Of a stretch of 64,000 nucleotides of DNA, positions 1-64,000 are shown in pieces. Source of the stretch: Rhodoflexus caldus (GTDB taxonomy: Bacteria > Bacteroidota > Bacteroidia > Cytophagales > Thermoflexibacteraceae); contig NZ_JAJPRF010000001.1 in NCBI RefSeq assembly GCF_021206925.1, forward strand, positions 434,001 to 498,000, written 5' to 3'. The stretch's first letter is position 1. Every line of letters starts with the position of its first letter. Both the position numbers and the translations under genes were made by a program. The notes beneath the pieces were generated by a model. It ran no database searches and had not been told where the DNA came from. It saw only the letters and a program-made list of their open reading frames with translations.

Positions 1-136
1 TAGAAAAGCCAAGCACTTCTACGTATGAAAGCGCCGACACATAAAGTTCTTTGTCGGACAGCCATTCGGCTATCTTATCGTCGGTATCAGTAGCTGCATA
101 GATGATAATATTGCTGTCTATCAATACCTTACTCAT
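1..136 (-). CDS. PIN-domain toxin, VapC-like (partial, N-terminus only)
   Basis: Only the first 45 codons lie in the window; the gene continues past base 1. The translation begins MSKVLIDSNIIIYAATD, which is the first strand of a PIN domain with its metal-binding Asp, followed by a loop and the start of the SALSYVEVLG helix with a conserved Glu. PIN toxins of this kind are ribonucleases held inactive by a partner. The start ATG overlaps the stop of the upstream small gene by four bases (ATGA), the usual antitoxin-toxin arrangement. The family call is firm; the target RNA and the C-terminal catalytic residues cannot be seen here. Confidence 0.75.
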   Translation of the reverse strand, partial: MSKVLIDSNIIIYAATDTDDKIAEWLSDKELYVSALSYVEVLGFS

Positions 137-375
137 AGTTCACGGAAGGGCATGGGTCTGTCTTGCCGTTCTTCTGTTTGCCATTGAACAGCATCAGGAA
201 TTTGTTGCACCAAAACCTTGCGTTCGGCTATTTTTCGCAAAGCGGCAAGTGCTTTGGGGGTATCGGCTGCAACAGGTTTAGCCTCAAACTTTACCTGCAA
301 TCGCCGTAGTACCTGCTCTACGAATAACAACTCTTCGCGGTCTTTTACTTCAAGCGTAAACTGATACACAAACAT
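133..375 (-). CDS. Putative antitoxin partner of VapC-like toxin
   Basis: An 80-residue protein directly upstream of, and overlapping by 4 bp, the PIN toxin gene. The N-terminal half (MFVYQFTLEVKDREELLFVE) looks like a small beta-alpha segment and the C-terminal tail ends in a short PMPF-containing stretch; the other VapBC module of this window (antitoxin at 26216-26470) also has a KPMPF segment in its tail, so the two antitoxins appear related. Function as an antitoxin is inferred from position, size and this similarity. No DNA-binding fold is obvious by eye. It begins only 23 bp after the end of the shortened mutA gene on the same strand. Confidence 0.6.
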   Translation of the reverse strand: MFVYQFTLEVKDREELLFVEQVLRRLQVKFEAKPVAADTPKALAALRKIAERKVLVQQIPDAVQWQTEERQDRPMPFREL

Positions 376-398
376 GTTGCATCTTTGTTTTTACCAAT

Positions 399-1511
399 TT
401 ACACCATTTTCCGAAAACCCGACCAAACGGCTTCCAGCATTTTTTCGGTGAGTTGTTCAATGTAGTAGGCACCTGCGGCGGGGTCTATGTTTTTGCCGAA
501 ATAGGCTTCTTCTGCCAAAATGTTGGAAACGTTGATGGCGATGCGCTGCCCGAAGCTGTCCACAGGCTCAATGCCTTTTTGGTGCGGGGTAACTTCCAGC
601 GTGTTGCAGCCGCCAATGACCGCCGCCATTGCTTGTGTGGTGTTGGAAATCATGTTCCAATACGGGTCTTTTTGGTTGCGCTCGTTGATTTCAAAACCCG
701 TGCAGGCGGCAATGTGCAACGCGGCAGGGCTGTAGTCGGGCACAAATTCGGCTGCCATTTCGGCAAAGAGCAGGCGAAAAGCCCGCATCCCCGCAATTTC
801 GGCGAAGTAGCTGTTCGTAAGCGTATGGCTGACTGCCATGTGCGGCAACAAGGCGGCAGGCTGCGGGGCATGGTTCAACAGGCGATAGGCAGCGGCAAGA
901 GCAGTTGCCCAGCGCGCACTAATGGTTTGCCCTGCGGTAGCTACAACGGCAATATGCAGCGAAGAGCCCCGCGCAACATCGGCAAGGGCAAGGTACAAAT
1001 CATCCGAAGCGCCGATGATGTCCAATCTGCCCGTGAGGTTTTCGCGGGCGTAGCCTTTGCCCTCGGCATAGGCAATGTATCGCTGCAAAAAGTCCGCTGC
1101 CTCATTGGCGTTGAGCCGCCAACTGACCGCACAAAAAGGCAGCATGATTTCGGCTAACAGCGTTTCCAAGTTCACTTGTGCGGCTTTGCCCGCTATGTCA
1201 AACGCTATTTCGTTCACGTTGCGGTTCAGCATATCCAATGCCAAGGCATTGGCAGCCTTTTCGTCGGCTACCTCAACGAGCAGGCGGTTGCGCCAGTTTC
1301 TGCCGAAAGCATCGGTAGCGGCAACCATACTGTCGGTCAGGTAGGTTTCCCAAGCCGGTGCGGGCAAATCGGTAAAGAAAGATTCTATTTCAAAGCCGTC
1401 GGGCGTTTGCCAATTGAGTTTTTCGGCAAGGTCTGCACCTTTGAGTTCTTTCTTTGCCTGCGCTTCCCACGCGGAAAGGGGCTGCATCGGAAATTCGCTG
1501 AACAGGTTCAT
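399..1511 (-). CDS. mutA: Methylmalonyl-CoA mutase small subunit, C-terminally shortened
   Basis: 370 residues with the N-terminal features of the non-catalytic small subunit of methylmalonyl-CoA mutase (FSEFPMQPLSAWEAQAKKEL, and later the DPYWNMISNTTQAMAAVIGG, PVDSFGQRIAINVSNIL and IDPAAGAYYIEQLTEKM segments of the substrate-domain barrel). The partner large subunit carries B12 and converts succinyl-CoA and methylmalonyl-CoA. From family knowledge the chain should continue after AYYIEQLT..AW..F with a GG-containing helix and a final strand; here it stops at GFRKMV. No mutB follows on the same strand: the next thing is a toxin-antitoxin module 23 bp on. It may be a remnant or a still-folding short form. 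Start at ATG 1511 gives the expected MNLFSEF N-terminus. Confidence 0.8.
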   Translation of the reverse strand: MNLFSEFPMQPLSAWEAQAKKELKGADLAEKLNWQTPDGFEIESFFTDLPAPAWETYLTDSMVAATDAFGRNWRNRLLVEVADEKAANALALDMLNRNVNEIAFDIAGKAAQVNLETLLAEIMLPFCAVSWRLNANEAADFLQRYIAYAEGKGYARENLTGRLDIIGASDDLYLALADVARGSSLHIAVVATAGQTISARWATALAAAYRLLNHAPQPAALLPHMAVSHTLTNSYFAEIAGMRAFRLLFAEMAAEFVPDYSPAALHIAACTGFEINERNQKDPYWNMISNTTQAMAAVIGGCNTLEVTPHQKGIEPVDSFGQRIAINVSNILAEEAYFGKNIDPAAGAYYIEQLTEKMLEAVWSGFRKMV

Positions 1512-1560
1512 ATATGATTGAGCGATTGAATTATTTGTTGATTGAGCAATTTAAAACAGA

Positions 1561-1620
1561 ACGCGGACTTCGGGCGGATAACGCGGATTTTTGAATCCGA
1601 ATTCCCGAATCCGAATTCCG
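1561..1620. repeat. Short intergenic direct repeats
   Basis: The 85-bp gap between mutA and the glycosyltransferase contains AACGCGGA twice (around 1560 and 1580) and a 13-bp sequence GAATCCGAATTCC repeated in tandem at 1593-1605 and 1607-1619. No coding potential. It looks like a decayed intergenic repeat; function unknown. Confidence 0.5.
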
Positions 1621-1626
1621 AAATAA

Positions 1627-2373
1627 TTACTTGTCCCCCAAAATATGCCATTTGGCAATGCCCATTTTGGCAAGCATGTAGCGGAAAGATACGCCCAGAA
1701 CGCCTAACCCATACTCAATGCTGTTGCGCAAATTGATGGATGAGGCTTCGTCAAAATATTTGGTCGGGCAGGTAACTTCGGCTATCTCAAAGTTATGATA
1801 AAATATTTGTGCAATCATCTGATTGTCAAACACAAAATTATCCGAATTGCGCTCATAGGGCACGGTTTCCAACACCTTGCGCGAATAGGCACGATAGCCC
1901 GTGTGGTATTCCGACAACTTCTGATTCATCATCAGGTTCTGCGCCAGCGTCAGGAAGCGGTTAGAGATGTACTTGTACATCGGCATACCGCCTTTGAGCG
2001 CACCTTTGCCCAAAATCCGTGAGCCGAACACCACCGGATACAGCCCTTGCCCGATGATGGAAACCATCGCCGTAATCAGTTTGGGGGTGTATTGGTAGTC
2101 GGGGTGCAGCATCACCACAATGTCCGCACCTATTTCCAGTGCCTTGTTGTAGCAGGTTTTTTGGTTGCCGCCGTAGCCTTTGTTGCGCTCATGGCGAATA
2201 ACGTGGCGGATACCCAACTTTTGGGCAAGTTCGGTGGTGTTGTCTTTGCTGGCATCGTCCACCAGCACCAATTCGTCCACAATATCAAAAGGAATTTCTT
2301 TGAGGGTGCGTTCTAATGTTTTTTCGGCATTATACGCCGGCATCACCACTACTACTTTCTGATTGAGATACAT
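1627..2373 (-). CDS. Family 2 glycosyltransferase (DPM1/polyprenyl-type)
   Basis: 248 residues with a GT-A fold: VVVMPAYNAEKTLERTLKEI at the N-terminus, the nucleotide-binding ELVLVDDASKDNTTEL, and ADIVVMLHPDYQYTP, the position of the metal-binding DxD-type motif. No membrane helices, so a cytoplasmic or membrane-peripheral enzyme that transfers a sugar from a nucleotide donor, probably to a lipid or polysaccharide precursor. It starts 10 bp after the end of rfbC and is probably co-transcribed with it, which fits a role in cell-surface sugar assembly. The exact donor and acceptor cannot be read from the sequence. Confidence 0.85.
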   Translation of the reverse strand: MYLNQKVVVVMPAYNAEKTLERTLKEIPFDIVDELVLVDDASKDNTTELAQKLGIRHVIRHERNKGYGGNQKTCYNKALEIGADIVVMLHPDYQYTPKLITAMVSIIGQGLYPVVFGSRILGKGALKGGMPMYKYISNRFLTLAQNLMMNQKLSEYHTGYRAYSRKVLETVPYERNSDNFVFDNQMIAQIFYHNFEIAEVTCPTKYFDEASSINLRNSIEYGLGVLGVSFRYMLAKMGIAKWHILGDK

Positions 2374-2383
2374 GTTTCAAAAG

Positions 2384-2935
2384 TTAAACCTGACCGACAA
2401 GCGACGCAAATAAGGGTTGCGTCTTGTCTTTGGCAGAAATAATTTGCAGTTCGGCAGGAATTTGCCAATCAATATTCAGTTGAGGGTCGTTATACAAAAT
2501 GCCGCCTTCGTGCTGAGGGGCATAAAAATTGTCGCATTTGTAAAAAAATTCCGCCGTTTCGCTTAATACGGCAAAGCCGTGAGCAAAACCCCGCGGGATG
2601 AACAATTGCAGGCGGTTGGCTGCGGAAAGTTCAAGGGCGAAATGTTGCCCAAAAGTGGGCGATTCGGGGCGAATGTCTAAGGCTACGTCCAGCACCCGAC
2701 CGCTCAGCACACGCACCAACTTTGCCTGTGCGTAGTCGCCGCGTTGGAAATGCAGCCCGCGAATTACGCCATAACCTGATTTAGACTGATTGTCCTGTAC
2801 AAAGCGGACAGGATGCGCTAAGTGTTCTTCAAAAATCTGTTGATTAAAACTCTCAAAGAAATAGCCGCGTTCATCTTCAAATACACGCGGTTCAAAAATC
2901 CACAGACCGGGCAGCGGCGTTTCGCGAAAAGGCAT
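2384..2935 (-). CDS. rfbC: dTDP-4-dehydrorhamnose 3,5-epimerase
   Basis: 183 residues of the RmlC cupin family, the usual family length. Seen motifs: FEDERGYFFESFNQQIFEEH, FVQDNQSKSGYGVIRGLHFQ with the catalytic His, and PRGFAHGFAVLSETAEFFYK. The enzyme epimerises dTDP-4-keto-6-deoxyglucose at C3 and C5 on the way to dTDP-L-rhamnose. The other rml genes are not in the window. It is the first gene of a two-gene unit with the glycosyltransferase, and has a TACCTTTG -7 element on its own strand at 2964-2971, about 30 bp before the ATG. Confidence 0.93.
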   Translation of the reverse strand: MPFRETPLPGLWIFEPRVFEDERGYFFESFNQQIFEEHLAHPVRFVQDNQSKSGYGVIRGLHFQRGDYAQAKLVRVLSGRVLDVALDIRPESPTFGQHFALELSAANRLQLFIPRGFAHGFAVLSETAEFFYKCDNFYAPQHEGGILYNDPQLNIDWQIPAELQIISAKDKTQPLFASLVGQV

Positions 2936-2963
2936 TTTTTTGTTGATTTATGAAATGCTGCCG

Positions 2964-2971
2964 CAAAGGTA
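2964..2971 (-). promoter_or_regulatory. -7 element of rfbC promoter
   Basis: Reads TACCTTTG on the minus strand, an exact match to the Bacteroidota TAnnTTTG element, 29 bp upstream of the rfbC start codon. No clear TTG -33 element at the right distance. Confidence 0.5.
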
Positions 2972-2973
2972 GG

Positions 2974-2981
2974 TAATTTTG
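2974..2981 (+). promoter_or_regulatory. -7 element of CDF transporter promoter
   Basis: TAATTTTG, exact TAnnTTTG match, three bases from the oppositely oriented -7 element of rfbC, so the two divergent promoters must overlap. Transcription would start near 2988, 25 nt before ATG 3013, making the GTG at 2998 a less likely start. Confidence 0.5.
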
Positions 2982-3012
2982 AGCGCCCCTTGTATAGGTG
3001 GGTGTCTTAAAC

Positions 3013-4005
3013 ATGCAAACGTCTTTTCTTGTGCTTTCCAAAAAACAACTGCTGACTGCCGCGCTGATTGTCGGTTCTGCGCTTGCGTTAGTCAAATTTG
3101 TTGCCTATTACCTGACCTCATCCGATGCTATTTTTACTGATGCGCTGGAATCCATCGTCAATGTAGTGGCGGGGGCAGTAGCCTTATACAGCGTAACCAT
3201 TTCCGCCAAACCCCGCGATAAGGGGCATCCTTACGGGCACGGCAAAATAGAGTTTCTCAGTTCGGGCTTTGAAGCAGTACTGATTATGCTGGCAGGCGCG
3301 GCAACCATCGGCAAAGCCATCTATGGGTTTTGGCAAACCGATACCATTGCTGCGTTGGATACAGGCATTGCCCTTACCGTTGTTACGGGCAGCATTAACT
3401 ATGGCATGGGCTACTACCTGCGCAGGCAAGGGCGAAAAATGCACTCACCTTCGCTGCAAGCCGACGGCGAACACCTGATGAGCGACGGCTACACCAGTTT
3501 GGGGCTGATTATCGGCTTAGCACTGATTATCCTGACCGGTTGGGAATGGTTAGACGGCACTATGGCGATTATTTTCGGCGGACTGATTATTTGGAACGGC
3601 TGGCAAATATTCCGCCATGCTATTTCGGGGGTGATGGACGAAACCGACGAAGCACTGGCAACCGAAGTAATTGCCGTGCTGCAACAGGAACGTCGCCCCA
3701 ATTGGATTGACGTACACAACCTGCGCATCATCAAATACGGCCCTCAACTGCACATAGACTGCCACCTGACGCTGCCATGGTACCTGAACGTAGAACAGGC
3801 GCATGACGAAGTAAAGGCAGTGGAAGACATTGTGAACGTAGCCATGGAAAACCGCGTGGAAATTTTCATTCACACCGACCCTTGCGTCAAAAGTTCTTGC
3901 GCGGTTTGCACCATTGCCGACTGTGCGGTCAGAAAAGCCGCATTTGTCAAAAAAATAGAATGGACAAAGGAAATCGTCATGCAAAACAGCAAGCATGAGG
4001 TGTGA
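3013..4005 (+). CDS. Cation diffusion facilitator (CDF) family metal exporter
   Basis: About 330 residues. Membrane helices run from about residue 15 to 200, with the metal-site patterns of CDF proteins: TDALESIVN in helix 2, GHPYGHGKIEFL in the loop that follows, and DGEHLMSDGYTSLG (HxxxD) in helix 5. The cytoplasmic C-terminal domain (EVIAVLQQERRPNWIDVHNL, DCHLTLPWYLNVEQAHDEV) follows. It exports Zn2+, Fe2+ or a similar ion by proton antiport. An unusual tail has five cysteines after the standard domain (HTDPCVKSSCAVCTIADC). A GTG at 2998 in frame would add five residues; ATG 3013 is preferred. Confidence 0.9.
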   Translation: MQTSFLVLSKKQLLTAALIVGSALALVKFVAYYLTSSDAIFTDALESIVNVVAGAVALYSVTISAKPRDKGHPYGHGKIEFLSSGFEAVLIMLAGAATIGKAIYGFWQTDTIAALDTGIALTVVTGSINYGMGYYLRRQGRKMHSPSLQADGEHLMSDGYTSLGLIIGLALIILTGWEWLDGTMAIIFGGLIIWNGWQIFRHAISGVMDETDEALATEVIAVLQQERRPNWIDVHNLRIIKYGPQLHIDCHLTLPWYLNVEQAHDEVKAVEDIVNVAMENRVEIFIHTDPCVKSSCAVCTIADCAVRKAAFVKKIEWTKEIVMQNSKHEV

Positions 4006-4172
4006 ACTTTGAGGGATATGCAAAGATTTGCAAAAGTTTTTTGACCTTTTGTTCGGATAGGATTCAAACCGAATTGCCGGAAAAATCCAAAACTGTCAGC
4101 TAAAAATCAGTTCTATTTTAACCTCATCAACCCTCATTGTGGAAATGAGTATTGCATTGGTTCATTTCTCTA

Positions 4173-4499
4173 TCAAGTAAGTCTAATGAACTTGTCTTCA
4201 AGTTTTACATTGAAGTGAATTTCTGCCTTCAATGCTTTAAACACTTTGATAATGGTATCAATTGTTGCACTGTTAGCACTGCTTTCAAGTTTTGAAATCT
4301 GAGATTTTTGAACGCCAACAAGTCGGCCTAATTCCTCCTGTGTAAGGTTTCTTTCTTGTCTGACGGCCTTAATCATTTTTCCTAAAACATCCATGCGAAG
4401 TTCATACTCGTATTCATCACGCTCTTGTGTTCCAATTTTACCGATGTACTTATCCTTCATCTCGGCAAGTGTGTACGTTTTTAGCTCTTTGGGGGGCAT
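4173..4499 (-). CDS. higA: HigA-type XRE antitoxin
   Basis: 108 residues with a helix-turn-helix of the XRE/Cro family at about residues 45-100 (LGKMIKAVRQERNLTQEELG, then VGVQKSQISKLE and the last helix of the fold). It follows the toxin gene by 4 bp on the same strand, the reversed order typical of HigBA. The antitoxin binds its toxin and, with the helix-turn-helix, normally represses the operon. The first 40 residues (KTYTLAEMKDKYIGKIGTQE) resemble the linker that docks the toxin. The module is visibly more AT-rich than its neighbours, suggesting acquisition. Confidence 0.88.
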   Translation of the reverse strand: MPPKELKTYTLAEMKDKYIGKIGTQERDEYEYELRMDVLGKMIKAVRQERNLTQEELGRLVGVQKSQISKLESSANSATIDTIIKVFKALKAEIHFNVKLEDKFIRLT

Positions 4500-4503
4500 A
4501 CAA

Positions 4504-4845
4504 TTACTTTTTTTGTTTGTTGCTGAAATACTTATCTCTCAGTCTTACAGCTCGGTCAATTTCGTTTAATGGTACCTTATCAACCTTTTTTATAAAACCA
4601 TGAGTTGCTATCACCAAAGTTTCTTTACCGTCTGTTTTGTCCCAAAATGCCAGCAACCTGATTTGGCTGCCTGCGAACCTTGTCCGAAACTCCCAAATAT
4701 CATTTTGCAGTTTCTTAAAAAGTTTGGGGTCATTGGTTTGTTCTGCAAGGTCAATATTGTAAAGGATTTTCCTGATTGCCTTGGGGTTTAGTTGTGAAAT
4801 AAACTCATCGGCTTCTTCTAAAAATCTGGTCTCAAAGTACCTCAT
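4504..4845 (-). CDS. higB: HigB/Gp49-type RelE-superfamily toxin
   Basis: 113 residues matching the phage-derived Gp49/HigB toxin family: KLFKKLQNDIWEFRTRFAGS, IRLLAFWDKTDGKETLVIAT, then HGFIKKVDKVPLNEIDRAVR, the hallmark C-terminal half of the family. These toxins are ribosome-dependent mRNA endonucleases. It is the first gene of the pair with the XRE antitoxin 4 bp downstream. No exact promoter match was found upstream; the upstream DNA is very AT-rich. Confidence 0.88.
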   Translation of the reverse strand: MRYFETRFLEEADEFISQLNPKAIRKILYNIDLAEQTNDPKLFKKLQNDIWEFRTRFAGSQIRLLAFWDKTDGKETLVIATHGFIKKVDKVPLNEIDRAVRLRDKYFSNKQKK

Positions 4846-4931
4846 CTACTACTCTTGTGTAACGATACAAAAATGCAACAGGTTTCTAAATTTGGAAACA
4901 TTTTTTGTATTTAACATGCCTGATTATGCTA

Positions 4932-4971
4932 AAAAAGCAGCAGCCCGTACTTATACGAACTACTGCTTTTT
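4932..4971 (-). terminator. Intrinsic terminator after the DUF983 gene
   Basis: Stem AAAAAGCAG (4932-4940) pairs with CTGCTTTTT (4963-4971), with an extra inner GTA/TAC pairing in the loop. A/T runs flank both arms, so it can act on either strand; it lies 24 bp past the DUF983 stop codon. Confidence 0.75.
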
Positions 4972-4995
4972 ATGTAAGGCATTGATTAACAGCAA

Positions 4996-5382
4996 CTAGT
5001 GCTCTTCTGCCGCTTCGCCTTTGTATTTTACGCCGCCGAAGAAGTAAAGCATCATAATCCGCGAATAGCGGAAATTGACGGGAATCATCAGCAGCACTGC
5101 CACCACTACCGAACCGATGAATACACTCAAACTGGCCTTCGGATACAAAATATTGATGGCGGTAAAAACCGTAATAATGGTAGCCACGCTAATGGCATAG
5201 CCCACATACATGGCACCGTAGAAAAAGCCCGGCTCTATTTCAAACTTAAAGCCGCAAACCGGACAGTTTTTATGCATCTCCGTAAACTTGGTCGGATTGA
5301 AGATGCTGTATTTGTACATGTTTCCTTTGCGACAGCTGGGGCATTTGCCCTGTGCCAATGCTTGCCAATAATTTAATGCCAT
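4996..5382 (-). CDS. DUF983 membrane protein with paired CxxC motifs
   Basis: 128 residues. The N-terminal part has CPSCRKGNMYK and CPVCGFKFEIEPGFFYGAMY, two CxxC knuckles followed by the EPGFFYGAMYVGYA signature of DUF983; two membrane helices follow (about residues 55-75 and 85-105). The family is widespread in Bacteroidota and has no established role; the cysteines probably bind zinc or haem-related cargo on the cytoplasmic face. Single-gene unit with its own terminator. A -7 element TAAGTTTG lies at 5412-5419 on the same strand. Confidence 0.85.
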   Translation of the reverse strand: MALNYWQALAQGKCPSCRKGNMYKYSIFNPTKFTEMHKNCPVCGFKFEIEPGFFYGAMYVGYAISVATIITVFTAINILYPKASLSVFIGSVVVAVLLMIPVNFRYSRIMMLYFFGGVKYKGEAAEEH

Positions 5383-5411
5383 AGCTGATTGAGATTATTT
5401 TGCAAAGTTCG

Positions 5412-5419
5412 CAAACTTA
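5412..5419 (-). promoter_or_regulatory. -7 element upstream of DUF983 gene
   Basis: Minus strand reads TAAGTTTG, exact TAnnTTTG match, 30 bp before the start codon. The nearest TTG is at a 16-nt spacing, shorter than usual. Confidence 0.4.
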
Positions 5420-5452
5420 TCAAAATTGCATGTAACAAAAGTAACATCGGGA

Positions 5453-6478
5453 CTATTCTTTGTAAATCGCGATTTTCTTTTGCCCGTTGGTGTAGATGCA
5501 AGCGCGGTACATTCCTTCCGAATTGAACGGCATGGCGATATTGCCTTTGTTGTCTATGGCAATAATGCCGCCTTCACCACCCATTTTGACTAATTTTTTC
5601 ATCACAACCTCATCGGCTGCTTTTTTAAGCGGCATTTTCTTGTAAGCCATCAGCGCGGAAATGTCATGTGCTACTACGGCGCGGATGAAGTATTCGCCGT
5701 GCCCCGTTGCCGAAACAGCGCAGGTTTCGTTATTGGCGTAGGTTCCCGCCCCAATGATGGGTGCATCGCCTACCCTGCCGTAGCGCTTGTTAGTCATGCC
5801 GCCGGTGGAAGTACCCGCGGCAAGGTTGCCGTATTGGTCTAAGGCCACGCAGCCGACCGTACCGAACTTGCGGTCTTTGATGAACGCATCTTCATCGGGC
5901 AACAGTTCGGGGCGGATGCGGCCTTCGCCGATGCTGTCGCGGGCTTTTACTTTCAGCCATTGCTGGTAGCGGCGCTCATCGCGGAAGTAGCTGTTGGGCA
6001 CAATTTCCAGCCCCTGCTGTTCGGCAAAAGTTTCTGCCCCGCGTCCGGTCATCATCACATGTGGCGATTTCTGCATCACGGCAATAGCCGCCATAATCGG
6101 GTTTTTAATCGTTGTAACGCCTGCAATTGCACCTGCCGCTAATGTCTTACCATCCATTACGGAAGCATCCAATTCATTTTTTCCTTCGTTGGTGAACACT
6201 GCGCCCTTGCCTGCGTTGAACAGCGGCGAATCTTCCATGATGCGAATAGCGGTAGCAACAGCTTCCAGCGAAGTACCGCCTTTTTGCAAAATGGCATAGC
6301 CCGCTGAAACGGCTTCATCCAATTTGTCGGTGTATTGCTTTTCCAATTCGGGGGTCATGTTGGCTTTCAGAATAGTGCCCGCCCCGCCGTGAATGGCAAT
6401 AGCAATGCGTTGTTGCGATTGCGCCATAAGGCCGGTTGCCATACAGCAACATGCCAGCATTATATAAACGATTTTCAT
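5453..6478 (-). CDS. Isoaspartyl peptidase/L-asparaginase (Ntn hydrolase), exported
   Basis: 341 residues. Starting at ATG 6478 gives a clean signal peptide (MKIVYIMLACCCMATGLMAQ). The mature part starts IAIAIHGGAG, typical of the plant-type asparaginase family; the precursor cleaves itself before the nucleophile Thr207 in KFGTVGCVALD, giving alpha and beta chains. Further beta-chain motifs are AGTSTGGMTNKRYGRVGD and GTYANNETCAVSATGHGE. The mature enzyme removes isoaspartyl or beta-aspartyl residues from peptides in the periplasm. An in-frame start 10 codons upstream would spoil the signal peptide. Divergent from the thioesterase gene. Confidence 0.93.
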   Translation of the reverse strand: MKIVYIMLACCCMATGLMAQSQQRIAIAIHGGAGTILKANMTPELEKQYTDKLDEAVSAGYAILQKGGTSLEAVATAIRIMEDSPLFNAGKGAVFTNEGKNELDASVMDGKTLAAGAIAGVTTIKNPIMAAIAVMQKSPHVMMTGRGAETFAEQQGLEIVPNSYFRDERRYQQWLKVKARDSIGEGRIRPELLPDEDAFIKDRKFGTVGCVALDQYGNLAAGTSTGGMTNKRYGRVGDAPIIGAGTYANNETCAVSATGHGEYFIRAVVAHDISALMAYKKMPLKKAADEVVMKKLVKMGGEGGIIAIDNKGNIAMPFNSEGMYRACIYTNGQKKIAIYKE

Positions 6479-6515
6479 ATTACTTGTGGTTTGCACTAAA
6501 ATTAGCACAAAAGTT

Positions 6516-6523
6516 TATTTTTG
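6516..6523 (+). promoter_or_regulatory. -7 element of thioesterase promoter
   Basis: TATTTTTG, exact TAnnTTTG match, with a TTG 22 nt upstream at 6491-6493. Transcription would start near 6530, just before ATG 6548, so the upstream in-frame TTG at 6521 (inside the element) cannot be the start. Confidence 0.5.
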
Positions 6524-6547
6524 TATGCTACACACTTGCGAAGACCT

Positions 6548-7126
6548 ATGCAATCTTTTTTACAAAAAAGCCGTCCGGTAAGCTATTCGCGCACAACCAT
6601 CACCGAACTGATGATGCCGCACCATGCCAACTTTGAAGGGCGTGTACATGCCGGTGCCTTGTTGAGCCTGATGGACCAAGTAGCGTTTACGTGTGCCAGC
6701 CGCCATGCAGGGAACTACTGTGTAACGGCTTCGGTAGAGGAGGTTGAGTTTATGTTTCCCGTACAAGTAGGGCAGTTGGTCATTGTCAAGGCTTCCGTGA
6801 ACTATGTAGGGCAAAGCTCCTTGATTGTAGGTGTGCGCGTGGACTCTCAGGATATCCGCAGCGGCGAAATGAGGCATACAAATACAAGCTATTTCCATAT
6901 GGTGGCTAAAGATGAGCACGGCAAAGTAACTTCTGTACCGCCGCTGTTGCTGGAAGACCCCGAAGATGTGCGTCGTTTTTTTGAAGGCCTGATGCGCAAA
7001 GATGCCCGCACTGCCATGCGTACCAAAATCAAAAAAGAGATTGAAAGCTATAACTTTGACAGTGCATTAGACCGTCTGCGTCGCGAACGCTGTGAAATCG
7101 GTTTTGATATCAATGCCATAGAATAA
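6548..7126 (+). CDS. Hotdog-fold acyl-CoA thioesterase
   Basis: 192 residues. A hotdog domain occupies about residues 10-130: YSRTTITELMMPHHANFEGR, VHAGALLSLMDQVAFTCASR (the G-x-ALL-MD helix with the catalytic Asp) and FMFPVQVGQLVIVKASVNYV. This is the cytosolic acyl-CoA hydrolase (YciA/BACH-like) family, which releases free fatty acids from CoA. The C-terminal 60 residues (RRFFEGLMRKDARTAMRTKI) are a helical extension beyond the domain. The start at ATG 6548 is set by the -7 promoter element just upstream. Confidence 0.88.
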   Translation: MQSFLQKSRPVSYSRTTITELMMPHHANFEGRVHAGALLSLMDQVAFTCASRHAGNYCVTASVEEVEFMFPVQVGQLVIVKASVNYVGQSSLIVGVRVDSQDIRSGEMRHTNTSYFHMVAKDEHGKVTSVPPLLLEDPEDVRRFFEGLMRKDARTAMRTKIKKEIESYNFDSALDRLRRERCEIGFDINAIE

Positions 7127-7163
7127 ATGCTAACTTTTTGCGGCTTGCCGCGTTTTATCAGGC

Positions 7164-8318
7164 ATGGAGCGGTTTTCAAAAACCAAAGAAATTGTTTCCT
7201 TTCAACATAAACCCGAAATATGGCAGCATTTCGGCAGTGAAACCATCATAGGGGTGCTTTCTACCTGTGTAGCTGTTTATTCGGCAAGTGTTTATTCACG
7301 AGTAGGATTTTTCTTAGGAGCTACGGGGGCTTTCTTCTCTTTTCGCCACTTGTATTTGGATTGGCAAAAAAAATTCATCAATAGCCTGACCCTGACACCC
7401 CGCAAATTGATTTTTTCTTTGGGTACGGCAAAACAGCAGCGAACCGTAGCCCTCACTGAAATAGCTCAAATGGAAGTGCGTTATGTACATCCGCGCAAGG
7501 AAGCTATCATAGCCAATGCCGGGCATCATGAGTTTGAGCGCATATTGCAACTCATGGAAGGTGAGACAAAAATCAGTGCCGACTGCCTTTTACAACTGCA
7601 TAACGGCGAAAAAATCACGCTGCGTGCTGCTTATTTCCCCGAAAAAAGTTTCTTTGACTTTATCAGCTATCTGAACAAATTTTTAACAAATCGCCTACAA
7701 AACAAAGGCGCATCGGGTTTGCAGGCAGATGCAGTATCGCCTGAAATTCAGGAAATTATGGATGAAAATCAGGCTTATTTGCAGGCTGATACGGAGTTGA
7801 AGGCGCAGTTGGAACAAACCCGTCGGGCAGCCTACGAGATGCTCTACGTGCCCCGCGACGAATTTGACCGCCTGCGCATGGTAGGCAAAACCGTTATTGC
7901 GCAGTTTACGGGGGCTGACAAAAAAAACGTCTATTTTTTCAAAGACGACTACAAAAAAGACCTTGACCCCGACGAGATAGAAGCAGGCGAAAACCTGATT
8001 CAGTCTGCCAACGAAAATCTGGCATTGGTCAATGCACGGATTGAGTCCTATCAAAAAGTAGCGCAAGAACTGCAACGATTGGCGGAAAAGGAACTCAAAC
8101 GGCAGCAACTCAACCAACTTGCCGATAACCTCAAAGAGTTACAGGAACAAAATACTGCCCGCAGCATTGAACAGCAAAGCCTTTCGGAAATCTGTTTACC
8201 CGATGCCGACAAATCGCTGCTCAACGAGCTGGCACAAATCAATGAGCAAATCGCCGGCGCCGATACGCTGGAAAAAACGCTCTTTTTGAAAGAACACATT
8301 GCCCTTTTTAAGAAGTGA
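7164..8318 (+). CDS. Unknown membrane-anchored coiled-coil protein
   Basis: 384 residues, family not recognised. Residues 26-62 form a pair of short membrane helices (GVLSTCVAVYSASVYSRVGF and the next segment); residues 65-165 resemble a PH-like beta-rich domain (LTLTPRKLIFSLGT, then LQLHNGEKITLRAAYF); the second half is strongly helical and charged, likely coiled coil (KVAQELQRLAEKELKRQQLN). The last codons overlap lpxB by four bases (GTGA), so the two are probably translated together. This coupling hints at an envelope role but no function can be assigned. Confidence 0.75.
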   Translation: MERFSKTKEIVSFQHKPEIWQHFGSETIIGVLSTCVAVYSASVYSRVGFFLGATGAFFSFRHLYLDWQKKFINSLTLTPRKLIFSLGTAKQQRTVALTEIAQMEVRYVHPRKEAIIANAGHHEFERILQLMEGETKISADCLLQLHNGEKITLRAAYFPEKSFFDFISYLNKFLTNRLQNKGASGLQADAVSPEIQEIMDENQAYLQADTELKAQLEQTRRAAYEMLYVPRDEFDRLRMVGKTVIAQFTGADKKNVYFFKDDYKKDLDPDEIEAGENLIQSANENLALVNARIESYQKVAQELQRLAEKELKRQQLNQLADNLKELQEQNTARSIEQQSLSEICLPDADKSLLNELAQINEQIAGADTLEKTLFLKEHIALFKK

Positions 8319-9421
8319 AGTACTACCTGATAGCGGGCGAAAAATCAGGCGACCTGCATGGCGGCAACCTGATTCGCGCCCTGAAAAAATACGACCCCGA
8401 AGCAACTTTTCGCGCATGGGGCGGCGATGAAATGCAACAAGCCGGTGCCGAATTGGTGCGCCACATCAAAGAAACCGCCTTTATGGGTATTGGCGAAGTG
8501 GCTGCCAACCTGCGAAAAATTACCCGCCTGATGGCTATTTGCCGCCAAGACATGCAACAACACCAACCCGAAGTAGTTATTCTGATTGACTATGCAGGCT
8601 TTAACCTGCGCATGGCTGCTTTTGCCAAAAAATTGGGCTGCAAGGTTTTCTACTACATTTCGCCCAAAGTTTGGGTGTGGAATAAAAAGCGCGTACAGCA
8701 AATCAAGGCAAATGTGGACAGAATGTTTGCCATTATGCCTTTTGAAAAGGCGTTTTACGCCAAAGAAGGCTACAACAAAGTAGATTATATCGGCAACCCG
8801 TTGTTTGATGCCGTGGTCAAGTTTCGCCCCGATGCAGCTTTTGAGGCGGTGATTCGCAAGGACAGCCGCCCGTTGGTAGCCCTTTTGCCTGGCAGCCGCG
8901 TGCAGGAAGTCAGGAAAATTCTGCCCGTGATGGTCAAAGTTGCCAAGCAGTTCCCCGATTATCAGTTCGCCGTAGCGGGAGTGCTGCACTTGCCCCCGCA
9001 ATTGTATGCGCCCGCGTTGGAGGCAGGTATCCCCGTCTATCCCGAAAAGGCTTACGACCTGTTGCACCTTTCGCAAGCAGCACTGGTAGCTTCGGGCACT
9101 GCTACGCTGGAGACGGCACTTTTCCGCGTGCCGCAGGTGGTACTCTACCGCACGGGCTGGATTTCGGCACTGTTTTTCTGGTTTTTTATTCGCTTGCCTT
9201 TTGTTTCGTTGGTGAACCTGATAGCGGGCAAAGAAATTGTCAAAGAATTGCTGCAAACCGACTGCACCCCCCGCCGCGTAGCCGACGAACTGCAAAAAGT
9301 GCTGACTTACAAGCGATTATACACGCTGAAAGCCTACGATGAACTCATCGGGCAAATTGCCATGCCCAAAAGCGCATCGGAAGTGGCTGCCGAGTTGATG
9401 GTGCAGTATGCCAAAAGCTGA
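8315..9421 (+). CDS. lpxB: Lipid-A-disaccharide synthase
   Basis: 368 residues, close to the family length. MKYYLIAGEKSGDLHGGNLI at the N-terminus is the LpxB signature, followed by YISPKVWVWNKKRVQQIKAN, YIGNPLFDAV, LLPGSRVQEVRKILPVM and the donor-site segment VASGTATLETALFRVPQVVL. The enzyme joins UDP-2,3-diacylglucosamine and lipid X to make the lipid A disaccharide on the cytoplasmic face of the inner membrane. Start is a GTG at 8315 that overlaps the upstream stop codon. The 3' end overlaps the convergent gene by 105 bp. Confidence 0.95.
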   Translation: MKYYLIAGEKSGDLHGGNLIRALKKYDPEATFRAWGGDEMQQAGAELVRHIKETAFMGIGEVAANLRKITRLMAICRQDMQQHQPEVVILIDYAGFNLRMAAFAKKLGCKVFYYISPKVWVWNKKRVQQIKANVDRMFAIMPFEKAFYAKEGYNKVDYIGNPLFDAVVKFRPDAAFEAVIRKDSRPLVALLPGSRVQEVRKILPVMVKVAKQFPDYQFAVAGVLHLPPQLYAPALEAGIPVYPEKAYDLLHLSQAALVASGTATLETALFRVPQVVLYRTGWISALFFWFFIRLPFVSLVNLIAGKEIVKELLQTDCTPRRVADELQKVLTYKRLYTLKAYDELIGQIAMPKSASEVAAELMVQYAKS

Positions 9422-10528
9422 TTTTTGCTTGGTTTGATGCCACATCAGCGTATTTTTAACGCCGCGTGCCGCGTGGTAGCTCATCAGCAGCACAAACAGC
9501 CCCGCGGCTAACTTTTTTGCCTTGATTGCCTGCAAAGCCCTGATTATCAGCAGCAGAAAAAACGGAAACAAGGGCAGAAAATAGCGGTCGTTTTCGGTGG
9601 GGATGTTCATGCGAAGTGCCCAAGTGCCCGCAAGATAGCATCCGAAGGTGAGCAATAGCACTGCGGCAATCGGTCGGGAAGCGGGAGGCTTGGTTGCAAC
9701 AACCATTGCAGCAATAAACAAAGTCATAAAAACTGCTATGCGCACAAGCTCAGGCACTTGCAGCGGCAGCAGCCACGTACTCATGGCAGACAGGCTCAGC
9801 CGGAAACTTTCCGCAAAGTCAATCAGTGCGATATTTTGGCGGAAATCCTGCGCATCCGTAACCCATAGGAAATTGCGCAACTGCCAAGCGATGAATGAAA
9901 CAGCAGCAAGCCCGCTTTCTAAGGCGATAGCCCCTATCACACGCCACCGTAAGCCCTTGATAAAAAATTGCGCAACAGCCCAAGCCATGATGAAGAAAAT
10001 ACCCGCATTGCGCTGTAAACACATCAAATTTGCCAAAATGATATACAAAATCAGTATAGAGGGCTTTTCTTTGCGCAGAAAGGCGGCAAAGGCAGCCGTC
10101 AGCAATGCCATAAAAACAATTTCCGACCACAGGTAAATGCTGCTTGCCAGCAAGGGCGCATAGAGCGCGTAGCTCAACAAAGCAGCATTCCGAATCAGTG
10201 GCGGAGTTTGTACCGGCAGCCAACGGGAGAAAAAATAAATGCTTGCCGGCAGCGCAACGCCGTGCAGCCATGCGGCAAAAGGCAGCACTTGCGGCGCACC
10301 CAAAGCCAGCAACCAAGGATAGAGCGGCGGCCAGTTGGCATATATATTCCCTTGATGATCAATGAGTTGTTTATGTTGCGCCCAATTTTCGGCAGCTGCG
10401 AGGTAGTAGTAGCTGTCTAAGGTTAGCCCCAAGTGCCCGCCCGATGCGACCCAATAGCAAGCCAAGCCCGAAATAAAGGCAAGCCATAAGCCCCAATCAT
10501 TGCAGCAGGCTTTGTAAATTCGCCACAT
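9317..10528 (-). CDS. Polytopic membrane protein, GT-C/ArnT-like
   Basis: 403 residues with about ten hydrophobic segments. The first periplasmic loop has LTLDSYYYLAAAENW and IYANWPPLYPWLLAL, the DxxxY...YPPLYP pattern of GT-C glycosyltransferases that use a lipid-linked sugar (PMT/ArnT group), so it may glycosylate an envelope component; the donor is unknown. Two oddities: its start codon overlaps that of the divergent next gene (CATG at 10526-10529), and its last 35 codons run antisense inside lpxB, giving a hydrophilic tail (GILHHQLGSHFRCAFGHGNL) that looks unlike the rest and may be a recent extension. Confidence 0.75.
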   Translation of the reverse strand: MWRIYKACCNDWGLWLAFISGLACYWVASGGHLGLTLDSYYYLAAAENWAQHKQLIDHQGNIYANWPPLYPWLLALGAPQVLPFAAWLHGVALPASIYFFSRWLPVQTPPLIRNAALLSYALYAPLLASSIYLWSEIVFMALLTAAFAAFLRKEKPSILILYIILANLMCLQRNAGIFFIMAWAVAQFFIKGLRWRVIGAIALESGLAAVSFIAWQLRNFLWVTDAQDFRQNIALIDFAESFRLSLSAMSTWLLPLQVPELVRIAVFMTLFIAAMVVATKPPASRPIAAVLLLTFGCYLAGTWALRMNIPTENDRYFLPLFPFFLLLIIRALQAIKAKKLAAGLFVLLMSYHAARGVKNTLMWHQTKQKSAFGILHHQLGSHFRCAFGHGNLPDEFIVGFQRV

Positions 10529-11213
10529 GCTGTCAGAAAATTATCACTTGTTTCTTGCCGCTGCCTACATGCGCGGATGGCTGCAAGATACGCAAACGGC
10601 GGTTGATGCGCCGATTCGCGGATTGGTACAAAAGCCTTTTGCCGAACTTTCCAAAGCAGAGCAGGAAACACTTTTGCAGGAAGGCATTCGGCGCGGGTTG
10701 CCGGAGTTGGCGCGTTTCCGAATAGTTGAACAGGCTGCCATTTTTCAAAAAATCCTGACCTTGCTCAACGGCATTCGCCCCGATAATATGCTGGAAGTAG
10801 GCTTTGATTACCTGCAATTTACGATTTGTTGGCTGCAACATTTCCGCTACCTTTCGGCAGCCATGACCGAAACCGACCCGCGCCATTTGGCAGTTGCCTA
10901 TGCCCTGCAAAAAGGCGGCATGGGATTTCTGCAAATTCAGGAAACAGTTCCCGAAAATATTTTTGACACCCAACAACAGTTTGACGTATCGGTAGCGTTG
11001 GACTTGCACAGAAAAACAGAGGACATTGCCGCAGCATTCAATGCTATTTGCAAAGCAACCAAGCGGTTTGCCATTTTCACGTTTCCCCTCTATTCGCTTC
11101 GCAGGGAGCTGCCTTCAGAAGCAACCGTCCGCGAGTGGCTGGCAGCCGCCGACATGCCCTATGTAAAAATAGAGGAGGCAGATAATCGCTTATTGGTGGT
11201 GGCAAGGAAGTAA
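10527..11213 (+). CDS. Degenerate class I methyltransferase-like protein
   Basis: 228 residues. The middle contains IRPDNMLEVGFDYLQFTICW, the place of the SAM-binding motif I (E-x-G-x-G-x-x), but the glycines after LEVG are missing; FDVSVALDLHRKTEDIAAAF resembles motif IV. It looks like a Rossmann-fold methyltransferase that may have lost SAM binding. It starts head-to-head with the membrane protein, sharing two bases of the start codons, so its promoter must lie within that gene. A downstream ATG at 10569 is possible. Function unknown. Confidence 0.65.
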   Translation: MLSENYHLFLAAAYMRGWLQDTQTAVDAPIRGLVQKPFAELSKAEQETLLQEGIRRGLPELARFRIVEQAAIFQKILTLLNGIRPDNMLEVGFDYLQFTICWLQHFRYLSAAMTETDPRHLAVAYALQKGGMGFLQIQETVPENIFDTQQQFDVSVALDLHRKTEDIAAAFNAICKATKRFAIFTFPLYSLRRELPSEATVREWLAAADMPYVKIEEADNRLLVVARK

Positions 11214-11267
11214 CGATTTTCGGAAGGCAAGGTGCTGATTTCGGAATAGAGCACGGATAGCCAATTA

Positions 11268-11369
11268 TGCAAAAGCACAAGAGATTTGCGAAAAATGCTT
11301 TGTTTAAATTGCTGAAATACAGGCATTTAAACCTGAAAGATATTCAAAATCTGTCAGGTCTATGTATAA
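11268..11369 (+). repeat. Dispersed palindromic element, copy A
   Basis: About 100 bp closely similar to copy B at 31900-32002: both share GATTTGCGAAAAATGCTTTG, then ATTTAAACCTGA, a partly decayed palindrome (ACCTGA...TCAGGT, 11331-11359) and TATGTATAA at the end. Located between a plus-strand stop codon and the terminator of the next gene. No coding potential. Confidence 0.7.
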
Positions 11370-11396
11370 AAAAGCCACCCCGATAAACGGGATGGC
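11367..11396 (-). terminator. Terminator of the M14 peptidase gene
   Basis: AGCCACCCCG (11373-11382) pairs with CGGGATGGCT (11387-11396) with one mismatch and a 4-base loop; on the minus strand the hairpin is followed by TTTTTTATA. It lies 27 bp after the peptidase stop codon. Confidence 0.8.
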
Positions 11397-11422
11397 TCAT
11401 GCTTTGGCAGCTAACAATCATT

Positions 11423-13915
11423 TTATTGCCCCACAAAGAATATGGCATTGCTGAACAGCAAGTAACCATTTTGCCAAGAGTGGCGATAAATCGGGCTGTC
11501 GGCGAGGTAAATCAGCGCACCGCCGCCAATGTTTTCTACACCAAATACAAGGCTGTTTTTCAGTTTTTCTTTGGCTTTGCTGCCTACAAATCCATCTACA
11601 TAAGCGTCTGATTTTAGCACACCTACGTTCCAGCCTCCGTTGAGGTATTCATAGAAATTATTGATGTGTTTCAGGGTATGGTAGTTTTCCTGATAGCCAA
11701 AGGCCAGCGGATGAGTAACGTCCATATTGGCACGGAAAATACTTCCCTCTACGCCATTGGTAAGAGAGTTGCGCTCGCGCTCACCGTATTTTTTCAACAT
11801 TTCTTCGGGCTTGGGTTTTTCGTCTTTGCCCTTGTCGTCTTTTTTGGTTTTCAGCAAGAAGCCCTCTTTATCGGCAAAAACATTCATGGCGTTTTCCATG
11901 GCAATCAGTCGGCCGCCGTTGCGCATCCATGACTTAACTGCATTGATATCCAAGCTGTTATAGCTGCCTGCGGGTAAAATCACCACGTCGTATTTGTTCC
12001 AATCAATGCGGTTAAGCATCGAGCTGTTGATAACCGTTACAGGATATTCCAGCAAATAGTCAAAGTAGTTCCATGCTTCACCGAAAGAGGTAGGATACAC
12101 CCCATCACCCGATATGAGCGCAATTCGCGGCGCTTTCATCAGTTGGAAACTGCTTGAACCAAGGTCAATACCTGTGGAAGAAAGACCCGAGGCAGTTCCT
12201 TGAACGGCAACTTCTACTGCATTGGCCACATCCGTTACTACTTTGTCAAAATTCTGGATGTGGGTATTGTCTGCTCGGCTAATCATTAGCGCACCGCGGT
12301 CGTAAGATATGCCGTTCATGGAAAACGGTTGTTCGGCAAAGCGTACGTTTATACCTGCCTTCATCAGCGCTGCCAGCAGGCGTGCATGACCGAAGTTTTT
12401 CCATGCCGACAGGTAGGCATAAGCCCCTCCCTGTACAGGTGTATTTTTGGTAAATGCAGGTGCGGTATAAGCCGTCTGCGCAATACGCTCGGCGGAAGCA
12501 TACGCCTGCAAGCCCATTGCATACGGCAACGACCAAGCGGTTGCATCGTAAGTAACCGAATCGGCAAGCACGGTGCGCGGGTTGAACAGTACTTTTACCA
12601 ATACCGATTTGGGCTGCACTGTACTGATAACCAAATCGTTGCGACTCAGTGTTACCGTTTCTTCTTTGCCTGTCTGGAAATTGAATGCTTTTACGGGAGC
12701 GGCCGTACCGGCAAGGCCATAGCGAATTTGGTTGCGGTCTAAGTAATCGGTCAGCATTTTTACTTTGTAAGCATCATTGCCAGCGGGAATAATGAACGAT
12801 TTGTAAGTGCCTCCCGGGTTGGTGCGTGCCTGTTCAAAATAGTTTTTGAACTCTTGCATCATGCGGCTTTTTTGCTGTGCCGCCGCTTCAATGGTGGCAA
12901 TACCCGAAGTGTGCTGATGGTCAATGCGTTTGCGGAGGGTAAGCGTATCGCCGTTGTTCAGCAAAATGCCCAAACCTGCACGTCCGGAGCCGCCCTGCTC
13001 GTAGGTCATGCCGATAGCGCCGTTGTAGGTAGGCCATGTATCGCCATAGCTGGGGTAAAGCAAGTCAAAAGTTTCGCGGGTGAAATACAGCCACTTGTTT
13101 CGGTCAAAATAGCGGGCAGCGTTTTTGCCAACCACTACCTGAAACTCGCGCTGCCAGTTGGTAATTTCTTTGTGATAAGGCTCGGCAGCCGGTGCGAAAT
13201 AATAAGGTTGTTCAGGCCCCATTTCGTGGAAATCGCCGTGTACTTGCGGCATCCATTGTTGATAGAAAGCCAGACGCTGGCGCGTTTCCTGCTGGCTTTG
13301 CCATGCCCAATCGCGGTTCAGGTCAAATATGTAATGGTTATATCTGCCGCCCGGCCATGGCTCGTAATGTTCGCGGGCATCAGGCTGTACGTTATGAGTT
13401 GCCCCCTTCATTTGTATATACCAGTTCACATAGCGCGAGTGGCCGTCGGGGTTAGCGCAGGGGTCTAAAATCACTACCGCATCGTTAAGCCATTCGCTGC
13501 GCTGTGTCAGCAGTTCGTGCAGCGTGAGCATAACGGCTTCTGTGGAAACTGCCTCATTGCCGTGCACATTGTAGCTCATCCACACAATAACGGGAGCGTT
13601 TATATTCCCCTGTCCTTCCAGCAAGCCGGTCAGTTGCAGGTTGTTGCGGCGAATTTCCTCTAAACGCGACATATTGGCTGCCGAGCTGACAATAGCGGCA
13701 ATCAATGGGCGGCCTTCATAACTGGTGCCGTATTCCACCAACTTTACCTGATTGCTTGCCTGCGCTGCCACATGGCGGAAATAATCTACCACGCGATGGT
13801 GCGGAGTAAACTTGTCGCCTATGCGGTAGCCCAAAAAGGCATCCGGCGACTGCAACTGTGCCACGGCGGCGAAACTTACCACCACGCACAGCAACGTGAT
13901 AAAAAAGTGTTTCAT
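11423..13915 (-). CDS. Exported M14-family zinc carboxypeptidase
   Basis: 830 residues with a signal peptide (MKHFFITLLCVVVSFAAVAQ). The catalytic domain shows the zinc ligands in VWMSYNVHGNEAVSTEA (HxxE) and HGDFHEMGPEQPYYF (second His), and the general-base region MTYEQGGSGRAG. The second half has ALISGDGVYPTSFGEAWNYF and VILPAGSYNSLDINAVKSWM, a glutamine-amidotransferase-like domain often fused to M14 enzymes in this phylum. It probably degrades peptides in the periplasm or outside the cell. Single transcription unit with a good terminator downstream. Confidence 0.92.
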   Translation of the reverse strand: MKHFFITLLCVVVSFAAVAQLQSPDAFLGYRIGDKFTPHHRVVDYFRHVAAQASNQVKLVEYGTSYEGRPLIAAIVSSAANMSRLEEIRRNNLQLTGLLEGQGNINAPVIVWMSYNVHGNEAVSTEAVMLTLHELLTQRSEWLNDAVVILDPCANPDGHSRYVNWYIQMKGATHNVQPDAREHYEPWPGGRYNHYIFDLNRDWAWQSQQETRQRLAFYQQWMPQVHGDFHEMGPEQPYYFAPAAEPYHKEITNWQREFQVVVGKNAARYFDRNKWLYFTRETFDLLYPSYGDTWPTYNGAIGMTYEQGGSGRAGLGILLNNGDTLTLRKRIDHQHTSGIATIEAAAQQKSRMMQEFKNYFEQARTNPGGTYKSFIIPAGNDAYKVKMLTDYLDRNQIRYGLAGTAAPVKAFNFQTGKEETVTLSRNDLVISTVQPKSVLVKVLFNPRTVLADSVTYDATAWSLPYAMGLQAYASAERIAQTAYTAPAFTKNTPVQGGAYAYLSAWKNFGHARLLAALMKAGINVRFAEQPFSMNGISYDRGALMISRADNTHIQNFDKVVTDVANAVEVAVQGTASGLSSTGIDLGSSSFQLMKAPRIALISGDGVYPTSFGEAWNYFDYLLEYPVTVINSSMLNRIDWNKYDVVILPAGSYNSLDINAVKSWMRNGGRLIAMENAMNVFADKEGFLLKTKKDDKGKDEKPKPEEMLKKYGERERNSLTNGVEGSIFRANMDVTHPLAFGYQENYHTLKHINNFYEYLNGGWNVGVLKSDAYVDGFVGSKAKEKLKNSLVFGVENIGGGALIYLADSPIYRHSWQNGYLLFSNAIFFVGQ

Positions 13916-14183
13916 GAGTATTCGAATGGTTTGGGTACAATGCTAACCAATTTTTAAAAGATGATGAACCTTCGCAACAATGATTGTGCGGATTGTTGCA
14001 GAAAAATTATGAAACGAGGCGGGCAGATTATCTCCGTTCTACAATTTTCCACGATGTAAGCAGGTGAGCAGATTAACGCGTTCTTTTTTACTGCGGAGTG
14101 CGCAAAGGTTTTAACCACAGTGTAAACAAAGAAAAGATACTTAGCCTGCTTGCGTAAAACTTAGCAAACTTTATAAATAAAAA
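13916..14183. other. Gene-free spacer
   Basis: 268 bp between the peptidase start and the tRNA-His terminator. No open reading frame, hairpin or exact promoter match was seen; it contains AT-rich and repeat-like stretches (for example around 14085-14155) without clear structure. Confidence 0.5.
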
Positions 14184-14208
14184 AGCCGCTCCACAAATTG
14201 GAACGGCT
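14184..14208 (-). terminator. Terminator of tRNA-His
   Basis: AGCCGCTCCA (14184-14193) pairs with TGGAACGGCT (14199-14208), one mismatch, then TTTTTTATT on the minus strand. 14 bp after the tRNA 3' end. Confidence 0.8.
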
Positions 14209-14221
14209 GATATTTTTGAGG

Positions 14222-14296
14222 GGAGAAAGATGGGATTCGAACCCACGACCTCCAGAGCCACAATCTGGCGCTCTAACCAACTGAGCTACGATCTCC
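14222..14296 (-). tRNA. tRNA-His (anticodon GTG)
   Basis: Reverse strand folds as a tRNA: D arm GCTC/GAGC, anticodon stem CCAGA/TCTGG with loop TTGTGGC (anticodon GTG, His), T arm GTGGG TTCGAAT CCCAT. A G at -1 (14296) faces C73 (14222), the histidine identity pair. CCA is not encoded. The acceptor stem has two apparent mismatches, T5-T68 and C6-T67. It has a near-perfect promoter at 14308-14338 and its own terminator, so it is a single-tRNA unit. Confidence 0.95.
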
Positions 14297-14307
14297 GTTT
14301 AGGACTG

Positions 14308-14338
14308 CAAATTTAGCGCAATGCGTTTGTAAAATCAA
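14308..14338 (-). promoter_or_regulatory. Promoter of tRNA-His
   Basis: Minus strand TTG (14338-14336), 20 nt, TAAATTTG (14315-14308): the full Bacteroidota consensus. The predicted start is a few bases before the tRNA. It overlaps the last codons of the dihydroorotase gene. Confidence 0.8.
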
Positions 14339-15678
14339 ATACTACGCGCAAACAAAATTCTTTTACCTGTTTTGCTGTCGTTAATAACGCCGTTGGCAAA
14401 AGCCAAATGCCCCGAAACGATGGTATGCGTAACGGTTGAGCCGAAAGTATGCCCTTCCAAAGGCGACCAGCCGCATTTGTAGAGAATATTTTCCTTGCTC
14501 ACCGTGTAAGGGCGGTTCAAATCCACCAGCACCAAATCGGCCCAATAGCCTTCGCGAATGAAGCCGCGCTCTTCTATCTGAAAGCACACGGCGGGCGCAT
14601 GACTCATTTTTTCTACCATGCGCTCCAAAGAAAGTTTGCCTTGTGCGACAAAATCAAGCATCATTTGCAGGCTGTGCTGCACTAACGGCAAGCCCGAAGG
14701 TGCTTTCCAATAGTTCTGCATTTTTTCCTCCCACGTGTGCGGCGCGTGGTCGGTTGCGATGATGTCTATGCGGTCGTCCAGCACGGCTTGCAGGATAACA
14801 GGCTTGTGGCGGGCATCTTTAATGGCAGGGTTGCACTTGATTTGCGCACCCAGCGTATCGTATTGCGAAGCATCAAACCACAAATGGTGTACGCAGGCTT
14901 CGGCAGTGATGCGCTTTTGCGCCAATGGCAGGCTGTTGTCAAACAGCTCCGTTTCTTCGGCGGTAGAAATGTGCAGGATGTGCAGGCGCGTATTGTGCTT
15001 TTTCGCCAACTCAATTGCCATAGAAGACGACTTGTAGCAGGCTTCCACATTGCGGATTTCGGGATGGCAGTGCATCGGCACATCGTCGCCGTACTTTTCG
15101 CGGTAGATGGCAGATTGTGCGCGAATGGTTGCCTCGTCTTCGCAGTGCGTGGCAATCAGCATGGGGCATTGGCTGAAAATGGTTTCCAGCGTTTGCGGAT
15201 TATCTACCAGCATATTGCCCGTTGACGAACCCATGAAAATCTTCACGCCGCATACATCGCGCGGGTTGGTGCGCAGCACTTCCTCAATATTATCGTTGGA
15301 AGCGCCCATGAAAAACGAATAGTTGGCAGGCGAAGTACGGGCTGCAATGGCATATTTTTCTGCCAGCAGTTCCTGCGTGAGTGCATTGGGAACGGTGTTG
15401 GGCATTTCCATGAAGGTTGTGGTGCCACCCGCAACGGCAGCGCGGGATTCTGTACCGATGGTTGCCTTGTGTGTCAGCCCGGGTTCGCGAAAGTGCACTT
15501 GGTCGTCAATTACACCGGGAAGCAGGTGCTTGCCCGTTGCGTCAATGACATGCGCGGCTTTCAGGTATGCCAAATCGCCGCCGATGCGCTCAATGCGCCC
15601 GTTGTTAATGAAAATATCCATTTCGGCGGTTTTGCCTTCATTGACCACCTGCGCGTTCAGAATCAGGATAGATGACAT
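14335..15678 (-). CDS. pyrC: Dihydroorotase (pyrimidine synthesis)
   Basis: 447 residues of the amidohydrolase barrel family. Seen: LLPGVIDDQVHFREPGLTHK with the metal-binding region (Gln-Val-His in place of the common His-x-His, a variant seen in Bacteroidota dihydroorotases), GVKIFMGSSTGNM with the carboxylated lysine, LIATHCEDE, LHILHIST and IDIIATDHAPHTWEEK with the catalytic Asp. It closes carbamoyl-aspartate to dihydroorotate. ATG 15678 gives MSSILILNAQVV; a longer frame begins 32 codons upstream but runs through the intergenic palindrome. Divergent from the isomerase gene. Confidence 0.93.
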   Translation of the reverse strand: MSSILILNAQVVNEGKTAEMDIFINNGRIERIGGDLAYLKAAHVIDATGKHLLPGVIDDQVHFREPGLTHKATIGTESRAAVAGGTTTFMEMPNTVPNALTQELLAEKYAIAARTSPANYSFFMGASNDNIEEVLRTNPRDVCGVKIFMGSSTGNMLVDNPQTLETIFSQCPMLIATHCEDEATIRAQSAIYREKYGDDVPMHCHPEIRNVEACYKSSSMAIELAKKHNTRLHILHISTAEETELFDNSLPLAQKRITAEACVHHLWFDASQYDTLGAQIKCNPAIKDARHKPVILQAVLDDRIDIIATDHAPHTWEEKMQNYWKAPSGLPLVQHSLQMMLDFVAQGKLSLERMVEKMSHAPAVCFQIEERGFIREGYWADLVLVDLNRPYTVSKENILYKCGWSPLEGHTFGSTVTHTIVSGHLAFANGVINDSKTGKRILFARSI

Positions 15679-15740
15679 GATTTTGGTTGTATGATGTGGG
15701 TTGCCGTGAAAATCAGATGCAAATGATTGGGTACCGTAGA

Positions 15741-15758
15741 GACAGGGCGCGCCCTGTC
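15741..15758. repeat. 18-bp perfect palindrome
   Basis: GACAGGGCGCGCCCTGTC is its own reverse complement. It lies between two divergent genes, 62 bp before the dihydroorotase start and 44 bp before the isomerase -7 element. It could be a regulator site or a dispersed palindromic repeat; the flanking GTAGA...CCCTGC partly extends the symmetry. Confidence 0.7.
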
Positions 15759-15801
15759 CCTGCAATTTCGTCAATCGCTGCTAATTTGCAGACAAAGTAA
15801 C

Positions 15802-15809
15802 TACTTTTG
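15802..15809 (+). promoter_or_regulatory. -7 element of isomerase promoter
   Basis: TACTTTTG, exact TAnnTTTG match; predicted transcription start about 15815, ten bases before ATG 15825. This rules against the in-frame TTG at 15807. Confidence 0.5.
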
Positions 15810-15824
15810 CGTGAAACTGGTACT

Positions 15825-16838
15825 ATGAGCGAACTCATCCGCACACTGATTGAAGGCTATCCTGCACAAGTTGTGCAGGCAATTGCATTGGGCAAATCGC
15901 AGCAACTCACTGCGCCCGCCAACGAAATCCGCCAAGTAGTCATCGCAGGGCTGGGCGGCTCGGGCATCGGCGGCAGCATCGTTAAAACGCTGACCGCGCA
16001 GATGCTGCCTGCACCGCTGGAAATTCTGAAAAGTTATGATTTGCCCGCTTGGGTAGGCAAACATACGCTGCTGTTGGCTTCGTCGCATTCGGGCAATACC
16101 GAAGAAACGCTGACGGTTGTACAACAGGCGGCGCAAAAAGGTACTAAAATAGTTGCCATCACTACGGGCGGACAATTGGCAGACTTGGCAAAATCCAACG
16201 GCTGGGACTTGGTGCTCATGCCCTTTGAAAAGCCTTGCCCGCGGCAGTTTTTGGCTTATTCGCTCATTCAGCAATTGTATGTGCTTATCAATCTGGGGCT
16301 GGTGCCTGCCTCGCTGGCTGCCGATATAGACGAAGGTGCGGCATTGGTACAGGCTTCGCAAAGTACCGTTCAGGAAAGTGCTCGCGAAATTGCTGCCAAA
16401 TGTGTCAATCGCTTGCCGTTTATTTATGCCGACGAACGGCTCGGTGCGCTTGCGCTGCGTTTTCAGCAACAAATCAACGAGAACGCCAAGCAAATGGCGC
16501 ATGTGAACGTTTTCCCCGAAATGAACCACAACGAATTGGTCGGCTGGCGACTGCCTGCCCTGCACTTGCAGCAATCGGTCGTAATTTTGTTGCGCTCTGC
16601 TCACAACCACCCGCGGGTGGATATTCGTTTGGCGGTTTGTGAGCCGATATTCCGCAAGCTCACTGCCGATGTGATGCATTTGCAACTGCAAGGCAATTCT
16701 TTGGCGGCGCAAACGCTGCACTTCATCCACCTGACCGATTGGGTGTCGTATTTCCTTGCCGAAATCAACGGCGTAGATGCCTACGAAATTGACGTTATTA
16801 ATCACTTGAAAAACGAACTCGCCAAAGTAGCTTCATGA
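15825..16838 (+). CDS. Bifunctional phosphoglucose/phosphomannose isomerase
   Basis: 337 residues made of two SIS (sugar isomerase) domains. VVIAGLGGSGIGGSIVKTLT binds the sugar phosphate in the first domain, LLLASSHSGNTEETLTVVQQ is the SGNT signature, and the second domain carries INENAKQMAHVNVFPEMNHN with the catalytic Glu/His. It interconverts fructose-6-phosphate with glucose- and mannose-6-phosphate, a PGI/PMI-type enzyme found in archaea and some bacteria. The stop overlaps the start of the next gene (ATGA). Confidence 0.9.
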   Translation: MSELIRTLIEGYPAQVVQAIALGKSQQLTAPANEIRQVVIAGLGGSGIGGSIVKTLTAQMLPAPLEILKSYDLPAWVGKHTLLLASSHSGNTEETLTVVQQAAQKGTKIVAITTGGQLADLAKSNGWDLVLMPFEKPCPRQFLAYSLIQQLYVLINLGLVPASLAADIDEGAALVQASQSTVQESAREIAAKCVNRLPFIYADERLGALALRFQQQINENAKQMAHVNVFPEMNHNELVGWRLPALHLQQSVVILLRSAHNHPRVDIRLAVCEPIFRKLTADVMHLQLQGNSLAAQTLHFIHLTDWVSYFLAEINGVDAYEIDVINHLKNELAKVAS

Positions 16839-17740
16839 CAGACCGCATCCGACAGGTGATTGAACAGGTAGAAAAAAATCCTGTCAATGCTTTTCCCTCG
16901 CCTTTGCTGACGGGTTATTCAGGCAAACGCATGATTGCCGCTTTGCAGGGTTTTACCGCGCTTCTGGAAGGCAAAGACGATGTTTGCTATTTGGAAATCG
17001 GTGTTTTTCAAGGGCTTACGCTGCTTTCGGTAGCCGGTGCAAATCCGAAAGTGCCTTGCTTCGGCATTGATAACTTTCAGGCGCACGACCCCGAAAAGAA
17101 AAACATGAACATTTTGCTGGAACGCCGCCAAAAGTTAGGACTGGACAATGCGCACCTGATTAACATGGATTATGAAGATGCGCTGGAAAACCTGCCGAAA
17201 TATACGCAGGGGCGCAAAATCGGCGTGTTCTTCATTGACGGGCCGCACGACTACCGCAGCCAACTCATGTGCCTGCAATTAGCCATGCCCCACCTGACCG
17301 ATGATGCCGTTATCATCGTAGATGACAGCAACTACCTGCACGTGCGGCAAGCCAACCGCGATTTTCTGGTAACGCACCCCGAATACAAGCTGATTTTTGA
17401 ATCGTACACGCCCTGCCACCCAACCAACATGAAGGCGGCACAGGAAGCCGAAGCCCGCGAAGGCTGGTGGGACGGGGTGAACATCATCGTGCGCGACAAG
17501 GCAAACGCACTGCCTGCACAATACCCGCCAACCCGCCGCAACCGCGTGCTGTTTGAAAACGACCACCTGACCCATGCCTCGCGCATCGGTGAATTGGCGC
17601 CGCGTGCACTGACGGTGCTCAATCTGCTGTTCACGGGCAGATTCCTGCGCGCTGCCAAAAACTTGCAAGCAGCTTACAGAGAATATAAAAACCTGCGATT
17701 CAAAGGGCAGTTTGATGATGCCAATACGTTTACGCAGTAG
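16835..17740 (+). CDS. Class I SAM-dependent methyltransferase (Methyltransf_24 type)
   Basis: 301 residues. YLEIGVFQGLTLLSVAGANP is motif I for SAM, PCFGIDNF motif II, and GVFFIDGPHDYRSQLMCLQL plus DDAVIIVDDSNYLHVRQANR are the metal- and acceptor-site segments of the TylF/CmcI-like group. Such enzymes methylate sugars or small molecules with Mg2+. Translationally coupled to the isomerase by a 4-bp overlap, so the substrate may be a sugar or surface polysaccharide; this is inference. The C-terminal 70 residues are a helical extension. Confidence 0.8.
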   Translation: MTDRIRQVIEQVEKNPVNAFPSPLLTGYSGKRMIAALQGFTALLEGKDDVCYLEIGVFQGLTLLSVAGANPKVPCFGIDNFQAHDPEKKNMNILLERRQKLGLDNAHLINMDYEDALENLPKYTQGRKIGVFFIDGPHDYRSQLMCLQLAMPHLTDDAVIIVDDSNYLHVRQANRDFLVTHPEYKLIFESYTPCHPTNMKAAQEAEAREGWWDGVNIIVRDKANALPAQYPPTRRNRVLFENDHLTHASRIGELAPRALTVLNLLFTGRFLRAAKNLQAAYREYKNLRFKGQFDDANTFTQ

Positions 17741-17786
17741 CCATGCGATTCATCGGATTTTTACAATTGGGGATATAGCCTTACAA

Positions 17787-18152
17787 TCACATCACTAATC
17801 CAACCAACCAATCTATCAGCGAAATGAGCGCCCAAAGCGCAACTATTACGCCTGCAAAAGCTATGGGATAGACCGCAGCGATAAATGCGCCTCTGTATTG
17901 CGCCTTGTTGAAGCGCGACCAAGTGGCAAACAATGACCAAATAATGAGTGAAGGGAAGCCGATTCCTGCAACAATGACAACAATGGTCTCTATCCAGTTG
18001 CCTTCCAGAAAATATGTTTTGAGGGGTTTAACCAAGGCTGCAAGCGTTCCGGCAATGATGACAAAGGGCAACAAAAGCCCCATCAGGATGTTGATAACAA
18101 TCAGTGCCGGCTTGATTTCAGGATTGAAAAAAGGATGGTCGTAGCGGTTCAT
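17787..18152 (-). CDS. Small unknown membrane protein
   Basis: 121 residues from ATG 18152 (MNRYDHPFFNPEIKPALIV). Three or four hydrophobic segments (ALIVINILMGLLLPFVIIAG, WIETIVVIVAGIGFPSLIIW, AVYPIAFAGVIVALWALISL). No recognised family or catalytic motif. An upstream in-frame start at 18179 adds nine residues but no better context. Its 3' end faces the methyltransferase. Confidence 0.6.
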   Translation of the reverse strand: MNRYDHPFFNPEIKPALIVINILMGLLLPFVIIAGTLAALVKPLKTYFLEGNWIETIVVIVAGIGFPSLIIWSLFATWSRFNKAQYRGAFIAAVYPIAFAGVIVALWALISLIDWLVGLVM

Positions 18153-18181
18153 GGTGCTAAGAAAGCAAAAAAATACCAATT

Positions 18182-18239
18182 CCCCGCAGCGGGTTGGTAA
18201 CGGCTTGAAGGGATAGAAAAAGCGCCGTTACCGAAGGGG
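18182..18239 (-). terminator. Long nested hairpin, probable terminator of the small secreted-protein gene
   Basis: Inner stem GGTAACGGC (18196-18204) with GCCGTTACC (18224-18232), outer stem CCCC (18182-18185) with GGGG (18236-18239). On the minus strand it is followed by a TTTTTTT run (18167-18173) and lies 8 bp past the stop of the 97-residue gene. Confidence 0.7.
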
Positions 18240-18247
18240 ATTAAAAA

Positions 18248-18541
18248 TCATAAACTCTTGCTAATCAGTTGTTTATTTGTCAGTGCTTCCTGCAATTGAT
18301 TCAGTTTGCGCTGTACTTTTTTGTTGGCGCGAATGTAGTTTCCTTTTACTTGCTCTTCGTACACCACTTCGTTCTGCGCGTTGTAGATGCGGATGATAGA
18401 AAGATTAGGGTTTTGCTCGTTGGTTTCTACAACCCATGCGCCTTTGGCTGATTTGCTTTGAGGTTCGTCGGTGGCCATAGCCGCGCTGCTGAACAATACC
18501 ATTGCTCCGGCAGCAATCATCAATTTTGCTTTTTTCATCAT
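18248..18541 (-). CDS. Small secreted protein of unknown function
   Basis: 97 residues with a signal peptide (MKKAKLMIAAGAMVLFSSAA, cleavage after AMA). The mature part (AKGAWVVETNEQNPNLSIIR, then IYNAQNEVVYEEQVKG) is a short two-stranded region and a Lys/Gln-rich tail; this pattern is common in small exported proteins of this phylum but has no known role. It has a full-consensus promoter at 18574-18603 and a strong hairpin terminator, so it is a well-expressed single gene. Confidence 0.75.
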   Translation of the reverse strand: MMKKAKLMIAAGAMVLFSSAAMATDEPQSKSAKGAWVVETNEQNPNLSIIRIYNAQNEVVYEEQVKGNYIRANKKVQRKLNQLQEALTNKQLISKSL

Positions 18542-18573
18542 GTGTAAGAACTTGTTTTAGTGATTTATTAACG

Positions 18574-18603
18574 CAAATTTAACACAAAATTAATATTGCG
18601 CAA
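18574..18603 (-). promoter_or_regulatory. Promoter of small secreted protein gene
   Basis: Minus strand TTG (18603-18601), 19 nt, TAAATTTG (18581-18574): full consensus, 32 bp before the start codon. A second TAATTTTG on the same strand lies inside the spacer. Confidence 0.75.
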
Positions 18604-18684
18604 ATAGCAAATCAAAAAAAGTTTTAGTGAGCGTGCCTGTTTGGGTTGCTCAAACATTTTACCTGCGTTCAAAGTTTGTAGATA

Positions 18685-18692
18685 TACCTTTG
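18685..18692 (+). promoter_or_regulatory. -7 element of S9 peptidase promoter
   Basis: TACCTTTG, exact match; no TTG at the expected -33 distance. Leader would be about 78 nt. Confidence 0.4.
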
Positions 18693-18775
18693 AAACACTA
18701 TCTTTTCAGCGACTATCAACCGCACCGTTTTTTAACCGGCTTTTTCGCATTATCTATTAACCTGCACGGAACTTC

Positions 18776-20698
18776 ATGCAGCACCATTTACGACTTATTT
18801 TTTTGATAAGTATTACTGCCTGTTTATGGGCTTGTACCAACAAAGAAGGCTCATCTGAAAATATCAAATCGGTACCGACTTATACTGTAGAGCAGTTTCT
18901 GAATACCCGCAAAATATTCGGCAGCGCGTTTTCGCCCAACGAATTGAAGGTGATGTATTCCAGCAACGAAACAGGTATTTTCAATGCTTTTGAAATAGAC
19001 ACGGAAGGTATCGGGCAACCTAAGCAGCTTACCTTTTCCAAAGAAAATGCCATTTATGCGATATCTTATTTCCCTGAGGATGAGCGCATTCTGTTCAAAA
19101 GTGACCGCGGAGGAAATGAGATTACCAACTTGTTTGTCAAAGAAAAAAACGGCACACTGCGCAACATTACGCCCGACTCTACCGCAAAATCGGAGTTTCT
19201 GGCATGGGCTGCCGACCGCAAAAGTTTCTTCTATATTTCTAACCGCCGCGACAAAAAGTTATTTGACCTGTACGAAATGGACATTAACGGATTCAACGCC
19301 CAAATGATTTATCAAAATGAGGGCGAAATGACTCCCGTATGCGTATCGGACGACAAACGCTATGTGGCGCTGCAAAAAACCATTTCGCGCCGCCGTACAG
19401 AAATGTATGTGTACGACACTCAACTGCGTAAAACACTGCCTGTCAATCCATTAGAAGGCGATGTGGTGCAAAATCCGCTTAATTTTAAGCCGCGGTCTTA
19501 TTTGCTCAATTTTGTAACCGACAAAGACGCCGAGTTTTTATATGTGAAAAGCTATGACTTGGCCACAGGAAAAACGGAAGAAATTGCCCGTGCCGATTGG
19601 GACGTTTATAAGATGTATTACTCCCGCACCGGAAAGTACAGGGTGGAATATATCAATCGCGATGCCCGAGTAGAAATTAAGGTTTATGAAACAGCCACCA
19701 ACCGCCCGGTAAACTTACCCACACTACCCGAAGGCGAGATATCGTCGGTGAATATTTCGGACAGCGAGCAACTGATGGCATTCTATGTGAACAGCTCTAA
19801 ATCGCCGAACGATTTGTATGTCTATAACTTTTCTACGGGCAAATACAGAAAACTGACCAATGCGCTCAGCCGCGAAATTAACCCGAATGATTTGGTGGCA
19901 GGGCGGGTTATTCGTTACCGCTCTTACGACAGCATGGAAATTCCCTCCATTCTGTACACGCCTCACATAGCAACACAGACAACGGCCAAACTGCCTGCCG
20001 TGCTTTGGATTCACGGCGGCCCGGGCGGTCAATCACGCCTGAACTATACGCCGCTGATTCAATACATGGTAAACAGAGGCTACGTCGTGCTGGCAGTAAA
20101 TCATCGCGGCAGTTTGGGATACGGTAAAACTTTTTTTGCCGCCGATGACCGCAAACACGGCGACGTGGATTTGAAAGACTGTATTGCAGCCAAAGGGTAT
20201 TTGCACAGTCTGGGGTATGTGGACACCGCCCGTGTGGCTATTGCCGGCGGCAGCTACGGCGGCTATATGGCCTTGGCAGCCTTGGCATTCAGCCCCCAAT
20301 CTTTTGCTTTGGGGGTAGATATTTTCGGCGTATCCAACTGGTTGCGCACGCTAAACAGCATTCCGCCTTGGTGGGAGTCCGCACGCAAAGAACTCTACAA
20401 TGAAATTGGCGACCCCAAAGCCGATTCTGTCATGCTTTATAGCAAGTCGCCGCTGTTTCATGCAAAAAACATCAGCCGTCCGCTGCTGGTGATTCAGGGT
20501 GCTAACGACCCGCGCGTTCTGAAAATAGAATCTGACCAGATTGTAGAGGCGGTGCGAAAAAACAATGTACCGCTTGAATACGTCCTGCTGCCCGACGAGG
20601 GGCACGGCTTCAGCAAACGCGAAAATGAACAATTGGTCTATGAAAAAATTGTTCAGTTTATGGACAAGTACCTCAAAAATGAGCCACCTGTGCAATAG
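18776..20698 (+). CDS. S9-family prolyl oligopeptidase-type lipoprotein peptidase
   Basis: 640 residues with a lipoprotein signal (SITACLWACTNK, lipobox ending in Cys20), so anchored in a membrane. Residues 40-380 form a beta-propeller (repeats such as YAISYFPEDERILFKSDRGG and FLAWAADRKSFFYISNRRD). The alpha/beta-hydrolase domain has the oxyanion region LWIHGGPGGQSR and the triad Ser493 in GGSYGGYMA, Asp578 in GANDPRV and His610 in DEGHGF. It cleaves short peptides, often after proline, probably in the periplasm. tsaB follows closely on the same strand. Confidence 0.93.
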   Translation: MQHHLRLIFLISITACLWACTNKEGSSENIKSVPTYTVEQFLNTRKIFGSAFSPNELKVMYSSNETGIFNAFEIDTEGIGQPKQLTFSKENAIYAISYFPEDERILFKSDRGGNEITNLFVKEKNGTLRNITPDSTAKSEFLAWAADRKSFFYISNRRDKKLFDLYEMDINGFNAQMIYQNEGEMTPVCVSDDKRYVALQKTISRRRTEMYVYDTQLRKTLPVNPLEGDVVQNPLNFKPRSYLLNFVTDKDAEFLYVKSYDLATGKTEEIARADWDVYKMYYSRTGKYRVEYINRDARVEIKVYETATNRPVNLPTLPEGEISSVNISDSEQLMAFYVNSSKSPNDLYVYNFSTGKYRKLTNALSREINPNDLVAGRVIRYRSYDSMEIPSILYTPHIATQTTAKLPAVLWIHGGPGGQSRLNYTPLIQYMVNRGYVVLAVNHRGSLGYGKTFFAADDRKHGDVDLKDCIAAKGYLHSLGYVDTARVAIAGGSYGGYMALAALAFSPQSFALGVDIFGVSNWLRTLNSIPPWWESARKELYNEIGDPKADSVMLYSKSPLFHAKNISRPLLVIQGANDPRVLKIESDQIVEAVRKNNVPLEYVLLPDEGHGFSKRENEQLVYEKIVQFMDKYLKNEPPVQ

Positions 20699-20736
20699 TT
20701 TTGCATCACTATAGGCTTAAACCTCCTCCGTTACTT

Positions 20737-21426
20737 TTGGATACATCAACCAATAGCATATTACTCAGCATAGAAACTTCGGGTGCAACCTGTTCGGTGG
20801 CACTACATGGCAACGGGCAACCGATTGCCTACGCAGAGTTGCATCAGGAAAAGTCTCACTCGGGCAGGCTGACCCTGATGATTGCTGAGTTGCTCCGACA
20901 CTGCGACCTGACCATGCAATCGCTGACGGCAGTGGCTGTTTCGGAGGGGCCGGGGTCTTACACAGGCTTACGGATTGGTATTTCCACTGCCAAAGGTATT
21001 TGCTTTGCGTTGGGTATTCCCCTGCTGGCCGTTGATACTTTGCAGGCCATGAGCCATGGTATAGTATCGCAAAGTATTGTATCGGATAACATATTACTTT
21101 GCCCATGCATAGATGCCCGCCGCATGGAAATTTACCGTTCGGTTTGGGATGCCGAAGGTAACTGCCTGCTTGCCTCAGAACCCCATGTATTGCAGGCAGA
21201 TTCGTTTGCAGCTTTTGGCAGCCGTCCCTTGTGGCTGTTTGGCAGCGGTGCAGAGAAAACTTTTGCAACAATTGAGCATCCTGATAAACACTTTTTGCCC
21301 AATATTCAGCCATCAGCGCGCTTTGTGGGAGAAGTTGCCCTGAAGATGCCTCGTGCCGTGGATATTGCCTATTTTGAACCGCAATACATCAAGCCTTTTT
21401 ATACACCCCAGAAGCAAGTAAAATAA
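20737..21426 (+). CDS. tsaB: tRNA threonylcarbamoyladenosine biosynthesis protein TsaB
   Basis: About 229 residues. ILLSIETSGATCSVALHG is the ASKHA-fold phosphate-1 motif, AYAELHQEKSHSGRLTLMI and VAVSEGPGSYTGLRIGISTA are TsaB signatures. TsaB partners TsaD and TsaE to make the t6A base in ANN-decoding tRNAs. There is no ATG at the start; candidates are TTG 20737 (chosen, nearest to the conserved strand) and TTG 20701, just after the peptidase stop. The gene ends 3 bp from the convergent histidine kinase. Confidence 0.9.
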   Translation: MDTSTNSILLSIETSGATCSVALHGNGQPIAYAELHQEKSHSGRLTLMIAELLRHCDLTMQSLTAVAVSEGPGSYTGLRIGISTAKGICFALGIPLLAVDTLQAMSHGIVSQSIVSDNILLCPCIDARRMEIYRSVWDAEGNCLLASEPHVLQADSFAAFGSRPLWLFGSGAEKTFATIEHPDKHFLPNIQPSARFVGEVALKMPRAVDIAYFEPQYIKPFYTPQKQVK

Positions 21427-21429
21427 TTT

Positions 21430-22692
21430 TTAAGGTATGGGCAGAGTAAAATAGAATCGGCTGCCCTCACCCAAACGGCTTTCTATTTGTAATTCGCTGC
21501 CCGCCCGCCGGATATAGTCGCGGCAAATGAGCAAGCCGATACCGCCTCCTTTATAAGAACCGTCGGAAAGTTGTCCTAATAATTCCTGAGACATGCCCCT
21601 ACCGTTATCGCTTACTTCTACCAAGGCTCGGCCGTTTTGCGGTTGTACTCGCAGCATAACGCTGTTACCTTCGCTGCAATGAGCAACCGCATTTGTCAAT
21701 AAATTGCGCAGAATCGTTTTGAGCATAAATTCATTGGCTACAACTTCGGAGGCATTGCACACAGTAATAAGGCTGATGCGCTTGGCATCTATGGAAGGTT
21801 GCAAAGACAATACTACTTCGCCGATTAGCTCCTTGATTGCAACCCGTACAGCAGTGTTTTCCTGCATCCTAATTTCGGCAGCAGACCATTGCAGCAAATC
21901 TTCCAGCAGTTCAATGCTTTGCTGCACAGCCTCCCCAACCTGTCTGCTCATCTCCGGATAATTGCCGGATGCTCGATAGCTGATATAATTGCGCAGCCCG
22001 TACAGTGCATTGCGCATGTCATGCGACATAACCGCTATCACACGCTTATTCAATTGGTTCATTTGCAGCAGCTTTCGTTCGGAATCTTCCAGCTGCGCAT
22101 GTTGTTGTTCAATTTCTTCTTTTTGTTCAAGAATAATGGCAGTGTAGCGTTCGTTTTCTTTAACAAAGCGGATGGTAAAAAAAACAATAAAGGCAAAAAC
22201 CAATGCGGTATCCATCAGCGGCGCGGTATGCCATATCCGCTCACGGATGGCCATCCATTCGGGCGGATATTGCGGAAATCGCTCCAACAACAAAATTCCC
22301 ATGAAAAATAACGTGATAATAAACAATGTATAAAGCCAGCGAACGTTAGGTTTTTCGTAGAGGAAATATACCAGCAATAAAGCTACATACAGCAACAACA
22401 GCGCGTTAGATGATTTATGCAGAATAATTGAGGCTGTGAAGAATATAAGCGCAGAACTGATAATCAGCAGCGCACGTGCAACGGAGTGTTTACCGTAATA
22501 ATTAAGAGCAATCACTACAAAGCCGGTAAGAAATACGATAAAGTGTACAATAATACCGTTAAGAGGTACTTTTTGATGAAAGTAAAGCACCAGTATGTAA
22601 ATAAATGCTACCGCACTTAACACACCGGCAAATATATTGCTGAGGCGGATGCGCCACTGAAAAGATGGTGAAGTATGAACAGCCGATTGCAT
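21430..22692 (-). CDS. Membrane sensor histidine kinase
   Basis: 420 residues. Six hydrophobic segments fill residues 20-175 with no periplasmic domain, suggesting that a membrane or small-molecule signal is sensed. A coiled coil (EEIEQQHAQLEDSERKLLQM) leads to the HisKA box VMSHDMRNALYG with phospho-acceptor His224, then the HATPase with N box LLTNAVAHC and G boxes VEVSDNGRGM and GIGLLICRDY. Divergent from the LuxR-type response regulator 128 bp away, its likely partner. Confidence 0.9.
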   Translation of the reverse strand: MQSAVHTSPSFQWRIRLSNIFAGVLSAVAFIYILVLYFHQKVPLNGIIVHFIVFLTGFVVIALNYYGKHSVARALLIISSALIFFTASIILHKSSNALLLLYVALLLVYFLYEKPNVRWLYTLFIITLFFMGILLLERFPQYPPEWMAIRERIWHTAPLMDTALVFAFIVFFTIRFVKENERYTAIILEQKEEIEQQHAQLEDSERKLLQMNQLNKRVIAVMSHDMRNALYGLRNYISYRASGNYPEMSRQVGEAVQQSIELLEDLLQWSAAEIRMQENTAVRVAIKELIGEVVLSLQPSIDAKRISLITVCNASEVVANEFMLKTILRNLLTNAVAHCSEGNSVMLRVQPQNGRALVEVSDNGRGMSQELLGQLSDGSYKGGGIGLLICRDYIRRAGSELQIESRLGEGSRFYFTLPIP

Positions 22693-22820
22693 AATAATTG
22701 TCGAAAAATTAGCGATTTATAAATCCTTTTTAAAAAAAGTGGGTATTGCATGATAGTATGTACACGCTATTACTTTGTATATGAACGCCACGCAGGGTGA
22801 TTTATTGAGTGTAATTTTTT

Positions 22821-23435
22821 ATGAAGATACTGATAGCAGAAGACCTGGCATTAAATGCGGACACATTGGAGCTGGCTCTCCGACAGGCAATCCCTACTTG
22901 TGAAGAAATTCGGAAAGTAGGGAACGGGGAACAAGTGCTGCAAATGTGGGCAGAGTGGCAACCGAACCTGATAATCATTGATTTGGTATTGCCTGTGATA
23001 GACGGTGCAGAAGTCATCCGTCGGATACGAAACAAGGACAGTAAAGTATTGCTGCTTGCTACTTCCATGTACAAAGACCGACGCATGATTAAGCAAGCAC
23101 TGGATGCGGGGGCAAACGGATTTTTCTTCAAAGGCTCTAACTTTGATAAACTGATTCATGCCGTGCAGTCGGTTTTGGCCGGTAAGCCATACATAGACGA
23201 TAGCATCATTGAGTTGCTCTTAACCAGCCAGCGCAACGACAGCACTCAACTAACCCCGCAGGAACTACGCGTTTTGAATTTGCTCGCTGCAGGTAAGAGC
23301 TCTGAACAGATTGCAGACTTGTTAAATATTTCTGTCGCAACGGTCAAATTTCACCGAAGCAACTTATTAAGTAAATCAGGCAAGAAAAATGTAGCAGAAT
23401 TAGTCCATTGGGCAACCACTCAGCAACTGATTTAG
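22821..23435 (+). CDS. NarL/LuxR-type response regulator
   Basis: 204 residues. Receiver domain with acidic pair ED (7-8), phosphorylation site Asp54 in LIIIDLVLPVIDG and Thr/Lys residues further on; the C-terminal LuxR helix-turn-helix reads LTPQELRVLNLLAAGKSSEQ and ISVATVKFHRSNLL. It should bind DNA when phosphorylated, most likely by the divergent kinase. Followed at once by a strong terminator. Confidence 0.9.
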   Translation: MKILIAEDLALNADTLELALRQAIPTCEEIRKVGNGEQVLQMWAEWQPNLIIIDLVLPVIDGAEVIRRIRNKDSKVLLLATSMYKDRRMIKQALDAGANGFFFKGSNFDKLIHAVQSVLAGKPYIDDSIIELLLTSQRNDSTQLTPQELRVLNLLAAGKSSEQIADLLNISVATVKFHRSNLLSKSGKKNVAELVHWATTQQLI

Positions 23436-23447
23436 TAACGAATTTAC

Positions 23448-23469
23448 CTATCCAAAAGGATAGTTTTTT
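23448..23469 (+). terminator. Terminator of the response regulator gene
   Basis: CTATCC (23448-23453), loop AAAA, GGATAG (23458-23463), then TTTTTT. 13 bp after the stop codon. Confidence 0.8.
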
Positions 23470-23488
23470 GAAGCTATTCTTTCGGATA

Positions 23489-23519
23489 TTGCGGCCTGCA
23501 CTATTAGTAGGTAGCTTTG
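23489..23519 (+). promoter_or_regulatory. Promoter of candidate small RNA
   Basis: TTG (23489-23491), 20 nt, TAGCTTTG (23512-23519): full match to the Bacteroidota consensus, placed just after the response regulator terminator. The spacer ends AGTAGGTAG, a half-site-like sequence that recurs at 23558-23566 and in the TetR operator at 55302-55319. Confidence 0.7.
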
Positions 23520-23524
23520 TTCAG

Positions 23525-23614
23525 AATTTTGGCGCTTCACGCGCTCGTGTTGAAGCAAGTAGGTAGTTATAATTATTGATAAAGGCAGATGTAGTTTGTT
23601 ACATCTGCTTTTTT
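23525..23614 (+). ncRNA. Candidate small RNA, about 90 nt
   Basis: A self-contained unit lies between two plus-strand terminators with no reading frame inside: consensus promoter at 23489-23519, predicted start about 23525, a first hairpin GCTTCA (23534-23539) with TGAAGC (23551-23556), a single-stranded AU-rich linker containing AAGUAGGUAG, and a strong terminator at 23585-23614. The boundaries are inferred, not observed. Target unknown. It does not resemble tmRNA, 6S, SRP RNA or RNase P RNA as far as can be judged by eye. Confidence 0.55.
23585..23614 (+). terminator. Terminator of candidate small RNA
   Basis: GCAGATGTA (23585-23593), loop GTTTGT, TACATCTGC (23600-23608), then TTTTTT. The T run is on the plus strand only, so it does not serve the convergent recQ gene. 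Confidence 0.85.
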
Positions 23615-23645
23615 ATTGCCGGTGCAAAAAACGGTGTTCCACAAC

Positions 23646-24533
23646 TCATTGTTTAGACCACATGGCCAGCGCCAAGCGAATTTGGTGGTAGCCGTATTGC
23701 CCTTCCAAGTGTTCAAAGAGCGGTTTGAGCGCATCGCCACGCTTCATGCCCAATTGCTCGGCTGCCTGCATGATTACCCCGGCGTCTTTGGCACTGATAT
23801 AGGGGCTCAAATCGTTGATTTTCCCGTCTTCGTAGAACTTGGCAATGTGCGAATAAACAGTAACGGCACTCAAACCGCGCAGTTCGGCGATTTTTTCTAC
23901 GCTGTGCCCGCGTTGCAACAACTCCCACGTTTGCTCGTAGGTAGAAACCTGTGGAATTTTTACCTTTTTCGGGGCGGGGACATCGGCAATGGTCAGCCCT
24001 TTTTCGCGGATGAAGGCTGCTATTTCCGCCAGAAACTCATCGCCGTACTGCTCGCATTTTTTGCGGCTCACCCCTGAAATGTCTGCCAATGATTCTTCGC
24101 TTTGCGGCATTTGGCGTGCTATTTCGGTGAGTGTGGCATCGGTAAAAACCACATAAGCGGGCAAGTTCTGCTCATCGGCAATGGCTTTGCGCAACTTGCG
24201 CAGGCGTTCAAACAGCTCATCGGTAAGCGAATCTTGTTGCGGTATTGCTTTCTCGGTGGCCTGTGCCTGCTTTTGTAGCGGTGAAATGAAATTGACCAAC
24301 TGCACTTTTCTTTCACCGCGCAGCACTTCCCAACTCTGTGGCGTAAGTTTGAGTGCATGGGCTTGGTCATAGGCTATCTCCATCAGCCCCAGATTGAGCA
24401 TTTGCGTAAGATAGTCCAGCCATTCCTCGGCTCGGCGGTCTTTGCCTGCCCCAAAAGTTTTGATGAGGTGATATTCTTTTTCGGTAACGGCGCGGTTCAT
24501 GGAGCCTCGCAGAATATCAATCAGCAGCCCCAT
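23646..24533 (-). CDS. recQ: RecQ helicase, C-terminal part of split gene
   Basis: 295 residues in the same reading frame as the upstream helicase part, separated only by TAG GTA GCA before its ATG. It holds the winged-helix RQC domain (GLLIDILRGSMNRAVTEKEY, TQMLNLGLMEIAYDQAHALK), an HRDC domain (DELFERLRKLRKAIADEQNL to ISGVSRKKCEQYGDEFLAEI) and a C-terminal helix-turn-helix (EQTWELLQRGHSVEKIAELR). These domains bind DNA structures. Whether it is made by reinitiation, readthrough or not at all is open. Confidence 0.85.
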   Translation of the reverse strand: MGLLIDILRGSMNRAVTEKEYHLIKTFGAGKDRRAEEWLDYLTQMLNLGLMEIAYDQAHALKLTPQSWEVLRGERKVQLVNFISPLQKQAQATEKAIPQQDSLTDELFERLRKLRKAIADEQNLPAYVVFTDATLTEIARQMPQSEESLADISGVSRKKCEQYGDEFLAEIAAFIREKGLTIADVPAPKKVKIPQVSTYEQTWELLQRGHSVEKIAELRGLSAVTVYSHIAKFYEDGKINDLSPYISAKDAGVIMQAAEQLGMKRGDALKPLFEHLEGQYGYHQIRLALAMWSKQ

Positions 24534-24539
24534 TGCTAC

Positions 24540-25796
24540 CTACTCTCGCGTGCGGGCAATGGCAGAAAGGGCTTTTTGCGCCAAAACAGTGCCGTCAAAC
24601 TTGCTGCGCGGGTTGTGGCAAACGTCGCAATTACCGCAGTCTTTTTCGGGCACTTCGTTGAAGTAGCTGAGCAAAATGCGGCGGCGGCAAATATCGGCTT
24701 CAGCATATTGCTTCATGCGCAACAGCTTGGCGTTCAGCAACTCGCGGCGCTCTTCGGGCAGGTCGTCATTCATCTGCCGCTGCGTTTCGTAGTCGTTGAA
24801 GCTGTAAAACAGCACGGTATCGGACTTTTGCCCGTCGCGCCCTGCCCGCCCGATTTCCTGATAATAGCTTTCCACGTTTTTGGGCAGATTGTAATGAATC
24901 ACCCAACGCACGTTGGATTTGTCTATGCCCATACCAAAAGCAATGGTGGCAACGATAATCTGCAATTCATCTTTGATGAACGCCTCCTGCGTTTGTCGGC
25001 GGTAGTCGGCATCCATGCCTGCGTGGTAGTGTGCCGCCTTGTAGCCTGCTTTGTTGAGTTGCTCGGCTACCGATTCGGTGCCTTTGCGGCTCAGACAGTA
25101 AATAATGCCTGCTTGCCCTGCCCGTCGTTTCAGGAAAGCACGGATTTGCTCCATCCGCTTCAGACCGGGCAATACGGTCAGGCTGAGGTTCGGGCGGTCA
25201 AACGAAGCAATAAAAACTTCTGCCTCGGGGATACCCAATTGCTGCAAAATATCGCGGCGCGTTACCTTGTCGGCCGTAGCGGTGAGTGCCAACATCGGCA
25301 CGTGAGGAAACTGCTCGCGCAGGATGTGCAACTGTTTGTATTCGGGGCGGAAATCGTGCCCCCAAAACGACACGCAGTGCGATTCGTCAATGGCAAACAG
25401 GTTGATTTTCAGCCGACGCAAAAAGCCAAGAAAACCTCCCGCAACCAATTTTTCAGGCGATACGTAGAGCAATTTCAATTCGCCGTTTTCGCATTGCTGT
25501 TCTACCTGTCTAATTTCACCAGCCGAAAGCGAACTGTTGATATAGGCTGCCGGAACGCCGTTGGCGCGCAGGTTTTGTACTTGGTCTTGCATCAGGGCAA
25601 TCAACGGCGAAACAACTACGCAAAGCCCTTCGCGCACCAAGGCGGGCACTTGGTAGCAAACCGATTTGCCGCCGCCCGTCGGCATCAGTATCAGCGCATC
25701 GCGCCCCGAAAGCACCGTATCTATCACCTCCGCCTGCATCGGGCGAAAGCTGTCATAACCGAAATAGCGTTTGAGGATTTCTTCTTTACTTACCAC
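24540..25796 (-). CDS. recQ: RecQ helicase, N-terminal helicase part, ends at in-frame amber
   Basis: 418 residues: helicase motifs I LILMPTGGGKSVCYQVPALV, II FAIDESHCVSFWGHDFRP, III MLALTATA, VI and Q-region IGRAGRDGQKSDTV, and the zinc-binding cysteines CRRRILLSYF..CGNCDVC. RecQ unwinds DNA 3'-5' in repair and recombination. The family runs on into RQC and HRDC domains; here the frame is closed by TAG at 24540-24542 just after ALSAIARTRE, and the missing domains follow in the same frame. So a single nonsense codon splits an expected ~716-residue protein. No frameshift is present. The helicase core alone may keep activity. Confidence 0.9.
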   Translation of the reverse strand: MVSKEEILKRYFGYDSFRPMQAEVIDTVLSGRDALILMPTGGGKSVCYQVPALVREGLCVVVSPLIALMQDQVQNLRANGVPAAYINSSLSAGEIRQVEQQCENGELKLLYVSPEKLVAGGFLGFLRRLKINLFAIDESHCVSFWGHDFRPEYKQLHILREQFPHVPMLALTATADKVTRRDILQQLGIPEAEVFIASFDRPNLSLTVLPGLKRMEQIRAFLKRRAGQAGIIYCLSRKGTESVAEQLNKAGYKAAHYHAGMDADYRRQTQEAFIKDELQIIVATIAFGMGIDKSNVRWVIHYNLPKNVESYYQEIGRAGRDGQKSDTVLFYSFNDYETQRQMNDDLPEERRELLNAKLLRMKQYAEADICRRRILLSYFNEVPEKDCGNCDVCHNPRSKFDGTVLAQKALSAIARTRE

Positions 25797-25841
25797 AGAG
25801 AATCGGATGTGTTGGCTAAAATAGTGGACGCATGAGATTTT

Positions 25842-26219
25842 TTACAGTTTCCATATCCGCTCAACAGGATACGCATGGAAAGCACTGTCTATTGAAAGCA
25901 ATGGCATCCGCTCAATCATAGCGGTTGCTATCAGGATTCTGTCAAACGGGTCTTTATGATATTGTGGCAAGTTGTTAAGATACCATATATGCTCTAACCT
26001 GATGTCTATGATATGAATTTCAGCGGGTATGTACGTATGAAGTGGCTTGGCTAAAAATAGCTTGCCACTATTCACTTTGAGAGCCATTTCCCAGACAGAA
26101 GCAACGCTTAGATAAACAGTTGTTGCACTGTCTTGTATGAGCAACCGATTTTGTTCACCCAGCAGGTCATTTCCTTCCATGTACCAGATGAATGCGTGTG
26201 TATCTAACAATAACCTCAT
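25842..26219 (-). CDS. vapC: VapC-family PIN-domain toxin
   Basis: 125 residues. PIN ribonuclease acidic residues are visible: LLLDTHAFIWYM, SVASVWEMALKVNSGK (Glu), KDPFDRILIATA (Asp) and LLSIDSAF (Asp). It belongs to the subgroup related to COG3744. Such toxins cut RNA and stop growth when freed from antitoxin. The ATG overlaps the antitoxin stop by 4 bp. Base composition is lower in GC than the adjacent recQ and proline dehydrogenase genes. Confidence 0.9.
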   Translation of the reverse strand: MRLLLDTHAFIWYMEGNDLLGEQNRLLIQDSATTVYLSVASVWEMALKVNSGKLFLAKPLHTYIPAEIHIIDIRLEHIWYLNNLPQYHKDPFDRILIATAMIERMPLLSIDSAFHAYPVERIWKL

Positions 26220-26470
26220 TCTGTATAAGGTATAAACTCATCCAGAGGTTCGTTGAAATCGTCGCTCATGCTAATAAGCCCCTTAGCCGCACCAAATTGG
26301 AAAGGCATAGGCTTTTCTTTTTCATTATCAATGCTTTGCATGGCCTCTGGGTTACTGCTTTCATTCGATGTAACTAATCGGACATGCTTCACAAAAGAAA
26401 TTTTCTTAAAAAATTCTTCTGCAAATGATATTTCATCATCAGCAATTTCTATTTCCAAGGTGTATTTCAT
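26216..26470 (-). CDS. VapB-like antitoxin (DUF2281-type tail)
   Basis: 84 residues: an N-terminal strand-helix unit (MKYTLEIEIADDEISFAEEF) and a tail (KPMPFQFGAAKGLISMSDDF, then FNEPLDEFIPY) like the toxin-binding tails of DUF2281 antitoxins: a GxxKG segment then an acidic 'DDFDEPLDEF' type motif. First gene of the pair, with a full-consensus promoter at 26495-26525. It should neutralise the PIN toxin; autoregulation is likely but no operator palindrome is evident. Confidence 0.8.
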   Translation of the reverse strand: MKYTLEIEIADDEISFAEEFFKKISFVKHVRLVTSNESSNPEAMQSIDNEKEKPMPFQFGAAKGLISMSDDFNEPLDEFIPYTE

Positions 26471-26494
26471 CCGGAAATGTTAAAATAAGACAAC

Positions 26495-26525
26495 CAAATA
26501 TAGCCTAAAATCCGCAGCAATCCAA
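26495..26525 (-). promoter_or_regulatory. Promoter of the vapBC-like module
   Basis: Minus strand TTG (26525-26523), 20 nt, TATATTTG (26502-26495): full consensus, 25 bp before the antitoxin start. Confidence 0.75.
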
Positions 26526-26529
26526 CCCA

Positions 26530-27765
26530 TTACCGCTTGCCTTTGCGGCGTTGTAGTTCGCGCTGAACAAGCAAGAACTCACGGCTGCTTTGCCCTGCTA
26601 CCGACGTATTCTCCTGTGCGCGGCGGAACAAATAAGGCATTACTGCCTCCACGGGGCCATAGGGCAGATATTTTGCCACATTGTAACCTGCTTTTGCCAG
26701 ATTGAACGAAATATTATCACTCATGCCGTAAAGTTGGGCAAAATACACATCGGGGTCGTTGGGCTTGATGTTGTATTTTTCCATGAGCGCTGTCAGGAAG
26801 TAGCAACTGTCTTCATTGTGCGTACCTGCACATAACGCAATGCGTTGTTTGTTGTCAATGCAGAATTTGAGTGCTTCGTTAAAGTCGCGGTCGCAGGCCT
26901 CTTTGTTGGGCTGAATGGGGTCAGGATAGCCCATTTGTGCGGCTCTGGCACGCTCTTTTTCCATGTAAGCGCCGCGTACCAATTTGGCACCGAGATAAAA
27001 CCCCTGCCGCACAGCCAGTGCACGCGCCTGCCGCAATTTCTCCATGCGGTCGGTGGTGTACATCTGATAGGTATTGTAAACAATTGCCTGCTTGCGATTG
27101 TATTTTTCCATCATTTCATAGGCCAGCGCATCAATAGCATCCTGAATCCACGTTTCCTCACCGTCAATGAAAATGCGCACGTTGTTTTCCGCTGCCGTGC
27201 GGCAAATTTCATCTATGCGCTCACGCACGCGCTCAAAGGTTTTCAGTTCGGAGGGCAGCAACGGCAAACCTTCGCCTTTCATGCTTGCCGAAACTTTTTC
27301 CAACAAACGAAAAGGAGCAAGCCCTGTTACCTTAAATACGCAAAAAGGAATTTCTGTGCGGTGTTGGGCGGCGTAGTGAATGGTGGCTATGGTTTCCTGA
27401 CGTGTTTTGTCAAAACCTGCTTCTGTTTTTTCTCCCTCTACCGAGTAGTCCAAAATAGCACCTACGCCAAATTTTGCCATTTGGCGAATAACCGCCTCGC
27501 AATCGTTGATGCTCTCACCGCCGCAAAACTGCTTGAACAGTGTTGCTTTGAGCAAGCCTTTAATGGGCAAACCCACTTTCAGCCCCCATTGCACGAGGCC
27601 TGTACCCATATTAACCAACCAATTGTAGTTGATAGACTTGAACAACAAATAGCTCTGATACAACTGCGCATCGGTTTTCATGGCAAAAGCCACGGCTGTA
27701 TCTTCAAAAGAAACGGCTGTACCGAACTTATTGGCGGAAAAAGTTTGCGTGTGCATGGCCTCCAT
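26530..27765 (-). CDS. Proline dehydrogenase
   Basis: 411 residues of the single-domain PRODH family. Barrel motifs include AILDYSVEGEKTEAGFDKTR, FCVFKVTGLAPFRLLEKVSA, VRIFIDGEETWIQDAIDALA, KLVRGAYMEKERARAAQMGY and CAGTHNEDSCYFLTALME, ending QLYGMSDNISFNLAKAGYNV and YLPYGPVEAVMPYLFRRAQE. It oxidises proline to pyrroline-5-carboxylate with FAD and passes electrons to the membrane quinone pool. The P5C dehydrogenase partner is not in the window. ATG at 27756 (MHTQTF) is an alternative start. Confidence 0.95.
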   Translation of the reverse strand: MEAMHTQTFSANKFGTAVSFEDTAVAFAMKTDAQLYQSYLLFKSINYNWLVNMGTGLVQWGLKVGLPIKGLLKATLFKQFCGGESINDCEAVIRQMAKFGVGAILDYSVEGEKTEAGFDKTRQETIATIHYAAQHRTEIPFCVFKVTGLAPFRLLEKVSASMKGEGLPLLPSELKTFERVRERIDEICRTAAENNVRIFIDGEETWIQDAIDALAYEMMEKYNRKQAIVYNTYQMYTTDRMEKLRQARALAVRQGFYLGAKLVRGAYMEKERARAAQMGYPDPIQPNKEACDRDFNEALKFCIDNKQRIALCAGTHNEDSCYFLTALMEKYNIKPNDPDVYFAQLYGMSDNISFNLAKAGYNVAKYLPYGPVEAVMPYLFRRAQENTSVAGQSSREFLLVQRELQRRKGKR

Positions 27766-27833
27766 TATGTGTTTGGGTGTGCAATATTAGAACCAAAACC
27801 GTAATTTTAAGTTTAGGCTTTATCTTTTTCCTT

Positions 27834-28865
27834 ATGCAAATTTTTCTGCGCCGCTACGTGCTGGAACTGCGCAACCGATTTACCATCGCTCATGACTCGC
27901 GAACCCATCAAAACACCATGATTCTCGCACTTTCCGACGGTGAAACCGTGGGTTACGGCGAGGCAACCGAAAACCCCTACTACGGCGTTACTTTTGAAAA
28001 ATTGGAGCAGGCGCTTGCCTCTTTGCAGCCGTTGTTGAGCAGCTATCGGTTTTCCACTCCTCAACAATTGTGGGCAGATACCAACCCCTATTTACAGGAT
28101 TTGCCCTTTGCACAGTGTGCGCTGGACGAAGCCGCATGGGACTACTACGGGCGAAAAACAGGCAAACCCGTGTACGAAATCTTAGGGTTGAACCCTGCCC
28201 ATGCGCCCGTTAGCAACTATACCATCGGCATTGATACGGTTGAAATAATGGTCGCCAAAATGCAGGCGCAACCTTGGCCGATTTACAAAATCAAATTGGG
28301 CACGGCGCATGACTTAGAAATTGTTCGCGAACTGCGCCGCCACACCGACGCGCGTTTTCGGGTAGATGCCAACTGCGGCTGGACTGCCGAACAAACCATT
28401 CGCTACTCGGAAGCATTAGAAAAATTGGGGGTTGAATTTATTGAACAACCGCTCAAAGCCGACGATTGGGAAGGCATGAAAGAAGTTTTTGCGCATAGCC
28501 GCCTGCCCGTCATTGCCGACGAAAGTTGCATCACAGCGTCCGACGTGGCACGTTGCAAAGGCTACTTTCACGGCATCAACATCAAACTGACCAAGTGCGG
28601 CGGCCCGACTGCCGCCCTGCGGATGATTGCACAGGCGCGGGAGTGGCATATGAAGGTGATGATGGGCTGCATGACCGAATCCAGCGTCGGTATTTCTGCC
28701 ATTGCACACCTTGCCCCGCTGCTGGACTATGTGGATATGGACGGTGCGCTGCTCATCAAAAACGATTTGGCCGAAGGTGCACAAGCAACTCCGCACGGCG
28801 TTGTTTTTGCCAATCGCAACGGCACGGGCGTGCAGATGCACGACGGTTTTCCGAACACGGACTAA
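27834..28865 (+). CDS. Dipeptide epimerase (enolase superfamily)
   Basis: 343 residues from ATG 27834. N-terminal capping domain LSDGETVGYGEATENPYYGV; barrel with IYKIKLGTAHDLEIVRELR (Lys base), FRVDANCGWT (metal Asp), VEFIEQPL (Glu), LPVIADESC (Asp) and INIKLTKCGG (second Lys base), ending with the DMDGALLI segment. This pattern is that of L-Ala-D/L-Glu type epimerases, which recycle murein peptide dipeptides. A longer frame from GTG 27777 would add a hydrophobic stretch unlike the family. Confidence 0.9.
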   Translation: MQIFLRRYVLELRNRFTIAHDSRTHQNTMILALSDGETVGYGEATENPYYGVTFEKLEQALASLQPLLSSYRFSTPQQLWADTNPYLQDLPFAQCALDEAAWDYYGRKTGKPVYEILGLNPAHAPVSNYTIGIDTVEIMVAKMQAQPWPIYKIKLGTAHDLEIVRELRRHTDARFRVDANCGWTAEQTIRYSEALEKLGVEFIEQPLKADDWEGMKEVFAHSRLPVIADESCITASDVARCKGYFHGINIKLTKCGGPTAALRMIAQAREWHMKVMMGCMTESSVGISAIAHLAPLLDYVDMDGALLIKNDLAEGAQATPHGVVFANRNGTGVQMHDGFPNTD

Positions 28866-28916
28866 CGCATTCCGTCAATTTTGCGTATATTTAACCAAGG
28901 ATTTTAACTCGTTTCA

Positions 28917-29657
28917 ATGATGGCAAACAGCGGCTTATTATACGATATGGCTTTTTTCTTCACCCAGCCGTGGGTGAGCGCATTCCTGATTCTGACGCTG
29001 ATGGCAGGTATGATTCTGGAACTTAAAACGCCCGGCACTATCATCCCCTTACTTACCGGACTGTTAGCTGCGGCGGCCTATTTCGGCTCTTACTACCTGA
29101 TGGGGCTGACCGAGTGGTGGGAAATCCTGATTTTTGCCGTTGGCTTCCTGTTGATGGTTGCCGAAATTTTTGTTGTCCCCGGCTTCGGCGTGGCAGGCAT
29201 CAGCGGCGTTATTTTGCTGGTGAGCGGCCTTGTGCTGGCTGCATTGCCCAACGAGGGCATGGATTTTGAACAAGTACATACTGCCGATGCCGTTACATCG
29301 TTAACTATGGTACTGGCAGGCGTATTGGGCGGCATCATTGCCTTGCTTTATGCGGCCAAAAACATCATCAATTCTCGCTTTTTCCGAAAAGCAGCACTCA
29401 ATCAGGCACTGGATGCCAAAGACGGGTACTCTATGGGAGTAGCACTGCAAAGTTTGGTAGGCAAACCCGCGCTGGTGCGCACTGTGCTGCGCCCTTCGGG
29501 AAAGGTAGAAATTGACGGGAAATTGTATGAAGCCACTTCGTTTGATTCTTTTGTGGAAGCAGGCAAATGGGTATATGTAACCGATGTGGAAGGCAGTATG
29601 CTGCGCGTGCGTGCGGATGAGTCAGCGGCAACAGGCTCTGCCATTATGAAAGCATAA
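28917..29657 (+). CDS. NfeD-family membrane protein, short form
   Basis: 246 residues. Membrane segments at about 20-40, 42-62, 66-92 and 125-150 with the NfeD pattern ILELKTPGTIIPLLTGLLAA, LMVAEIFVVPGFGVAGISG, then the soluble OB-like domain SLVGKPALVRTVLRPSGKVE and GKWVYVTDVEGSMLRVR. The ClpP-like protease part that many NfeD proteins carry is absent. NfeD proteins work with stomatin-type proteases in membrane protein quality control. It heads a probable operon with a TPR protein and a Do-type protease. Confidence 0.88.
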   Translation: MMANSGLLYDMAFFFTQPWVSAFLILTLMAGMILELKTPGTIIPLLTGLLAAAAYFGSYYLMGLTEWWEILIFAVGFLLMVAEIFVVPGFGVAGISGVILLVSGLVLAALPNEGMDFEQVHTADAVTSLTMVLAGVLGGIIALLYAAKNIINSRFFRKAALNQALDAKDGYSMGVALQSLVGKPALVRTVLRPSGKVEIDGKLYEATSFDSFVEAGKWVYVTDVEGSMLRVRADESAATGSAIMKA

Positions 29658-29675
29658 ATCTGAAATCAATCATTC

Positions 29676-30407
29676 ATGAAATCAATTTTTTCTATTGCAA
29701 TTGCTCTGGGGGTATGGGCTGTAACGCTGCAAGTAAACGCCCAAACCAAACATTTGGAGAAGTTAGAAATCGGCAACGCATTGTTTCGCGAAGGCAGCTA
29801 TCAGGAAGCCATTGATGCTTACACGGAAGCAATTGAGTTAGACAGCACACTTACACAGGCCTACAACAACCGCGGCAATGCGTACTTTCGGCTCAATCAG
29901 TTCATCAATGCCTTATCAGACTATGACAAGGTCGTTTCCCGCAGCCCCAAAGATGCCGACGCGTATCTGAACAGGGGGAACGTGTATGCCATCATCGGCG
30001 ATAACTGGCGCGCCGTCCGCGATTACAACACGGCTATTAACCTGAATAACAAAAACGAAGAAGCCTATTACAATCGGGGGTTGACCTATTTTTCGTTAAA
30101 AAACTATATCAAAGCCAAAGAGGACATGATGCAATGCGTCAAGCTCAACCCCAAAAATGCAGAAGCACAGAATTATTTGGGCATTTGTCTGTATTTTGAA
30201 GGAAAAGCCACCGAGGCGCTCACACACATAGGCAAGGCCATTGAAATTGCTCCTCAATACGCCGAGGCATATTATCATCGTGCCACCGTATATTTCGGGG
30301 AAGAGATGTACGGGCAAGCACTGCAAGATATAGAAAAGGCCATCAAACTGGCACCCGATATTGCCGAATACAAGGCATTAAAAGTTGAAATTGAAAAAGT
30401 TAAGTAA
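29676..30407 (+). CDS. Exported tetratricopeptide-repeat protein
   Basis: 243 residues with a signal peptide (MKSIFSIAIALGVWAVTLQV, cleavage after NAQ) and six TPR units, for example AIDAYTEAIELDSTLTQAYN, NRGNAYFRLNQFINALSDYD and EAYYNRGLTYFSLKNYIKAK. It is a periplasmic protein-interaction scaffold. Lies 18 bp after nfeD and 14 bp before the protease gene, so likely an adaptor in the same process. Confidence 0.88.
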   Translation: MKSIFSIAIALGVWAVTLQVNAQTKHLEKLEIGNALFREGSYQEAIDAYTEAIELDSTLTQAYNNRGNAYFRLNQFINALSDYDKVVSRSPKDADAYLNRGNVYAIIGDNWRAVRDYNTAINLNNKNEEAYYNRGLTYFSLKNYIKAKEDMMQCVKLNPKNAEAQNYLGICLYFEGKATEALTHIGKAIEIAPQYAEAYYHRATVYFGEEMYGQALQDIEKAIKLAPDIAEYKALKVEIEKVK

Positions 30408-30421
30408 ACCGAAAAAAACTT

Positions 30422-31882
30422 ATGGCCGGTATCAGTAAACGTTGGTTTTTTGCATCGGTGTTTGTGGCTGCCATTATGGGCGGGGCGTTTTCGCTGGGCA
30501 CTTATTTGTTGTTTTTTCAACAAAAACCATTGCCTCAGCCTGTTTTGGGAGGAACTAACAGTGCAGCAAAATTTACAAGTGCATTTGAGAAGCTGACGAA
30601 AAGTTTTACTGTACCCGAAGGTATGAACTTTCTGTTGGCAGCCGAGCGAAGCACGCCTTCGGTAGTCCATATTCGCACACAGTACAAAGGCAGCGCAGGC
30701 GCTATGATGGGTTTTTTTGACGATAGCGACGAAAGCAGTCGCCGCGGCATGTCCACAGGCTCGGGAGTCATTATTTCGGAGGATGGCTTTGTGCTTACCA
30801 ATCACCATGTGATTGATGAAGCCGATGAAATCGTTGTTACATTAGACGATAAGCGGCAGTTTAATGCTACCGTTATTGGGCAAGACCCGACAACTGACCT
30901 TGCACTCATAAAAATTCAGGCAAATAATCTTGTGCCCATTGCCTACGGCAACTCCGATGAAGTAAAAGTCGGGGAGTGGGTGCTTGCCGTAGGCAATCCG
31001 TTTGACCTGACCTCTACCGTTACGGCGGGCATCATCAGCGGTAAAGCACGCAATATCAACCTGCTGTTCAGCAACGATGGGCTGGCAATAGAATCTTTTC
31101 TGCAAACCGATGCGGCCGTAAATCCGGGCAACAGCGGCGGGGCATTGGTCAATCTGAAAGGCGAATTGATAGGCATTAACACCGCCATTGCCACCCGCAC
31201 GGGAGGTTATGCAGGATATTCGTTTGCCGTACCGGTGAATTTGGCAAAAAAAGTAGCGGAAGACTTATACCGCCACGGTCAGGTGCAGCGCGCCCTGCTC
31301 GGCGTAAGCATCAACGAAGTAACGGACGAAGTTGCCCGCAAGTACAATTTAACGGCCATCCGCGGCATATTTGTTACCGGCGTTAATCAGGGCAGCGGGG
31401 CTGCCGATGCGGGCATACAAGCCGGTGATGTCATTATTTCCATAGACGGAAAAGAGGTTAATACCGTATCGGGTTTACAGGAGATTGTAGCACGCCACCG
31501 CCCCGGAGACAAGGTAGATATCATCATAGAAAGGAAAGGCGAGGAGAAAAAACTTCGCGTTACGCTCAAAAACAAACGCAACAGCATAGGGCTGATAAGT
31601 GCTAATCTGCAAGTTCCGCAATGGAATGCAGAAATTGAAGAGCTTAGTTCGGATGAAAAAAAACAACTCAAACTGGAAAGCGGCTTAAAAATCACCCGTC
31701 TCGGTGATGGATTGCTGAAATCTAACCGCGTGCAAGAGGGGTTTGTAATTACGCATATTGACAAAAAAGCCGTGCGCTCCATTGCAGAGTTGCAGCGCCT
31801 GTTGGCACGCAAAAAGAATAAATTCCTGCTGGAAGGGATTAACAAACAAGGCGAACGCGCATTTTTTGGTATCGGGTTTTAA
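30422..31882 (+). CDS. Do-type (DegP/DegQ-like) periplasmic serine protease
   Basis: 486 residues. One membrane anchor or uncleaved signal (residues 10-30). Trypsin-like domain with triad His129 in TNHHVID, Asp159 in DPTTDLALIKI and Ser238 in NPGNSGGAL; PDZ1 starts RALLGVSINEVTDEVARKYN with GVNQGSGAADAGIQAGDVI, and a second, less typical PDZ ends the protein (VQEGFVITHIDKKAVRSIAE). It degrades or refolds misfolded envelope proteins. Last gene of the nfeD-TPR-protease unit; followed by palindromic element B, which could serve as terminator. Confidence 0.94.
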   Translation: MAGISKRWFFASVFVAAIMGGAFSLGTYLLFFQQKPLPQPVLGGTNSAAKFTSAFEKLTKSFTVPEGMNFLLAAERSTPSVVHIRTQYKGSAGAMMGFFDDSDESSRRGMSTGSGVIISEDGFVLTNHHVIDEADEIVVTLDDKRQFNATVIGQDPTTDLALIKIQANNLVPIAYGNSDEVKVGEWVLAVGNPFDLTSTVTAGIISGKARNINLLFSNDGLAIESFLQTDAAVNPGNSGGALVNLKGELIGINTAIATRTGGYAGYSFAVPVNLAKKVAEDLYRHGQVQRALLGVSINEVTDEVARKYNLTAIRGIFVTGVNQGSGAADAGIQAGDVIISIDGKEVNTVSGLQEIVARHRPGDKVDIIIERKGEEKKLRVTLKNKRNSIGLISANLQVPQWNAEIEELSSDEKKQLKLESGLKITRLGDGLLKSNRVQEGFVITHIDKKAVRSIAELQRLLARKKNKFLLEGINKQGERAFFGIGF

Positions 31883-31899
31883 GGATGTCGGTTAAACTT

Positions 31900-32002
31900 A
31901 TACAAAAATGCAAGTGATTTGCGAAAAATGCTTTGTGTAAGTTATTGAAAATCAAATATTTAAACCTGACAGGTCTTACATACCTGTCAGGTTTGTGTAT
32001 AA
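31900..32002 (+). repeat. Dispersed palindromic element, copy B
   Basis: The best-preserved copy. It has the shared GATTTGCGAAAAATGCTTTG block and a perfect 13-bp stem AAACCTGACAGGT (31962-31974) with ACCTGTCAGGTTT (31982-31994), loop CTTACAT, then TGTGTATAAC. Copies A (11268-11369), C (63098-63170) and D (53301-53362, inverted) share the ATTTAAACC...GGTTTGTGTAT frame. Confidence 0.8.
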
Positions 32003-32106
32003 CAGGGAGGCAGGACGCACCTTGCCCCCATTGAGCAAACAAGCAAAATCAACCGATATTCGGATTTAACCCGTATTGCAATCGGCGCTTCGTAAAATCT
32101 GATTTT

Positions 32107-33306
32107 CTAAATTGTTACGGCTTCCACACAACGGGCAATCCGTCGGAAAATCTCTTCCATATCGTTGTCCAAACCCACCGAAATGCGCACCAGCCCGTCG
32201 GTAAGCCCCATTTGGATACGCTCCGCCTCAGGGATTTCCGAAGAGGTGCTGCTGCCCGGCGAGCTGAACAGTGTGCGGAAGAATCCTAAACTCACTGCCA
32301 GATAGCCTACTTTTTCCTCCTGCATGGCTTCCATCAGGTCATAAGCGGCCTGTTTGGTACCCATGTCAATAACGACCATACCGCCGTAGCCATAGCCCGG
32401 GTTGAGCAGAGTGCCAAACAAACGGTGCTGTGGATGAGTAGCAAGCCCCGGATAAATAGTGCGCACTCCCATATCAACAAACGACTGGGCAAGGTAGGCC
32501 GCATTGTGGCTGTGCTGCTTCATGCGGACGTGCAGGCTGCGCAGGTTTTTCAGCACACTCGCCGAACGCATACTATCCATTACAGGGCCGAGCAGCATGG
32601 TTGCGCCAAAATTTACATCGCTCAGGTTGTTGATAAATGCCTTTCTGCCGCAGATAACGCCTGCTACCGTATCGCTTGTGCCGTTGATGTACTTTGTCAA
32701 GCTGTGGATGACCACATCGGCTCCTAATTGGGCAGGAGAAACCAGCATGGGGGCAAATGTGTTGTCCACTACCAATTGCAGGCCGTTTTCGTGTGCCAAT
32801 TGCGCCAGTGCGGGGATATTGGCCACTTCCAGCAGCGGATTGCTGACTGTTTCACAATAAATAATCTTTGTGCGCGGCGTAATGGCTGCGCGGATTTTAT
32901 CGGGATTGGTAATATCCACAAAGTGCGTAGTGATACCAAAGCGCGGCAGGAAATTTTTGAGCAGCGCATAGGTGCCGCCATAGACCATGCGCCCGCAGAT
33001 AATCTCATCGCCATTGCCGCAAAGTTGCATCAGCGTAGCACTGATAGCCGCCATACCCGAAGCAGTAACTTGTGCAGCTTCCGTACCTTCCATCGCCGCC
33101 AGCGCATCGGAAAGGTAGCGGTTCATCGGGTTCCAGTGGCGTGAGTAGAGATAGCAGCCCGCCATCTCTTTCTCAAACATTTCTTCCATTTTGTCGGCAT
33201 TGAGGAACGTATAGGTAGCCGAGTCTTCAATGGAAGGATTCACACCTCCAAATTCGCCGAAATATTGGAGGTCTTGCAGGCGCATAGCAGGGTCTTGGCT
33301 TTGCAT
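32107..33306 (-). CDS. PLP-dependent gamma-lyase family enzyme (Cys/Met metabolism)
   Basis: 399 residues of the trans-sulfuration family: YSRHWNPMNRYLSDALAAME, ASGMAAISATLMQLCGNGDE, ETVSNPLLEVANIPALAQLA, VVDNTFAPMLVSP and the PLP lysine Lys205 in VVIHSLTKYINGT. Family members cleave or replace gamma groups of Met, cystathionine or O-acetylhomoserine. Methionine gamma-lyase is the usual label, but its typical Cys after YG is Gly111 here (MVYGGTYALL), so the substrate is uncertain. Divergent from an Lrp regulator that probably controls it. Confidence 0.88.
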   Translation of the reverse strand: MQSQDPAMRLQDLQYFGEFGGVNPSIEDSATYTFLNADKMEEMFEKEMAGCYLYSRHWNPMNRYLSDALAAMEGTEAAQVTASGMAAISATLMQLCGNGDEIICGRMVYGGTYALLKNFLPRFGITTHFVDITNPDKIRAAITPRTKIIYCETVSNPLLEVANIPALAQLAHENGLQLVVDNTFAPMLVSPAQLGADVVIHSLTKYINGTSDTVAGVICGRKAFINNLSDVNFGATMLLGPVMDSMRSASVLKNLRSLHVRMKQHSHNAAYLAQSFVDMGVRTIYPGLATHPQHRLFGTLLNPGYGYGGMVVIDMGTKQAAYDLMEAMQEEKVGYLAVSLGFFRTLFSSPGSSTSSEIPEAERIQMGLTDGLVRISVGLDNDMEEIFRRIARCVEAVTI

Positions 33307-33435
33307 AATCGTGTGTTGTTTACCGGTGAAGGACTAATGACAAGTGTTTGACAAAGCAAATAAAAATTCCGATTGATTTTTCAGAGGCAGAAAAAAATGC
33401 TGTTAATTTGACCAAAGCAGAAAAACATACTACAA

Positions 33436-33900
33436 ATGGAGGATTTAGACGCAATAGACCTAAAAATTTTACGGATGCTGCAAGCCGATGCCCGCATGAC
33501 GCACAAACAACTTGCCGCAGCCTTAGACCTGACCATTACGCCGGTGTTTGAGCGGGTGAAAAAATTGGAACGGCGCGGCTTCATTCGCGGCTACGTAGCC
33601 CTGTTAGAGCCGCAAAAAGTAGGTAAAGGCTTAATTGTATTTCTGACCGTTCGCCTTTCGCAACACAAAAGCGAGGTTTTGCAAGGGTTGCGGGAAGAGG
33701 TCATGCGTTTGCCCGAAGTAATGGAGTGCTACCACATAGCAGGCGAGGAAGATTACCTGCTCAAAGTAATGGTGCGCGATATTGCCGCCTACGAGCAGTT
33801 TCTGACCAATAAACTAACCAAAATTGCCCACATCAGCCACGTAAAAAGCAATTTTGTGATGTCTGTTATCAAGCAAACAACAGCTTTTGAGCTCCAATGA
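33436..33900 (+). CDS. Lrp/AsnC-family transcriptional regulator
   Basis: 154 residues: helix-turn-helix LDAIDLKILRMLQADARMTH, KQLAAALDLTITPVFERVKK, then the RAM ligand domain (LIVFLTVRLSQHK, MECYHIAGEEDYLLKVMVRD). Such regulators sense amino acids. The divergent position next to the PLP lyase suggests that it controls Met or Cys breakdown. In the gap an AT-rich inverted repeat AAAAAT (33362-33367)/ATTTTT (33376-33381) is a possible binding site, low confidence. Start at ATG 33436. Confidence 0.93.
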   Translation: MEDLDAIDLKILRMLQADARMTHKQLAAALDLTITPVFERVKKLERRGFIRGYVALLEPQKVGKGLIVFLTVRLSQHKSEVLQGLREEVMRLPEVMECYHIAGEEDYLLKVMVRDIAAYEQFLTNKLTKIAHISHVKSNFVMSVIKQTTAFELQ

Positions 33901-33985
33901 CCAATTTGTGCAACTATCGCATTTTTTGTACTTTGAGTAACGGTTGAGGCAGCAATTTTTCTTGTGTTACTCTTTTTTTAATCCG

Positions 33986-34693
33986 ATGAGAAATTTGGCC
34001 ATTTGGGCGGCAGCACATCCTGTCGATGCCCGCTTTTTAATTGCAATGGGGCATATTTTTTTGGTATTCAATGCTTTGTGGCTTGGCTTCTTGCTATATG
34101 CCGCCAACATCCGCATACCGCAACAACTGACTTTGTTGCTTTTGCTGCTGTTTGCGGCTGTGTACTTGTTGTACCCTGCCAAACAAGCAAAATACTACAC
34201 CTTCGGGCGACGCAAAGCGGCCGATTTCATTCTCATTGCAGCCTATACCTTTGCCATTGCGGGATATTATAACGCCGATTGGCTGGCCGAAGAAAAAGCC
34301 CGATACTTGGCAGAACGGCAAAGCGTTACCTTTATGCAAACAGCCACTCGCGCCCGCGAGCAACCAAGAGAGAATCTTTCGGCTTTCGGACAGGTGAAAC
34401 AGTTGCGCAAGGAACTGCGTGCCGCACTCCGCCAATTAAAAGAAGACAAACCATTATCGGGCGGCATGAAAGCCTTGCTGATTGCTCTTTCCATATTAGG
34501 ATTGCTCGGAGTGGCATTATTAGTTGCCGGTATAGCCTGCAATATTGCCTGCTCCGGCAGTGAAGGGCTGGCATGGGTAGTGCTGATTTTAGGCTGGTCG
34601 GGTATTATCTTTTTGGCGGTGCTATTAATAAGGGGCATCATACGCCGCCCAACCAAGCGGAAAGTACCGCAAACCGTTGAGCAAACGCAATAA
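33986..34693 (+). CDS. Unknown membrane protein
   Basis: 235 residues from ATG 33986. Hydrophobic segments near residues 20-40 (FLIAMGHIFLVFNALWLGFL), 48-65, 80-97 and, after a charged stretch (QVKQLRKELRAALRQLKEDK), two more at 165-190 and 200-220 (LAWVVLILGWSGIIFLAVLL). The end is basic. No recognised family. An in-frame TTG at 33944 would extend it with 14 unlikely residues. Confidence 0.6.
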   Translation: MRNLAIWAAAHPVDARFLIAMGHIFLVFNALWLGFLLYAANIRIPQQLTLLLLLLFAAVYLLYPAKQAKYYTFGRRKAADFILIAAYTFAIAGYYNADWLAEEKARYLAERQSVTFMQTATRAREQPRENLSAFGQVKQLRKELRAALRQLKEDKPLSGGMKALLIALSILGLLGVALLVAGIACNIACSGSEGLAWVVLILGWSGIIFLAVLLIRGIIRRPTKRKVPQTVEQTQ

Positions 34694-34723
34694 AAAGGGC
34701 TTACGCAGCAGGTTGTGTAGGTA

Positions 34724-35344
34724 TTAAGCCAACAGCAGCAGCCCTGCATAGCAAGTACCAAACCCCACCACAGAGCCGACCAGCAATTCACCGGGCGTGT
34801 GTGCTTTCAGCGCAAGTCTGGCCGAAAGAATAACGCCCCAAACCAGTACGGCAGCCATCAGCGGATAGAGAAAATCCGAGTCGGGGAAGGTTTGCTGCAA
34901 ACTTATCAGCGCACCCGCTACTCCACTGATGCCTGTTGCATGAGCACTGATTTTATAAAAAAACGTAGTCAGCAATACTATAAAAACCGCTATGCAAATA
35001 GCAACCATCATTGCCGGCAGCAATATAACCTGCGGCAATTTGGTGAAAAAGTAAAATGCCGCTCCGCCATAAGACACGAGGCTAATCAGAAAAGGCAAAA
35101 AACGGTCTTTTCTTTCGGGTAGTGTCAGGTCTTTAATGATGCCGATTTGGTGCAAAAACACCAGTGCCATTGCCGGCATAAGAAAAGTCGTAATAAATAC
35201 CAACCCCAACAGCATCAGCCTGAGCGAATCGGTGTATTGTAATAACTCGGCAGGGCCATTAAAAAGTACCAATGCGGAAAGATAAGTACCCATTAGCGAA
35301 GGGTGCATCACTACCGAAACAAATTGCGCAAGCGGTTTGCTCAT
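34724..35344 (-). CDS. PAP2-superfamily membrane phosphatase-like protein
   Basis: 206 residues, about six membrane helices. The C-terminal half carries remnants of the PAP2 catalytic motifs: KISAHATGISGVAG (SxxH-like) and SARLALKAHTPGELLVGSVV (R..H....E). The first part of the phosphatase signature (KxxxxxxRP) is weak: TLPERKDRF. It may act on lipid phosphates such as undecaprenyl pyrophosphate or be a non-catalytic relative. Its start overlaps the rpoN stop by 4 bp, so it is co-expressed with sigma-54. Confidence 0.75.
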   Translation of the reverse strand: MSKPLAQFVSVVMHPSLMGTYLSALVLFNGPAELLQYTDSLRLMLLGLVFITTFLMPAMALVFLHQIGIIKDLTLPERKDRFLPFLISLVSYGGAAFYFFTKLPQVILLPAMMVAICIAVFIVLLTTFFYKISAHATGISGVAGALISLQQTFPDSDFLYPLMAAVLVWGVILSARLALKAHTPGELLVGSVVGFGTCYAGLLLLA

Positions 35345-36852
35345 AGCTCTTTGCGCAGGCGCGCCACAGGAATATTCATCTGTTCTCTGTATTTGGCAAC
35401 GGTACGTCGCGCAATGTTGTAGCCCCTTTCGTTCAACATTTTTTCTAATTTATCGTCCGAATAAGGTTTACGCTTGTTTTCGTTGTCTATAATTTCTTTA
35501 AGGATAAACTTCACCTCTTTGCTGCTGACATCTTCCCCAGAGTCGGTGCTGATGCTTTCCGAGAAAAAGTGTTTGAGCGGGAAAACGCCAAACTCTGTTT
35601 GTACCGATTTGCTGTTGGCCACGCGCGAAACCGTAGAAATATCCATCCCGATTTTTTGTGCAATATCTTTGAGAATCATGGGTTTCAACTTGCTTTCATC
35701 GCCTTCTCTGAAATACTCCTGCTGATACTCCACAATGGCGTTCATGGTTTTCAACAGCGTCTGCTGACGTTGTTTAATGGCATCAATAAACCATTTGGCA
35801 GCATCCAGTTTTTGTTTAAGAAACATCACGGCCTGCTTGAGTGTTTTATCTTTTTTGCTGCCTTTTTCGTAAGAATCAAGCATCTCCATATAGGAGCGGC
35901 TGATGCGCAAGTCGGGTGCGTTGCGGGCATTCAGGGTCAGGTGAAAGCGCCCCGCATCATCGGTACGCAAAATAAAATCGGGAGTAATGTAATGGTTGCG
36001 CGAAAAGTCGCTGGTGCTTTCCCCGGGTTTGGGGTTCAGGTGCACAATCACATCCACCGCTTCTTTGAGTTGATCTTCGGTGATATCTAATCGCTTTTCA
36101 ATTTTGTGGTAATGCTTCTTGATAAATTCATCGAAGCACAGCGAGATAATGCGCAGCGCATTGCGAACGTTGGGGTCGCGTTGGTCTTTGCGCTTCAACT
36201 GCAATTCCAAACATTCCTGCAAATTGCGGGCAGCAATACCCGGCGGCTCAAAGGTCTGAATTTGGTGCAGGATTCTCTCCACCTCTGCCTCGTCGGTCTC
36301 AATGTTTTGTGTAAACACAAGGTCATTGACAATGCCCTGCAACTCGCGGCGGATGTATCCTTCACTGTCTATGTTGCCTATCAGTTGTACCCCGATGGCA
36401 TATTCGCGCTCGTCTAAGTCTAAATATCCGAGTTGAGACATCAGCGAGTCGGTCAATGAATCGCTGGTAGAAAGAGGCATTTCGCGGTCTTCCTCGCTGC
36501 CCGGCCCGTCGCCTTGCATTTTGTAGCCTGCATCGTCATTGTCGGGCATGTAGTCCGACATGCTGAAATCCATGCTGTCCAAACTCTCGTTTTCTTCGTG
36601 TCCATATTCTTCGTCTATGCCTTCGCCCAAATCATCCACTTCGTCGTAGTCATCGTCAGCCCCGCTTTCCTCTTTTTCTTTGGCATAATCATCCTCGTCG
36701 CTGCGCCCCTCTTCTAATGCAGGGTTTTCTGCCAATTCTTCCTCAATACGCGACTGCAACTCGGCAGTAGGCACCTGCAAAAGTTTGATAAACTGAATCT
36801 GCTGGGGCGACAGTTTCTGCGTAAGCGACTGAATCTGTGTTATCTTCTGCAT
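35341..36852 (-). CDS. rpoN: RNA polymerase sigma-54 factor
   Basis: 503 residues. The N-terminal activator-interacting region is Gln/Leu rich (LTQKLSPQQIQFIKLLQVPT), followed by a very acidic insert (residues 48-125), the core-binding region, the DNA helix-turn-helix GMDISTVSRVANSKSVQTEF and the RpoN box ARRTVAKYREQMNI. Sigma-54 reads -24/-12 promoters and needs an AAA+ activator. None is encoded in this window. The stop overlaps the PAP2 gene start. Confidence 0.96.
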   Translation of the reverse strand: MQKITQIQSLTQKLSPQQIQFIKLLQVPTAELQSRIEEELAENPALEEGRSDEDDYAKEKEESGADDDYDEVDDLGEGIDEEYGHEENESLDSMDFSMSDYMPDNDDAGYKMQGDGPGSEEDREMPLSTSDSLTDSLMSQLGYLDLDEREYAIGVQLIGNIDSEGYIRRELQGIVNDLVFTQNIETDEAEVERILHQIQTFEPPGIAARNLQECLELQLKRKDQRDPNVRNALRIISLCFDEFIKKHYHKIEKRLDITEDQLKEAVDVIVHLNPKPGESTSDFSRNHYITPDFILRTDDAGRFHLTLNARNAPDLRISRSYMEMLDSYEKGSKKDKTLKQAVMFLKQKLDAAKWFIDAIKQRQQTLLKTMNAIVEYQQEYFREGDESKLKPMILKDIAQKIGMDISTVSRVANSKSVQTEFGVFPLKHFFSESISTDSGEDVSSKEVKFILKEIIDNENKRKPYSDDKLEKMLNERGYNIARRTVAKYREQMNIPVARLRKEL

Positions 36853-36970
36853 AATCGTCGAGTTGAAAAGAAGACAATAATATGGAACGCTTTTTGCTAA
36901 GTTACGCGTTTTCCATAAAAAGAGTTTAACTTACCTATAATATTTTTCATTGCAACGCATGGCTCTCCTT

Positions 36971-38218
36971 ATGAAACTCCGTATCGTTTTGGCACTTTTC
37001 GCGGGATTTTTTTGGGGCATAGCCACTGCACAGCCCCCTGTCAGCTATTTCTCCATCAGCCGCGACTCGGCAGCACAGCAGAAGGCTTTTTACCTGAACA
37101 ACGCCGATGAGATAGAAGAACATGCCAACCGATTGTTCAATCAGGGCAATTTTGCCGCCGCATTAGTTTACTATGACCGATTGGTCGGTGTGCAACCTCA
37201 ACAGTGGCGTTTCTACTTTGGGCGCGCGCGCTGCTTAGAAGAGATGCAAGCCACCGAAGAAGCCTTGGAAAACTACGACTACGCACTCGCCCTGAATCCT
37301 GATTTTGCCGATGCGCTGTTCAATCGCGCCAATCTTCGCTTCCAAAAGGGGCTGTACGGATTCACTATTGCCGATATGGATAAGCTGCTGGAACTGCCCG
37401 ATGAAAAAATGCCTTCCACCAACGCCATTTACTTTGTGCAAAGCCATGCCGGAACAGTGGGCGCTTTCAGTATGAAAACCCGCAAGATGCCTGCCTATAG
37501 GTTGCGGGCAAAGGCCAAAGAAAAAACGGGGAATATTGCCGGCGCAATTGAGGACTACACCGCTGCCATTGGCGACGGACAAACGGCAGATGCAGACCTT
37601 TACTATGCGCGAGGAAGCCTGTACAAGCAGTCAGGACGGGCAAAAGAAGCTCAGGAGGACTTTCAGCGTGCCTTGGTGAAAGACCCGCAACACCATCAGG
37701 CAATGCTCGCCTTGGGCATCAGTGCGGGAAAAGCAAAGAAAAACCGCTTGGAGGCCATCTTAGCCGAACAGCCCGAAAATGCCATTGCGCTTGCTCAAAG
37801 GGGGGCTGTTTTGCTGGAAGAAAAAAAGTATACGGCAGCACTCACCGATTTTGACAGTGCGGAGTACTACGGCTATCGGGAAGCCGCACTCTACATCAAT
37901 CGCGGTATAGCCAAAGAAAAACTCAATCGGATAGAAGCTGCACTGGCCGATTTTTCGCAGGCCATCGGCATTTCCCCTGTTGCCAAAGCCTATAACCTCC
38001 GCGCCAACTGCTATTTTAAACAAGGCAACTACGAAAAGGCAATTGCCGACTATACGCAGTCGCTGGCACTGGATGCTGCACAGGCAGATGTTTACTATAA
38101 CCGCGGCATTGCCTGCCACAATGCCCGCCGAAAAAGTGAAGCCTGCGCCAACCTGAAAACAGCCGTTTCGTTAGGCCATCAGGCAGCGCAGGCTGCATAT
38201 GATAAACTTTGCAAGTAA
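36971..38218 (+). CDS. Exported TPR-repeat protein
   Basis: About 415 residues. Signal peptide from ATG 36971 (MKLRIVLALFAGFFWGIATA); ATG 36959 and TTG 36950 are alternative starts. About eight TPR-like units, e.g. NFAAALVYYDRLVGVQPQQW, ALENYDYALALNPDFADALF, AKEKTGNIAGAIEDYTAAIG and YEKAIADYTQSLALDAAQAD. The last unit ends AACNLKTAVSLGH-like with a typical C-terminal YDKLCK. A periplasmic scaffold of unknown partner. The 3' end is 7 bp from convergent porV. Confidence 0.85.
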   Translation: MKLRIVLALFAGFFWGIATAQPPVSYFSISRDSAAQQKAFYLNNADEIEEHANRLFNQGNFAAALVYYDRLVGVQPQQWRFYFGRARCLEEMQATEEALENYDYALALNPDFADALFNRANLRFQKGLYGFTIADMDKLLELPDEKMPSTNAIYFVQSHAGTVGAFSMKTRKMPAYRLRAKAKEKTGNIAGAIEDYTAAIGDGQTADADLYYARGSLYKQSGRAKEAQEDFQRALVKDPQHHQAMLALGISAGKAKKNRLEAILAEQPENAIALAQRGAVLLEEKKYTAALTDFDSAEYYGYREAALYINRGIAKEKLNRIEAALADFSQAIGISPVAKAYNLRANCYFKQGNYEKAIADYTQSLALDAAQADVYYNRGIACHNARRKSEACANLKTAVSLGHQAAQAAYDKLCK

Positions 38219-38225
38219 TTGAGGC

Positions 38226-39410
38226 TTACTCGGCTGCCGGCTCGGCATCGTTGCCCACAGCGTTTTTGCCGCCAAAGTTGAACAAGAGCGAAAAGCGGAG
38301 CGAATCGGCAAGCGGCATGTTTTGGCGCATCGGAATCAGGTAGGCAAAGTTGATATTCAAGGTGTTGAATTTCAGACCTGCGCCTACGGTTGCAAACTTG
38401 CGCCCGCCTTTGGTGTCCGACTCGTGGAAATAGCCGCCACGCAGTGCAAAAATGTCGTTGTACCAATACTCTGTTCCAAAAGCAAGCATAATTTCCTGTA
38501 TTTCTTCGCTGAAAGGCGCATCGGTAAATGAGCCAAAAATACCCGACACAAGCGAACGGTTCGGGATAGTCAGCCTGCCGTTTTGCACCACCGGCGAAGG
38601 CACCATCAGCTTGTTGATGTCAAAGGCCAGCGTCAATTTGTTGTATTCGTCAAACTCGCCTGTTACGGCAGTTCCCAAACGCAGGTTGGTAGGAATAAAA
38701 TCGCGGCTTTCGGGGTCGTTGTAGGTCAGTTTCAGACCTACGTTGGAAATATTACCGCCAAATGCCACCGTTGCCGGAATGTTGCCTAATGTTGTTTGAG
38801 ATTGGTAATAAACACCCAAATCAACGGCAACAGTATTGCCGGGTTGTGCATTTACATTGGTTCCCGCATTGCTGATATTGCCCGCCAAGTTGGAGTGAAT
38901 GAAACGAAAGGCAGGTGCAATACTCAAATTGCTGGAAAGTTTACGGGCATACGTAATATCAACTGCTATTTCACGGGGGTTAAACTCCTGCAAAGGATTG
39001 CCCACCAAGTCGGTAAATTGCATACTTCCCAAATTCATGTAGCGGATAGAGCCGCCAATGGTTTCCAGTTTGCTTAACCGTTTGTAGCCCGACAGATAGC
39101 TCAACCACATATCGTTTACCAAGCGCATCAACCATGGGTTGTAGGACAAGCTAAATCCGCTGGCTTGCTCAATAAATGCCAACTTTGCCGGATTCCAATG
39201 GATAGCGTTTGCATCAGGGGAAATTGCAGCACCTACATCGCCCATTGCTCCCGAACGGGAATCGGGTGCAATTGTCAGAAACGGCACGGCAACGGGAATC
39301 ACGCGGCGGTTTTGGTCTTGCCCCAATACGCTCCCTGAGTTTTGTGCTGACAACCAAAAGGGTAGAAAACCAAAACAGAGTACTGCAAGTGCTCTTTTGT
39401 TGAAAAACAT
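38226..39410 (-). CDS. porV: Type IX secretion outer membrane protein PorV
   Basis: 394 residues from ATG 39410, which gives the signal peptide MFFNKRALAVLCFGFLPFWL. The mature chain has the PorV/LptO opening RVIPVAVPFLTIAPDSRSGA, GDVGAAISPDANAIHWNPAK and a beta-barrel of FadL type ending in LRFSLLFNFGG. PorV collects cargo from the Sov translocon and hands it to the PorU sortase. An upstream in-frame start would precede the signal peptide by 47 residues and is unlikely. Downstream of porU on the same strand, 147 bp apart. Confidence 0.93.
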   Translation of the reverse strand: MFFNKRALAVLCFGFLPFWLSAQNSGSVLGQDQNRRVIPVAVPFLTIAPDSRSGAMGDVGAAISPDANAIHWNPAKLAFIEQASGFSLSYNPWLMRLVNDMWLSYLSGYKRLSKLETIGGSIRYMNLGSMQFTDLVGNPLQEFNPREIAVDITYARKLSSNLSIAPAFRFIHSNLAGNISNAGTNVNAQPGNTVAVDLGVYYQSQTTLGNIPATVAFGGNISNVGLKLTYNDPESRDFIPTNLRLGTAVTGEFDEYNKLTLAFDINKLMVPSPVVQNGRLTIPNRSLVSGIFGSFTDAPFSEEIQEIMLAFGTEYWYNDIFALRGGYFHESDTKGGRKFATVGAGLKFNTLNINFAYLIPMRQNMPLADSLRFSLLFNFGGKNAVGNDAEPAAE

Positions 39411-39557
39411 AAAGTTTGAAATTAAGAGAAATGTAACTTTACCAGAATAAAATGTGGGTAAAGAATAGCGGCATAGGCAAAAGGCTTGCGGATGAATTTT
39501 AATAAAAGTTAAAATATCAGCAATATTAATTTCTGGAAGCCAAAAAAGCAAAACGGC

Positions 39558-42500
39558 TTACCTCATTACGGCAAGTCTGCCGGTAAATGCGGTTTGCTCT
39601 TTTTCGGCGGTTAATGTCTCTACCGTAATCCGATACATGTAGATGCCTTTGGCAAGCGTGCGCACCGTTGCGTCAAACCCTTCCCAAATCAGTTCTACCT
39701 GCTCATTTCTTACATTGTACAGGTCTGTTTGTTGTTGCATGATTTGCCTGCCTGTCAATTCATAAACGGCAACCGTTACCTTAAAATCCGCCCCGATGCG
39801 GTTGTGCGTAAATTGCCAACGCACTTGGTCAGTTGCTGCCGTTACGGGGTTCGGATATACTTTGGTATTGTCCAAACGCAGCGGGTCTTCCTCCACCACA
39901 AAGCGAATTTCAGCTTCGGCGGGGTTATTGTGCACGTCCCAAGCCTTTACCCGCAGGGTGTGTTCTCCCTTGGCGAGGTCGTGCAGCGGAAACCGCAGGC
40001 TGCCGCGCCGCGAATCGTCCAAGGCAGCGCGATAAAATCTGTTCAACAGGAAAACTTGCTGCCCGTCCAGCGTAGCGGTAATGTCTTGACCAATACCCAT
40101 ACTGCTGATATTGATACCTGTATCATCCTGCAAAAAAGCCAGTAACTCTGTATCAGACCGCGTGCGCCCACCGTTTTGAAACTGCTCGTTGTCCATAAAC
40201 AACCTGATTTGCGGCGGTGTATTATCCGATACAACCGTTGTTGCAGTGCCTCCCACGGTGATATTCCATGCACCGACAGCGTCGGTATTGCGGGCGGCAT
40301 CCATCGCATAGGCACTAATGCGCCCCTGCCCGAAGGCATAGTTGATGTTTTTAGGCATGGTGAACTGCACGGCAAACCGCCCCTGACGCACGCTCACTTC
40401 TCCGCGGAACAGTGCAGCGGGTCTGTCGCGATAAACGGCAGGCGCATCCTCATCGCCAAGCGTTTGCAACTCAAATTCCTTTTCCAGCACTTCTATTTGC
40501 AGCGTACCGTTAAAATTCGCATCTAACATGCCCTGCCTTCTGATTTCGCCTGCAAGTGTAACATTGGCCAGCGCTTTGAGCGTATCGGGAGCATTTGTCA
40601 GCACAATTTCTTGGGCAGGATAGGCAAGGCGCATGGAGGGGTCGCCCAGCAGCGCAAAGTTCCGATTGACTACGCCATTCACGCTGTTGTTTTTGGTTTG
40701 TCGCTGAATGTCGCCAAGCCGTGGCATCGTGCCGTTCACGGGTGTAAACGCCGCATTGTAAAATGCTTCATTGAGGATAAAATTCGTACTCGAGAAAACA
40801 GGTCGCGTAGTGGTAACTAAGGCAATCGCCCCTCCGCGTGGATTGAGCAATGCAAATTCTGCCCCCGAAGTAAGAAAAGGGTTGTCATAACGGCCAAATT
40901 CGCAGGTAGCCGTTATCATCAGCGGCAAACGGTCGTAGTTTGTCCAGTTGTTAATTTGTACCACATCCAACACTGCCTCCGATGCCCAGCCCGTTTCCGA
41001 ACCGTGTCCGGTATAGTTTACCATCAGCGCGCCATCGGCAATTTGTTGGTTGAGCGCATCGCGTGCTGCCGGCGAGCGCCGCCCCGTAGGTGTGGCCACT
41101 TGGGGGAAGGCATCAATGTAAACTTTCTGTACCTGAAAATTGCGGCCGCGCCGCTGTGCCAACGACGAAAGTTGTTCGCTGTCTGCCAAATGGATATTGA
41201 AATCGCCGTCATCGGCTACGAACACAAGGCGACTGCGCCAGTTGCCCAATGCGGCGGCAGTGGTGTAATGTATCAGTTTATCAACCATTGCGGCTGCCTC
41301 GCGGGCTGTTTTGGCAGGCAGGCGACCCACGCCTATTTCCATGTTATACACGCTGCCGAAATCTTCTTCCCATTCGCCCTCGTGCTCATCAAAAAAACCG
41401 AAGTAATCGTCTGACGAAAAACTGAAAATAGGGTGCAGCGACTCATACGACTCGTACACGGGGACAAAGTTCGTATTGTTCGGGTTTCGGTCTTTGTAGT
41501 CATAAGAGGCATCGCCAAACAGCAGCAGGTATTTCAGGCGGCTTTGCGGTTGCAGGTAGCGCAGTCGGGCAAAGTCGCGGATGGCGGTCAGGTCTTTTCG
41601 CCCCGAGGCAAACTCATTGTATATCTGCGTGGTAGTTACTACTTCCACCGCCAGCCCGTCGTTCTGTTGACGAAATGCCGCCAGCCGTTGCGCTTCCGGC
41701 AGAAACTGGGGGGCTGTTACTATCAGCAAGTCGGGGTTAGTGACAGTACCGCGCAGGTTTTGCCGCGCTGATACGCCCGTAAAACGCGGCTCCGGCAGAC
41801 CTTCCATGCGAAAAAGGGCGTACTCGCGCAGTTGCAACTGGGGATTGGCAACACTAAAAATTGCCTCGTTGCCCGCATTGCGCAATGCAATTGTTTGCGG
41901 GGCGGCAAAGTTGGTAACATCCCAAACTTGTAAGTCGGCCGTGGCATTGGCTATGCGAAAAGTGCTTGCCCTTTGCTCCGCCGCTGCAAACGACCGAAAA
42001 AAAGTGGCGTTGTCATACAGTTGCAGGCGGCGCTGAAAATTAAGCGACACGTAGTCCAAATGCCCAAAAGCTGCGTTGTTTCCTGCCCTGTCGTAGCGAA
42101 TACGTACTGCGAATTCATTGTTGGCAGGCGTGGCGGCAGGTATGATATTAAAAGTTGCTTCGGCAATAGTTCCGCGGCGCGCATAGGTAGAAATAGGTAC
42201 GGCACCTATGCGACGGCTGCCCAGTTCTTGCCCGTTCAGTTGCCAGATAAACGAGGTTTCCGTGGCAGATTGCGCCATCACGGCCGACTGCACTTGTACC
42301 GCTGTGCCGCTTACCCACCCCGTGGCAGGAAAGCGCAGCGTATGTTCGGTCAGGAAGTCAAAACGTTCGCCAAACCAACGCCGCCCCGAATTGACGATGT
42401 TAAACTCGTCTTTTTCGTAGTACAGAAATTCCTGAAACTCTGTAATGGCATTACCCGATTCGGGGGCAGGGCTTTGTTGGCTGATGCGTCGGCCGTTAAC

Positions 42501-42929
42501 GCTGCCGATAATAAGGAAACAATAATTCAGGTCGTCGTAAAGGTTTTTTTCATGTTGCAGCAGGCGGCGGTTGCGGTCGGCAGTAATCTTGTCCGCTCCC
42601 TGCGCATAAAACAGAATGAAGTCTTCTGCATCAAATCTGCCGTCCTGTTCGCCCTGTACGTAGATAGCAAGCTCGGTTAATGGGGAGCGTGGCGCACTGT
42701 TGGCCTGTGGTAACATGCCGCCCTCGCTACTGAAAATCTGAATCCGTCGCGGGTCTATCTCTGCGGCATTGATACCCATAGACGTTAAAAATGCCCGATT
42801 GATGCGATAGATTCCGGTTTTAGGAATTGCCATGCGATAGCTGTTGCCACCGGCAAGAGGCTGTGCGTTTGCACAGAAGCCCGCAACGGCAACAACAAGA
42901 ACGATGAACAGCAAAAAAAATCGGTTCAT
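39558..42929 (-). CDS. porU: Type IX secretion sortase PorU
   Basis: 1123 residues. Signal peptide MNRFFLLFIVLVVAVAGFCA; a beta-rich N-terminal region to about residue 410; a gingipain-like (C25) domain with LLFGDASYDYKDRNPNN, His642 in NYTGHGSETGW and Cys676 in ITATCEFGRYDNP as the catalytic pair; then Ig-like segments and a C-terminal domain (KVYPNPVTAATDQVRWQF, VYELTGRQIM, KGIYMYRI) like type A sorting domains. PorU cuts off the sorting domains of exported proteins and attaches lipopolysaccharide. Upstream DNA holds the tandem terminator units described separately. Confidence 0.95.
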   Translation of the reverse strand: MNRFFLLFIVLVVAVAGFCANAQPLAGGNSYRMAIPKTGIYRINRAFLTSMGINAAEIDPRRIQIFSSEGGMLPQANSAPRSPLTELAIYVQGEQDGRFDAEDFILFYAQGADKITADRNRRLLQHEKNLYDDLNYCFLIIGSVNGRRISQQSPAPESGNAITEFQEFLYYEKDEFNIVNSGRRWFGERFDFLTEHTLRFPATGWVSGTAVQVQSAVMAQSATETSFIWQLNGQELGSRRIGAVPISTYARRGTIAEATFNIIPAATPANNEFAVRIRYDRAGNNAAFGHLDYVSLNFQRRLQLYDNATFFRSFAAAEQRASTFRIANATADLQVWDVTNFAAPQTIALRNAGNEAIFSVANPQLQLREYALFRMEGLPEPRFTGVSARQNLRGTVTNPDLLIVTAPQFLPEAQRLAAFRQQNDGLAVEVVTTTQIYNEFASGRKDLTAIRDFARLRYLQPQSRLKYLLLFGDASYDYKDRNPNNTNFVPVYESYESLHPIFSFSSDDYFGFFDEHEGEWEEDFGSVYNMEIGVGRLPAKTAREAAAMVDKLIHYTTAAALGNWRSRLVFVADDGDFNIHLADSEQLSSLAQRRGRNFQVQKVYIDAFPQVATPTGRRSPAARDALNQQIADGALMVNYTGHGSETGWASEAVLDVVQINNWTNYDRLPLMITATCEFGRYDNPFLTSGAEFALLNPRGGAIALVTTTRPVFSSTNFILNEAFYNAAFTPVNGTMPRLGDIQRQTKNNSVNGVVNRNFALLGDPSMRLAYPAQEIVLTNAPDTLKALANVTLAGEIRRQGMLDANFNGTLQIEVLEKEFELQTLGDEDAPAVYRDRPAALFRGEVSVRQGRFAVQFTMPKNINYAFGQGRISAYAMDAARNTDAVGAWNITVGGTATTVVSDNTPPQIRLFMDNEQFQNGGRTRSDTELLAFLQDDTGINISSMGIGQDITATLDGQQVFLLNRFYRAALDDSRRGSLRFPLHDLAKGEHTLRVKAWDVHNNPAEAEIRFVVEEDPLRLDNTKVYPNPVTAATDQVRWQFTHNRIGADFKVTVAVYELTGRQIMQQQTDLYNVRNEQVELIWEGFDATVRTLAKGIYMYRITVETLTAEKEQTAFTGRLAVMR

Positions 42930-42978
42930 GGATGAACATAGCTTGGTTTGTTCAAATTTACACCGATAATGTCAAGAT

Positions 42979-43013
42979 AAAAAAAGAACCTGCTCTCAGG
43001 GAGGGCAGGCTCT
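42979..43013 (-). terminator. Terminator of tandem unit copy 1
   Basis: Minus strand AGAGCCTGC (43013-43005) pairs with GCAGGTTCT (42993-42985) with one G-U pair, then TTTTTTT. Loop CCTCCCTGAGA. Confidence 0.8.
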
Positions 43014-43019
43014 ACAGCT

Positions 43020-43070
43020 TTAACAATTAAACCAAATAATCCTTAAAAAATGTCGAATCTTGTTCTTCAA
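43020..43070 (-). CDS. Possible 16-residue leader peptide, copy 1
   Basis: TTG start, peptide MKNKIRHFLRIIWFNC, stop TAA six bases before the terminator stem. Copy 2 encodes the same peptide with Gln instead of Arg at position 6. Preceded by GAGAGAG. Position right before a terminator is what an attenuating leader would look like, but coding is not proven. Confidence 0.25.
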   Translation of the reverse strand: MKNKIRHFLRIIWFNC

Positions 43071-43082
43071 CTCTCTCTGGTG

Positions 43083-43090
43083 CAAATGTA
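43083..43090 (-). promoter_or_regulatory. -7 element of tandem unit copy 1
   Basis: Minus strand TACATTTG, exact TAnnTTTG match; in copy 2 the same position reads TACCTTCG (one mismatch). Confidence 0.4.
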
Positions 43091-43120
43091 GACAATCCTA
43101 CAATACGATTTTCAGCTATT

Positions 43121-43191
43121 CGACGAAACGGGCGTTTTATCCGATGAACCTTCTAAGAAAAATCGATGAAACAGGCATTTTATCCGATTTC
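43121..43191. repeat. Short repeats CGATGAAACAGGC-N-TTTTATCCGAT, first pair
   Basis: Related ~25-bp motifs start at 43121 (CGACGAAACGGGC, then GTTTTATCCGAT) and 43164 (CGATGAAACAGGC, then ATTTTATCCGAT). A second pair starts at 43456 and 43497 in copy 2. Spacing is 43 and 41 bp, about four helical turns. Possible protein-binding sites upstream of the tandem units. Confidence 0.6.
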
Positions 43192-43313
43192 GATAAAAGG
43201 TGCATTTACCCTAAGCCCCGTTTTGTGCCTGCATCCTCAACAAATTTGGTGCTGTATAAGCCGTGTTTCGTCGTTGTCCAATATTGATTTTGTACAAGTT
43301 GATACGCGAGCAT

Positions 43314-43348
43314 AAAAAAAGAGCCTGCTCTCAGGGAGGGCAGGCTCT
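43314..43348 (-). terminator. Terminator of tandem unit copy 2
   Basis: Minus strand AGAGCCTGC (43348-43340) pairs perfectly with GCAGGCTCT (43328-43320), followed by a T run to 43314. Confidence 0.85.
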
Positions 43349-43354
43349 ACAGCT

Positions 43355-43405
43355 TTAACAATTAAACCAAATAATCCTTAAAAAATGTTGAATCTTGTTC
43401 TTCAA
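43355..43405 (-). CDS. Possible 16-residue leader peptide, copy 2
   Basis: TTG start, peptide MKNKIQHFLRIIWFNC, stop TAA just before the terminator; same as copy 1 except residue 6. Coding status unproven. Confidence 0.25.
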   Translation of the reverse strand: MKNKIQHFLRIIWFNC

Positions 43406-43536
43406 CTCTCTCTGGTGCGAAGGTAAGCAATCCAACAATACAATTTTTAACTATTCGATGAAACAGGCGATTTTTCCGACGAAGTCCTCAAAAAGCCGAT
43501 AAAACGGCCATTTTCCCGATTTTTATCGGGGATGAA

Positions 43537-44676
43537 TTATTTCAAAAGTCCGCGGGAAATTACAATTTTCTGAATCTCGGAAGTGCCCTCATAAATTTGG
43601 GTAATCTTCGCATCGCGCATCAGACGCTCTACGTGGAACTCCTTCACGTAGCCGTAGCCGCCGTGGATTTGTACCGCTTCTGTGGTAACATCCATTGCTA
43701 CCTGCGAAGCAAAGAGTTTCGCCATTGCACTTGCATGTGCATAGTCGGCGTGCTCATCTTTCAGATAAGCCGCTTTGAGGCAAAGCAGGCGTGCCGCTTC
43801 TATCTGAGTAGCCATATCGGCGAGCTTAAAGGCAATCGCCTGATGTTTATGAATTTCCTGACCAAAGGCTTTGCGCTCTTTGGAGTATTTCAGTGCCAAT
43901 TCGTAAGCACCGGAAGCAATGCCCAATGCTTGTGCGGCAATACCGATACGCCCGCCGTTGAGTGTTTCCATGGCAAAAGTGAACCCGAACCCGTCTTCGC
44001 CGATGCGGTTTGCTTTGGGCACTTTTACGTCGGTAAACATCAGCGAGTGGGTATCTGAACCGCGGATGCCGAGTTTGTTCTCTTTTTTGCCAACCACAAA
44101 ACCGGGCGTATCGCGCTCCACAATCAGCGCATTAATCCCTTTGTGTCTTTTTTCGGGATAAGTTTGTGCAATCACAATGTAAACAGAGGCGCTGTTGCCG
44201 TTGGTAATCCAGTTTTTAGTACCGTTGAGCAGGTAATAGTCGCCCATGTCAATGGCTGTGGTGCGCTGGCTGGTTGCATCGCTGCCCGCTTCAGGCTCTG
44301 AAAGGCAAAACGCACCGATGATTTCTCCTTTTGCCAGACGCGGAAGGTACTTGCGCTTTTGCTCTTCGGTACCGAAAGTTTCCAACCCCCAGCAAACAAG
44401 CGAATTGTTTACCGACATACATACCGAAGCGGAAGCATCTACTTTGGAAATTTCTTCCATAGCCAGCACATACGAAATCGTATCCATGCCGCTGCCCCCG
44501 TATTCGGGCGACACCATCATACCCATAAAACCTAACTCTCCCATTTTTTTGATTTGCTCGGCAGGGAAAATCTGGTGCTCATCGCGTTCAATTACACCCG
44601 GCAGCAATTCGGTTTGTGCAAACTCACGTGCAGCCTGCCGCACAGCCAGGTGCTCTTCTGTCAGTTGAAAATTCAT
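43537..44676 (-). CDS. Acyl-CoA dehydrogenase
   Basis: 379 residues, the standard length of the short-chain acyl-CoA dehydrogenase family. Motifs: AFCLSEPEAGSDATSQRTTA (FAD/substrate), GTKNWITNGNSA, FGQEIHKHQAIAFKLADMA, and the C-terminal QIHGGYGYVKEFHVERLMRD with KITQIYEGTSEIQKIVISR, where the catalytic Glu lies in YEGTSE. It oxidises acyl-CoA in fatty-acid or branched-chain amino-acid breakdown and feeds the electron-transfer flavoprotein. -7 element at 44714-44721. Confidence 0.95.
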   Translation of the reverse strand: MNFQLTEEHLAVRQAAREFAQTELLPGVIERDEHQIFPAEQIKKMGELGFMGMMVSPEYGGSGMDTISYVLAMEEISKVDASASVCMSVNNSLVCWGLETFGTEEQKRKYLPRLAKGEIIGAFCLSEPEAGSDATSQRTTAIDMGDYYLLNGTKNWITNGNSASVYIVIAQTYPEKRHKGINALIVERDTPGFVVGKKENKLGIRGSDTHSLMFTDVKVPKANRIGEDGFGFTFAMETLNGGRIGIAAQALGIASGAYELALKYSKERKAFGQEIHKHQAIAFKLADMATQIEAARLLCLKAAYLKDEHADYAHASAMAKLFASQVAMDVTTEAVQIHGGYGYVKEFHVERLMRDAKITQIYEGTSEIQKIVISRGLLK

Positions 44677-44713
44677 AATCTAAATGCTGTTTGGTTGGAG
44701 AAATATACGGCTT

Positions 44714-44721
44714 CAAATTTA
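44714..44721 (-). promoter_or_regulatory. -7 element upstream of acyl-CoA dehydrogenase
   Basis: Minus strand TAAATTTG, exact match, 38 bp before the start codon; no TTG at -33. Confidence 0.4.
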
Positions 44722-44869
44722 GCGGCTTTTTTGCAGGAATCGGATATGTTTTACAAAAAAGTATGCGTGCATACCAATTACCTCTTGCAGCGGATTTTAT
44801 TAAATCGGCCGCCATTTCTGCATTTCACATCAGTTCTCGTAAATTGCCGCGTTTTTCATCTGAAACACT

Positions 44870-45598
44870 ATGTTCGACGTATTGTTTACCTCCGAAGGCA
44901 TCATCAGTTTGCTTACGCTGACTGCCCTTGAAATTGTTTTAGGCATTGATAACGTAATTTTTATTTCCATCATCGCTTCCCGACTGCCTGCCGCACAGCA
45001 ACCAACAGGCAGAAGAGTGGGGCTGTTATCTGCCTTGGTTGTTCGCTTGCTGCTGCTTATGGTCGTGCAATGGATTATAGGGCTGAATGCAGACTTGTTT
45101 ACCTTTATGGACATTGGATTCAGCGGAAAAGACCTGATTTTGATGGCCGGCGGCCTGTTTCTGATAGCCAAAAGCACCTCGGAGATTCACGCCAAAATGG
45201 AACACGCCGGCAAAACGGAAGACGAGCTAAAAAACACAATCACGGCCGGTTTTATGCTGGTTATGGCGCAAATCATTTTTGTGGATATTGTTTTTTCTTT
45301 TGACTCTATCCTGACCGCGATTGGCTTGGTAAAAGAAATCATCATTATGGCTATTGCCATTATTATTTCCATTGGCGTAATGGTAGCATTTGTAAACCAA
45401 ATCAGCGAATACGTAGAACGCCACCCCACGGTAAAAATGCTGGCACTGTCATTTCTGATTATGATTGGCGTATTGTTGGTTGCCGAAGGTTTAGATTTCC
45501 ACTTTCCAAAGGGTTATGTGTACTTTGCAATGGCCTATTCCTTCATTGTAGAACTGCTCAATATTCGCTTGCGCAAAAAAAGCGGCGCAAAGTTTTGA
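44870..45598 (+). CDS. TerC-family integral membrane protein
   Basis: 242 residues, seven predicted membrane helices. The family signature is present: ALEIVLGIDNVIFISIIASR in helix 1 and IIFVDIVFSFDSILTAIGLV in helix 4, both with conserved acidic residues in the membrane that probably bind metal. TerC proteins are Mn2+ exporters that help metallate secreted proteins. Start ATG 44870. The rpsT promoter overlaps its stop codon. Confidence 0.9.
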   Translation: MFDVLFTSEGIISLLTLTALEIVLGIDNVIFISIIASRLPAAQQPTGRRVGLLSALVVRLLLLMVVQWIIGLNADLFTFMDIGFSGKDLILMAGGLFLIAKSTSEIHAKMEHAGKTEDELKNTITAGFMLVMAQIIFVDIVFSFDSILTAIGLVKEIIIMAIAIIISIGVMVAFVNQISEYVERHPTVKMLALSFLIMIGVLLVAEGLDFHFPKGYVYFAMAYSFIVELLNIRLRKKSGAKF

Positions 45599-45624
45599 TA
45601 ATAAGCAAACTACTTCTAATTTTG
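45595..45624 (+). promoter_or_regulatory. Promoter of rpsT
   Basis: TTG (45595-45597), 19 nt, TAATTTTG (45617-45624): full consensus. The TTG lies across the stop codon of the TerC gene. Leader of about 50 nt. Confidence 0.8.
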
Positions 45625-45679
45625 CAGTCCTTATCGGAATTGCAACCAACCGTTTCTGACGATAAATATATTTTGAGCA

Positions 45680-45937
45680 ATGGCAAATCATAAGTCTGCA
45701 TTAAAAAGAATTCGCTCTAACGAAACTAAGCGTGCGCGCAATCGTTATCAGCATAAAACAACTCGCACCTTGATTAAGAATTTGCGTGCGATGAACAACA
45801 AGGAGGAAGCACAAGCTCTGCTGAAAGTTGTTTATTCCAAACTCGACCGTTTGGCTCGCAAAAACATCATCCATTGGAAGAAAGCTGCTAACAACAAGTC
45901 TAAACTGACTAAGTTTGTTGCTTCAATGGCTTCTTAA
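45680..45937 (+). CDS. rpsT: 30S ribosomal protein S20
   Basis: 85 residues, the family length. MANHKSALKRIRSNETKRAR is the S20 signature, with the conserved SKLDRLARKNIIHWKKAANN segment near the end. It binds 16S rRNA in the small subunit body. Own consensus promoter and terminator; single-gene unit. The leader contains no obvious autoregulatory structure. Confidence 0.97.
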   Translation: MANHKSALKRIRSNETKRARNRYQHKTTRTLIKNLRAMNNKEEAQALLKVVYSKLDRLARKNIIHWKKAANNKSKLTKFVASMAS

Positions 45938-45967
45938 TTGAGCCTTCGTTCAAAAGAAATGAAAATC

Positions 45968-45990
45968 AGCCACCTTCAAGGTGGCTTTTC
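45968..45990 (+). terminator. Terminator of rpsT
   Basis: AGCCACC (45968-45974), loop TTCAA, GGTGGCT (45980-45986), then TTTTCTGTTT. Lies 31 bp past the stop codon and only 13-17 bp before the nuoN start. Confidence 0.8.
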
Positions 45991-46002
45991 TGTTTACAGG
46001 CT

Positions 46003-47421
46003 GTGCAACTTTTCCCCGAAAATATCACCCGCGACTTATGGCTGCTGTGGCCTGAAATAGCCGTAGCTGCACTGACAGTGGTTTTATTGATGATACAAAC
46101 AGCTCTTGGCAAGCATCGCAGGCAGTGGTCATCGTGGGCTGTCGGTGTCGGATTGTCGGGTATATTAGCCGCCCTTGCCGCTCAACCTGTCGGCGAAACA
46201 CAGGTGTTTTTCTCAGAAATGCTGCTGGCAAGTCCTTTGGTGTGGCAGTTCCATATGCTGTTAGTGAGCGGAACACTGCTAACCATGCTTCTGGGGCAGA
46301 TTTTCCCGCCCAAACCATTTGCGGATGACAGCAAACCCGAATATTACACTCTGCTCTGCGGTGCATTGCTTGGCTTGCTGCTGATGGTGCGTACGCAAAA
46401 CCTGCTGATGCTGTTCATGGCGCTGGAAACGATTTCCATATGCAGCTACGGCCTTGTTTTTTTTGCTTCCGGAAAAAAAACGACAGAGGCAGGGGTAAAA
46501 TATATTCTGTTCGGTATTTTCTCAAGCGCTCTCATGCTTTATGGCATTTCGTTGTGGTGGAGCGCAACAGGCAGTCTTTCTTTGGCGCAAGTTTCTTCCG
46601 ATGTGCTGCCTGTGTGGGGGGCAAGGTTGGTTTTCCTGCTCATTTTGAGCGGACTGTTATTCAAAACTTCTGCCGTACCGTTTCACATCTGGACTCCCGA
46701 TGTGTTGGAAGGAGCACCGCTGCCTGTTGCCGCCTTCTTTTCCGTTGTGCCCAAAGCGGGTGCATTGGCTGCTATTATGACGCTGCTCACACCCGCCACA
46801 AGTCAGCCGCAGGCGCTCTCAATGCTTTCGGTGCTTGCCATATTGGCCGTACTTACTTTGATTATAGGTACGCTGGCGGCTATTCGGCAGACCAATATGC
46901 GCCGTCTGATGGCATATTCGGCTATTGCGCAGGCAGGTTTTATACTGGCCGCAGCAGTTGCAATGGCACCCACAGCATTAATTTACTATTTGTGGGTATA
47001 TCTGGCGCTCAATTTTCTTGCCTTCGGTGTGATGGCATGGGTAGAGCCTGAACGGCAAAGTCAAGAGATTGGCGCATTTGCAGGGGTTGGCAAAGCAGCA
47101 CCTACAGCAGGAGTTGCTATGTTGGTGGCAATGGCAGGTCTAATCGGCTTACCGCCTACGGCAGGTTTTGCCGCTAAATTACTGGTGTTTTCAGCACTTT
47201 GGCAGCAGTGGCAACAACTGCAAAGCACTTGGCTTATCCTGCTGTTTGTCAGCGGCTTATTTGCTACGGTGATTTCCGTTTACTTCTATTTCAAAGTTCC
47301 TTACCAAATGTTTTTCCGTGAAGGGCAAGTATTGCGCCGACTCTCTATTTTACAGCGATTGTGGCTGATAGTACTCTCCATAGCCGTTATTGCCCTGTTG
47401 GTACTGAACAATTTTCACTAA
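46003..47421 (+). CDS. nuoN: NADH-quinone oxidoreductase subunit N, solitary
   Basis: 472 residues, about 14 membrane helices of the antiporter-like subunit family. Seen: the proton-channel segment LMLFMALETISICSYGLVFF with Glu, TSAVPFHIWTPDVLEGAPLP and FFSVVPKAGALAAIMTLL with the key Lys, and MRRLMAYSAIAQAGFILA. It is the last pump subunit of complex I. The start is GTG 46003, giving MQLFPENITRDLWLL. Unusually no other nuo gene flanks it: rpsT is upstream behind a terminator and a hybrid kinase is convergent downstream. Confidence 0.93.
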   Translation: MQLFPENITRDLWLLWPEIAVAALTVVLLMIQTALGKHRRQWSSWAVGVGLSGILAALAAQPVGETQVFFSEMLLASPLVWQFHMLLVSGTLLTMLLGQIFPPKPFADDSKPEYYTLLCGALLGLLLMVRTQNLLMLFMALETISICSYGLVFFASGKKTTEAGVKYILFGIFSSALMLYGISLWWSATGSLSLAQVSSDVLPVWGARLVFLLILSGLLFKTSAVPFHIWTPDVLEGAPLPVAAFFSVVPKAGALAAIMTLLTPATSQPQALSMLSVLAILAVLTLIIGTLAAIRQTNMRRLMAYSAIAQAGFILAAAVAMAPTALIYYLWVYLALNFLAFGVMAWVEPERQSQEIGAFAGVGKAAPTAGVAMLVAMAGLIGLPPTAGFAAKLLVFSALWQQWQQLQSTWLILLFVSGLFATVISVYFYFKVPYQMFFREGQVLRRLSILQRLWLIVLSIAVIALLVLNNFH

Positions 47422-47521
47422 TTGGTGGTATTGGCAAACAGGCGCAGCGTTTTACCGCATTCGCCTACTCGCTGATTCATCAAATCTTGCATCCTACTTC
47501 CTAAATGTCGGTTTGTGCTGC

Positions 47522-49441
47522 TCACTTGGCAGCCTTATTGTCCGCATCGTCATTGGTCAGGTATTTCAGGATTTTTTCGCGAAGGAATTGCTTGTCAAAC
47601 GGCTTGGCGATAAAGTCGTCCATACCGGCAGCCATGCATCGGTCTACCTCGCCTTTGAGTGCCGAGGCAGTCATTGCAATTATCGGGATGGCGGCTTTGC
47701 TGCGGTCTTCTAACCGACGGATGCTTTGTGCTGCCTTGTAGCCGTCCATTTCAGGCATTTGCACATCCATTAAAACGAGGTCATAATTATTGCGACTGAC
47801 TTCTTCGACCGCCTCTCGTCCATTGCCGACAACGGTTGCTTCCATGCCCCATTTTTTGAGCAGTGCAGTAACCAATACCTGATTGAACTCATTGTCTTCT
47901 GCCAACAAAATACGCGCAAAGGCAGGGCGCTCCGATTCCATAGGAGTACCGGAGGGTTGAGGCGATTGAATGATGGCCGGCGCTGTTTCGGCCGCTTTGC
48001 CAAACCCCATCCGGAAAGTAAATTTACTGCCTATGCCCGGCTTGCTTTGGAGGTGGATAGTACCGCCTTGTAACTCAACCAATTGCTTGCAAATAGAAAG
48101 CCCCAAACCTGTACCACCATACTTGCGCGCCGTATCGCTGCTGGCCTGTGTGAATGTCTCAAAAATTTGTTCGTGCATATCCTCCGGAATACCTATGCCG
48201 GTGTCTTGTACAAACAATTCCAGATGGATTTTATCCCCTGATGAGTCCAACAGCGTAGCACCGATGGTTATGCTCCCCTGCTCGGTAAACTTAATGGCAT
48301 TGCTGAATAGATTGACCAAAATCTGATTCAGCCGAACGGGGTCGCCTATAAAAACGGCCGGTATTTGCTCATCAATAATCACGTGAATGGACAACCCTTT
48401 GGCATCGGCTTTGGGTTTGTGCGAAACCACTAAATTCTGGATGATAGTTCGCAGATTAATCGGGCGCTTTTCAAACGTCATTTTACCCGACGCAATTTTG
48501 GATAAGTCCAAAATATCGTTGATAATCACCAGCAGGTGCTCCGATGAACTGCGGATAATCTCGAGATATTCGCGCTGCATAGATGTCAGGCGAGTATCGA
48601 GCAAAAGGTCTGTCATTCCTATAACGGCATTCATCGGTGTACGAATTTCGTGGCTCATGTTGGCCAGAAACTGTTCTTTGGCTTTGGATGAGTTTTCGGC
48701 TTGTTCTTTGGCAAGAAGAATTGCATCATTTTGCTGTTTGATGCGTGCCAACATCTCATTGAAATTATCCAATAGAACGCCTATTTCATCGGTGCGATGG
48801 CCCAAATTAGGAGCAGACAGGGTGTAATCATAGTTGTGGGAGATGCGCCGGGTCATAGCTGCCAGCGACAAAAGAGGCTCGGAAATGGCCTTTTGCAATC
48901 GTGAAGCCAACAAGAAAGACAACCCCAGCGCTATCAGAAAAACAATGCCAAACACATTGCGATACTGCCGTGCACGCACATAAAGTGGTGCAAGCTCGGA
49001 ACGAATATATACCTCTCCCTCTTTTACGCCTTCATCGCTTACATAGCGTTTGTGTATTTCCAGAGAGTTTCCCAAAAGGTTAAAACTCACCTCCTTGTCG
49101 GCGGGCAATCGCAAAGTATTGTTTACTATGTTACTATCGCGACGGTAGTCAAAAAAAAGTTGTCCGGCACTGTCATAAATAGCGACGGTTGTAATATTAG
49201 GCTCGCCAAGCATTGCTGCGCGCACATTGCGCTGTACGCGGGAGAGCGTATTATAGCGAACCAAGTCTTTGTTCTTTTCGTGTATTTGCAGTGCCTTTTG
49301 CTCCAACTGAGCACGCATTTCATCTTCTTTATTGAAAAAATCGAACACAAAAAGCACAGACATTGCCGACAGCAGTGTTATGGTGCTGACCAATAAGGCA
49401 ATGCTGGTAATTTTGTACTTAATCGATATATTTTCAAACAT
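47522..49441 (-). CDS. Hybrid sensor kinase with HAMP and receiver domains
   Basis: 639 residues from ATG 49441. Helix ([20 protein letters not shown]), periplasmic sensor of about 110 residues, second helix ([20 protein letters not shown]), HAMP ([20 protein letters not shown]), HisKA with His264 in [17 protein letters not shown], HATPase ([35 protein letters not shown]) and a C-terminal receiver with Asp in [15 protein letters not shown]. It is a BarA-like kinase that transfers phosphate onto its own receiver; an Hpt partner is not nearby. A longer frame from 49510 has a poorer start. Confidence 0.92.
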
Positions 49442-49496
49442 CGAGGGAACGTTTATAACAGAAACGGTTTTGAGCAATAAAACATTTACTTTTCTT

Positions 49497-49694
49497 ATGA
49501 ACGAAAGCACTTTCTCAAAAATTGTTTACGGGCTGCTGATATTATTTGTTATCGGCACAAGCAGCTGTCAGCGACGCTCCCATTGTCCTCACTACATGAC
49601 CCCAAAGGAGTGGCAAGACAACTATAACAAAAAGATTGAAAAAGATGCAGCAATCAATAAAAGAAAGCGCGACCAGCCCGGCAAACGGCGATAA
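49497..49694 (+). CDS. Small lipoprotein of unknown function
   Basis: 65 residues from ATG 49497. Lipoprotein signal ending LFVIGTSSC (lipobox), then a short basic tail ([20 protein letters not shown] and [11 protein letters not shown]). The mature peptide has 40 residues with two more residues pairing potential (C, H). The gene starts 55 bp from the divergent kinase. A longer in-frame reading from 49332 overlaps that kinase gene and is rejected. Confidence 0.65.
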
Positions 49695-49731
49695 AACCGC
49701 TGCAACTCACAAAAAGCAGACTAAATTGGCG

Positions 49732-49739
49732 TACTTTTG
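49732..49739 (+). promoter_or_regulatory. -7 element of DUF2911 gene
   Basis: TACTTTTG, exact match, 36 bp before the ATG; no TTG at the -33 distance. Confidence 0.5.
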
Positions 49740-49775
49740 AAACGATATTACACTTAAACACAATCTGCTACCATC

Positions 49776-50630
49776 ATGAAAAATCTGCGTATGAAGCATT
49801 TTGTATTTACGCTCATGGCCATTGCCACTGTCGTAACTGCAAAAGCCCAACTAAACACACCACAACCAAGCCCTGCTGCCAAAATTTCTCAGGCAGTCGG
49901 TTTAGGCGAAATTACCGTTTCTTACTCGCGCCCGTCCATGAAAGGCCGCGTTATTTTCGGCGACCTTGTTCCGTATGGTGCCTTGTGGCGCACAGGTGCT
50001 AATGCCGCCACGAAGTTTACTTTTTCCGAAGATGTAACCATTGGCGGAAAAACTGTTCCCAAAGGCGACTACTCACTGTTTACCATCCCTAACCAAAACA
50101 GTTGGGTTATCATCTTTAACAAAAATGCCACTGCGCAAACCAACAACTACAAACAAGAAGAAGATGTAGTGCGATTCGAAGTGAAGCCTGAGTCGCTGCC
50201 AACCCCTGTTGAATCGTTCACCATCAACTTTGCTGATGTAAAACCCAACAGTGCGGTAGTGGAAATTATGTGGGAAAAAACTGCCGTTCGTTTCCGCATT
50301 GAAACCGAAGTAGACAGCAAAGTAATGGCACAAATTCAGCGCGCCTTAGACCCTAAGAAAGATGCCGGTTTGTACTACCAAATTGCCAGCTATCTGTACG
50401 ACAACAACAAAGACCAAGTACTGGCATATGACCTGATTACCAAGTCGGTAGATATGCAGCCCCAATATTGGACAGTACACCTGAAAGCAAAAATTGAGTA
50501 TAAGCTCGGCAAATTCAAGGAAGCAATTGCCACTGCCGAGCGCTCGATGGCTATGGCAAAAGAAGCAGGCAACAACGACTATGTGCGCCTGAACGAAAAA
50601 CTGATTGCCGAGGCTAAAAAAGGCAAATAG
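49776..50630 (+). CDS. DUF2911-family exported protein
   Basis: 284 residues. Signal peptide (MKHFVFTLMAIATVVTAKAQ, with five residues before it if ATG 49776 is used; ATG 49791 fits better as start of the signal). The DUF2911 domain covers residues 25-185: ITVSYSRPSMKGRVIFGDLV, YGALWRTGANAATKFTFSED, PKGDYSLFTIPN. The C-terminal 90 residues are TPR-like helices (YKLGKFKEAIATAERSMAM). No known role; common in Bacteroidota. Single gene with a bidirectional terminator after it. Confidence 0.88.
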   Translation: MKNLRMKHFVFTLMAIATVVTAKAQLNTPQPSPAAKISQAVGLGEITVSYSRPSMKGRVIFGDLVPYGALWRTGANAATKFTFSEDVTIGGKTVPKGDYSLFTIPNQNSWVIIFNKNATAQTNNYKQEEDVVRFEVKPESLPTPVESFTINFADVKPNSAVVEIMWEKTAVRFRIETEVDSKVMAQIQRALDPKKDAGLYYQIASYLYDNNKDQVLAYDLITKSVDMQPQYWTVHLKAKIEYKLGKFKEAIATAERSMAMAKEAGNNDYVRLNEKLIAEAKKGK

Positions 50631-50652
50631 GTTAAGTATCGTACTCCCATAA

Positions 50653-50689
50653 AAATCCCGACGGTTTTTGGAACATTGTCGGGATTTTG
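50653..50689. terminator. Bidirectional terminator between convergent genes
   Basis: AAAATCCCGAC (50653-50663) pairs with GTCGGGATTTT (50679-50689). T-rich tracts follow on the plus strand (TTTTGCTTTTT) and A/T on the minus strand (ATTTTTAT). It serves both the DUF2911 gene and the NtrY-like kinase gene. Confidence 0.85.
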
Positions 50690-50700
50690 CTTTTTAAGCA

Positions 50701-52143
50701 TCAGAACTTCAAAATAAAATCCGTACCCTCGCCTACTACCGAATGAGCCGTCAATGTGCCCCTGTGTGAGCGCATGATTTGGCGCGAAAGGCTCAAACCA
50801 ATGCCCGAGCCTGATTTTTTGGTGGTAAAAAACGGAATAAAAATGCGCTCCAATGCGTCGGGGTCTATGCCCGGCCCGTTGTCGCGCACCATAATGAACG
50901 GATGGCTTTTTTCATCAAATCGAGCCAGCAAAATAATGCGACGACCATTTTCCCGTTCCACATCCGCAAGCGCCTGAATGGCATTTTTAACAATATTGAT
51001 GAGCACCTGCTCTATCATCTCGCGGTCAGCCGTAATCACTAAGGACTGCGGCTCTACCTCAACCTGACATTTTACGTCATTGGCTTTCATTTCAGGCTCC
51101 ATCAGCGTAACCACGTGTGCAAATATTTCGGCAACCGGCACATTTTTGAACTGAGGGATTGGCACGTGCGTAAGGTTGCGGAAGTCGCTGACAAAGCGAA
51201 TCAGCCCCTCGCTGCGCCGCTGAATGGTTTTGATAGCCATTTGCATATCTTCCAAGTCTTCGGGGCGCAACTGTCCGCTGTTTTCCTGCAAATATTCCAC
51301 TTCGCCTTCCAGCGTGCTTGCCAGCGATGAAATCGGTGTTACCGAGTTCATAATTTCATGGGTCAGTACGCGGATGAGTTTCTGCCATGCGTCCATTTCC
51401 TGCTCTTCCAGTTCGTTGTGGATGTTTTGCAGGGTGATGAGTTTGTATTCTTTGCCTTGCAGATTGAGCTCTATGGCATACATTGCCAGTTGGATAATTT
51501 CCGCGCCGTGTACAATTTTAATCAGGTCGCGGTTGCCTGTGCGCAGCCGTATAAACTTTTCCACCAGCTCGGGGCTGAATGTGCCAAGTTCTTGCACATT
51601 GCGAACGCTGCCCGTAATTTTAAACAGACGCTTGGCAGCAGTATTCATAATTTGCACGTTCCCCATGGCATCAAACGATACCAACCCGATGCCGATATGA
51701 TGAATAATGGTTTTCAGGTACTGATAGTGCGCTTCTTTGTCGCTGCGGATTTCTCTGAAATGGCTGATAACATTGTTAAAGGCTGCTGCAAGTTCCTGAA
51801 AAGTTTCGCCTTCGGTGGCAGGGCGATAGTGATAAGAAAAATCGTCGTAGCGAATGGCATTCAGGAAGTGAATCACTTCGCGATTGGTATTTTCCACCTT
51901 GCGAATGAGCCAAAGTGTTTGGGCGATAATCAGGCCGCCCAGCCCAAGCCCCGTGATAGCATAACCGGACTGTCCGATAACACCGGTAAATGCGAAAATG
52001 GTGGCTGAAAGTGCCCCCACACGCAGGAAAATATTGGTTCGGAAATCATTTAACCGGATGTTGCGTTCCTTCAGCCAGTTGTTGATTTGCTGACCGGCAC
52101 TGCGCACCGCAGGATGTCCCCTAAAACGCTCTATCAGGCTCAT
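50701..52143 (-). CDS. NtrY-like membrane histidine kinase
   Basis: 480 residues. Two membrane helices (ATIFAFTGVIGQSGYAI and LGLGGLIIAQTLWLI) without a periplasmic domain, a linker and PAS-like domain (HHIGIGLVSFDAMGNVQIMN), HisKA with His262 in LTHEIMNSVTPISSLASTLE, and HATPase (VLINIVKNAIQAL, VRDNGPGIDPDALERIFIPF, SGIGLSLSRQIM). The closest group is NtrY-type kinases, which normally signal to a sigma-54 activator; no such regulator is nearby although rpoN is in this window. One bp after mltG, so co-transcribed with it. Confidence 0.9.
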   Translation of the reverse strand: MSLIERFRGHPAVRSAGQQINNWLKERNIRLNDFRTNIFLRVGALSATIFAFTGVIGQSGYAITGLGLGGLIIAQTLWLIRKVENTNREVIHFLNAIRYDDFSYHYRPATEGETFQELAAAFNNVISHFREIRSDKEAHYQYLKTIIHHIGIGLVSFDAMGNVQIMNTAAKRLFKITGSVRNVQELGTFSPELVEKFIRLRTGNRDLIKIVHGAEIIQLAMYAIELNLQGKEYKLITLQNIHNELEEQEMDAWQKLIRVLTHEIMNSVTPISSLASTLEGEVEYLQENSGQLRPEDLEDMQMAIKTIQRRSEGLIRFVSDFRNLTHVPIPQFKNVPVAEIFAHVVTLMEPEMKANDVKCQVEVEPQSLVITADREMIEQVLINIVKNAIQALADVERENGRRIILLARFDEKSHPFIMVRDNGPGIDPDALERIFIPFFTTKKSGSGIGLSLSRQIMRSHRGTLTAHSVVGEGTDFILKF

Positions 52144-52144
52144 A

Positions 52145-53188
52145 CTACTTCATAATGCCCGCGCGATTCAGTGCATCGCGGTAGCGGGCAGCATTTTTCA
52201 GGTGTTCATCAAAAGTCTCGGCAAAGGCATGGTAGCCGCTGAAATCCTCTTTGGCACAAAAAAACATGTACCTATGTTTTTCGGGATTCAAAGTGGCCTC
52301 AATTGCCTGCAAAGGCGGCACGTTGATAGGGCCGGGCGGCAGGCCTGTGTACAAATAGGTATTGTACGGCGAATCGTACTTCAAATCATTGAAAGACAAG
52401 CGCTTGATGTTAAAATTGCCTATGGCAAATACTACCGTTGGGTCTGCCTGTAATTTTTCGTTAGCATTCAGGCGGTTGAGGTAAACCCCCGCAATTCGCG
52501 GTGCTTCGTCGCGCTTTTTGGTTTCAGCCTCTACGATAGAAGCCAAAATGGAAACCTGTACAGGAGTCAAACCAAGCGCATCGGCTTTGGCTTTGCGCTC
52601 TGCCGTCCAAAATTTTTCATATTCCCGATGCATTTTTTTGAGCAGCTCTTCTTCGGACGTATTCCAGTACATCTCGTAGGTGTTGGGAATGAACATTGCC
52701 GGAATAGTTGCAGTATCAAAACCATATGCAGCTACAACCGCAGGGTTGTTGAGCATTTGCAACAGTCGGGCAGAGTCTGCCATCAGATGCCGCGTGATGC
52801 GGCCTGCTAAGTCTTTTTTAACACGCACGTTGTTGAAAGTTACGCGCACGGGGTCTTGTGCACCGCTGCGCAGTTTGCGCACGGCAGCCAAATTGTTCAT
52901 GCCTGCTTTCATGACGTAGCGCCCCGGCTTTACGCGCCCCGCATCCTGATATTTCAGCATTTTGGCAACAAATCGAAAAGAAATTTCATCATTGAGAAAC
53001 GCTCCTTTTTTGAGTGAATCCATCACCTGTTCAAAACCTGCACCGGGCGGGATGTACAATGCCTTATCCTTTTTATCAATCAGAAAATTAGCGGCAAAAA
53101 AAAGCTGATAGAAATACAAGCTGAATACGGAAGCCAAAACCGACAAACCGATAAAAATGCCGGCGATGATTTTTGTTTTCTTGTTCAT
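52145..53188 (-). CDS. mltG: Endolytic murein transglycosylase MltG
   Basis: 347 residues, one N-terminal membrane helix (IIAGIFIGLSVLASVFSLYF), a LysM-like segment (ALYIPPGAGFEQVMDSLKKG) and the YceG catalytic domain with the Glu in VSILASIVEAETKKRDEAPR and the conserved LQADPTVVFAIG, YNTYLYTGLPPGPINVP. MltG cuts nascent peptidoglycan and sets glycan chain length. First gene of a two-gene unit with the kinase. Confidence 0.94.
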   Translation of the reverse strand: MNKKTKIIAGIFIGLSVLASVFSLYFYQLFFAANFLIDKKDKALYIPPGAGFEQVMDSLKKGAFLNDEISFRFVAKMLKYQDAGRVKPGRYVMKAGMNNLAAVRKLRSGAQDPVRVTFNNVRVKKDLAGRITRHLMADSARLLQMLNNPAVVAAYGFDTATIPAMFIPNTYEMYWNTSEEELLKKMHREYEKFWTAERKAKADALGLTPVQVSILASIVEAETKKRDEAPRIAGVYLNRLNANEKLQADPTVVFAIGNFNIKRLSFNDLKYDSPYNTYLYTGLPPGPINVPPLQAIEATLNPEKHRYMFFCAKEDFSGYHAFAETFDEHLKNAARYRDALNRAGIMK

Positions 53189-53207
53189 GGATGCGTGAAT
53201 GCTTCCT

Positions 53208-53215
53208 CAAATATA
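53208..53215 (-). promoter_or_regulatory. -7 element of mltG
   Basis: Minus strand TATATTTG, exact match, 20 bp before the start codon; no TTG at the -33 distance. Confidence 0.45.
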
Positions 53216-53250
53216 AGCAGTTGAGCAGATTAAGACGTGCTTTTCAAGAA

Positions 53251-53286
53251 CGTTGCACGCGCCGTTGCACGCGCCGTTGCACGCGC
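53251..53286. repeat. Three 12-bp tandem repeats
   Basis: CGTTGCACGCGC is repeated exactly three times (53251-53262, 53263-53274, 53275-53286). GC-rich in an AT-richer gap between fabF and mltG. Purpose unknown; likely a slippage-prone minisatellite. Confidence 0.9.
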
Positions 53287-53300
53287 TACAATTTTTGGCA

Positions 53301-53362
53301 GATATACACAAGCCCGACAGGTTTTAGCAATCTGTCGGGTTTTAAATAACTGTTTTTTTTCA
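53301..53362 (-). repeat. Dispersed palindromic element, copy D (inverted)
   Basis: The reverse complement matches copies A-C: TTATTTAAAACCCGACAG, loop, CTGTCGGGCTTGTGTATAT. Stem CCCGACAG (53313-53320) with CTGTCGGG (53332-53339). Lies 3' of fabF in fabF's orientation. An unrelated hairpin, ACAAGACC (53394-53401)/GGTCTTGT (53415-53422), lies between it and the fabF stop. Confidence 0.75.
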
Positions 53363-53458
53363 ACAATTAAAAACGGCGAGCCACTTGATTACCACAAGAC
53401 CGCAAAAACTTCGTGGTCTTGTAGAGAAGTAACATCAGGTAATGTAGTGAGCTTTTGC

Positions 53459-54703
53459 TTATCCGCGATATTTGGCAAACAACACCGTAGCAATGTGTCC
53501 GCCAAAGCCGAATGTGTTGCTCATGGCATAGTTCACTTCTTTGGCAACTGCTTTGCCCAGCGGAAAATGGAACAGGTCTTTGTACTCAGGTTCTATTTCT
53601 GTTGTGTTAATGGTAGGCGGTATCAGGTTGTGAACAATACTTAGGATAGATGCAATAGCCTCCACGGCACCGGCTGCCCCCAGCAAATGCCCCGTCATGG
53701 ATTTGGTGGCGCTGATGCTAAGGTTTTGATTCGCTCCGAAAACGCGCAGTGCAGCTTTTAATTCGCTGATATCGCCCAATGGGGTAGAGGTAGCGTGCGT
53801 GTTCAGATAGTCCACCTGATGAGGAGCGATACCGGCCTCTTCCAGCGCTGCCATCATGCCCAAGTAAGCACCTTCGCCTTCGGGGTGCGTTCCTGTCAGA
53901 TGGTAAGCATCGGCTGCTGCGCCGCCGCCTACAACTTCTGCTATAATGGGCGCATTTCGCCTTTTGGCATGTTCTAATTCTTCCAGCACCAGCGCGCCCG
54001 CACCTTCACCCATAACAAAGCCATCGCGGGTTACGTCAAACGGACGTGAGGCTGTTGCTGCATTTTCATTATTGGTAGAAAGCGCCTTGGCTGCATTGAA
54101 CCCGCCAATGGCACTTTCCGTAATCGGAGCTTCCGAACCGCCGGTAATCACCATATCGGCTTTATTCCATTTGATGTAGTTAAACGCCTCAATAATGGCA
54201 CTTGTGGAAGTAGCACAGGCAGAAACAGTGGTGAAATTCACACCGCGCAGGCCGTATTTGATGGAAATAATCCCCGAAGCGATGTCCACAATCATTTTAG
54301 GAATGAAAAAGGGGCTGAATCGCGGTGTGCCGTCGCCTTTGACAAACTCTGTAACCTGCTCCTGAAAAGTCTGGATACCGCCGTTGCCCGAACCCCAGAT
54401 AACACCGATGCGGTCGCGGTTGAGTTGCTCAAAGTCTATTGCGGCATTTTTAATAGCCTGCTCGGCGGCAATCAGCGCATACTGCGTAAACATATCGTAG
54501 CGCTTTGCCTCCGACTTTTCAATAAAATCCAGCGGATTAAAGTTTTTCAGTTCACAGGCAAACCGTGTTTTAAACTTACTTGCGTCAAATTTGGTGATAG
54601 GCCCCGCACCGCTCTCTCCGTTCACCAAGCCATTCCAAAAGTCCGCCACATTATTGCCTAAGGGAGTCAGCGCTCCCATACCTGTTACAACTACTCTTCT
54701 CAT
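53459..54703 (-). CDS. fabF: 3-oxoacyl-ACP synthase II
   Basis: 414 residues with the catalytic triad Cys163 in TTVSACATSTSA, His303 in LNTHATSTPLGD and His339 in SMTGHLLGAAG, plus the GFVMGEGAGALVLEELEHA thiolase-fold signature. FabF extends acyl-ACP with malonyl-ACP in fatty-acid synthesis. acpP, its usual neighbour, is not here. It starts 7 bp after a TetR-type regulator and probably shares its autoregulated promoter. Confidence 0.96.
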   Translation of the reverse strand: MRRVVVTGMGALTPLGNNVADFWNGLVNGESGAGPITKFDASKFKTRFACELKNFNPLDFIEKSEAKRYDMFTQYALIAAEQAIKNAAIDFEQLNRDRIGVIWGSGNGGIQTFQEQVTEFVKGDGTPRFSPFFIPKMIVDIASGIISIKYGLRGVNFTTVSACATSTSAIIEAFNYIKWNKADMVITGGSEAPITESAIGGFNAAKALSTNNENAATASRPFDVTRDGFVMGEGAGALVLEELEHAKRRNAPIIAEVVGGGAAADAYHLTGTHPEGEGAYLGMMAALEEAGIAPHQVDYLNTHATSTPLGDISELKAALRVFGANQNLSISATKSMTGHLLGAAGAVEAIASILSIVHNLIPPTINTTEIEPEYKDLFHFPLGKAVAKEVNYAMSNTFGFGGHIATVLFAKYRG

Positions 54704-54710
54704 AAATATT

Positions 54711-55268
54711 TCAGGGATGAATTGTCAAATCGTTTAAAATGCTTTGGCAGATAAGGTCAAAATCTTGCTCACCGGTTAGGCGTACCAGTTGCAGCGCAGC
54801 CAGCAAATTGGTGATAATCAGCAGCGCTTTGCTTCGCGGCGGCATGTCAAAAACTATTTCGCCATTCTCCCGCCCCTGAGCCAGCACTTCGGTCAGCCAG
54901 TTCAGCGTGCGGTCGGTCAGTTGCTGCAATGCAACCTTCACAGGCTCTTCCACCGTGTGCAGGTCGGTAGCCAGCGAACCTATCACGCAAACCTGCCCGG
55001 CGGATTGATACCATTTGTACACCTTCGTAAACGCATCCAATTGCTCTAATGCGGGCTTGCCTGCCAATTGATGTATCAATTGTTCCAATCGGCGCATATG
55101 TTCCTGCACCACTGCCACCGCCAGCAATGTTTTTGTCGGAAAATAGTAATGAATAGAGGATGTTTTAATCCCAATGACCGCGGAAATATCTTTGTAGCTG
55201 AAAGCATTAAAGCCCTTGTCGCGGATGAAGCCGTCAGCCGTTTGCACAATAAGTTCACGCGTATTCAT
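54711..55268 (-). CDS. TetR/AcrR-family repressor
   Basis: 185 residues. The N-terminal helix-turn-helix is typical (MNTRELIVQTADGFIRDKGF, FSYKDISAVIGIKTSSIHYY, FPTKTLLAVAVVQ); the rest is the helical ligand domain (HMRRLEQLIHQLAGKPALEQ). Directly upstream of fabF. A full-consensus promoter at 55293-55323 carries an 18-bp inverted repeat in its spacer, so the protein most likely represses its own operon, and thus fabF, until a ligand binds. The ligand is unknown. Confidence 0.92.
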   Translation of the reverse strand: MNTRELIVQTADGFIRDKGFNAFSYKDISAVIGIKTSSIHYYFPTKTLLAVAVVQEHMRRLEQLIHQLAGKPALEQLDAFTKVYKWYQSAGQVCVIGSLATDLHTVEEPVKVALQQLTDRTLNWLTEVLAQGRENGEIVFDMPPRSKALLIITNLLAALQLVRLTGEQDFDLICQSILNDLTIHP

Positions 55269-55292
55269 TGGCAGGAATCACTATTCGGGGCG

Positions 55293-55323
55293 CAAATATA
55301 TCTACCTATGAGTAGGTAGGCAA
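55293..55323 (-). promoter_or_regulatory. Promoter of the tetR-fabF operon
   Basis: Minus strand TTG (55323-55321), 20 nt, TATATTTG (55300-55293): full consensus, 25 bp before the repressor start codon. Confidence 0.85.
55302..55319. promoter_or_regulatory. Operator palindrome inside the tetR promoter
   Basis: CTACCTA-TGAG-TAGGTAG: 7-bp inverted repeat with a 4-bp centre, filling the spacer between the -33 and -7 elements. Typical size and placement for a TetR-family operator; bound repressor would block RNA polymerase. Confidence 0.8.
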
Positions 55324-55395
55324 GTATTTTAAAAAAATCGGTTCGGTGGAAGTTTTCAAAGCCGCCGAACCGATAAATCGGGAGAGGTAGTTTAC

Positions 55396-56094
55396 TTAAT
55401 TGGCCGGCCGTATTTTTTGCAACAGGGAAGCATGTGCCCGCAAAATTTCGGGATTGCCCTTGTAGCGCACATTGCCGATACCGGAAGAATTTACTTCCAT
55501 TTGCTTACGCACATTAATTTCTATGTTGCCGATGCCATCCATGGAGATATCGACAGTATCGCTTTCCAACTGAAAGGCTCGGTAGTTGCCTATGCCGCTT
55601 TGTCGCACAATCTGTTGGGCAGCTTTTCCGCTGACTTCCGTATTACCTACGCCGCGCACGCGCATGTCCAGCGTTTGAACGTCCACTTTCAGGTACATAT
55701 TACCCGCACCGTTCGTTTCTACAATCAACTTTTCGCTGCGGATAGTATCCTTGTTGCGGATGACGTAAGCACCCTTGGCCGTTAGTTCGTGCAATTCGCG
55801 GCAAGTAATTGTCAGAAGCACTCTGCGCGATTCGCGGTAGTCGTAATCATTGCGCCGATGTTCAACATACAAGCGGCCGTGGCGCATCTCTGTTATTACA
55901 TCCGACAGCACGGAAGTGCCGCGGGCTTCAATGTGAACCGTGTGTTCTTCTCCTTGAATCAGTTCTACTTCAAAGGGGCCTTTGAGCTCGACGGCATTGA
56001 AAGTATCTAACCGACGCGTTTCTTCATCGGCACCCGTAAAGGCCGAAAAAAACAAAGAGGAGACAATAATGAGCGAGGCGAGTATTTGTTCCAT
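55396..56094 (-). CDS. DUF2807 (head GIN) exported beta-helix protein
   Basis: 232 residues from ATG 56094, giving a signal peptide (MEQILASLIIVSSLFFSAFT). The mature part is the DUF2807 repeat fold: ETRRLDTFNAVELKGPFEVE, VTEMRHGRLYVEHRR, LTAKGAYVIRNKDTIRSEKL, TNGAGNMYLKVDVQTLDMRV, SGIGNYRAFQLESDTVDIS. These right-handed beta-solenoids are exported in Bacteroidota; their role is not established. Upstream in-frame start at 56136 adds 14 residues before the signal. Confidence 0.85.
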   Translation of the reverse strand: MEQILASLIIVSSLFFSAFTGADEETRRLDTFNAVELKGPFEVELIQGEEHTVHIEARGTSVLSDVITEMRHGRLYVEHRRNDYDYRESRRVLLTITCRELHELTAKGAYVIRNKDTIRSEKLIVETNGAGNMYLKVDVQTLDMRVRGVGNTEVSGKAAQQIVRQSGIGNYRAFQLESDTVDISMDGIGNIEINVRKQMEVNSSGIGNVRYKGNPEILRAHASLLQKIRPAN

Positions 56095-56175
56095 GACGAT
56101 GAAGGTTTTTGTTTTCACCGTAAAGGATAGCCGCACCTTGGTAAAGGTTGCTTTTTGGCTTAAAAAATTACCTGT

Positions 56176-57591
56176 TTACTGCGCCTCTACAATACGCAAT
56201 CGGAATCCCGCTACTTTGTCGGGGCTAAGGTTATCTATGATGTACACGCCATGATACAAACGCACCTGACCGCGCCTGAGTTTAGCACCGGAAGCAACCA
56301 CGGCATAGCGCTCGTGTAAATCAAGCGATTTCCCGTTTTTGTCTAAGTACTCCACCGCAAACTTGACCTGCGACAAATGCCGATTACCCGTATTTTTGAA
56401 CTCCAACACATAGTGGTGGGTTGTACCTTTCTTGCCCAGCGAATATTCAGAAAATCGGCTTTCGCGAACGGCAGCAGCCAGATTGATGTTAGGCGATTTT
56501 TCAAAATTCCAGATGATTTCTATCGGTTGAGCAGCCGCATAAGAGGGGGCGGCATCCTCCTTGCGCATTTCCTGCACCATTAAGCGCACGCTTCGGAGAG
56601 AGGTGCTGTTTTCGCCTTCTTTGTACAGGAGAAAATCAAAAGGTATCAAATCATCGGGGCGGAAGGTTTGCCCGGAGGTTAAAGAACCCGCAGCATCTCT
56701 GTATTGCGTGAATAAAACTTTGCCGTTTTCGTCCAGTCCCTCTATTCGGATTTTGAGCTTTTCAATTTCTGCATTTTTTACCTGAAAATAGCCTGTCAGT
56801 TTGTAAGCATAACTACCGGGGTACAAGCTCAATTCTGAGTTTTCCAACTGAAAATCAAGGCTTTTTTCCAATGATTCATCAAAAAAAACACCGATTTGCG
56901 GGGTTGGTTCGGCAGTAGTTGTCGGAGGCGTTTCTTTCTTAGAAACCCCACTCTTTGGTGCAGGAACTGCGGCAGATGTTGGCGCTTCCTCTACCTGCGC
57001 AGGAACTTCTGCCGCAGGAGTTGAAGGCATAGGCGTGCTGCCGCGAGGCGACTCCACAGGAACAGGAGAAGATTGCCTTGCAACAAAAACGACGGCAACC
57101 GCCAGCAACACGGCAACCAATAAAACAGCTATCAACGCCCATGCTTTTTGTGGCGTATCCTTCGGTGCGGTCGGGATTGCAGGGGGCAGTTGAATCGTTT
57201 TGAGTAGCTGATAAGGTTCCTGTTCGGCGGGGAAAAGGTCAATAGCACTGCGGATAGCCGCTACGGCCGCCTGACGATTTTCAGCCGTTGGTTGGGCAAA
57301 CCACTTGCCGTAGCAGGCCTTTGCAAGGCCCAGTACAGCCGCTTGAAGGTTGGGGTGCAAAACCATGCACTCATTAAATTCAGCGATAGCTTCACTGAAC
57401 AAACCATTCTTCAGAAACGATTCGGCTTTTTGCAAATGACGGTCGCGAATGGTTTTTACGTCCTGCCAAGAAACCCCCAATTCCAGCGATATTCGCTCCA
57501 AATCCGCCTCTGCCAACACTATTTTCTTGCTGTCCTCTATGCTCAGCAATTTGCTCAGATACGCTCTGAGTTGTTTTTCCGCATCATCCAT
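56176..57591 (-). CDS. Unknown membrane protein with helical repeat N-terminus
   Basis: 471 residues, family not recognised. Residues 1-125 are helical and TPR-like (ERISLELGVSWQDVKTIRDR, FLKNGLFSEAIAEFNECMVL), residues 148-168 form one membrane helix (WALIAVLLVAVLLAVAVVFV), residues 170-230 a Pro/Ala/Ser/Thr-rich linker, and residues 235-471 a beta-rich domain with two similar units (YPGSYAYKLTGYFQVKNAEI and TTHHYVLEFKNTGNRHLSQV). The outside domain resembles an immunoglobulin-like fold. A sensor or assembly role is possible. Confidence 0.7.
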   Translation of the reverse strand: MDDAEKQLRAYLSKLLSIEDSKKIVLAEADLERISLELGVSWQDVKTIRDRHLQKAESFLKNGLFSEAIAEFNECMVLHPNLQAAVLGLAKACYGKWFAQPTAENRQAAVAAIRSAIDLFPAEQEPYQLLKTIQLPPAIPTAPKDTPQKAWALIAVLLVAVLLAVAVVFVARQSSPVPVESPRGSTPMPSTPAAEVPAQVEEAPTSAAVPAPKSGVSKKETPPTTTAEPTPQIGVFFDESLEKSLDFQLENSELSLYPGSYAYKLTGYFQVKNAEIEKLKIRIEGLDENGKVLFTQYRDAAGSLTSGQTFRPDDLIPFDFLLYKEGENSTSLRSVRLMVQEMRKEDAAPSYAAAQPIEIIWNFEKSPNINLAAAVRESRFSEYSLGKKGTTHHYVLEFKNTGNRHLSQVKFAVEYLDKNGKSLDLHERYAVVASGAKLRRGQVRLYHGVYIIDNLSPDKVAGFRLRIVEAQ

Positions 57592-57715
57592 AATTTTCGT
57601 GTCGGGCGATGTATGTAAGATAGCAAATTAACCAATGATTTCAGCCCATGTGTTGGTTGGTAAGCCCATAATTCAGATAATCAGGCGCTTTCACAAAAAT
57701 CTGATTCAATATTAT

Positions 57716-57746
57716 TTGTAGGAAACAATGTTACACTCTATTTTTG
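57716..57746 (+). promoter_or_regulatory. Promoter of atpDC
   Basis: TTG (57716-57718, preceded by another T), 20 nt, TATTTTTG (57739-57746): full consensus. Leader of about 67 nt. Confidence 0.85.
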
Positions 57747-57815
57747 CGCAACTTTTGGCAGTGCCTAAGGCTGCTGCTTGAAAACAAGCATTTTAGACGC
57801 ATTACATTTATATAA

Positions 57816-59327
<1,512 letters not shown>

Positions 59328-59338
59328 TCTGAAAAGCC

Positions 59339-59590
59339 ATGCAAGTAGAAATTATCACCCCCGATAGAAAAGTATTTGAAGGCGCTGCCACAGGCGTTCA
59401 AGTGCCGGGTACAGGCGGCTCTTTTGAAGTACTTGAAAACCATGCGCCCATCATCAGCGCATTGGAAAAAGGCAAAGTGCGTGTGCGTACTCAAAACGGC
59501 AGCTATCAATACTTTGAAATTGACGGCGGGGTTATTGAAGTGCTGCAAAACAACGTAATTGTATTGGCTGAATCCGCAATTGCTGTTTAA
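59339..59590 (+). CDS. atpC: F1 ATP synthase subunit epsilon, short form
   Basis: 83 residues: only the N-terminal beta-sandwich domain (MQVEIITPDRKVFEGAATGV, QVPGTGGSFEVLENHAPIIS, DGGVIEVLQNNVIVLAESA). The C-terminal helical hairpin that inhibits ATP hydrolysis in other bacteria is missing, as is common in this phylum. It links the rotor to the head. Eleven bp after atpD; followed by a good terminator. Confidence 0.93.
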   Translation: MQVEIITPDRKVFEGAATGVQVPGTGGSFEVLENHAPIISALEKGKVRVRTQNGSYQYFEIDGGVIEVLQNNVIVLAESAIAV

Positions 59591-59623
59591 ATTATCGCAG
59601 TGCATTCAATCCATCAGCATATC

Positions 59624-59661
59624 AAGGGAAGTTGTCCGACAAACGGCAACTTCCCTTTTTT
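59624..59661 (+). terminator. Terminator of atpDC
   Basis: AAGGGAAGTTG (59624-59634) pairs with CAACTTCCCTT (59647-59657), then TTTT. 33 bp after the atpC stop codon and before carA. Confidence 0.88.
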
Positions 59662-59696
59662 ACAAATCATTATTTTATTTCCACCTCCCTGCACCT

Positions 59697-60809
59697 ATGA
59701 ATAACAAAGTTTCCTCGCGCAAAGATGCCATTCTGATGCTGGCAGATGGCACTATTTTCAAAGGACAGTCCATCGGAAAGCAAGGCACTTCCGGCGGCGA
59801 AATCTGTTTCAACACCGGCATGACGGGTTATCAGGAAATTTACACCGACCCCTCCTATTATGGGCAGATTATTGTAAATACCAATGCGCACATTGGCAAC
59901 TATGGAACCAAGCGGGATGAAGTGGAGTCGGGCAAAGTTCAGATTCAGGGGTTGGTAGTAAAAACTTTCTCCGATGTGTACTCTCGCCACAGCGCCGATG
60001 AGGCTTTGCAGCAGTATTTGGAAGAGGCCGGCATTGTAGGCATTTGTGGCATTGACACCCGTGCGCTGGTTCGCCATCTGCGCAGCAAAGGTGCCATGAA
60101 TGCAGTTATTTCTTCCGAATTGAGCGAAGAAGAAGCGCTCCGCCGCTTTTTACAGGATGTTCCCGATATGAACGGTTTGGAACTCTCCTCGGTTGTCAGC
60201 ACACAAGAACCTTACTTTGAAGGCAACAGCGATGCATCTTTCCGCGTTGCCGTGCTTGATTTGGGCGTAAAAGGCAGCATTGTAAGCAACCTGACACGCC
60301 GCGGTTGTTACTGCAAGGTGTTCCCCGCCAAAACAACATTCTCCGAAATGCAGCAGTGGAACCCGAACGGCTACCTGATTTCAAACGGCCCGGGCGACCC
60401 TGCCGTAATGGACTATGCCATTGAAACCGTACAGCAAATATTAGCTGCCGACAAGCCCCTGTTTGGCATTTGCCTTGGTCATCAGATACTTGCGCTGGCA
60501 GCAGGCGGCAAAACTTTCAAAATGCACCATGGGCATCGCGGGCTGAATCACCCTGTTAAAAATCTGCTCACAGGCAAAGGCGAAATTACTTCACAAAATC
60601 ATGGCTTTGCCGTTAGCATGGAGGGGATAGCAGACCACCCGCAAATAGAATTGACACACATTAACCTGAACGACAATACGGTAGAGGGCATTCGTATCAA
60701 AGGCAAAAAAGCGTTTTCAGTGCAATATCACCCCGAGTCATCGCCGGGGCCGCACGATTCGCACTACTTGTTTGATGACTTTGTAGCGCTGATGAAATCG
60801 GCGGGTTAA
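59697..60809 (+). CDS. carA: Carbamoyl-phosphate synthase small subunit
   Basis: 370 residues from ATG 59697. N-terminal domain with LADGTIFKGQSIGKQGTSGG, EICFNTGMTGYQEIYTDPSY; glutamine amidotransferase domain with Cys259 in FGICLGHQIL, His345 and Glu347 in YHPESSPGP. It supplies ammonia to CarB for arginine and pyrimidine synthesis, so it works with pyrC elsewhere in the window. carB is not adjacent. An in-frame start upstream at 59559 runs into atpC and the terminator and is rejected. Confidence 0.95.
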   Translation: MNNKVSSRKDAILMLADGTIFKGQSIGKQGTSGGEICFNTGMTGYQEIYTDPSYYGQIIVNTNAHIGNYGTKRDEVESGKVQIQGLVVKTFSDVYSRHSADEALQQYLEEAGIVGICGIDTRALVRHLRSKGAMNAVISSELSEEEALRRFLQDVPDMNGLELSSVVSTQEPYFEGNSDASFRVAVLDLGVKGSIVSNLTRRGCYCKVFPAKTTFSEMQQWNPNGYLISNGPGDPAVMDYAIETVQQILAADKPLFGICLGHQILALAAGGKTFKMHHGHRGLNHPVKNLLTGKGEITSQNHGFAVSMEGIADHPQIELTHINLNDNTVEGIRIKGKKAFSVQYHPESSPGPHDSHYLFDDFVALMKSAG

Positions 60810-60901
60810 TGCTCCTGCAACGCGAATTATTTGCTATCAGCTTGGCAATCAGTTTTTTTTGCATAAAGCAAATCCGAAGCATTAGCGCAAAAATGTGCAA
60901 T

Positions 60902-60940
60902 AAAAAAACCATCTCTGCTACAATCGGAGATGGTTTTTTT
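60902..60940. terminator. Bidirectional terminator between carA and sucC
   Basis: A7 plus ACCATCTC (60908-60915) pairs with GAGATGGT (60927-60934) plus T6. Symmetric, so it acts on both convergent genes. Confidence 0.88.
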
Positions 60941-60966
60941 GTTTTTTGCCGAAACAATGCTTGTGC

Positions 60967-62181
60967 TTATTCTGCCAGAGCTTGTTTCACCTTCTCGGCT
61001 GCATCTTTCAGAAGAATGGCAGAAGTTACTTTTAATCCTGATTCTTCTATTACGCGTGCGCCTTCTTCGGCATTCGTGCCTTGCAGGCGGACAATAATCG
61101 GGATGTTGATATTGCCAATTTTTTTGTAAGCCTCTACCACACCGTTGGCCACGCGGTCGCAACGAACAATACCGCCGAAAATATTAATCAAAATAGCTTT
61201 TACGTTCGGGTCTTTCAGGATGATGCGGAAGCCGGCTTCCACTGTTTGCGCATTTGCACCGCCGCCCACATCCAAGAAATTGGCAGGCTCGCCGCCGGAG
61301 AGTTTAATAATGTCCATGGTAGCCATTGCCAAACCTGCGCCGTTTACCATACAGCCCACATTGCCATCTAGTTTCACGTAATTCAGTCCTGATGCAGATG
61401 CTTCCACTTCCAACGGGTCTTCCTCGTTCAGGTCGCGCATGGCTGCAAGTGCCGGCTGACGGAACAAGGCATTGTCGTCTAAGTTTACCTTCGCATCAAC
61501 GGCAATGATTTTGTTATCAGAAGTTTTCAGGCAGGGGTTGATTTCAAACTGAACCGCATCGGTAGCATCATAGGCTTTGTACAGCGCAGTAATGAACTCT
61601 ACCATGCCTTCGTGAGCTTTTCCTGAAAGGCCAAGTTTATCGGCAATTTCTTTTGCCTGCTCGGGTTGCAAACCCTGAACAGGGTCAACCCATACTTTGA
61701 TAATTTTTTCGGGAGTATGTTTGGCTACTTCTTCAATTTCAACGCCGCCTTCGGTACTTGCCATAATGACATTGCAAGCCTTGGAACGGTCTAAGAGAAT
61801 TGCCACATAGTATTCTTTGGGTTCGCTTTCGCCCTTGTAGTAAACATCCTGTGCTACCAATACTTTATTCACTTTGCGGCCTTGTTCACCGGTTTGGACA
61901 GTTACCAGCGTATTACCAAGCAGGTTGCGGGCTACGGTTTCTACTTTTTCCAACGAAGTGCAGAATTTTACGCCTTCCTGTTGCGTTTCTTTGGTTTTGC
62001 CTTTGCCGCGTCCGCCTGCATGAATTTGTGCTTTTACAACCCAGCCTTCCGTACCTGTAGATGCCTGCAACTGACGCGCTGCCTCAACAGCCGCCTCGGC
62101 AGTATCGGCTACGATACCTTCCTGAATGCGAACGCCGTAGCTTTTCAGTATTTCTTTTGCCTGATATTCGTGAATGTTCAT
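60967..62181 (-). CDS. sucC: Succinyl-CoA synthetase subunit beta
   Basis: 404 residues from ATG 62181 (MNIHEYQAKEILKSYGV). ATP-grasp domain with WVVKAQIHAGGRGKGKT and the nucleotide site FEINPCLKTSDNKIIAVDAK; the CoA-ligase half has NVGCMVNGAGLAMATMDIIK and PANFLDVGGGANAQTV. It makes succinyl-CoA to succinate with ATP or GTP in the TCA cycle. sucD is not adjacent. The longer frame from 62226 covers the promoter and is rejected. Confidence 0.96.
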   Translation of the reverse strand: MNIHEYQAKEILKSYGVRIQEGIVADTAEAAVEAARQLQASTGTEGWVVKAQIHAGGRGKGKTKETQQEGVKFCTSLEKVETVARNLLGNTLVTVQTGEQGRKVNKVLVAQDVYYKGESEPKEYYVAILLDRSKACNVIMASTEGGVEIEEVAKHTPEKIIKVWVDPVQGLQPEQAKEIADKLGLSGKAHEGMVEFITALYKAYDATDAVQFEINPCLKTSDNKIIAVDAKVNLDDNALFRQPALAAMRDLNEEDPLEVEASASGLNYVKLDGNVGCMVNGAGLAMATMDIIKLSGGEPANFLDVGGGANAQTVEAGFRIILKDPNVKAILINIFGGIVRCDRVANGVVEAYKKIGNINIPIIVRLQGTNAEEGARVIEESGLKVTSAILLKDAAEKVKQALAE

Positions 62182-62213
62182 AATGGGCGAAAATTTGATT
62201 TTTTTTGGACTGC

Positions 62214-62243
62214 CAAAATTACGCAATCCCGACGAATGAACAA
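62214..62243 (-). promoter_or_regulatory. Promoter of sucC
   Basis: Minus strand TTG (62243-62241), 19 nt, TAATTTTG (62221-62214): full consensus, 33 bp before the start codon. It begins 4 bp after the stop codon of the exonuclease gene, so sucC has its own promoter. Confidence 0.85.
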
Positions 62244-62247
62244 CCTT

Positions 62248-62877
62248 TTAGTCATCCTCGCCTTCCCAAAATGCCAAATCGTCTTCCGATACGCGAAACT
62301 TTTCGGCATTTTTTAGAATGAGCGCCAAACAACGACCTGTGAGAATGGAGTCTTCCAGCGCATTGTGGGTTTCTGTTTCGCGCTCCATGCCAAAGTAAGC
62401 CGCCACGCTTTTGAGGCTCAACGATTTAGGCCCGGCAATCCCGTTGGCTTTCAGGATGCGGAAGTAAAAATTGGAAAGCACAAACAAATCCAACGGCCGA
62501 TAGGAGAACTCCCAACTCATTTGCGATTTTTTGTAGGCAAAGCGTAAAAAATTAATATCAGTGGTTACACTTTGCCCGCATACAACAATTCTGCGAAGGT
62601 CGCTGCGGGTTTGCAAGTTGAGTTCATCCATCAACCAATCTTCAAAGTCTTCCAGCATTTCGTGAATCATTGGCGCATCGTCCAAGTCTGCAACGGTTAG
62701 GTTATGCACCTCCGATGCGGGAATAGAAAATCGCTCAGGATACTCGGGATAAACATTGCTCAGGTAGGTGGAAATTTCGTTCCATCGGTCATCGTATAAA
62801 ACCGCCCCGATTTGTATGATTTCGTGATAATCCGGCTCTAATCCGGTAGTTTCTACGTCAAAAACAAGATAAGGCAT
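62248..62877 (-). CDS. DEDDh 3'-5' exonuclease (DnaQ/ExoX-like)
   Basis: 209 residues. Exo I: YLVFDVETTGLEPDYHEIIQ (Asp7, Glu9); Exo II: CGQSVTTDINFLRFAYKKSQ (Asp); Exo III: ETETHNALEDSILTGRCLAL (His and Asp). These four acidic residues and one histidine are the two-metal active site of DEDDh nucleases. It trims 3' ends of DNA or RNA; family members act in repair or as proofreading subunits. It stands alone, not in a polymerase operon. Confidence 0.9.
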   Translation of the reverse strand: MPYLVFDVETTGLEPDYHEIIQIGAVLYDDRWNEISTYLSNVYPEYPERFSIPASEVHNLTVADLDDAPMIHEMLEDFEDWLMDELNLQTRSDLRRIVVCGQSVTTDINFLRFAYKKSQMSWEFSYRPLDLFVLSNFYFRILKANGIAGPKSLSLKSVAAYFGMERETETHNALEDSILTGRCLALILKNAEKFRVSEDDLAFWEGEDD

Positions 62878-63225
62878 GAATGATATGGGTTTATTGGCGA
62901 TTTTTTTCGCGTGGTGGCGGATTCAGCATCCTGTGCACTGTTGCACTTTCGCACTGCATAGTCTGCTTCTTGCCATACAAAATGCAACAGATTACTGCAC
63001 AAACCGCAATTTAGCACATAAAAAGGCACATCAAATACACCATGCAATTGAGTCAAACAAACCGACATTTCGCAAGTCGGATTTGAGATTTTAGATTTAT
63101 GCAAAACTCTGAAAAACAAGTATTTAAACCTTACGTAGCTTGAAACACCATCGGGTTTGTGTATCAACAAAGCGCGCTGAAAGTTGTACCTAACTATCTG
63201 CAAATGGGGATGCTTACGATATAAA
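62878..63225. other. Gene-free region with repeat copy C
   Basis: No convincing reading frame on either strand. It holds repeat copy C at 63098-63170; the rest has no clear structure or exact promoter match. The next hairpin terminator starts at 63221. Confidence 0.6.
63098..63170 (+). repeat. Dispersed palindromic element, copy C
   Basis: AAAAACAAGTATTTAAACC then a decayed centre and CGGGTTTGTGTATCAAC, matching the ends of copy B. The palindrome itself is largely lost. Confidence 0.6.
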
Positions 63226-63258
63226 AACCCGATAGACTGCTACGACCTATCGGGTTTA
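63221..63258 (-). terminator. Terminator of the PspB-like gene unit
   Basis: AAACCCGATAG (63226-63236) pairs with CTATCGGGTTT (63248-63258); on the minus strand TTTTTATA follows. 62 bp after the stop codon. Confidence 0.8.
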
Positions 63259-63319
63259 ATCTGCTGATATTCAGAAACTTAAAAAATCTTCTTTGCTAAC
63301 CGCCCGTACTTTCACACAT

Positions 63320-63676
63320 TTAGCGAAACTTCTTGCGGTCGGCAATAATTTTGGCAATTTCGCCGCTGAGCATATTTTCCTGACCGGCAGGGGGCAGTTC
63401 TTGACCGGCGCCGCTGCTTTCTCTTACTTGTTTAAAATCGGCAGAAATATCGCCAAGCGTTACAATCGTTTCCAGATTTTCAATCCGCTGACGCAATTCC
63501 GCATTCTCTTTGGCAAGCGACTGTGTCATTTTCAGTATTTGCTCCAATTGGGCAGATGTCTGATTTTTTTCTTTGCCTTGCTGAAGTTCCAGCTTTTTAT
63601 ATTTCAAAAAGGTAGCCGATAGGATTGCCGTTATAGGCACCGACATAATCACCCCTATGATAAAGATATCTTCCAC
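63320..63676 (-). CDS. PspB-like membrane-anchored coiled-coil protein
   Basis: About 118 residues from GTG 63676 (alternatives: TTG 63736, ATG 63646). One membrane helix at the N-terminus (FIIGVIMSVPITAILSATFL), then a charged coiled coil (QTSAQLEQILKMTQSLAKEN, ELRQRIENLETIVTLGD), the pattern of phage-shock protein B, ending in a Pro/Gly-rich and basic tail. PspB-type proteins sense inner-membrane stress with PspA/PspC; neither is nearby. Family link is suggestive only. Confidence 0.6.
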   Translation of the reverse strand: MEDIFIIGVIMSVPITAILSATFLKYKKLELQQGKEKNQTSAQLEQILKMTQSLAKENAELRQRIENLETIVTLGDISADFKQVRESSGAGQELPPAGQENMLSGEIAKIIADRKKFR

Positions 63677-63748
63677 CGTATTTTGTTTATGTTTTGCTAC
63701 ATTAAAGATACGGATTTCACGCAAAAAGTTGCACAAAATGCCATTCGT

Positions 63749-64000
63749 TTACAGCAATTTAAACTCAATGCGCCGATTTTTGGCGCGGTTTACATCGCTG
63801 TCGTTAGGAACTTGCGGCATTGTTTCGCCATAGCCTTTGGCAATCAGCCGCGATGCGTCAATGCCATTTTGCGTGAGGTAGCTGACCACTGCTTGCGCTC
63901 GTTTGCGGGAAAGTTCCAAATTGGCAGCATCTGAACCTACATCATCAGTATGCCCGCCAATTTCCACTTTTAGTTGCGGATTTTGCCTCATCAGAGCAGA
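63749..64000 (-). CDS. OmpA-family C-terminal domain (partial)
   Basis: The last 83 codons of a gene that begins beyond base 64000. The OmpA peptidoglycan-binding motif is clear: VEIGGHTDDVGSDAANLELS, RKRAQAVVSYLTQNGIDASR and IAKGYGETMPQVPNDSDVNR, AKNRRIEFKLL. This domain holds diaminopimelate in murein, so the protein links the outer membrane to the cell wall. N-terminal part unknown. The gap of 72 bp to the next gene on the strand allows co-transcription. Confidence 0.93.
   Translation of the reverse strand, partial: SALMRQNPQLKVEIGGHTDDVGSDAANLELSRKRAQAVVSYLTQNGIDASRLIAKGYGETMPQVPNDSDVNRAKNRRIEFKLL

Follow-up and report, generated by a model that had tools for sequence, protein, structure and literature searches.

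The two near-identical units that precede porU on the minus strand of the window (the whole 64-kb stretch of DNA analyzed) are probably tandem paralogues of a predicted ~100-nt trans-acting small RNA (sRNA), whose family is conserved in part of the Cytophagales and would be served by a dedicated activator and act independently of Hfq. The family is apparently an undescribed multicopy bacterial sRNA family. The sequence supports the reading of each copy as a complete transcription unit, in which a predicted 5′ stem-loop is followed by a U-rich core under strong conservation (UUAUUUGGUUUAAUUGUU) and by an intrinsic terminator. Copies with their own promoter and terminator, spread over several loci and combining a conserved core with drifting flanks, show the pattern of a trans-acting sRNA family.

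An earlier note on this DNA had described a duplication with a 335-bp period holding two ~100-bp units, each with a -7-like element, a small stem and a strong terminator. The duplication is real, consisting in the 64-kb window of a 172-nt direct repeat with a spacing of 335 bp and an ungapped identity of 91%, and all of the named parts were seen. Read along the minus strand, each copy comprises direct repeats spaced by 21 bp, a -7 box, a small 5′ stem, a 35-nt core and a strong terminator; the direct repeats upstream of each -7 box are absent from the earlier note. The features of the locus are as follows.

39558..42929, minus strand: porU, type IX secretion sortase, a neighbour outside the sRNA (NF033707, 1311.5 bits, cut-off 420).
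42953..42960, minus strand: porU's own -7 box, TAAATTTG, past the sRNA terminator (same place in 4/4 genus genomes, by eye).
42978..43077, minus strand: sRNA copy 1 (porU-proximal), predicted ~100-nt transcript with -7 box, 5′ stem, core and terminator (99/101 positions equal to copy 2; kept in 4/4 genus genomes).
42978..43013, minus strand: intrinsic terminator of copy 1, stem 42985-43013 with the U run after it (fold z -5.2; family covariation).
43017..43051, minus strand: conserved core of copy 1, AUUUUUUAAGGAUUAUUUGGUUUAAUUGUUAAAGC (alignments A2 and A4).
43052..43071, minus strand: 5′ stem-loop of copy 1, GUUGAA/UUCGAC (folding).
43083..43090, minus strand: -7 box of copy 1, TACATTTG, 37 bp past the last direct repeat.
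43120..43148, minus strand: direct-repeat pair of copy 1, TTNRYCGR with 21-bp spacing; extra units at 43163-43170 and 43190-43197 (motif search).
43313..43412, minus strand: sRNA copy 2, predicted ~100-nt transcript with the same parts as copy 1 (covariance-model score 99.2 bits).
43313..43348, minus strand: intrinsic terminator of copy 2, stem 43320-43348 with the U run after it (fold z -5.1; family covariation).
43352..43386, minus strand: conserved core of copy 2 (alignments A2 and A4).
43387..43406, minus strand: 5′ stem-loop of copy 2, GUUGAA/UUCAAC (folding).
43418..43425, minus strand: -7 box of copy 2, TACCTTCG, 37 bp past the last direct repeat.
43455..43483, minus strand: direct-repeat pair of copy 2, 21-bp spacing; extra unit at 43496-43503 (motif search).
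43537..44676, minus strand: acyl-CoA dehydrogenase, the upstream neighbour (Pfam).

We take the -7 boxes of both copies to be of the Bacteroidota TAnnTTTG type, which was also seen in other family copies. Neither terminator stem was equalled by any of 200 shuffles, and the 5′ stem-loop varies inside the genus by a one-sided A-U to G-U change only. The two predicted transcripts are equal at 99 of 101 positions (42978-43078 against the copy 335 bp on); over 42985-43085, where two or three differing bases had been claimed, 98 of 101 are equal. Identity is 40/49 in the promoter stretch and 17/21 in the adjoining flank, and the DNA past the unit agrees ungapped at 43/163 and 14/49 positions, about as expected by chance, so that the flanks have indeed diverged. 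A gapped alignment of the 163-bp flank scored -17 against 200 shuffles with a mean of -35.6 and a best of -17; a trace of likeness remains there, and most of the DNA outside the unit has decayed. In its own genome, the 129-bp unit is found full-length at these 2 places only, with 5 further matches of 14-35 bp, and copy 2 is the genome's best match to the covariance model.

The unit lies between the acyl-CoA dehydrogenase gene and porU in all four genomes of the genus (the genes were profile-tested in the window and recognised by sequence in the others). The tandem pair is present in the window's genome (G000, 335 bp apart) and in G003 (333 bp apart), with a single copy in G001 and G002; the pair therefore predates the split between G000 and G003. 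That the units stand in tandem is what one would expect of a recent neutral duplication or a functionless repeat, a reading that we regard as extremely unlikely, because the distribution over G001, G002 and G003 shows that the pair did not arise recently in this genome, the transcribed part alone retains high identity, and the terminator pairing covaries. The proposal of a duplicated small RNA under selection has thus held up, the transcribed part being kept in 4/4 genus genomes while core and terminator recur in paralogues across the order; an absence of conservation beyond a recent duplication, which would have spoken against it, is contradicted by the same four genomes and by the tandem pair of G003.

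The family extends well beyond this locus. The exact core 19-mer occurs in 20 stretches of the named genome collection, of which seven (L029, L030, L035, L036, L038, L046 and L048) were taken as chance matches and the other 13 contain the core and a terminator, the terminator of L037 being cut off at the end of its stretch. Among the carriers are Flexithrix dorotheae and a Flammeovirgaceae MAG, each with three loci other than that of porU. Four sRNAs (L032, L037, L043 and L045) are found on MAG contigs labelled Thalassobius and Thalassovita, and one of them adjoins a PorU-like gene. Thalassobius and Thalassovita are alphaproteobacteria; since contigs apparently identical to these fall in the Cytophagales in the genome search, the labels look wrong.

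When the order was searched with covariance models built from 15 copies (R1) and 41 copies (R2), matches were obtained in 43 of 291 genomes at E<=0.01 and in 59 of 291 at E<=3e-4, respectively, these E-values being rough owing to a shortened calibration. After reading of the sequences, 58 copies in 34 genomes were accepted, up to four per genome, with four in Flexithrix dorotheae (DSM 6795); the covariance search that the earlier note had proposed thus revealed a family in the order. The accepted genomes comprise 11 of the 13 in the window's family (f1), 14 of f18, 2 of f2 and 7 of f22. Besides the 34 accepted, the 59 R2 genomes include G122, G145 and G209, which are unread and belong to a genus of accepted ones, and 18 more that are uncounted; G019, G127, G186 and G191 were read and not accepted. 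Matches read and dropped before the count were G011b, G011c, G019a-c, G127a, G088a, G197e, G134b, G186, G191 and G013b. Two genuine copies, L043 (G203a) and L047 (G192c), stand outside the 58 for having too little upstream DNA. Conservation of the core among the matches is partly built in, as the model selects for the core; the promoter features lie outside the model. In 395 genomes of the class, R2 matched 129 at E<=0.01, and among the 29 loci read from this search (3 from the order itself) none had more than 16 of the 21 type A core letters. Those without the core look like ordinary terminators in AT-rich DNA, and as no member was recognised outside the Cytophagales in the loci read, we claim the family for this order only.

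The copies fall into four types. Type A (32 copies and 4 variants), which includes the window's two units, carries UUAUUUGGUUUAAUUGUUAA. Type B is present once in each of 11 f1 genomes (11 copies) and carries GGUUGAUAUGUUUUAAUUGUUGUAGC. In type C (4 copies, f18) the sequence is UUGGUUUAAUUGU, behind another hairpin or leader, and in type D (7 copies, f22) it is GUUUGUUUAUGUUGUUUAAUUGUU. The stretch UUUAAUUGU before the terminator is common to nearly all copies, the deviants being G006a, G006b, G029b and G203c. Among paralogues of distant genera the core is nearly invariant over ~20 nt and the remainder drifts. Neighbouring genes vary among the 30 of 58 copies examined (functions by eye), and include atpG together with a protein-transferase-like gene, and moaC, aconitase-like and epimerase-like genes. 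The type D copies L242, L244, L245 and L247 of f22 (4/7 examined) lie beside a dipeptidyl-peptidase-like (S9) gene.

The window's own genome also contains a diverged type B paralogue (G000:C6:175121-175193, plus strand; locus L079, 4122-4194), with a sigma-54-like TGGCAT-N5-TTTGG element. Upstream of this element are TGTCCG-N4-CGGACA and TGTTGCAAC motifs, possibly enhancer sites, which are also present in G003 and partly in G001. A fourth, weak R2 match in this genome (C12:85916-85990, E 0.004) was left out of the accepted copies.

The terminator drifts in sequence across the family with its pairing kept. In alignment A4, 96.1% of the terminator cells are paired as against 68.2 in shuffles, 164 cells are changed on both sides as against 46.8, and the covariation score is 0.857 as against 0.277; 0 of 500 shuffles reached the observed count of double-change cells or the observed score. 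Double changes affect 11 of the 13 pairs, which 136 of 500 shuffles also attained and which is therefore not distinctive alone. When the partner was slid by 1-3 columns, pairing fell to 32-58%. The other parts of the predicted folds are less uniform: on average, only about half of the core is left unpaired, some family copies have a clear 5′ stem and others have none, and the core hairpin is unchanged in most copies and broken in some. A 15-codon TTG-started frame runs through the genus copies (by eye), as if the unit were a tiny protein-coding gene. We give this reading almost no credence, because in the copies of Flexithrix this frame lacks a start and has a stop upstream, the length of the core shifts by single bases among copies, and third-position drift is absent (by eye).

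Upstream of type A copies we found a regular promoter layout. The motif TTNRYCGR (consensus TTNATCGAA) occurs 63 times in 32 sequences, compared with 2.5 in shuffles, and forms 26 pairs at exactly 21 bp, compared with none in 300 shuffles; the reverse strand of the same sequences has 5 motifs and 0 pairs, and no motif was found upstream of types B, C and D. In 23 of the 28 copies that bear repeats, the -7 box follows the last repeat at 37, 38 or 58 bp (shuffles: mean 1.2, maximum 5); a -7 box needed at least 5 of 6 letters, and 58 bp applies where one repeat is degenerate. These shuffles overstate the contrast and are a lenient control, as motif and offsets were picked by eye on the very sequences tested and the copies are related. 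Five of the 28 have no good -7 box where one is expected, and 4 of the 32 type A copies have no exact repeat. The -7 box precedes the start of the modelled part by a variable 9 to 81 nt. Across the four genus genomes the repeat-pair pattern is hardly enriched, with 36 matches against 26 for the reversed pattern. Among 30 such loci examined, the four with a good, rightly placed -7 box are all sRNA promoters, and the layout may accordingly be dedicated to this RNA.

Types B and D have a different promoter element. A sigma-54-like TGGCAY-N5-TTG box precedes 7/7 type D and 6/11 type B copies, compared with 0/4 of type C and 0/32 of type A (0/36 with the variants), against a background of 27 occurrences in 1.05 Mb, or 0.005 expected per 200 nt. 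Because the -12 part of type B in the window's genus reads TTTGG instead of TTGC, use of sigma-54 is less certain there.

Between the end of the lower unit and the start codon of porU there are 48 nt (the earlier note had given ~49 nt), and porV directly follows porU in the window (38226-39551, minus strand), the two forming a compact type IX secretion pair. A position this close on the same strand, together with the presence of porU after 8 of the 58 accepted copies, would suit a premature-termination leader that attenuates porU, the other function that the earlier note had offered. We consider it very unlikely: the conserved -7 box TAAATTTG stands between the terminator and the porU start in 4/4 genus genomes, and a gene that keeps its own -7 box after the terminator is hardly controlled by attenuation. 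Moreover, a search for short PorU motifs was negative in the sequence examined near 50 of the 58 copies, for some of which there is little downstream DNA. A conserved position near porU, also suggested earlier, therefore applies to part of the family, namely the six copies of the four genus genomes plus G058c and G203b. The last two belong to two genomes of another family, with porU recognised by motif, downstream and in the same orientation, which indicates that the linkage is old. Nor is porU a conserved target, since the short complement in its leader is absent from G001 and G002; in a duplex scan of 55 window reading frames porU ranked 7th, which we do not count as evidence.

To look for targets, we searched 17 genomes for the 12-nt core complement AAACCAAATAAT followed within 25 nt by ATG. 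The pattern is not enriched as such: its 61 matches, which include 9 sRNA genes, compare with 43 for the reversed pattern. Among the 48 distinct sites left, seven have a CC extension and are perfect complements of 14-21 nt, where ~2.0 would be expected from a CC frequency of 4.2%, a comparison made post hoc. Four of these seven precede frames of 129-346 aa, including an RlpA-like and a lipoprotein-like gene (by eye), and two (L198 and L262) have no long frame after them. The seventh and longest target-like site, L192 (G156:C221:582-603, plus strand), matches the complement of the type A core perfectly over 21 nt and overlaps the start region of a 43-aa frame. These longer complements at start codons lend suggestive support to pairing and do not amount to a test. 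In the genus, the complement 14-mer with 1 mismatch gave 13 matches, of which 6 are sRNA genes and two pairs are a terminator-like palindrome beside a tRNA.

As a single anecdote, a 12-nt core complement lies just before the rpoN start codon of G171 (L202; G171:C1:635633-635654, minus strand). The window has its own rpoN (sigma-54) at 35341-36852 on the minus strand, about 6 kb from the sRNA pair. The start region of that gene is without the 12-nt complement seen in G171.

Hfq exceeded the cut-off in none of the 291 order genomes, with 2 weak sub-cut-off matches, neither in an accepted carrier, and 5 of 14 control genomes positive. CsrA was found in 0/4 genus genomes and 1/20 carriers (G203), with 3 of 14 control genomes positive, and RRM_1 (PF00076) in 0/4 genus genomes and 9/20 carriers, all of f18. 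These counts bear on a reading in which the RNA is a protein-binding decoy or cofactor, its core and U-rich 3′ end binding an RNA-binding protein that the copies titrate as CsrB-type RNAs do CsrA. A core near-invariant over ~20 nt in distant genera amid drifting sequence, the large number of copies and the lack of overall enrichment of 12-nt pairing sites would all fit such a decoy. Yet CsrA is absent from 19 of the 20 carriers examined and RRM_1 from 11 of 20, AGGA motifs are absent from type B and D cores (by eye), and a few long complements do lie at start codons. CsrB-type decoys carry repeated binding sites, whereas each RNA here has one core, and on balance we find this reading unlikely.

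For the trans-acting sRNA that we favor, the following mechanism can be envisaged. An activator would bind two or three direct repeats of TTNATCGAA, 21 bp apart and with the last 37 bp before the -7 box, and binding would turn on the type A copies together. Through its core, the released RNA would pair close to the start codons of several mRNAs and lower their translation without Hfq, CsrA or, in the genus, an RRM-1 protein, and having several copies would increase both dose and speed. In types B and D the same 3′ module would stand under sigma-54-like promoters, so that one output module answers different signals. We also entertain, as a long shot, that the 3′ module (UUUAAUUGUU with the terminator) is the docking site of an RNA chaperone replacing Hfq in these Cytophagales, with the direct-repeat regulator and sigma-54 activators feeding several signals into one RNA system.

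A core-conserved multicopy family in genomes without detectable Hfq offers a handle on base-pairing RNA, or on a new RNA-binding protein, in this branch of the Bacteroidota. With a promoter layout this rigid, the upstream regulator can be found, and the alternation of direct-repeat and sigma-54-like promoters would clearly exemplify the rewiring of a single RNA output to different inputs.

The Rfam search that the earlier note had suggested gave no family match. Against Rfam 15 at E<=10, no model exceeded its gathering cut-off with the window copies (the best, PyrR, reached 23.7 against 54, and the GibS model 20.5 bits against a cut-off of 115, E 2.4), and 19 further loci returned only a tRNA. 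In the open-licence literature we found no paper on regulatory RNA of the Cytophagales, including this family, its promoter layout or its promoter switching. The Qrr sRNAs of Vibrio comprise several ~100-nt copies with one conserved core, sigma-54 promoters and dependence on Hfq. The present family resembles them in having several ~100-nt copies with one core, and sigma-54-like promoters in types B and D; it differs in that no Hfq was detected, type A has TAnnTTTG boxes with direct repeats, and no sequence relation was found in Rfam.

Rfp18 of Flavobacterium psychrophilum is a conserved sRNA needed for precise protease expression, and the same paper also describes a sigma-54 regulon (PMC9723704). 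The likeness lies in both being conserved Bacteroidota sRNAs; no member of the present family was recognised in the loci read outside the Cytophagales. LytTR-activated promoters have 9-bp direct repeats mostly with a 12-bp gap (a 21-bp period) just upstream of the core promoter (PMC6193735). The 26 exact pairs found here share that period and their place upstream of a promoter; compared by eye, their consensus TTNATCGAA seems not to fit the mostly ACCNNTTAN-like repeats of that source.

The nearest described kind is the FopS/GibS family, without significant sequence relation to ours. FopS/GibS of Bacteroides pairs close to the start codon of SusC-type mRNAs, which it represses, and is associated with the RRM-1 protein RbpB (PMC11697453). 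Like the present RNAs, these are multicopy Bacteroidota sRNAs, mostly intergenic, which have a core in common and an intrinsic terminator (PMC11697453). According to the same source, the FopS seed lies in a single-stranded 5′ part and its promoters are canonical sigma-ABfr promoters (PMC11697453), whereas in the present RNAs a 5′ stem comes first and the core lies next to the terminator, and a direct-repeat promoter array precedes the unit in a genus without an RRM-1 protein.
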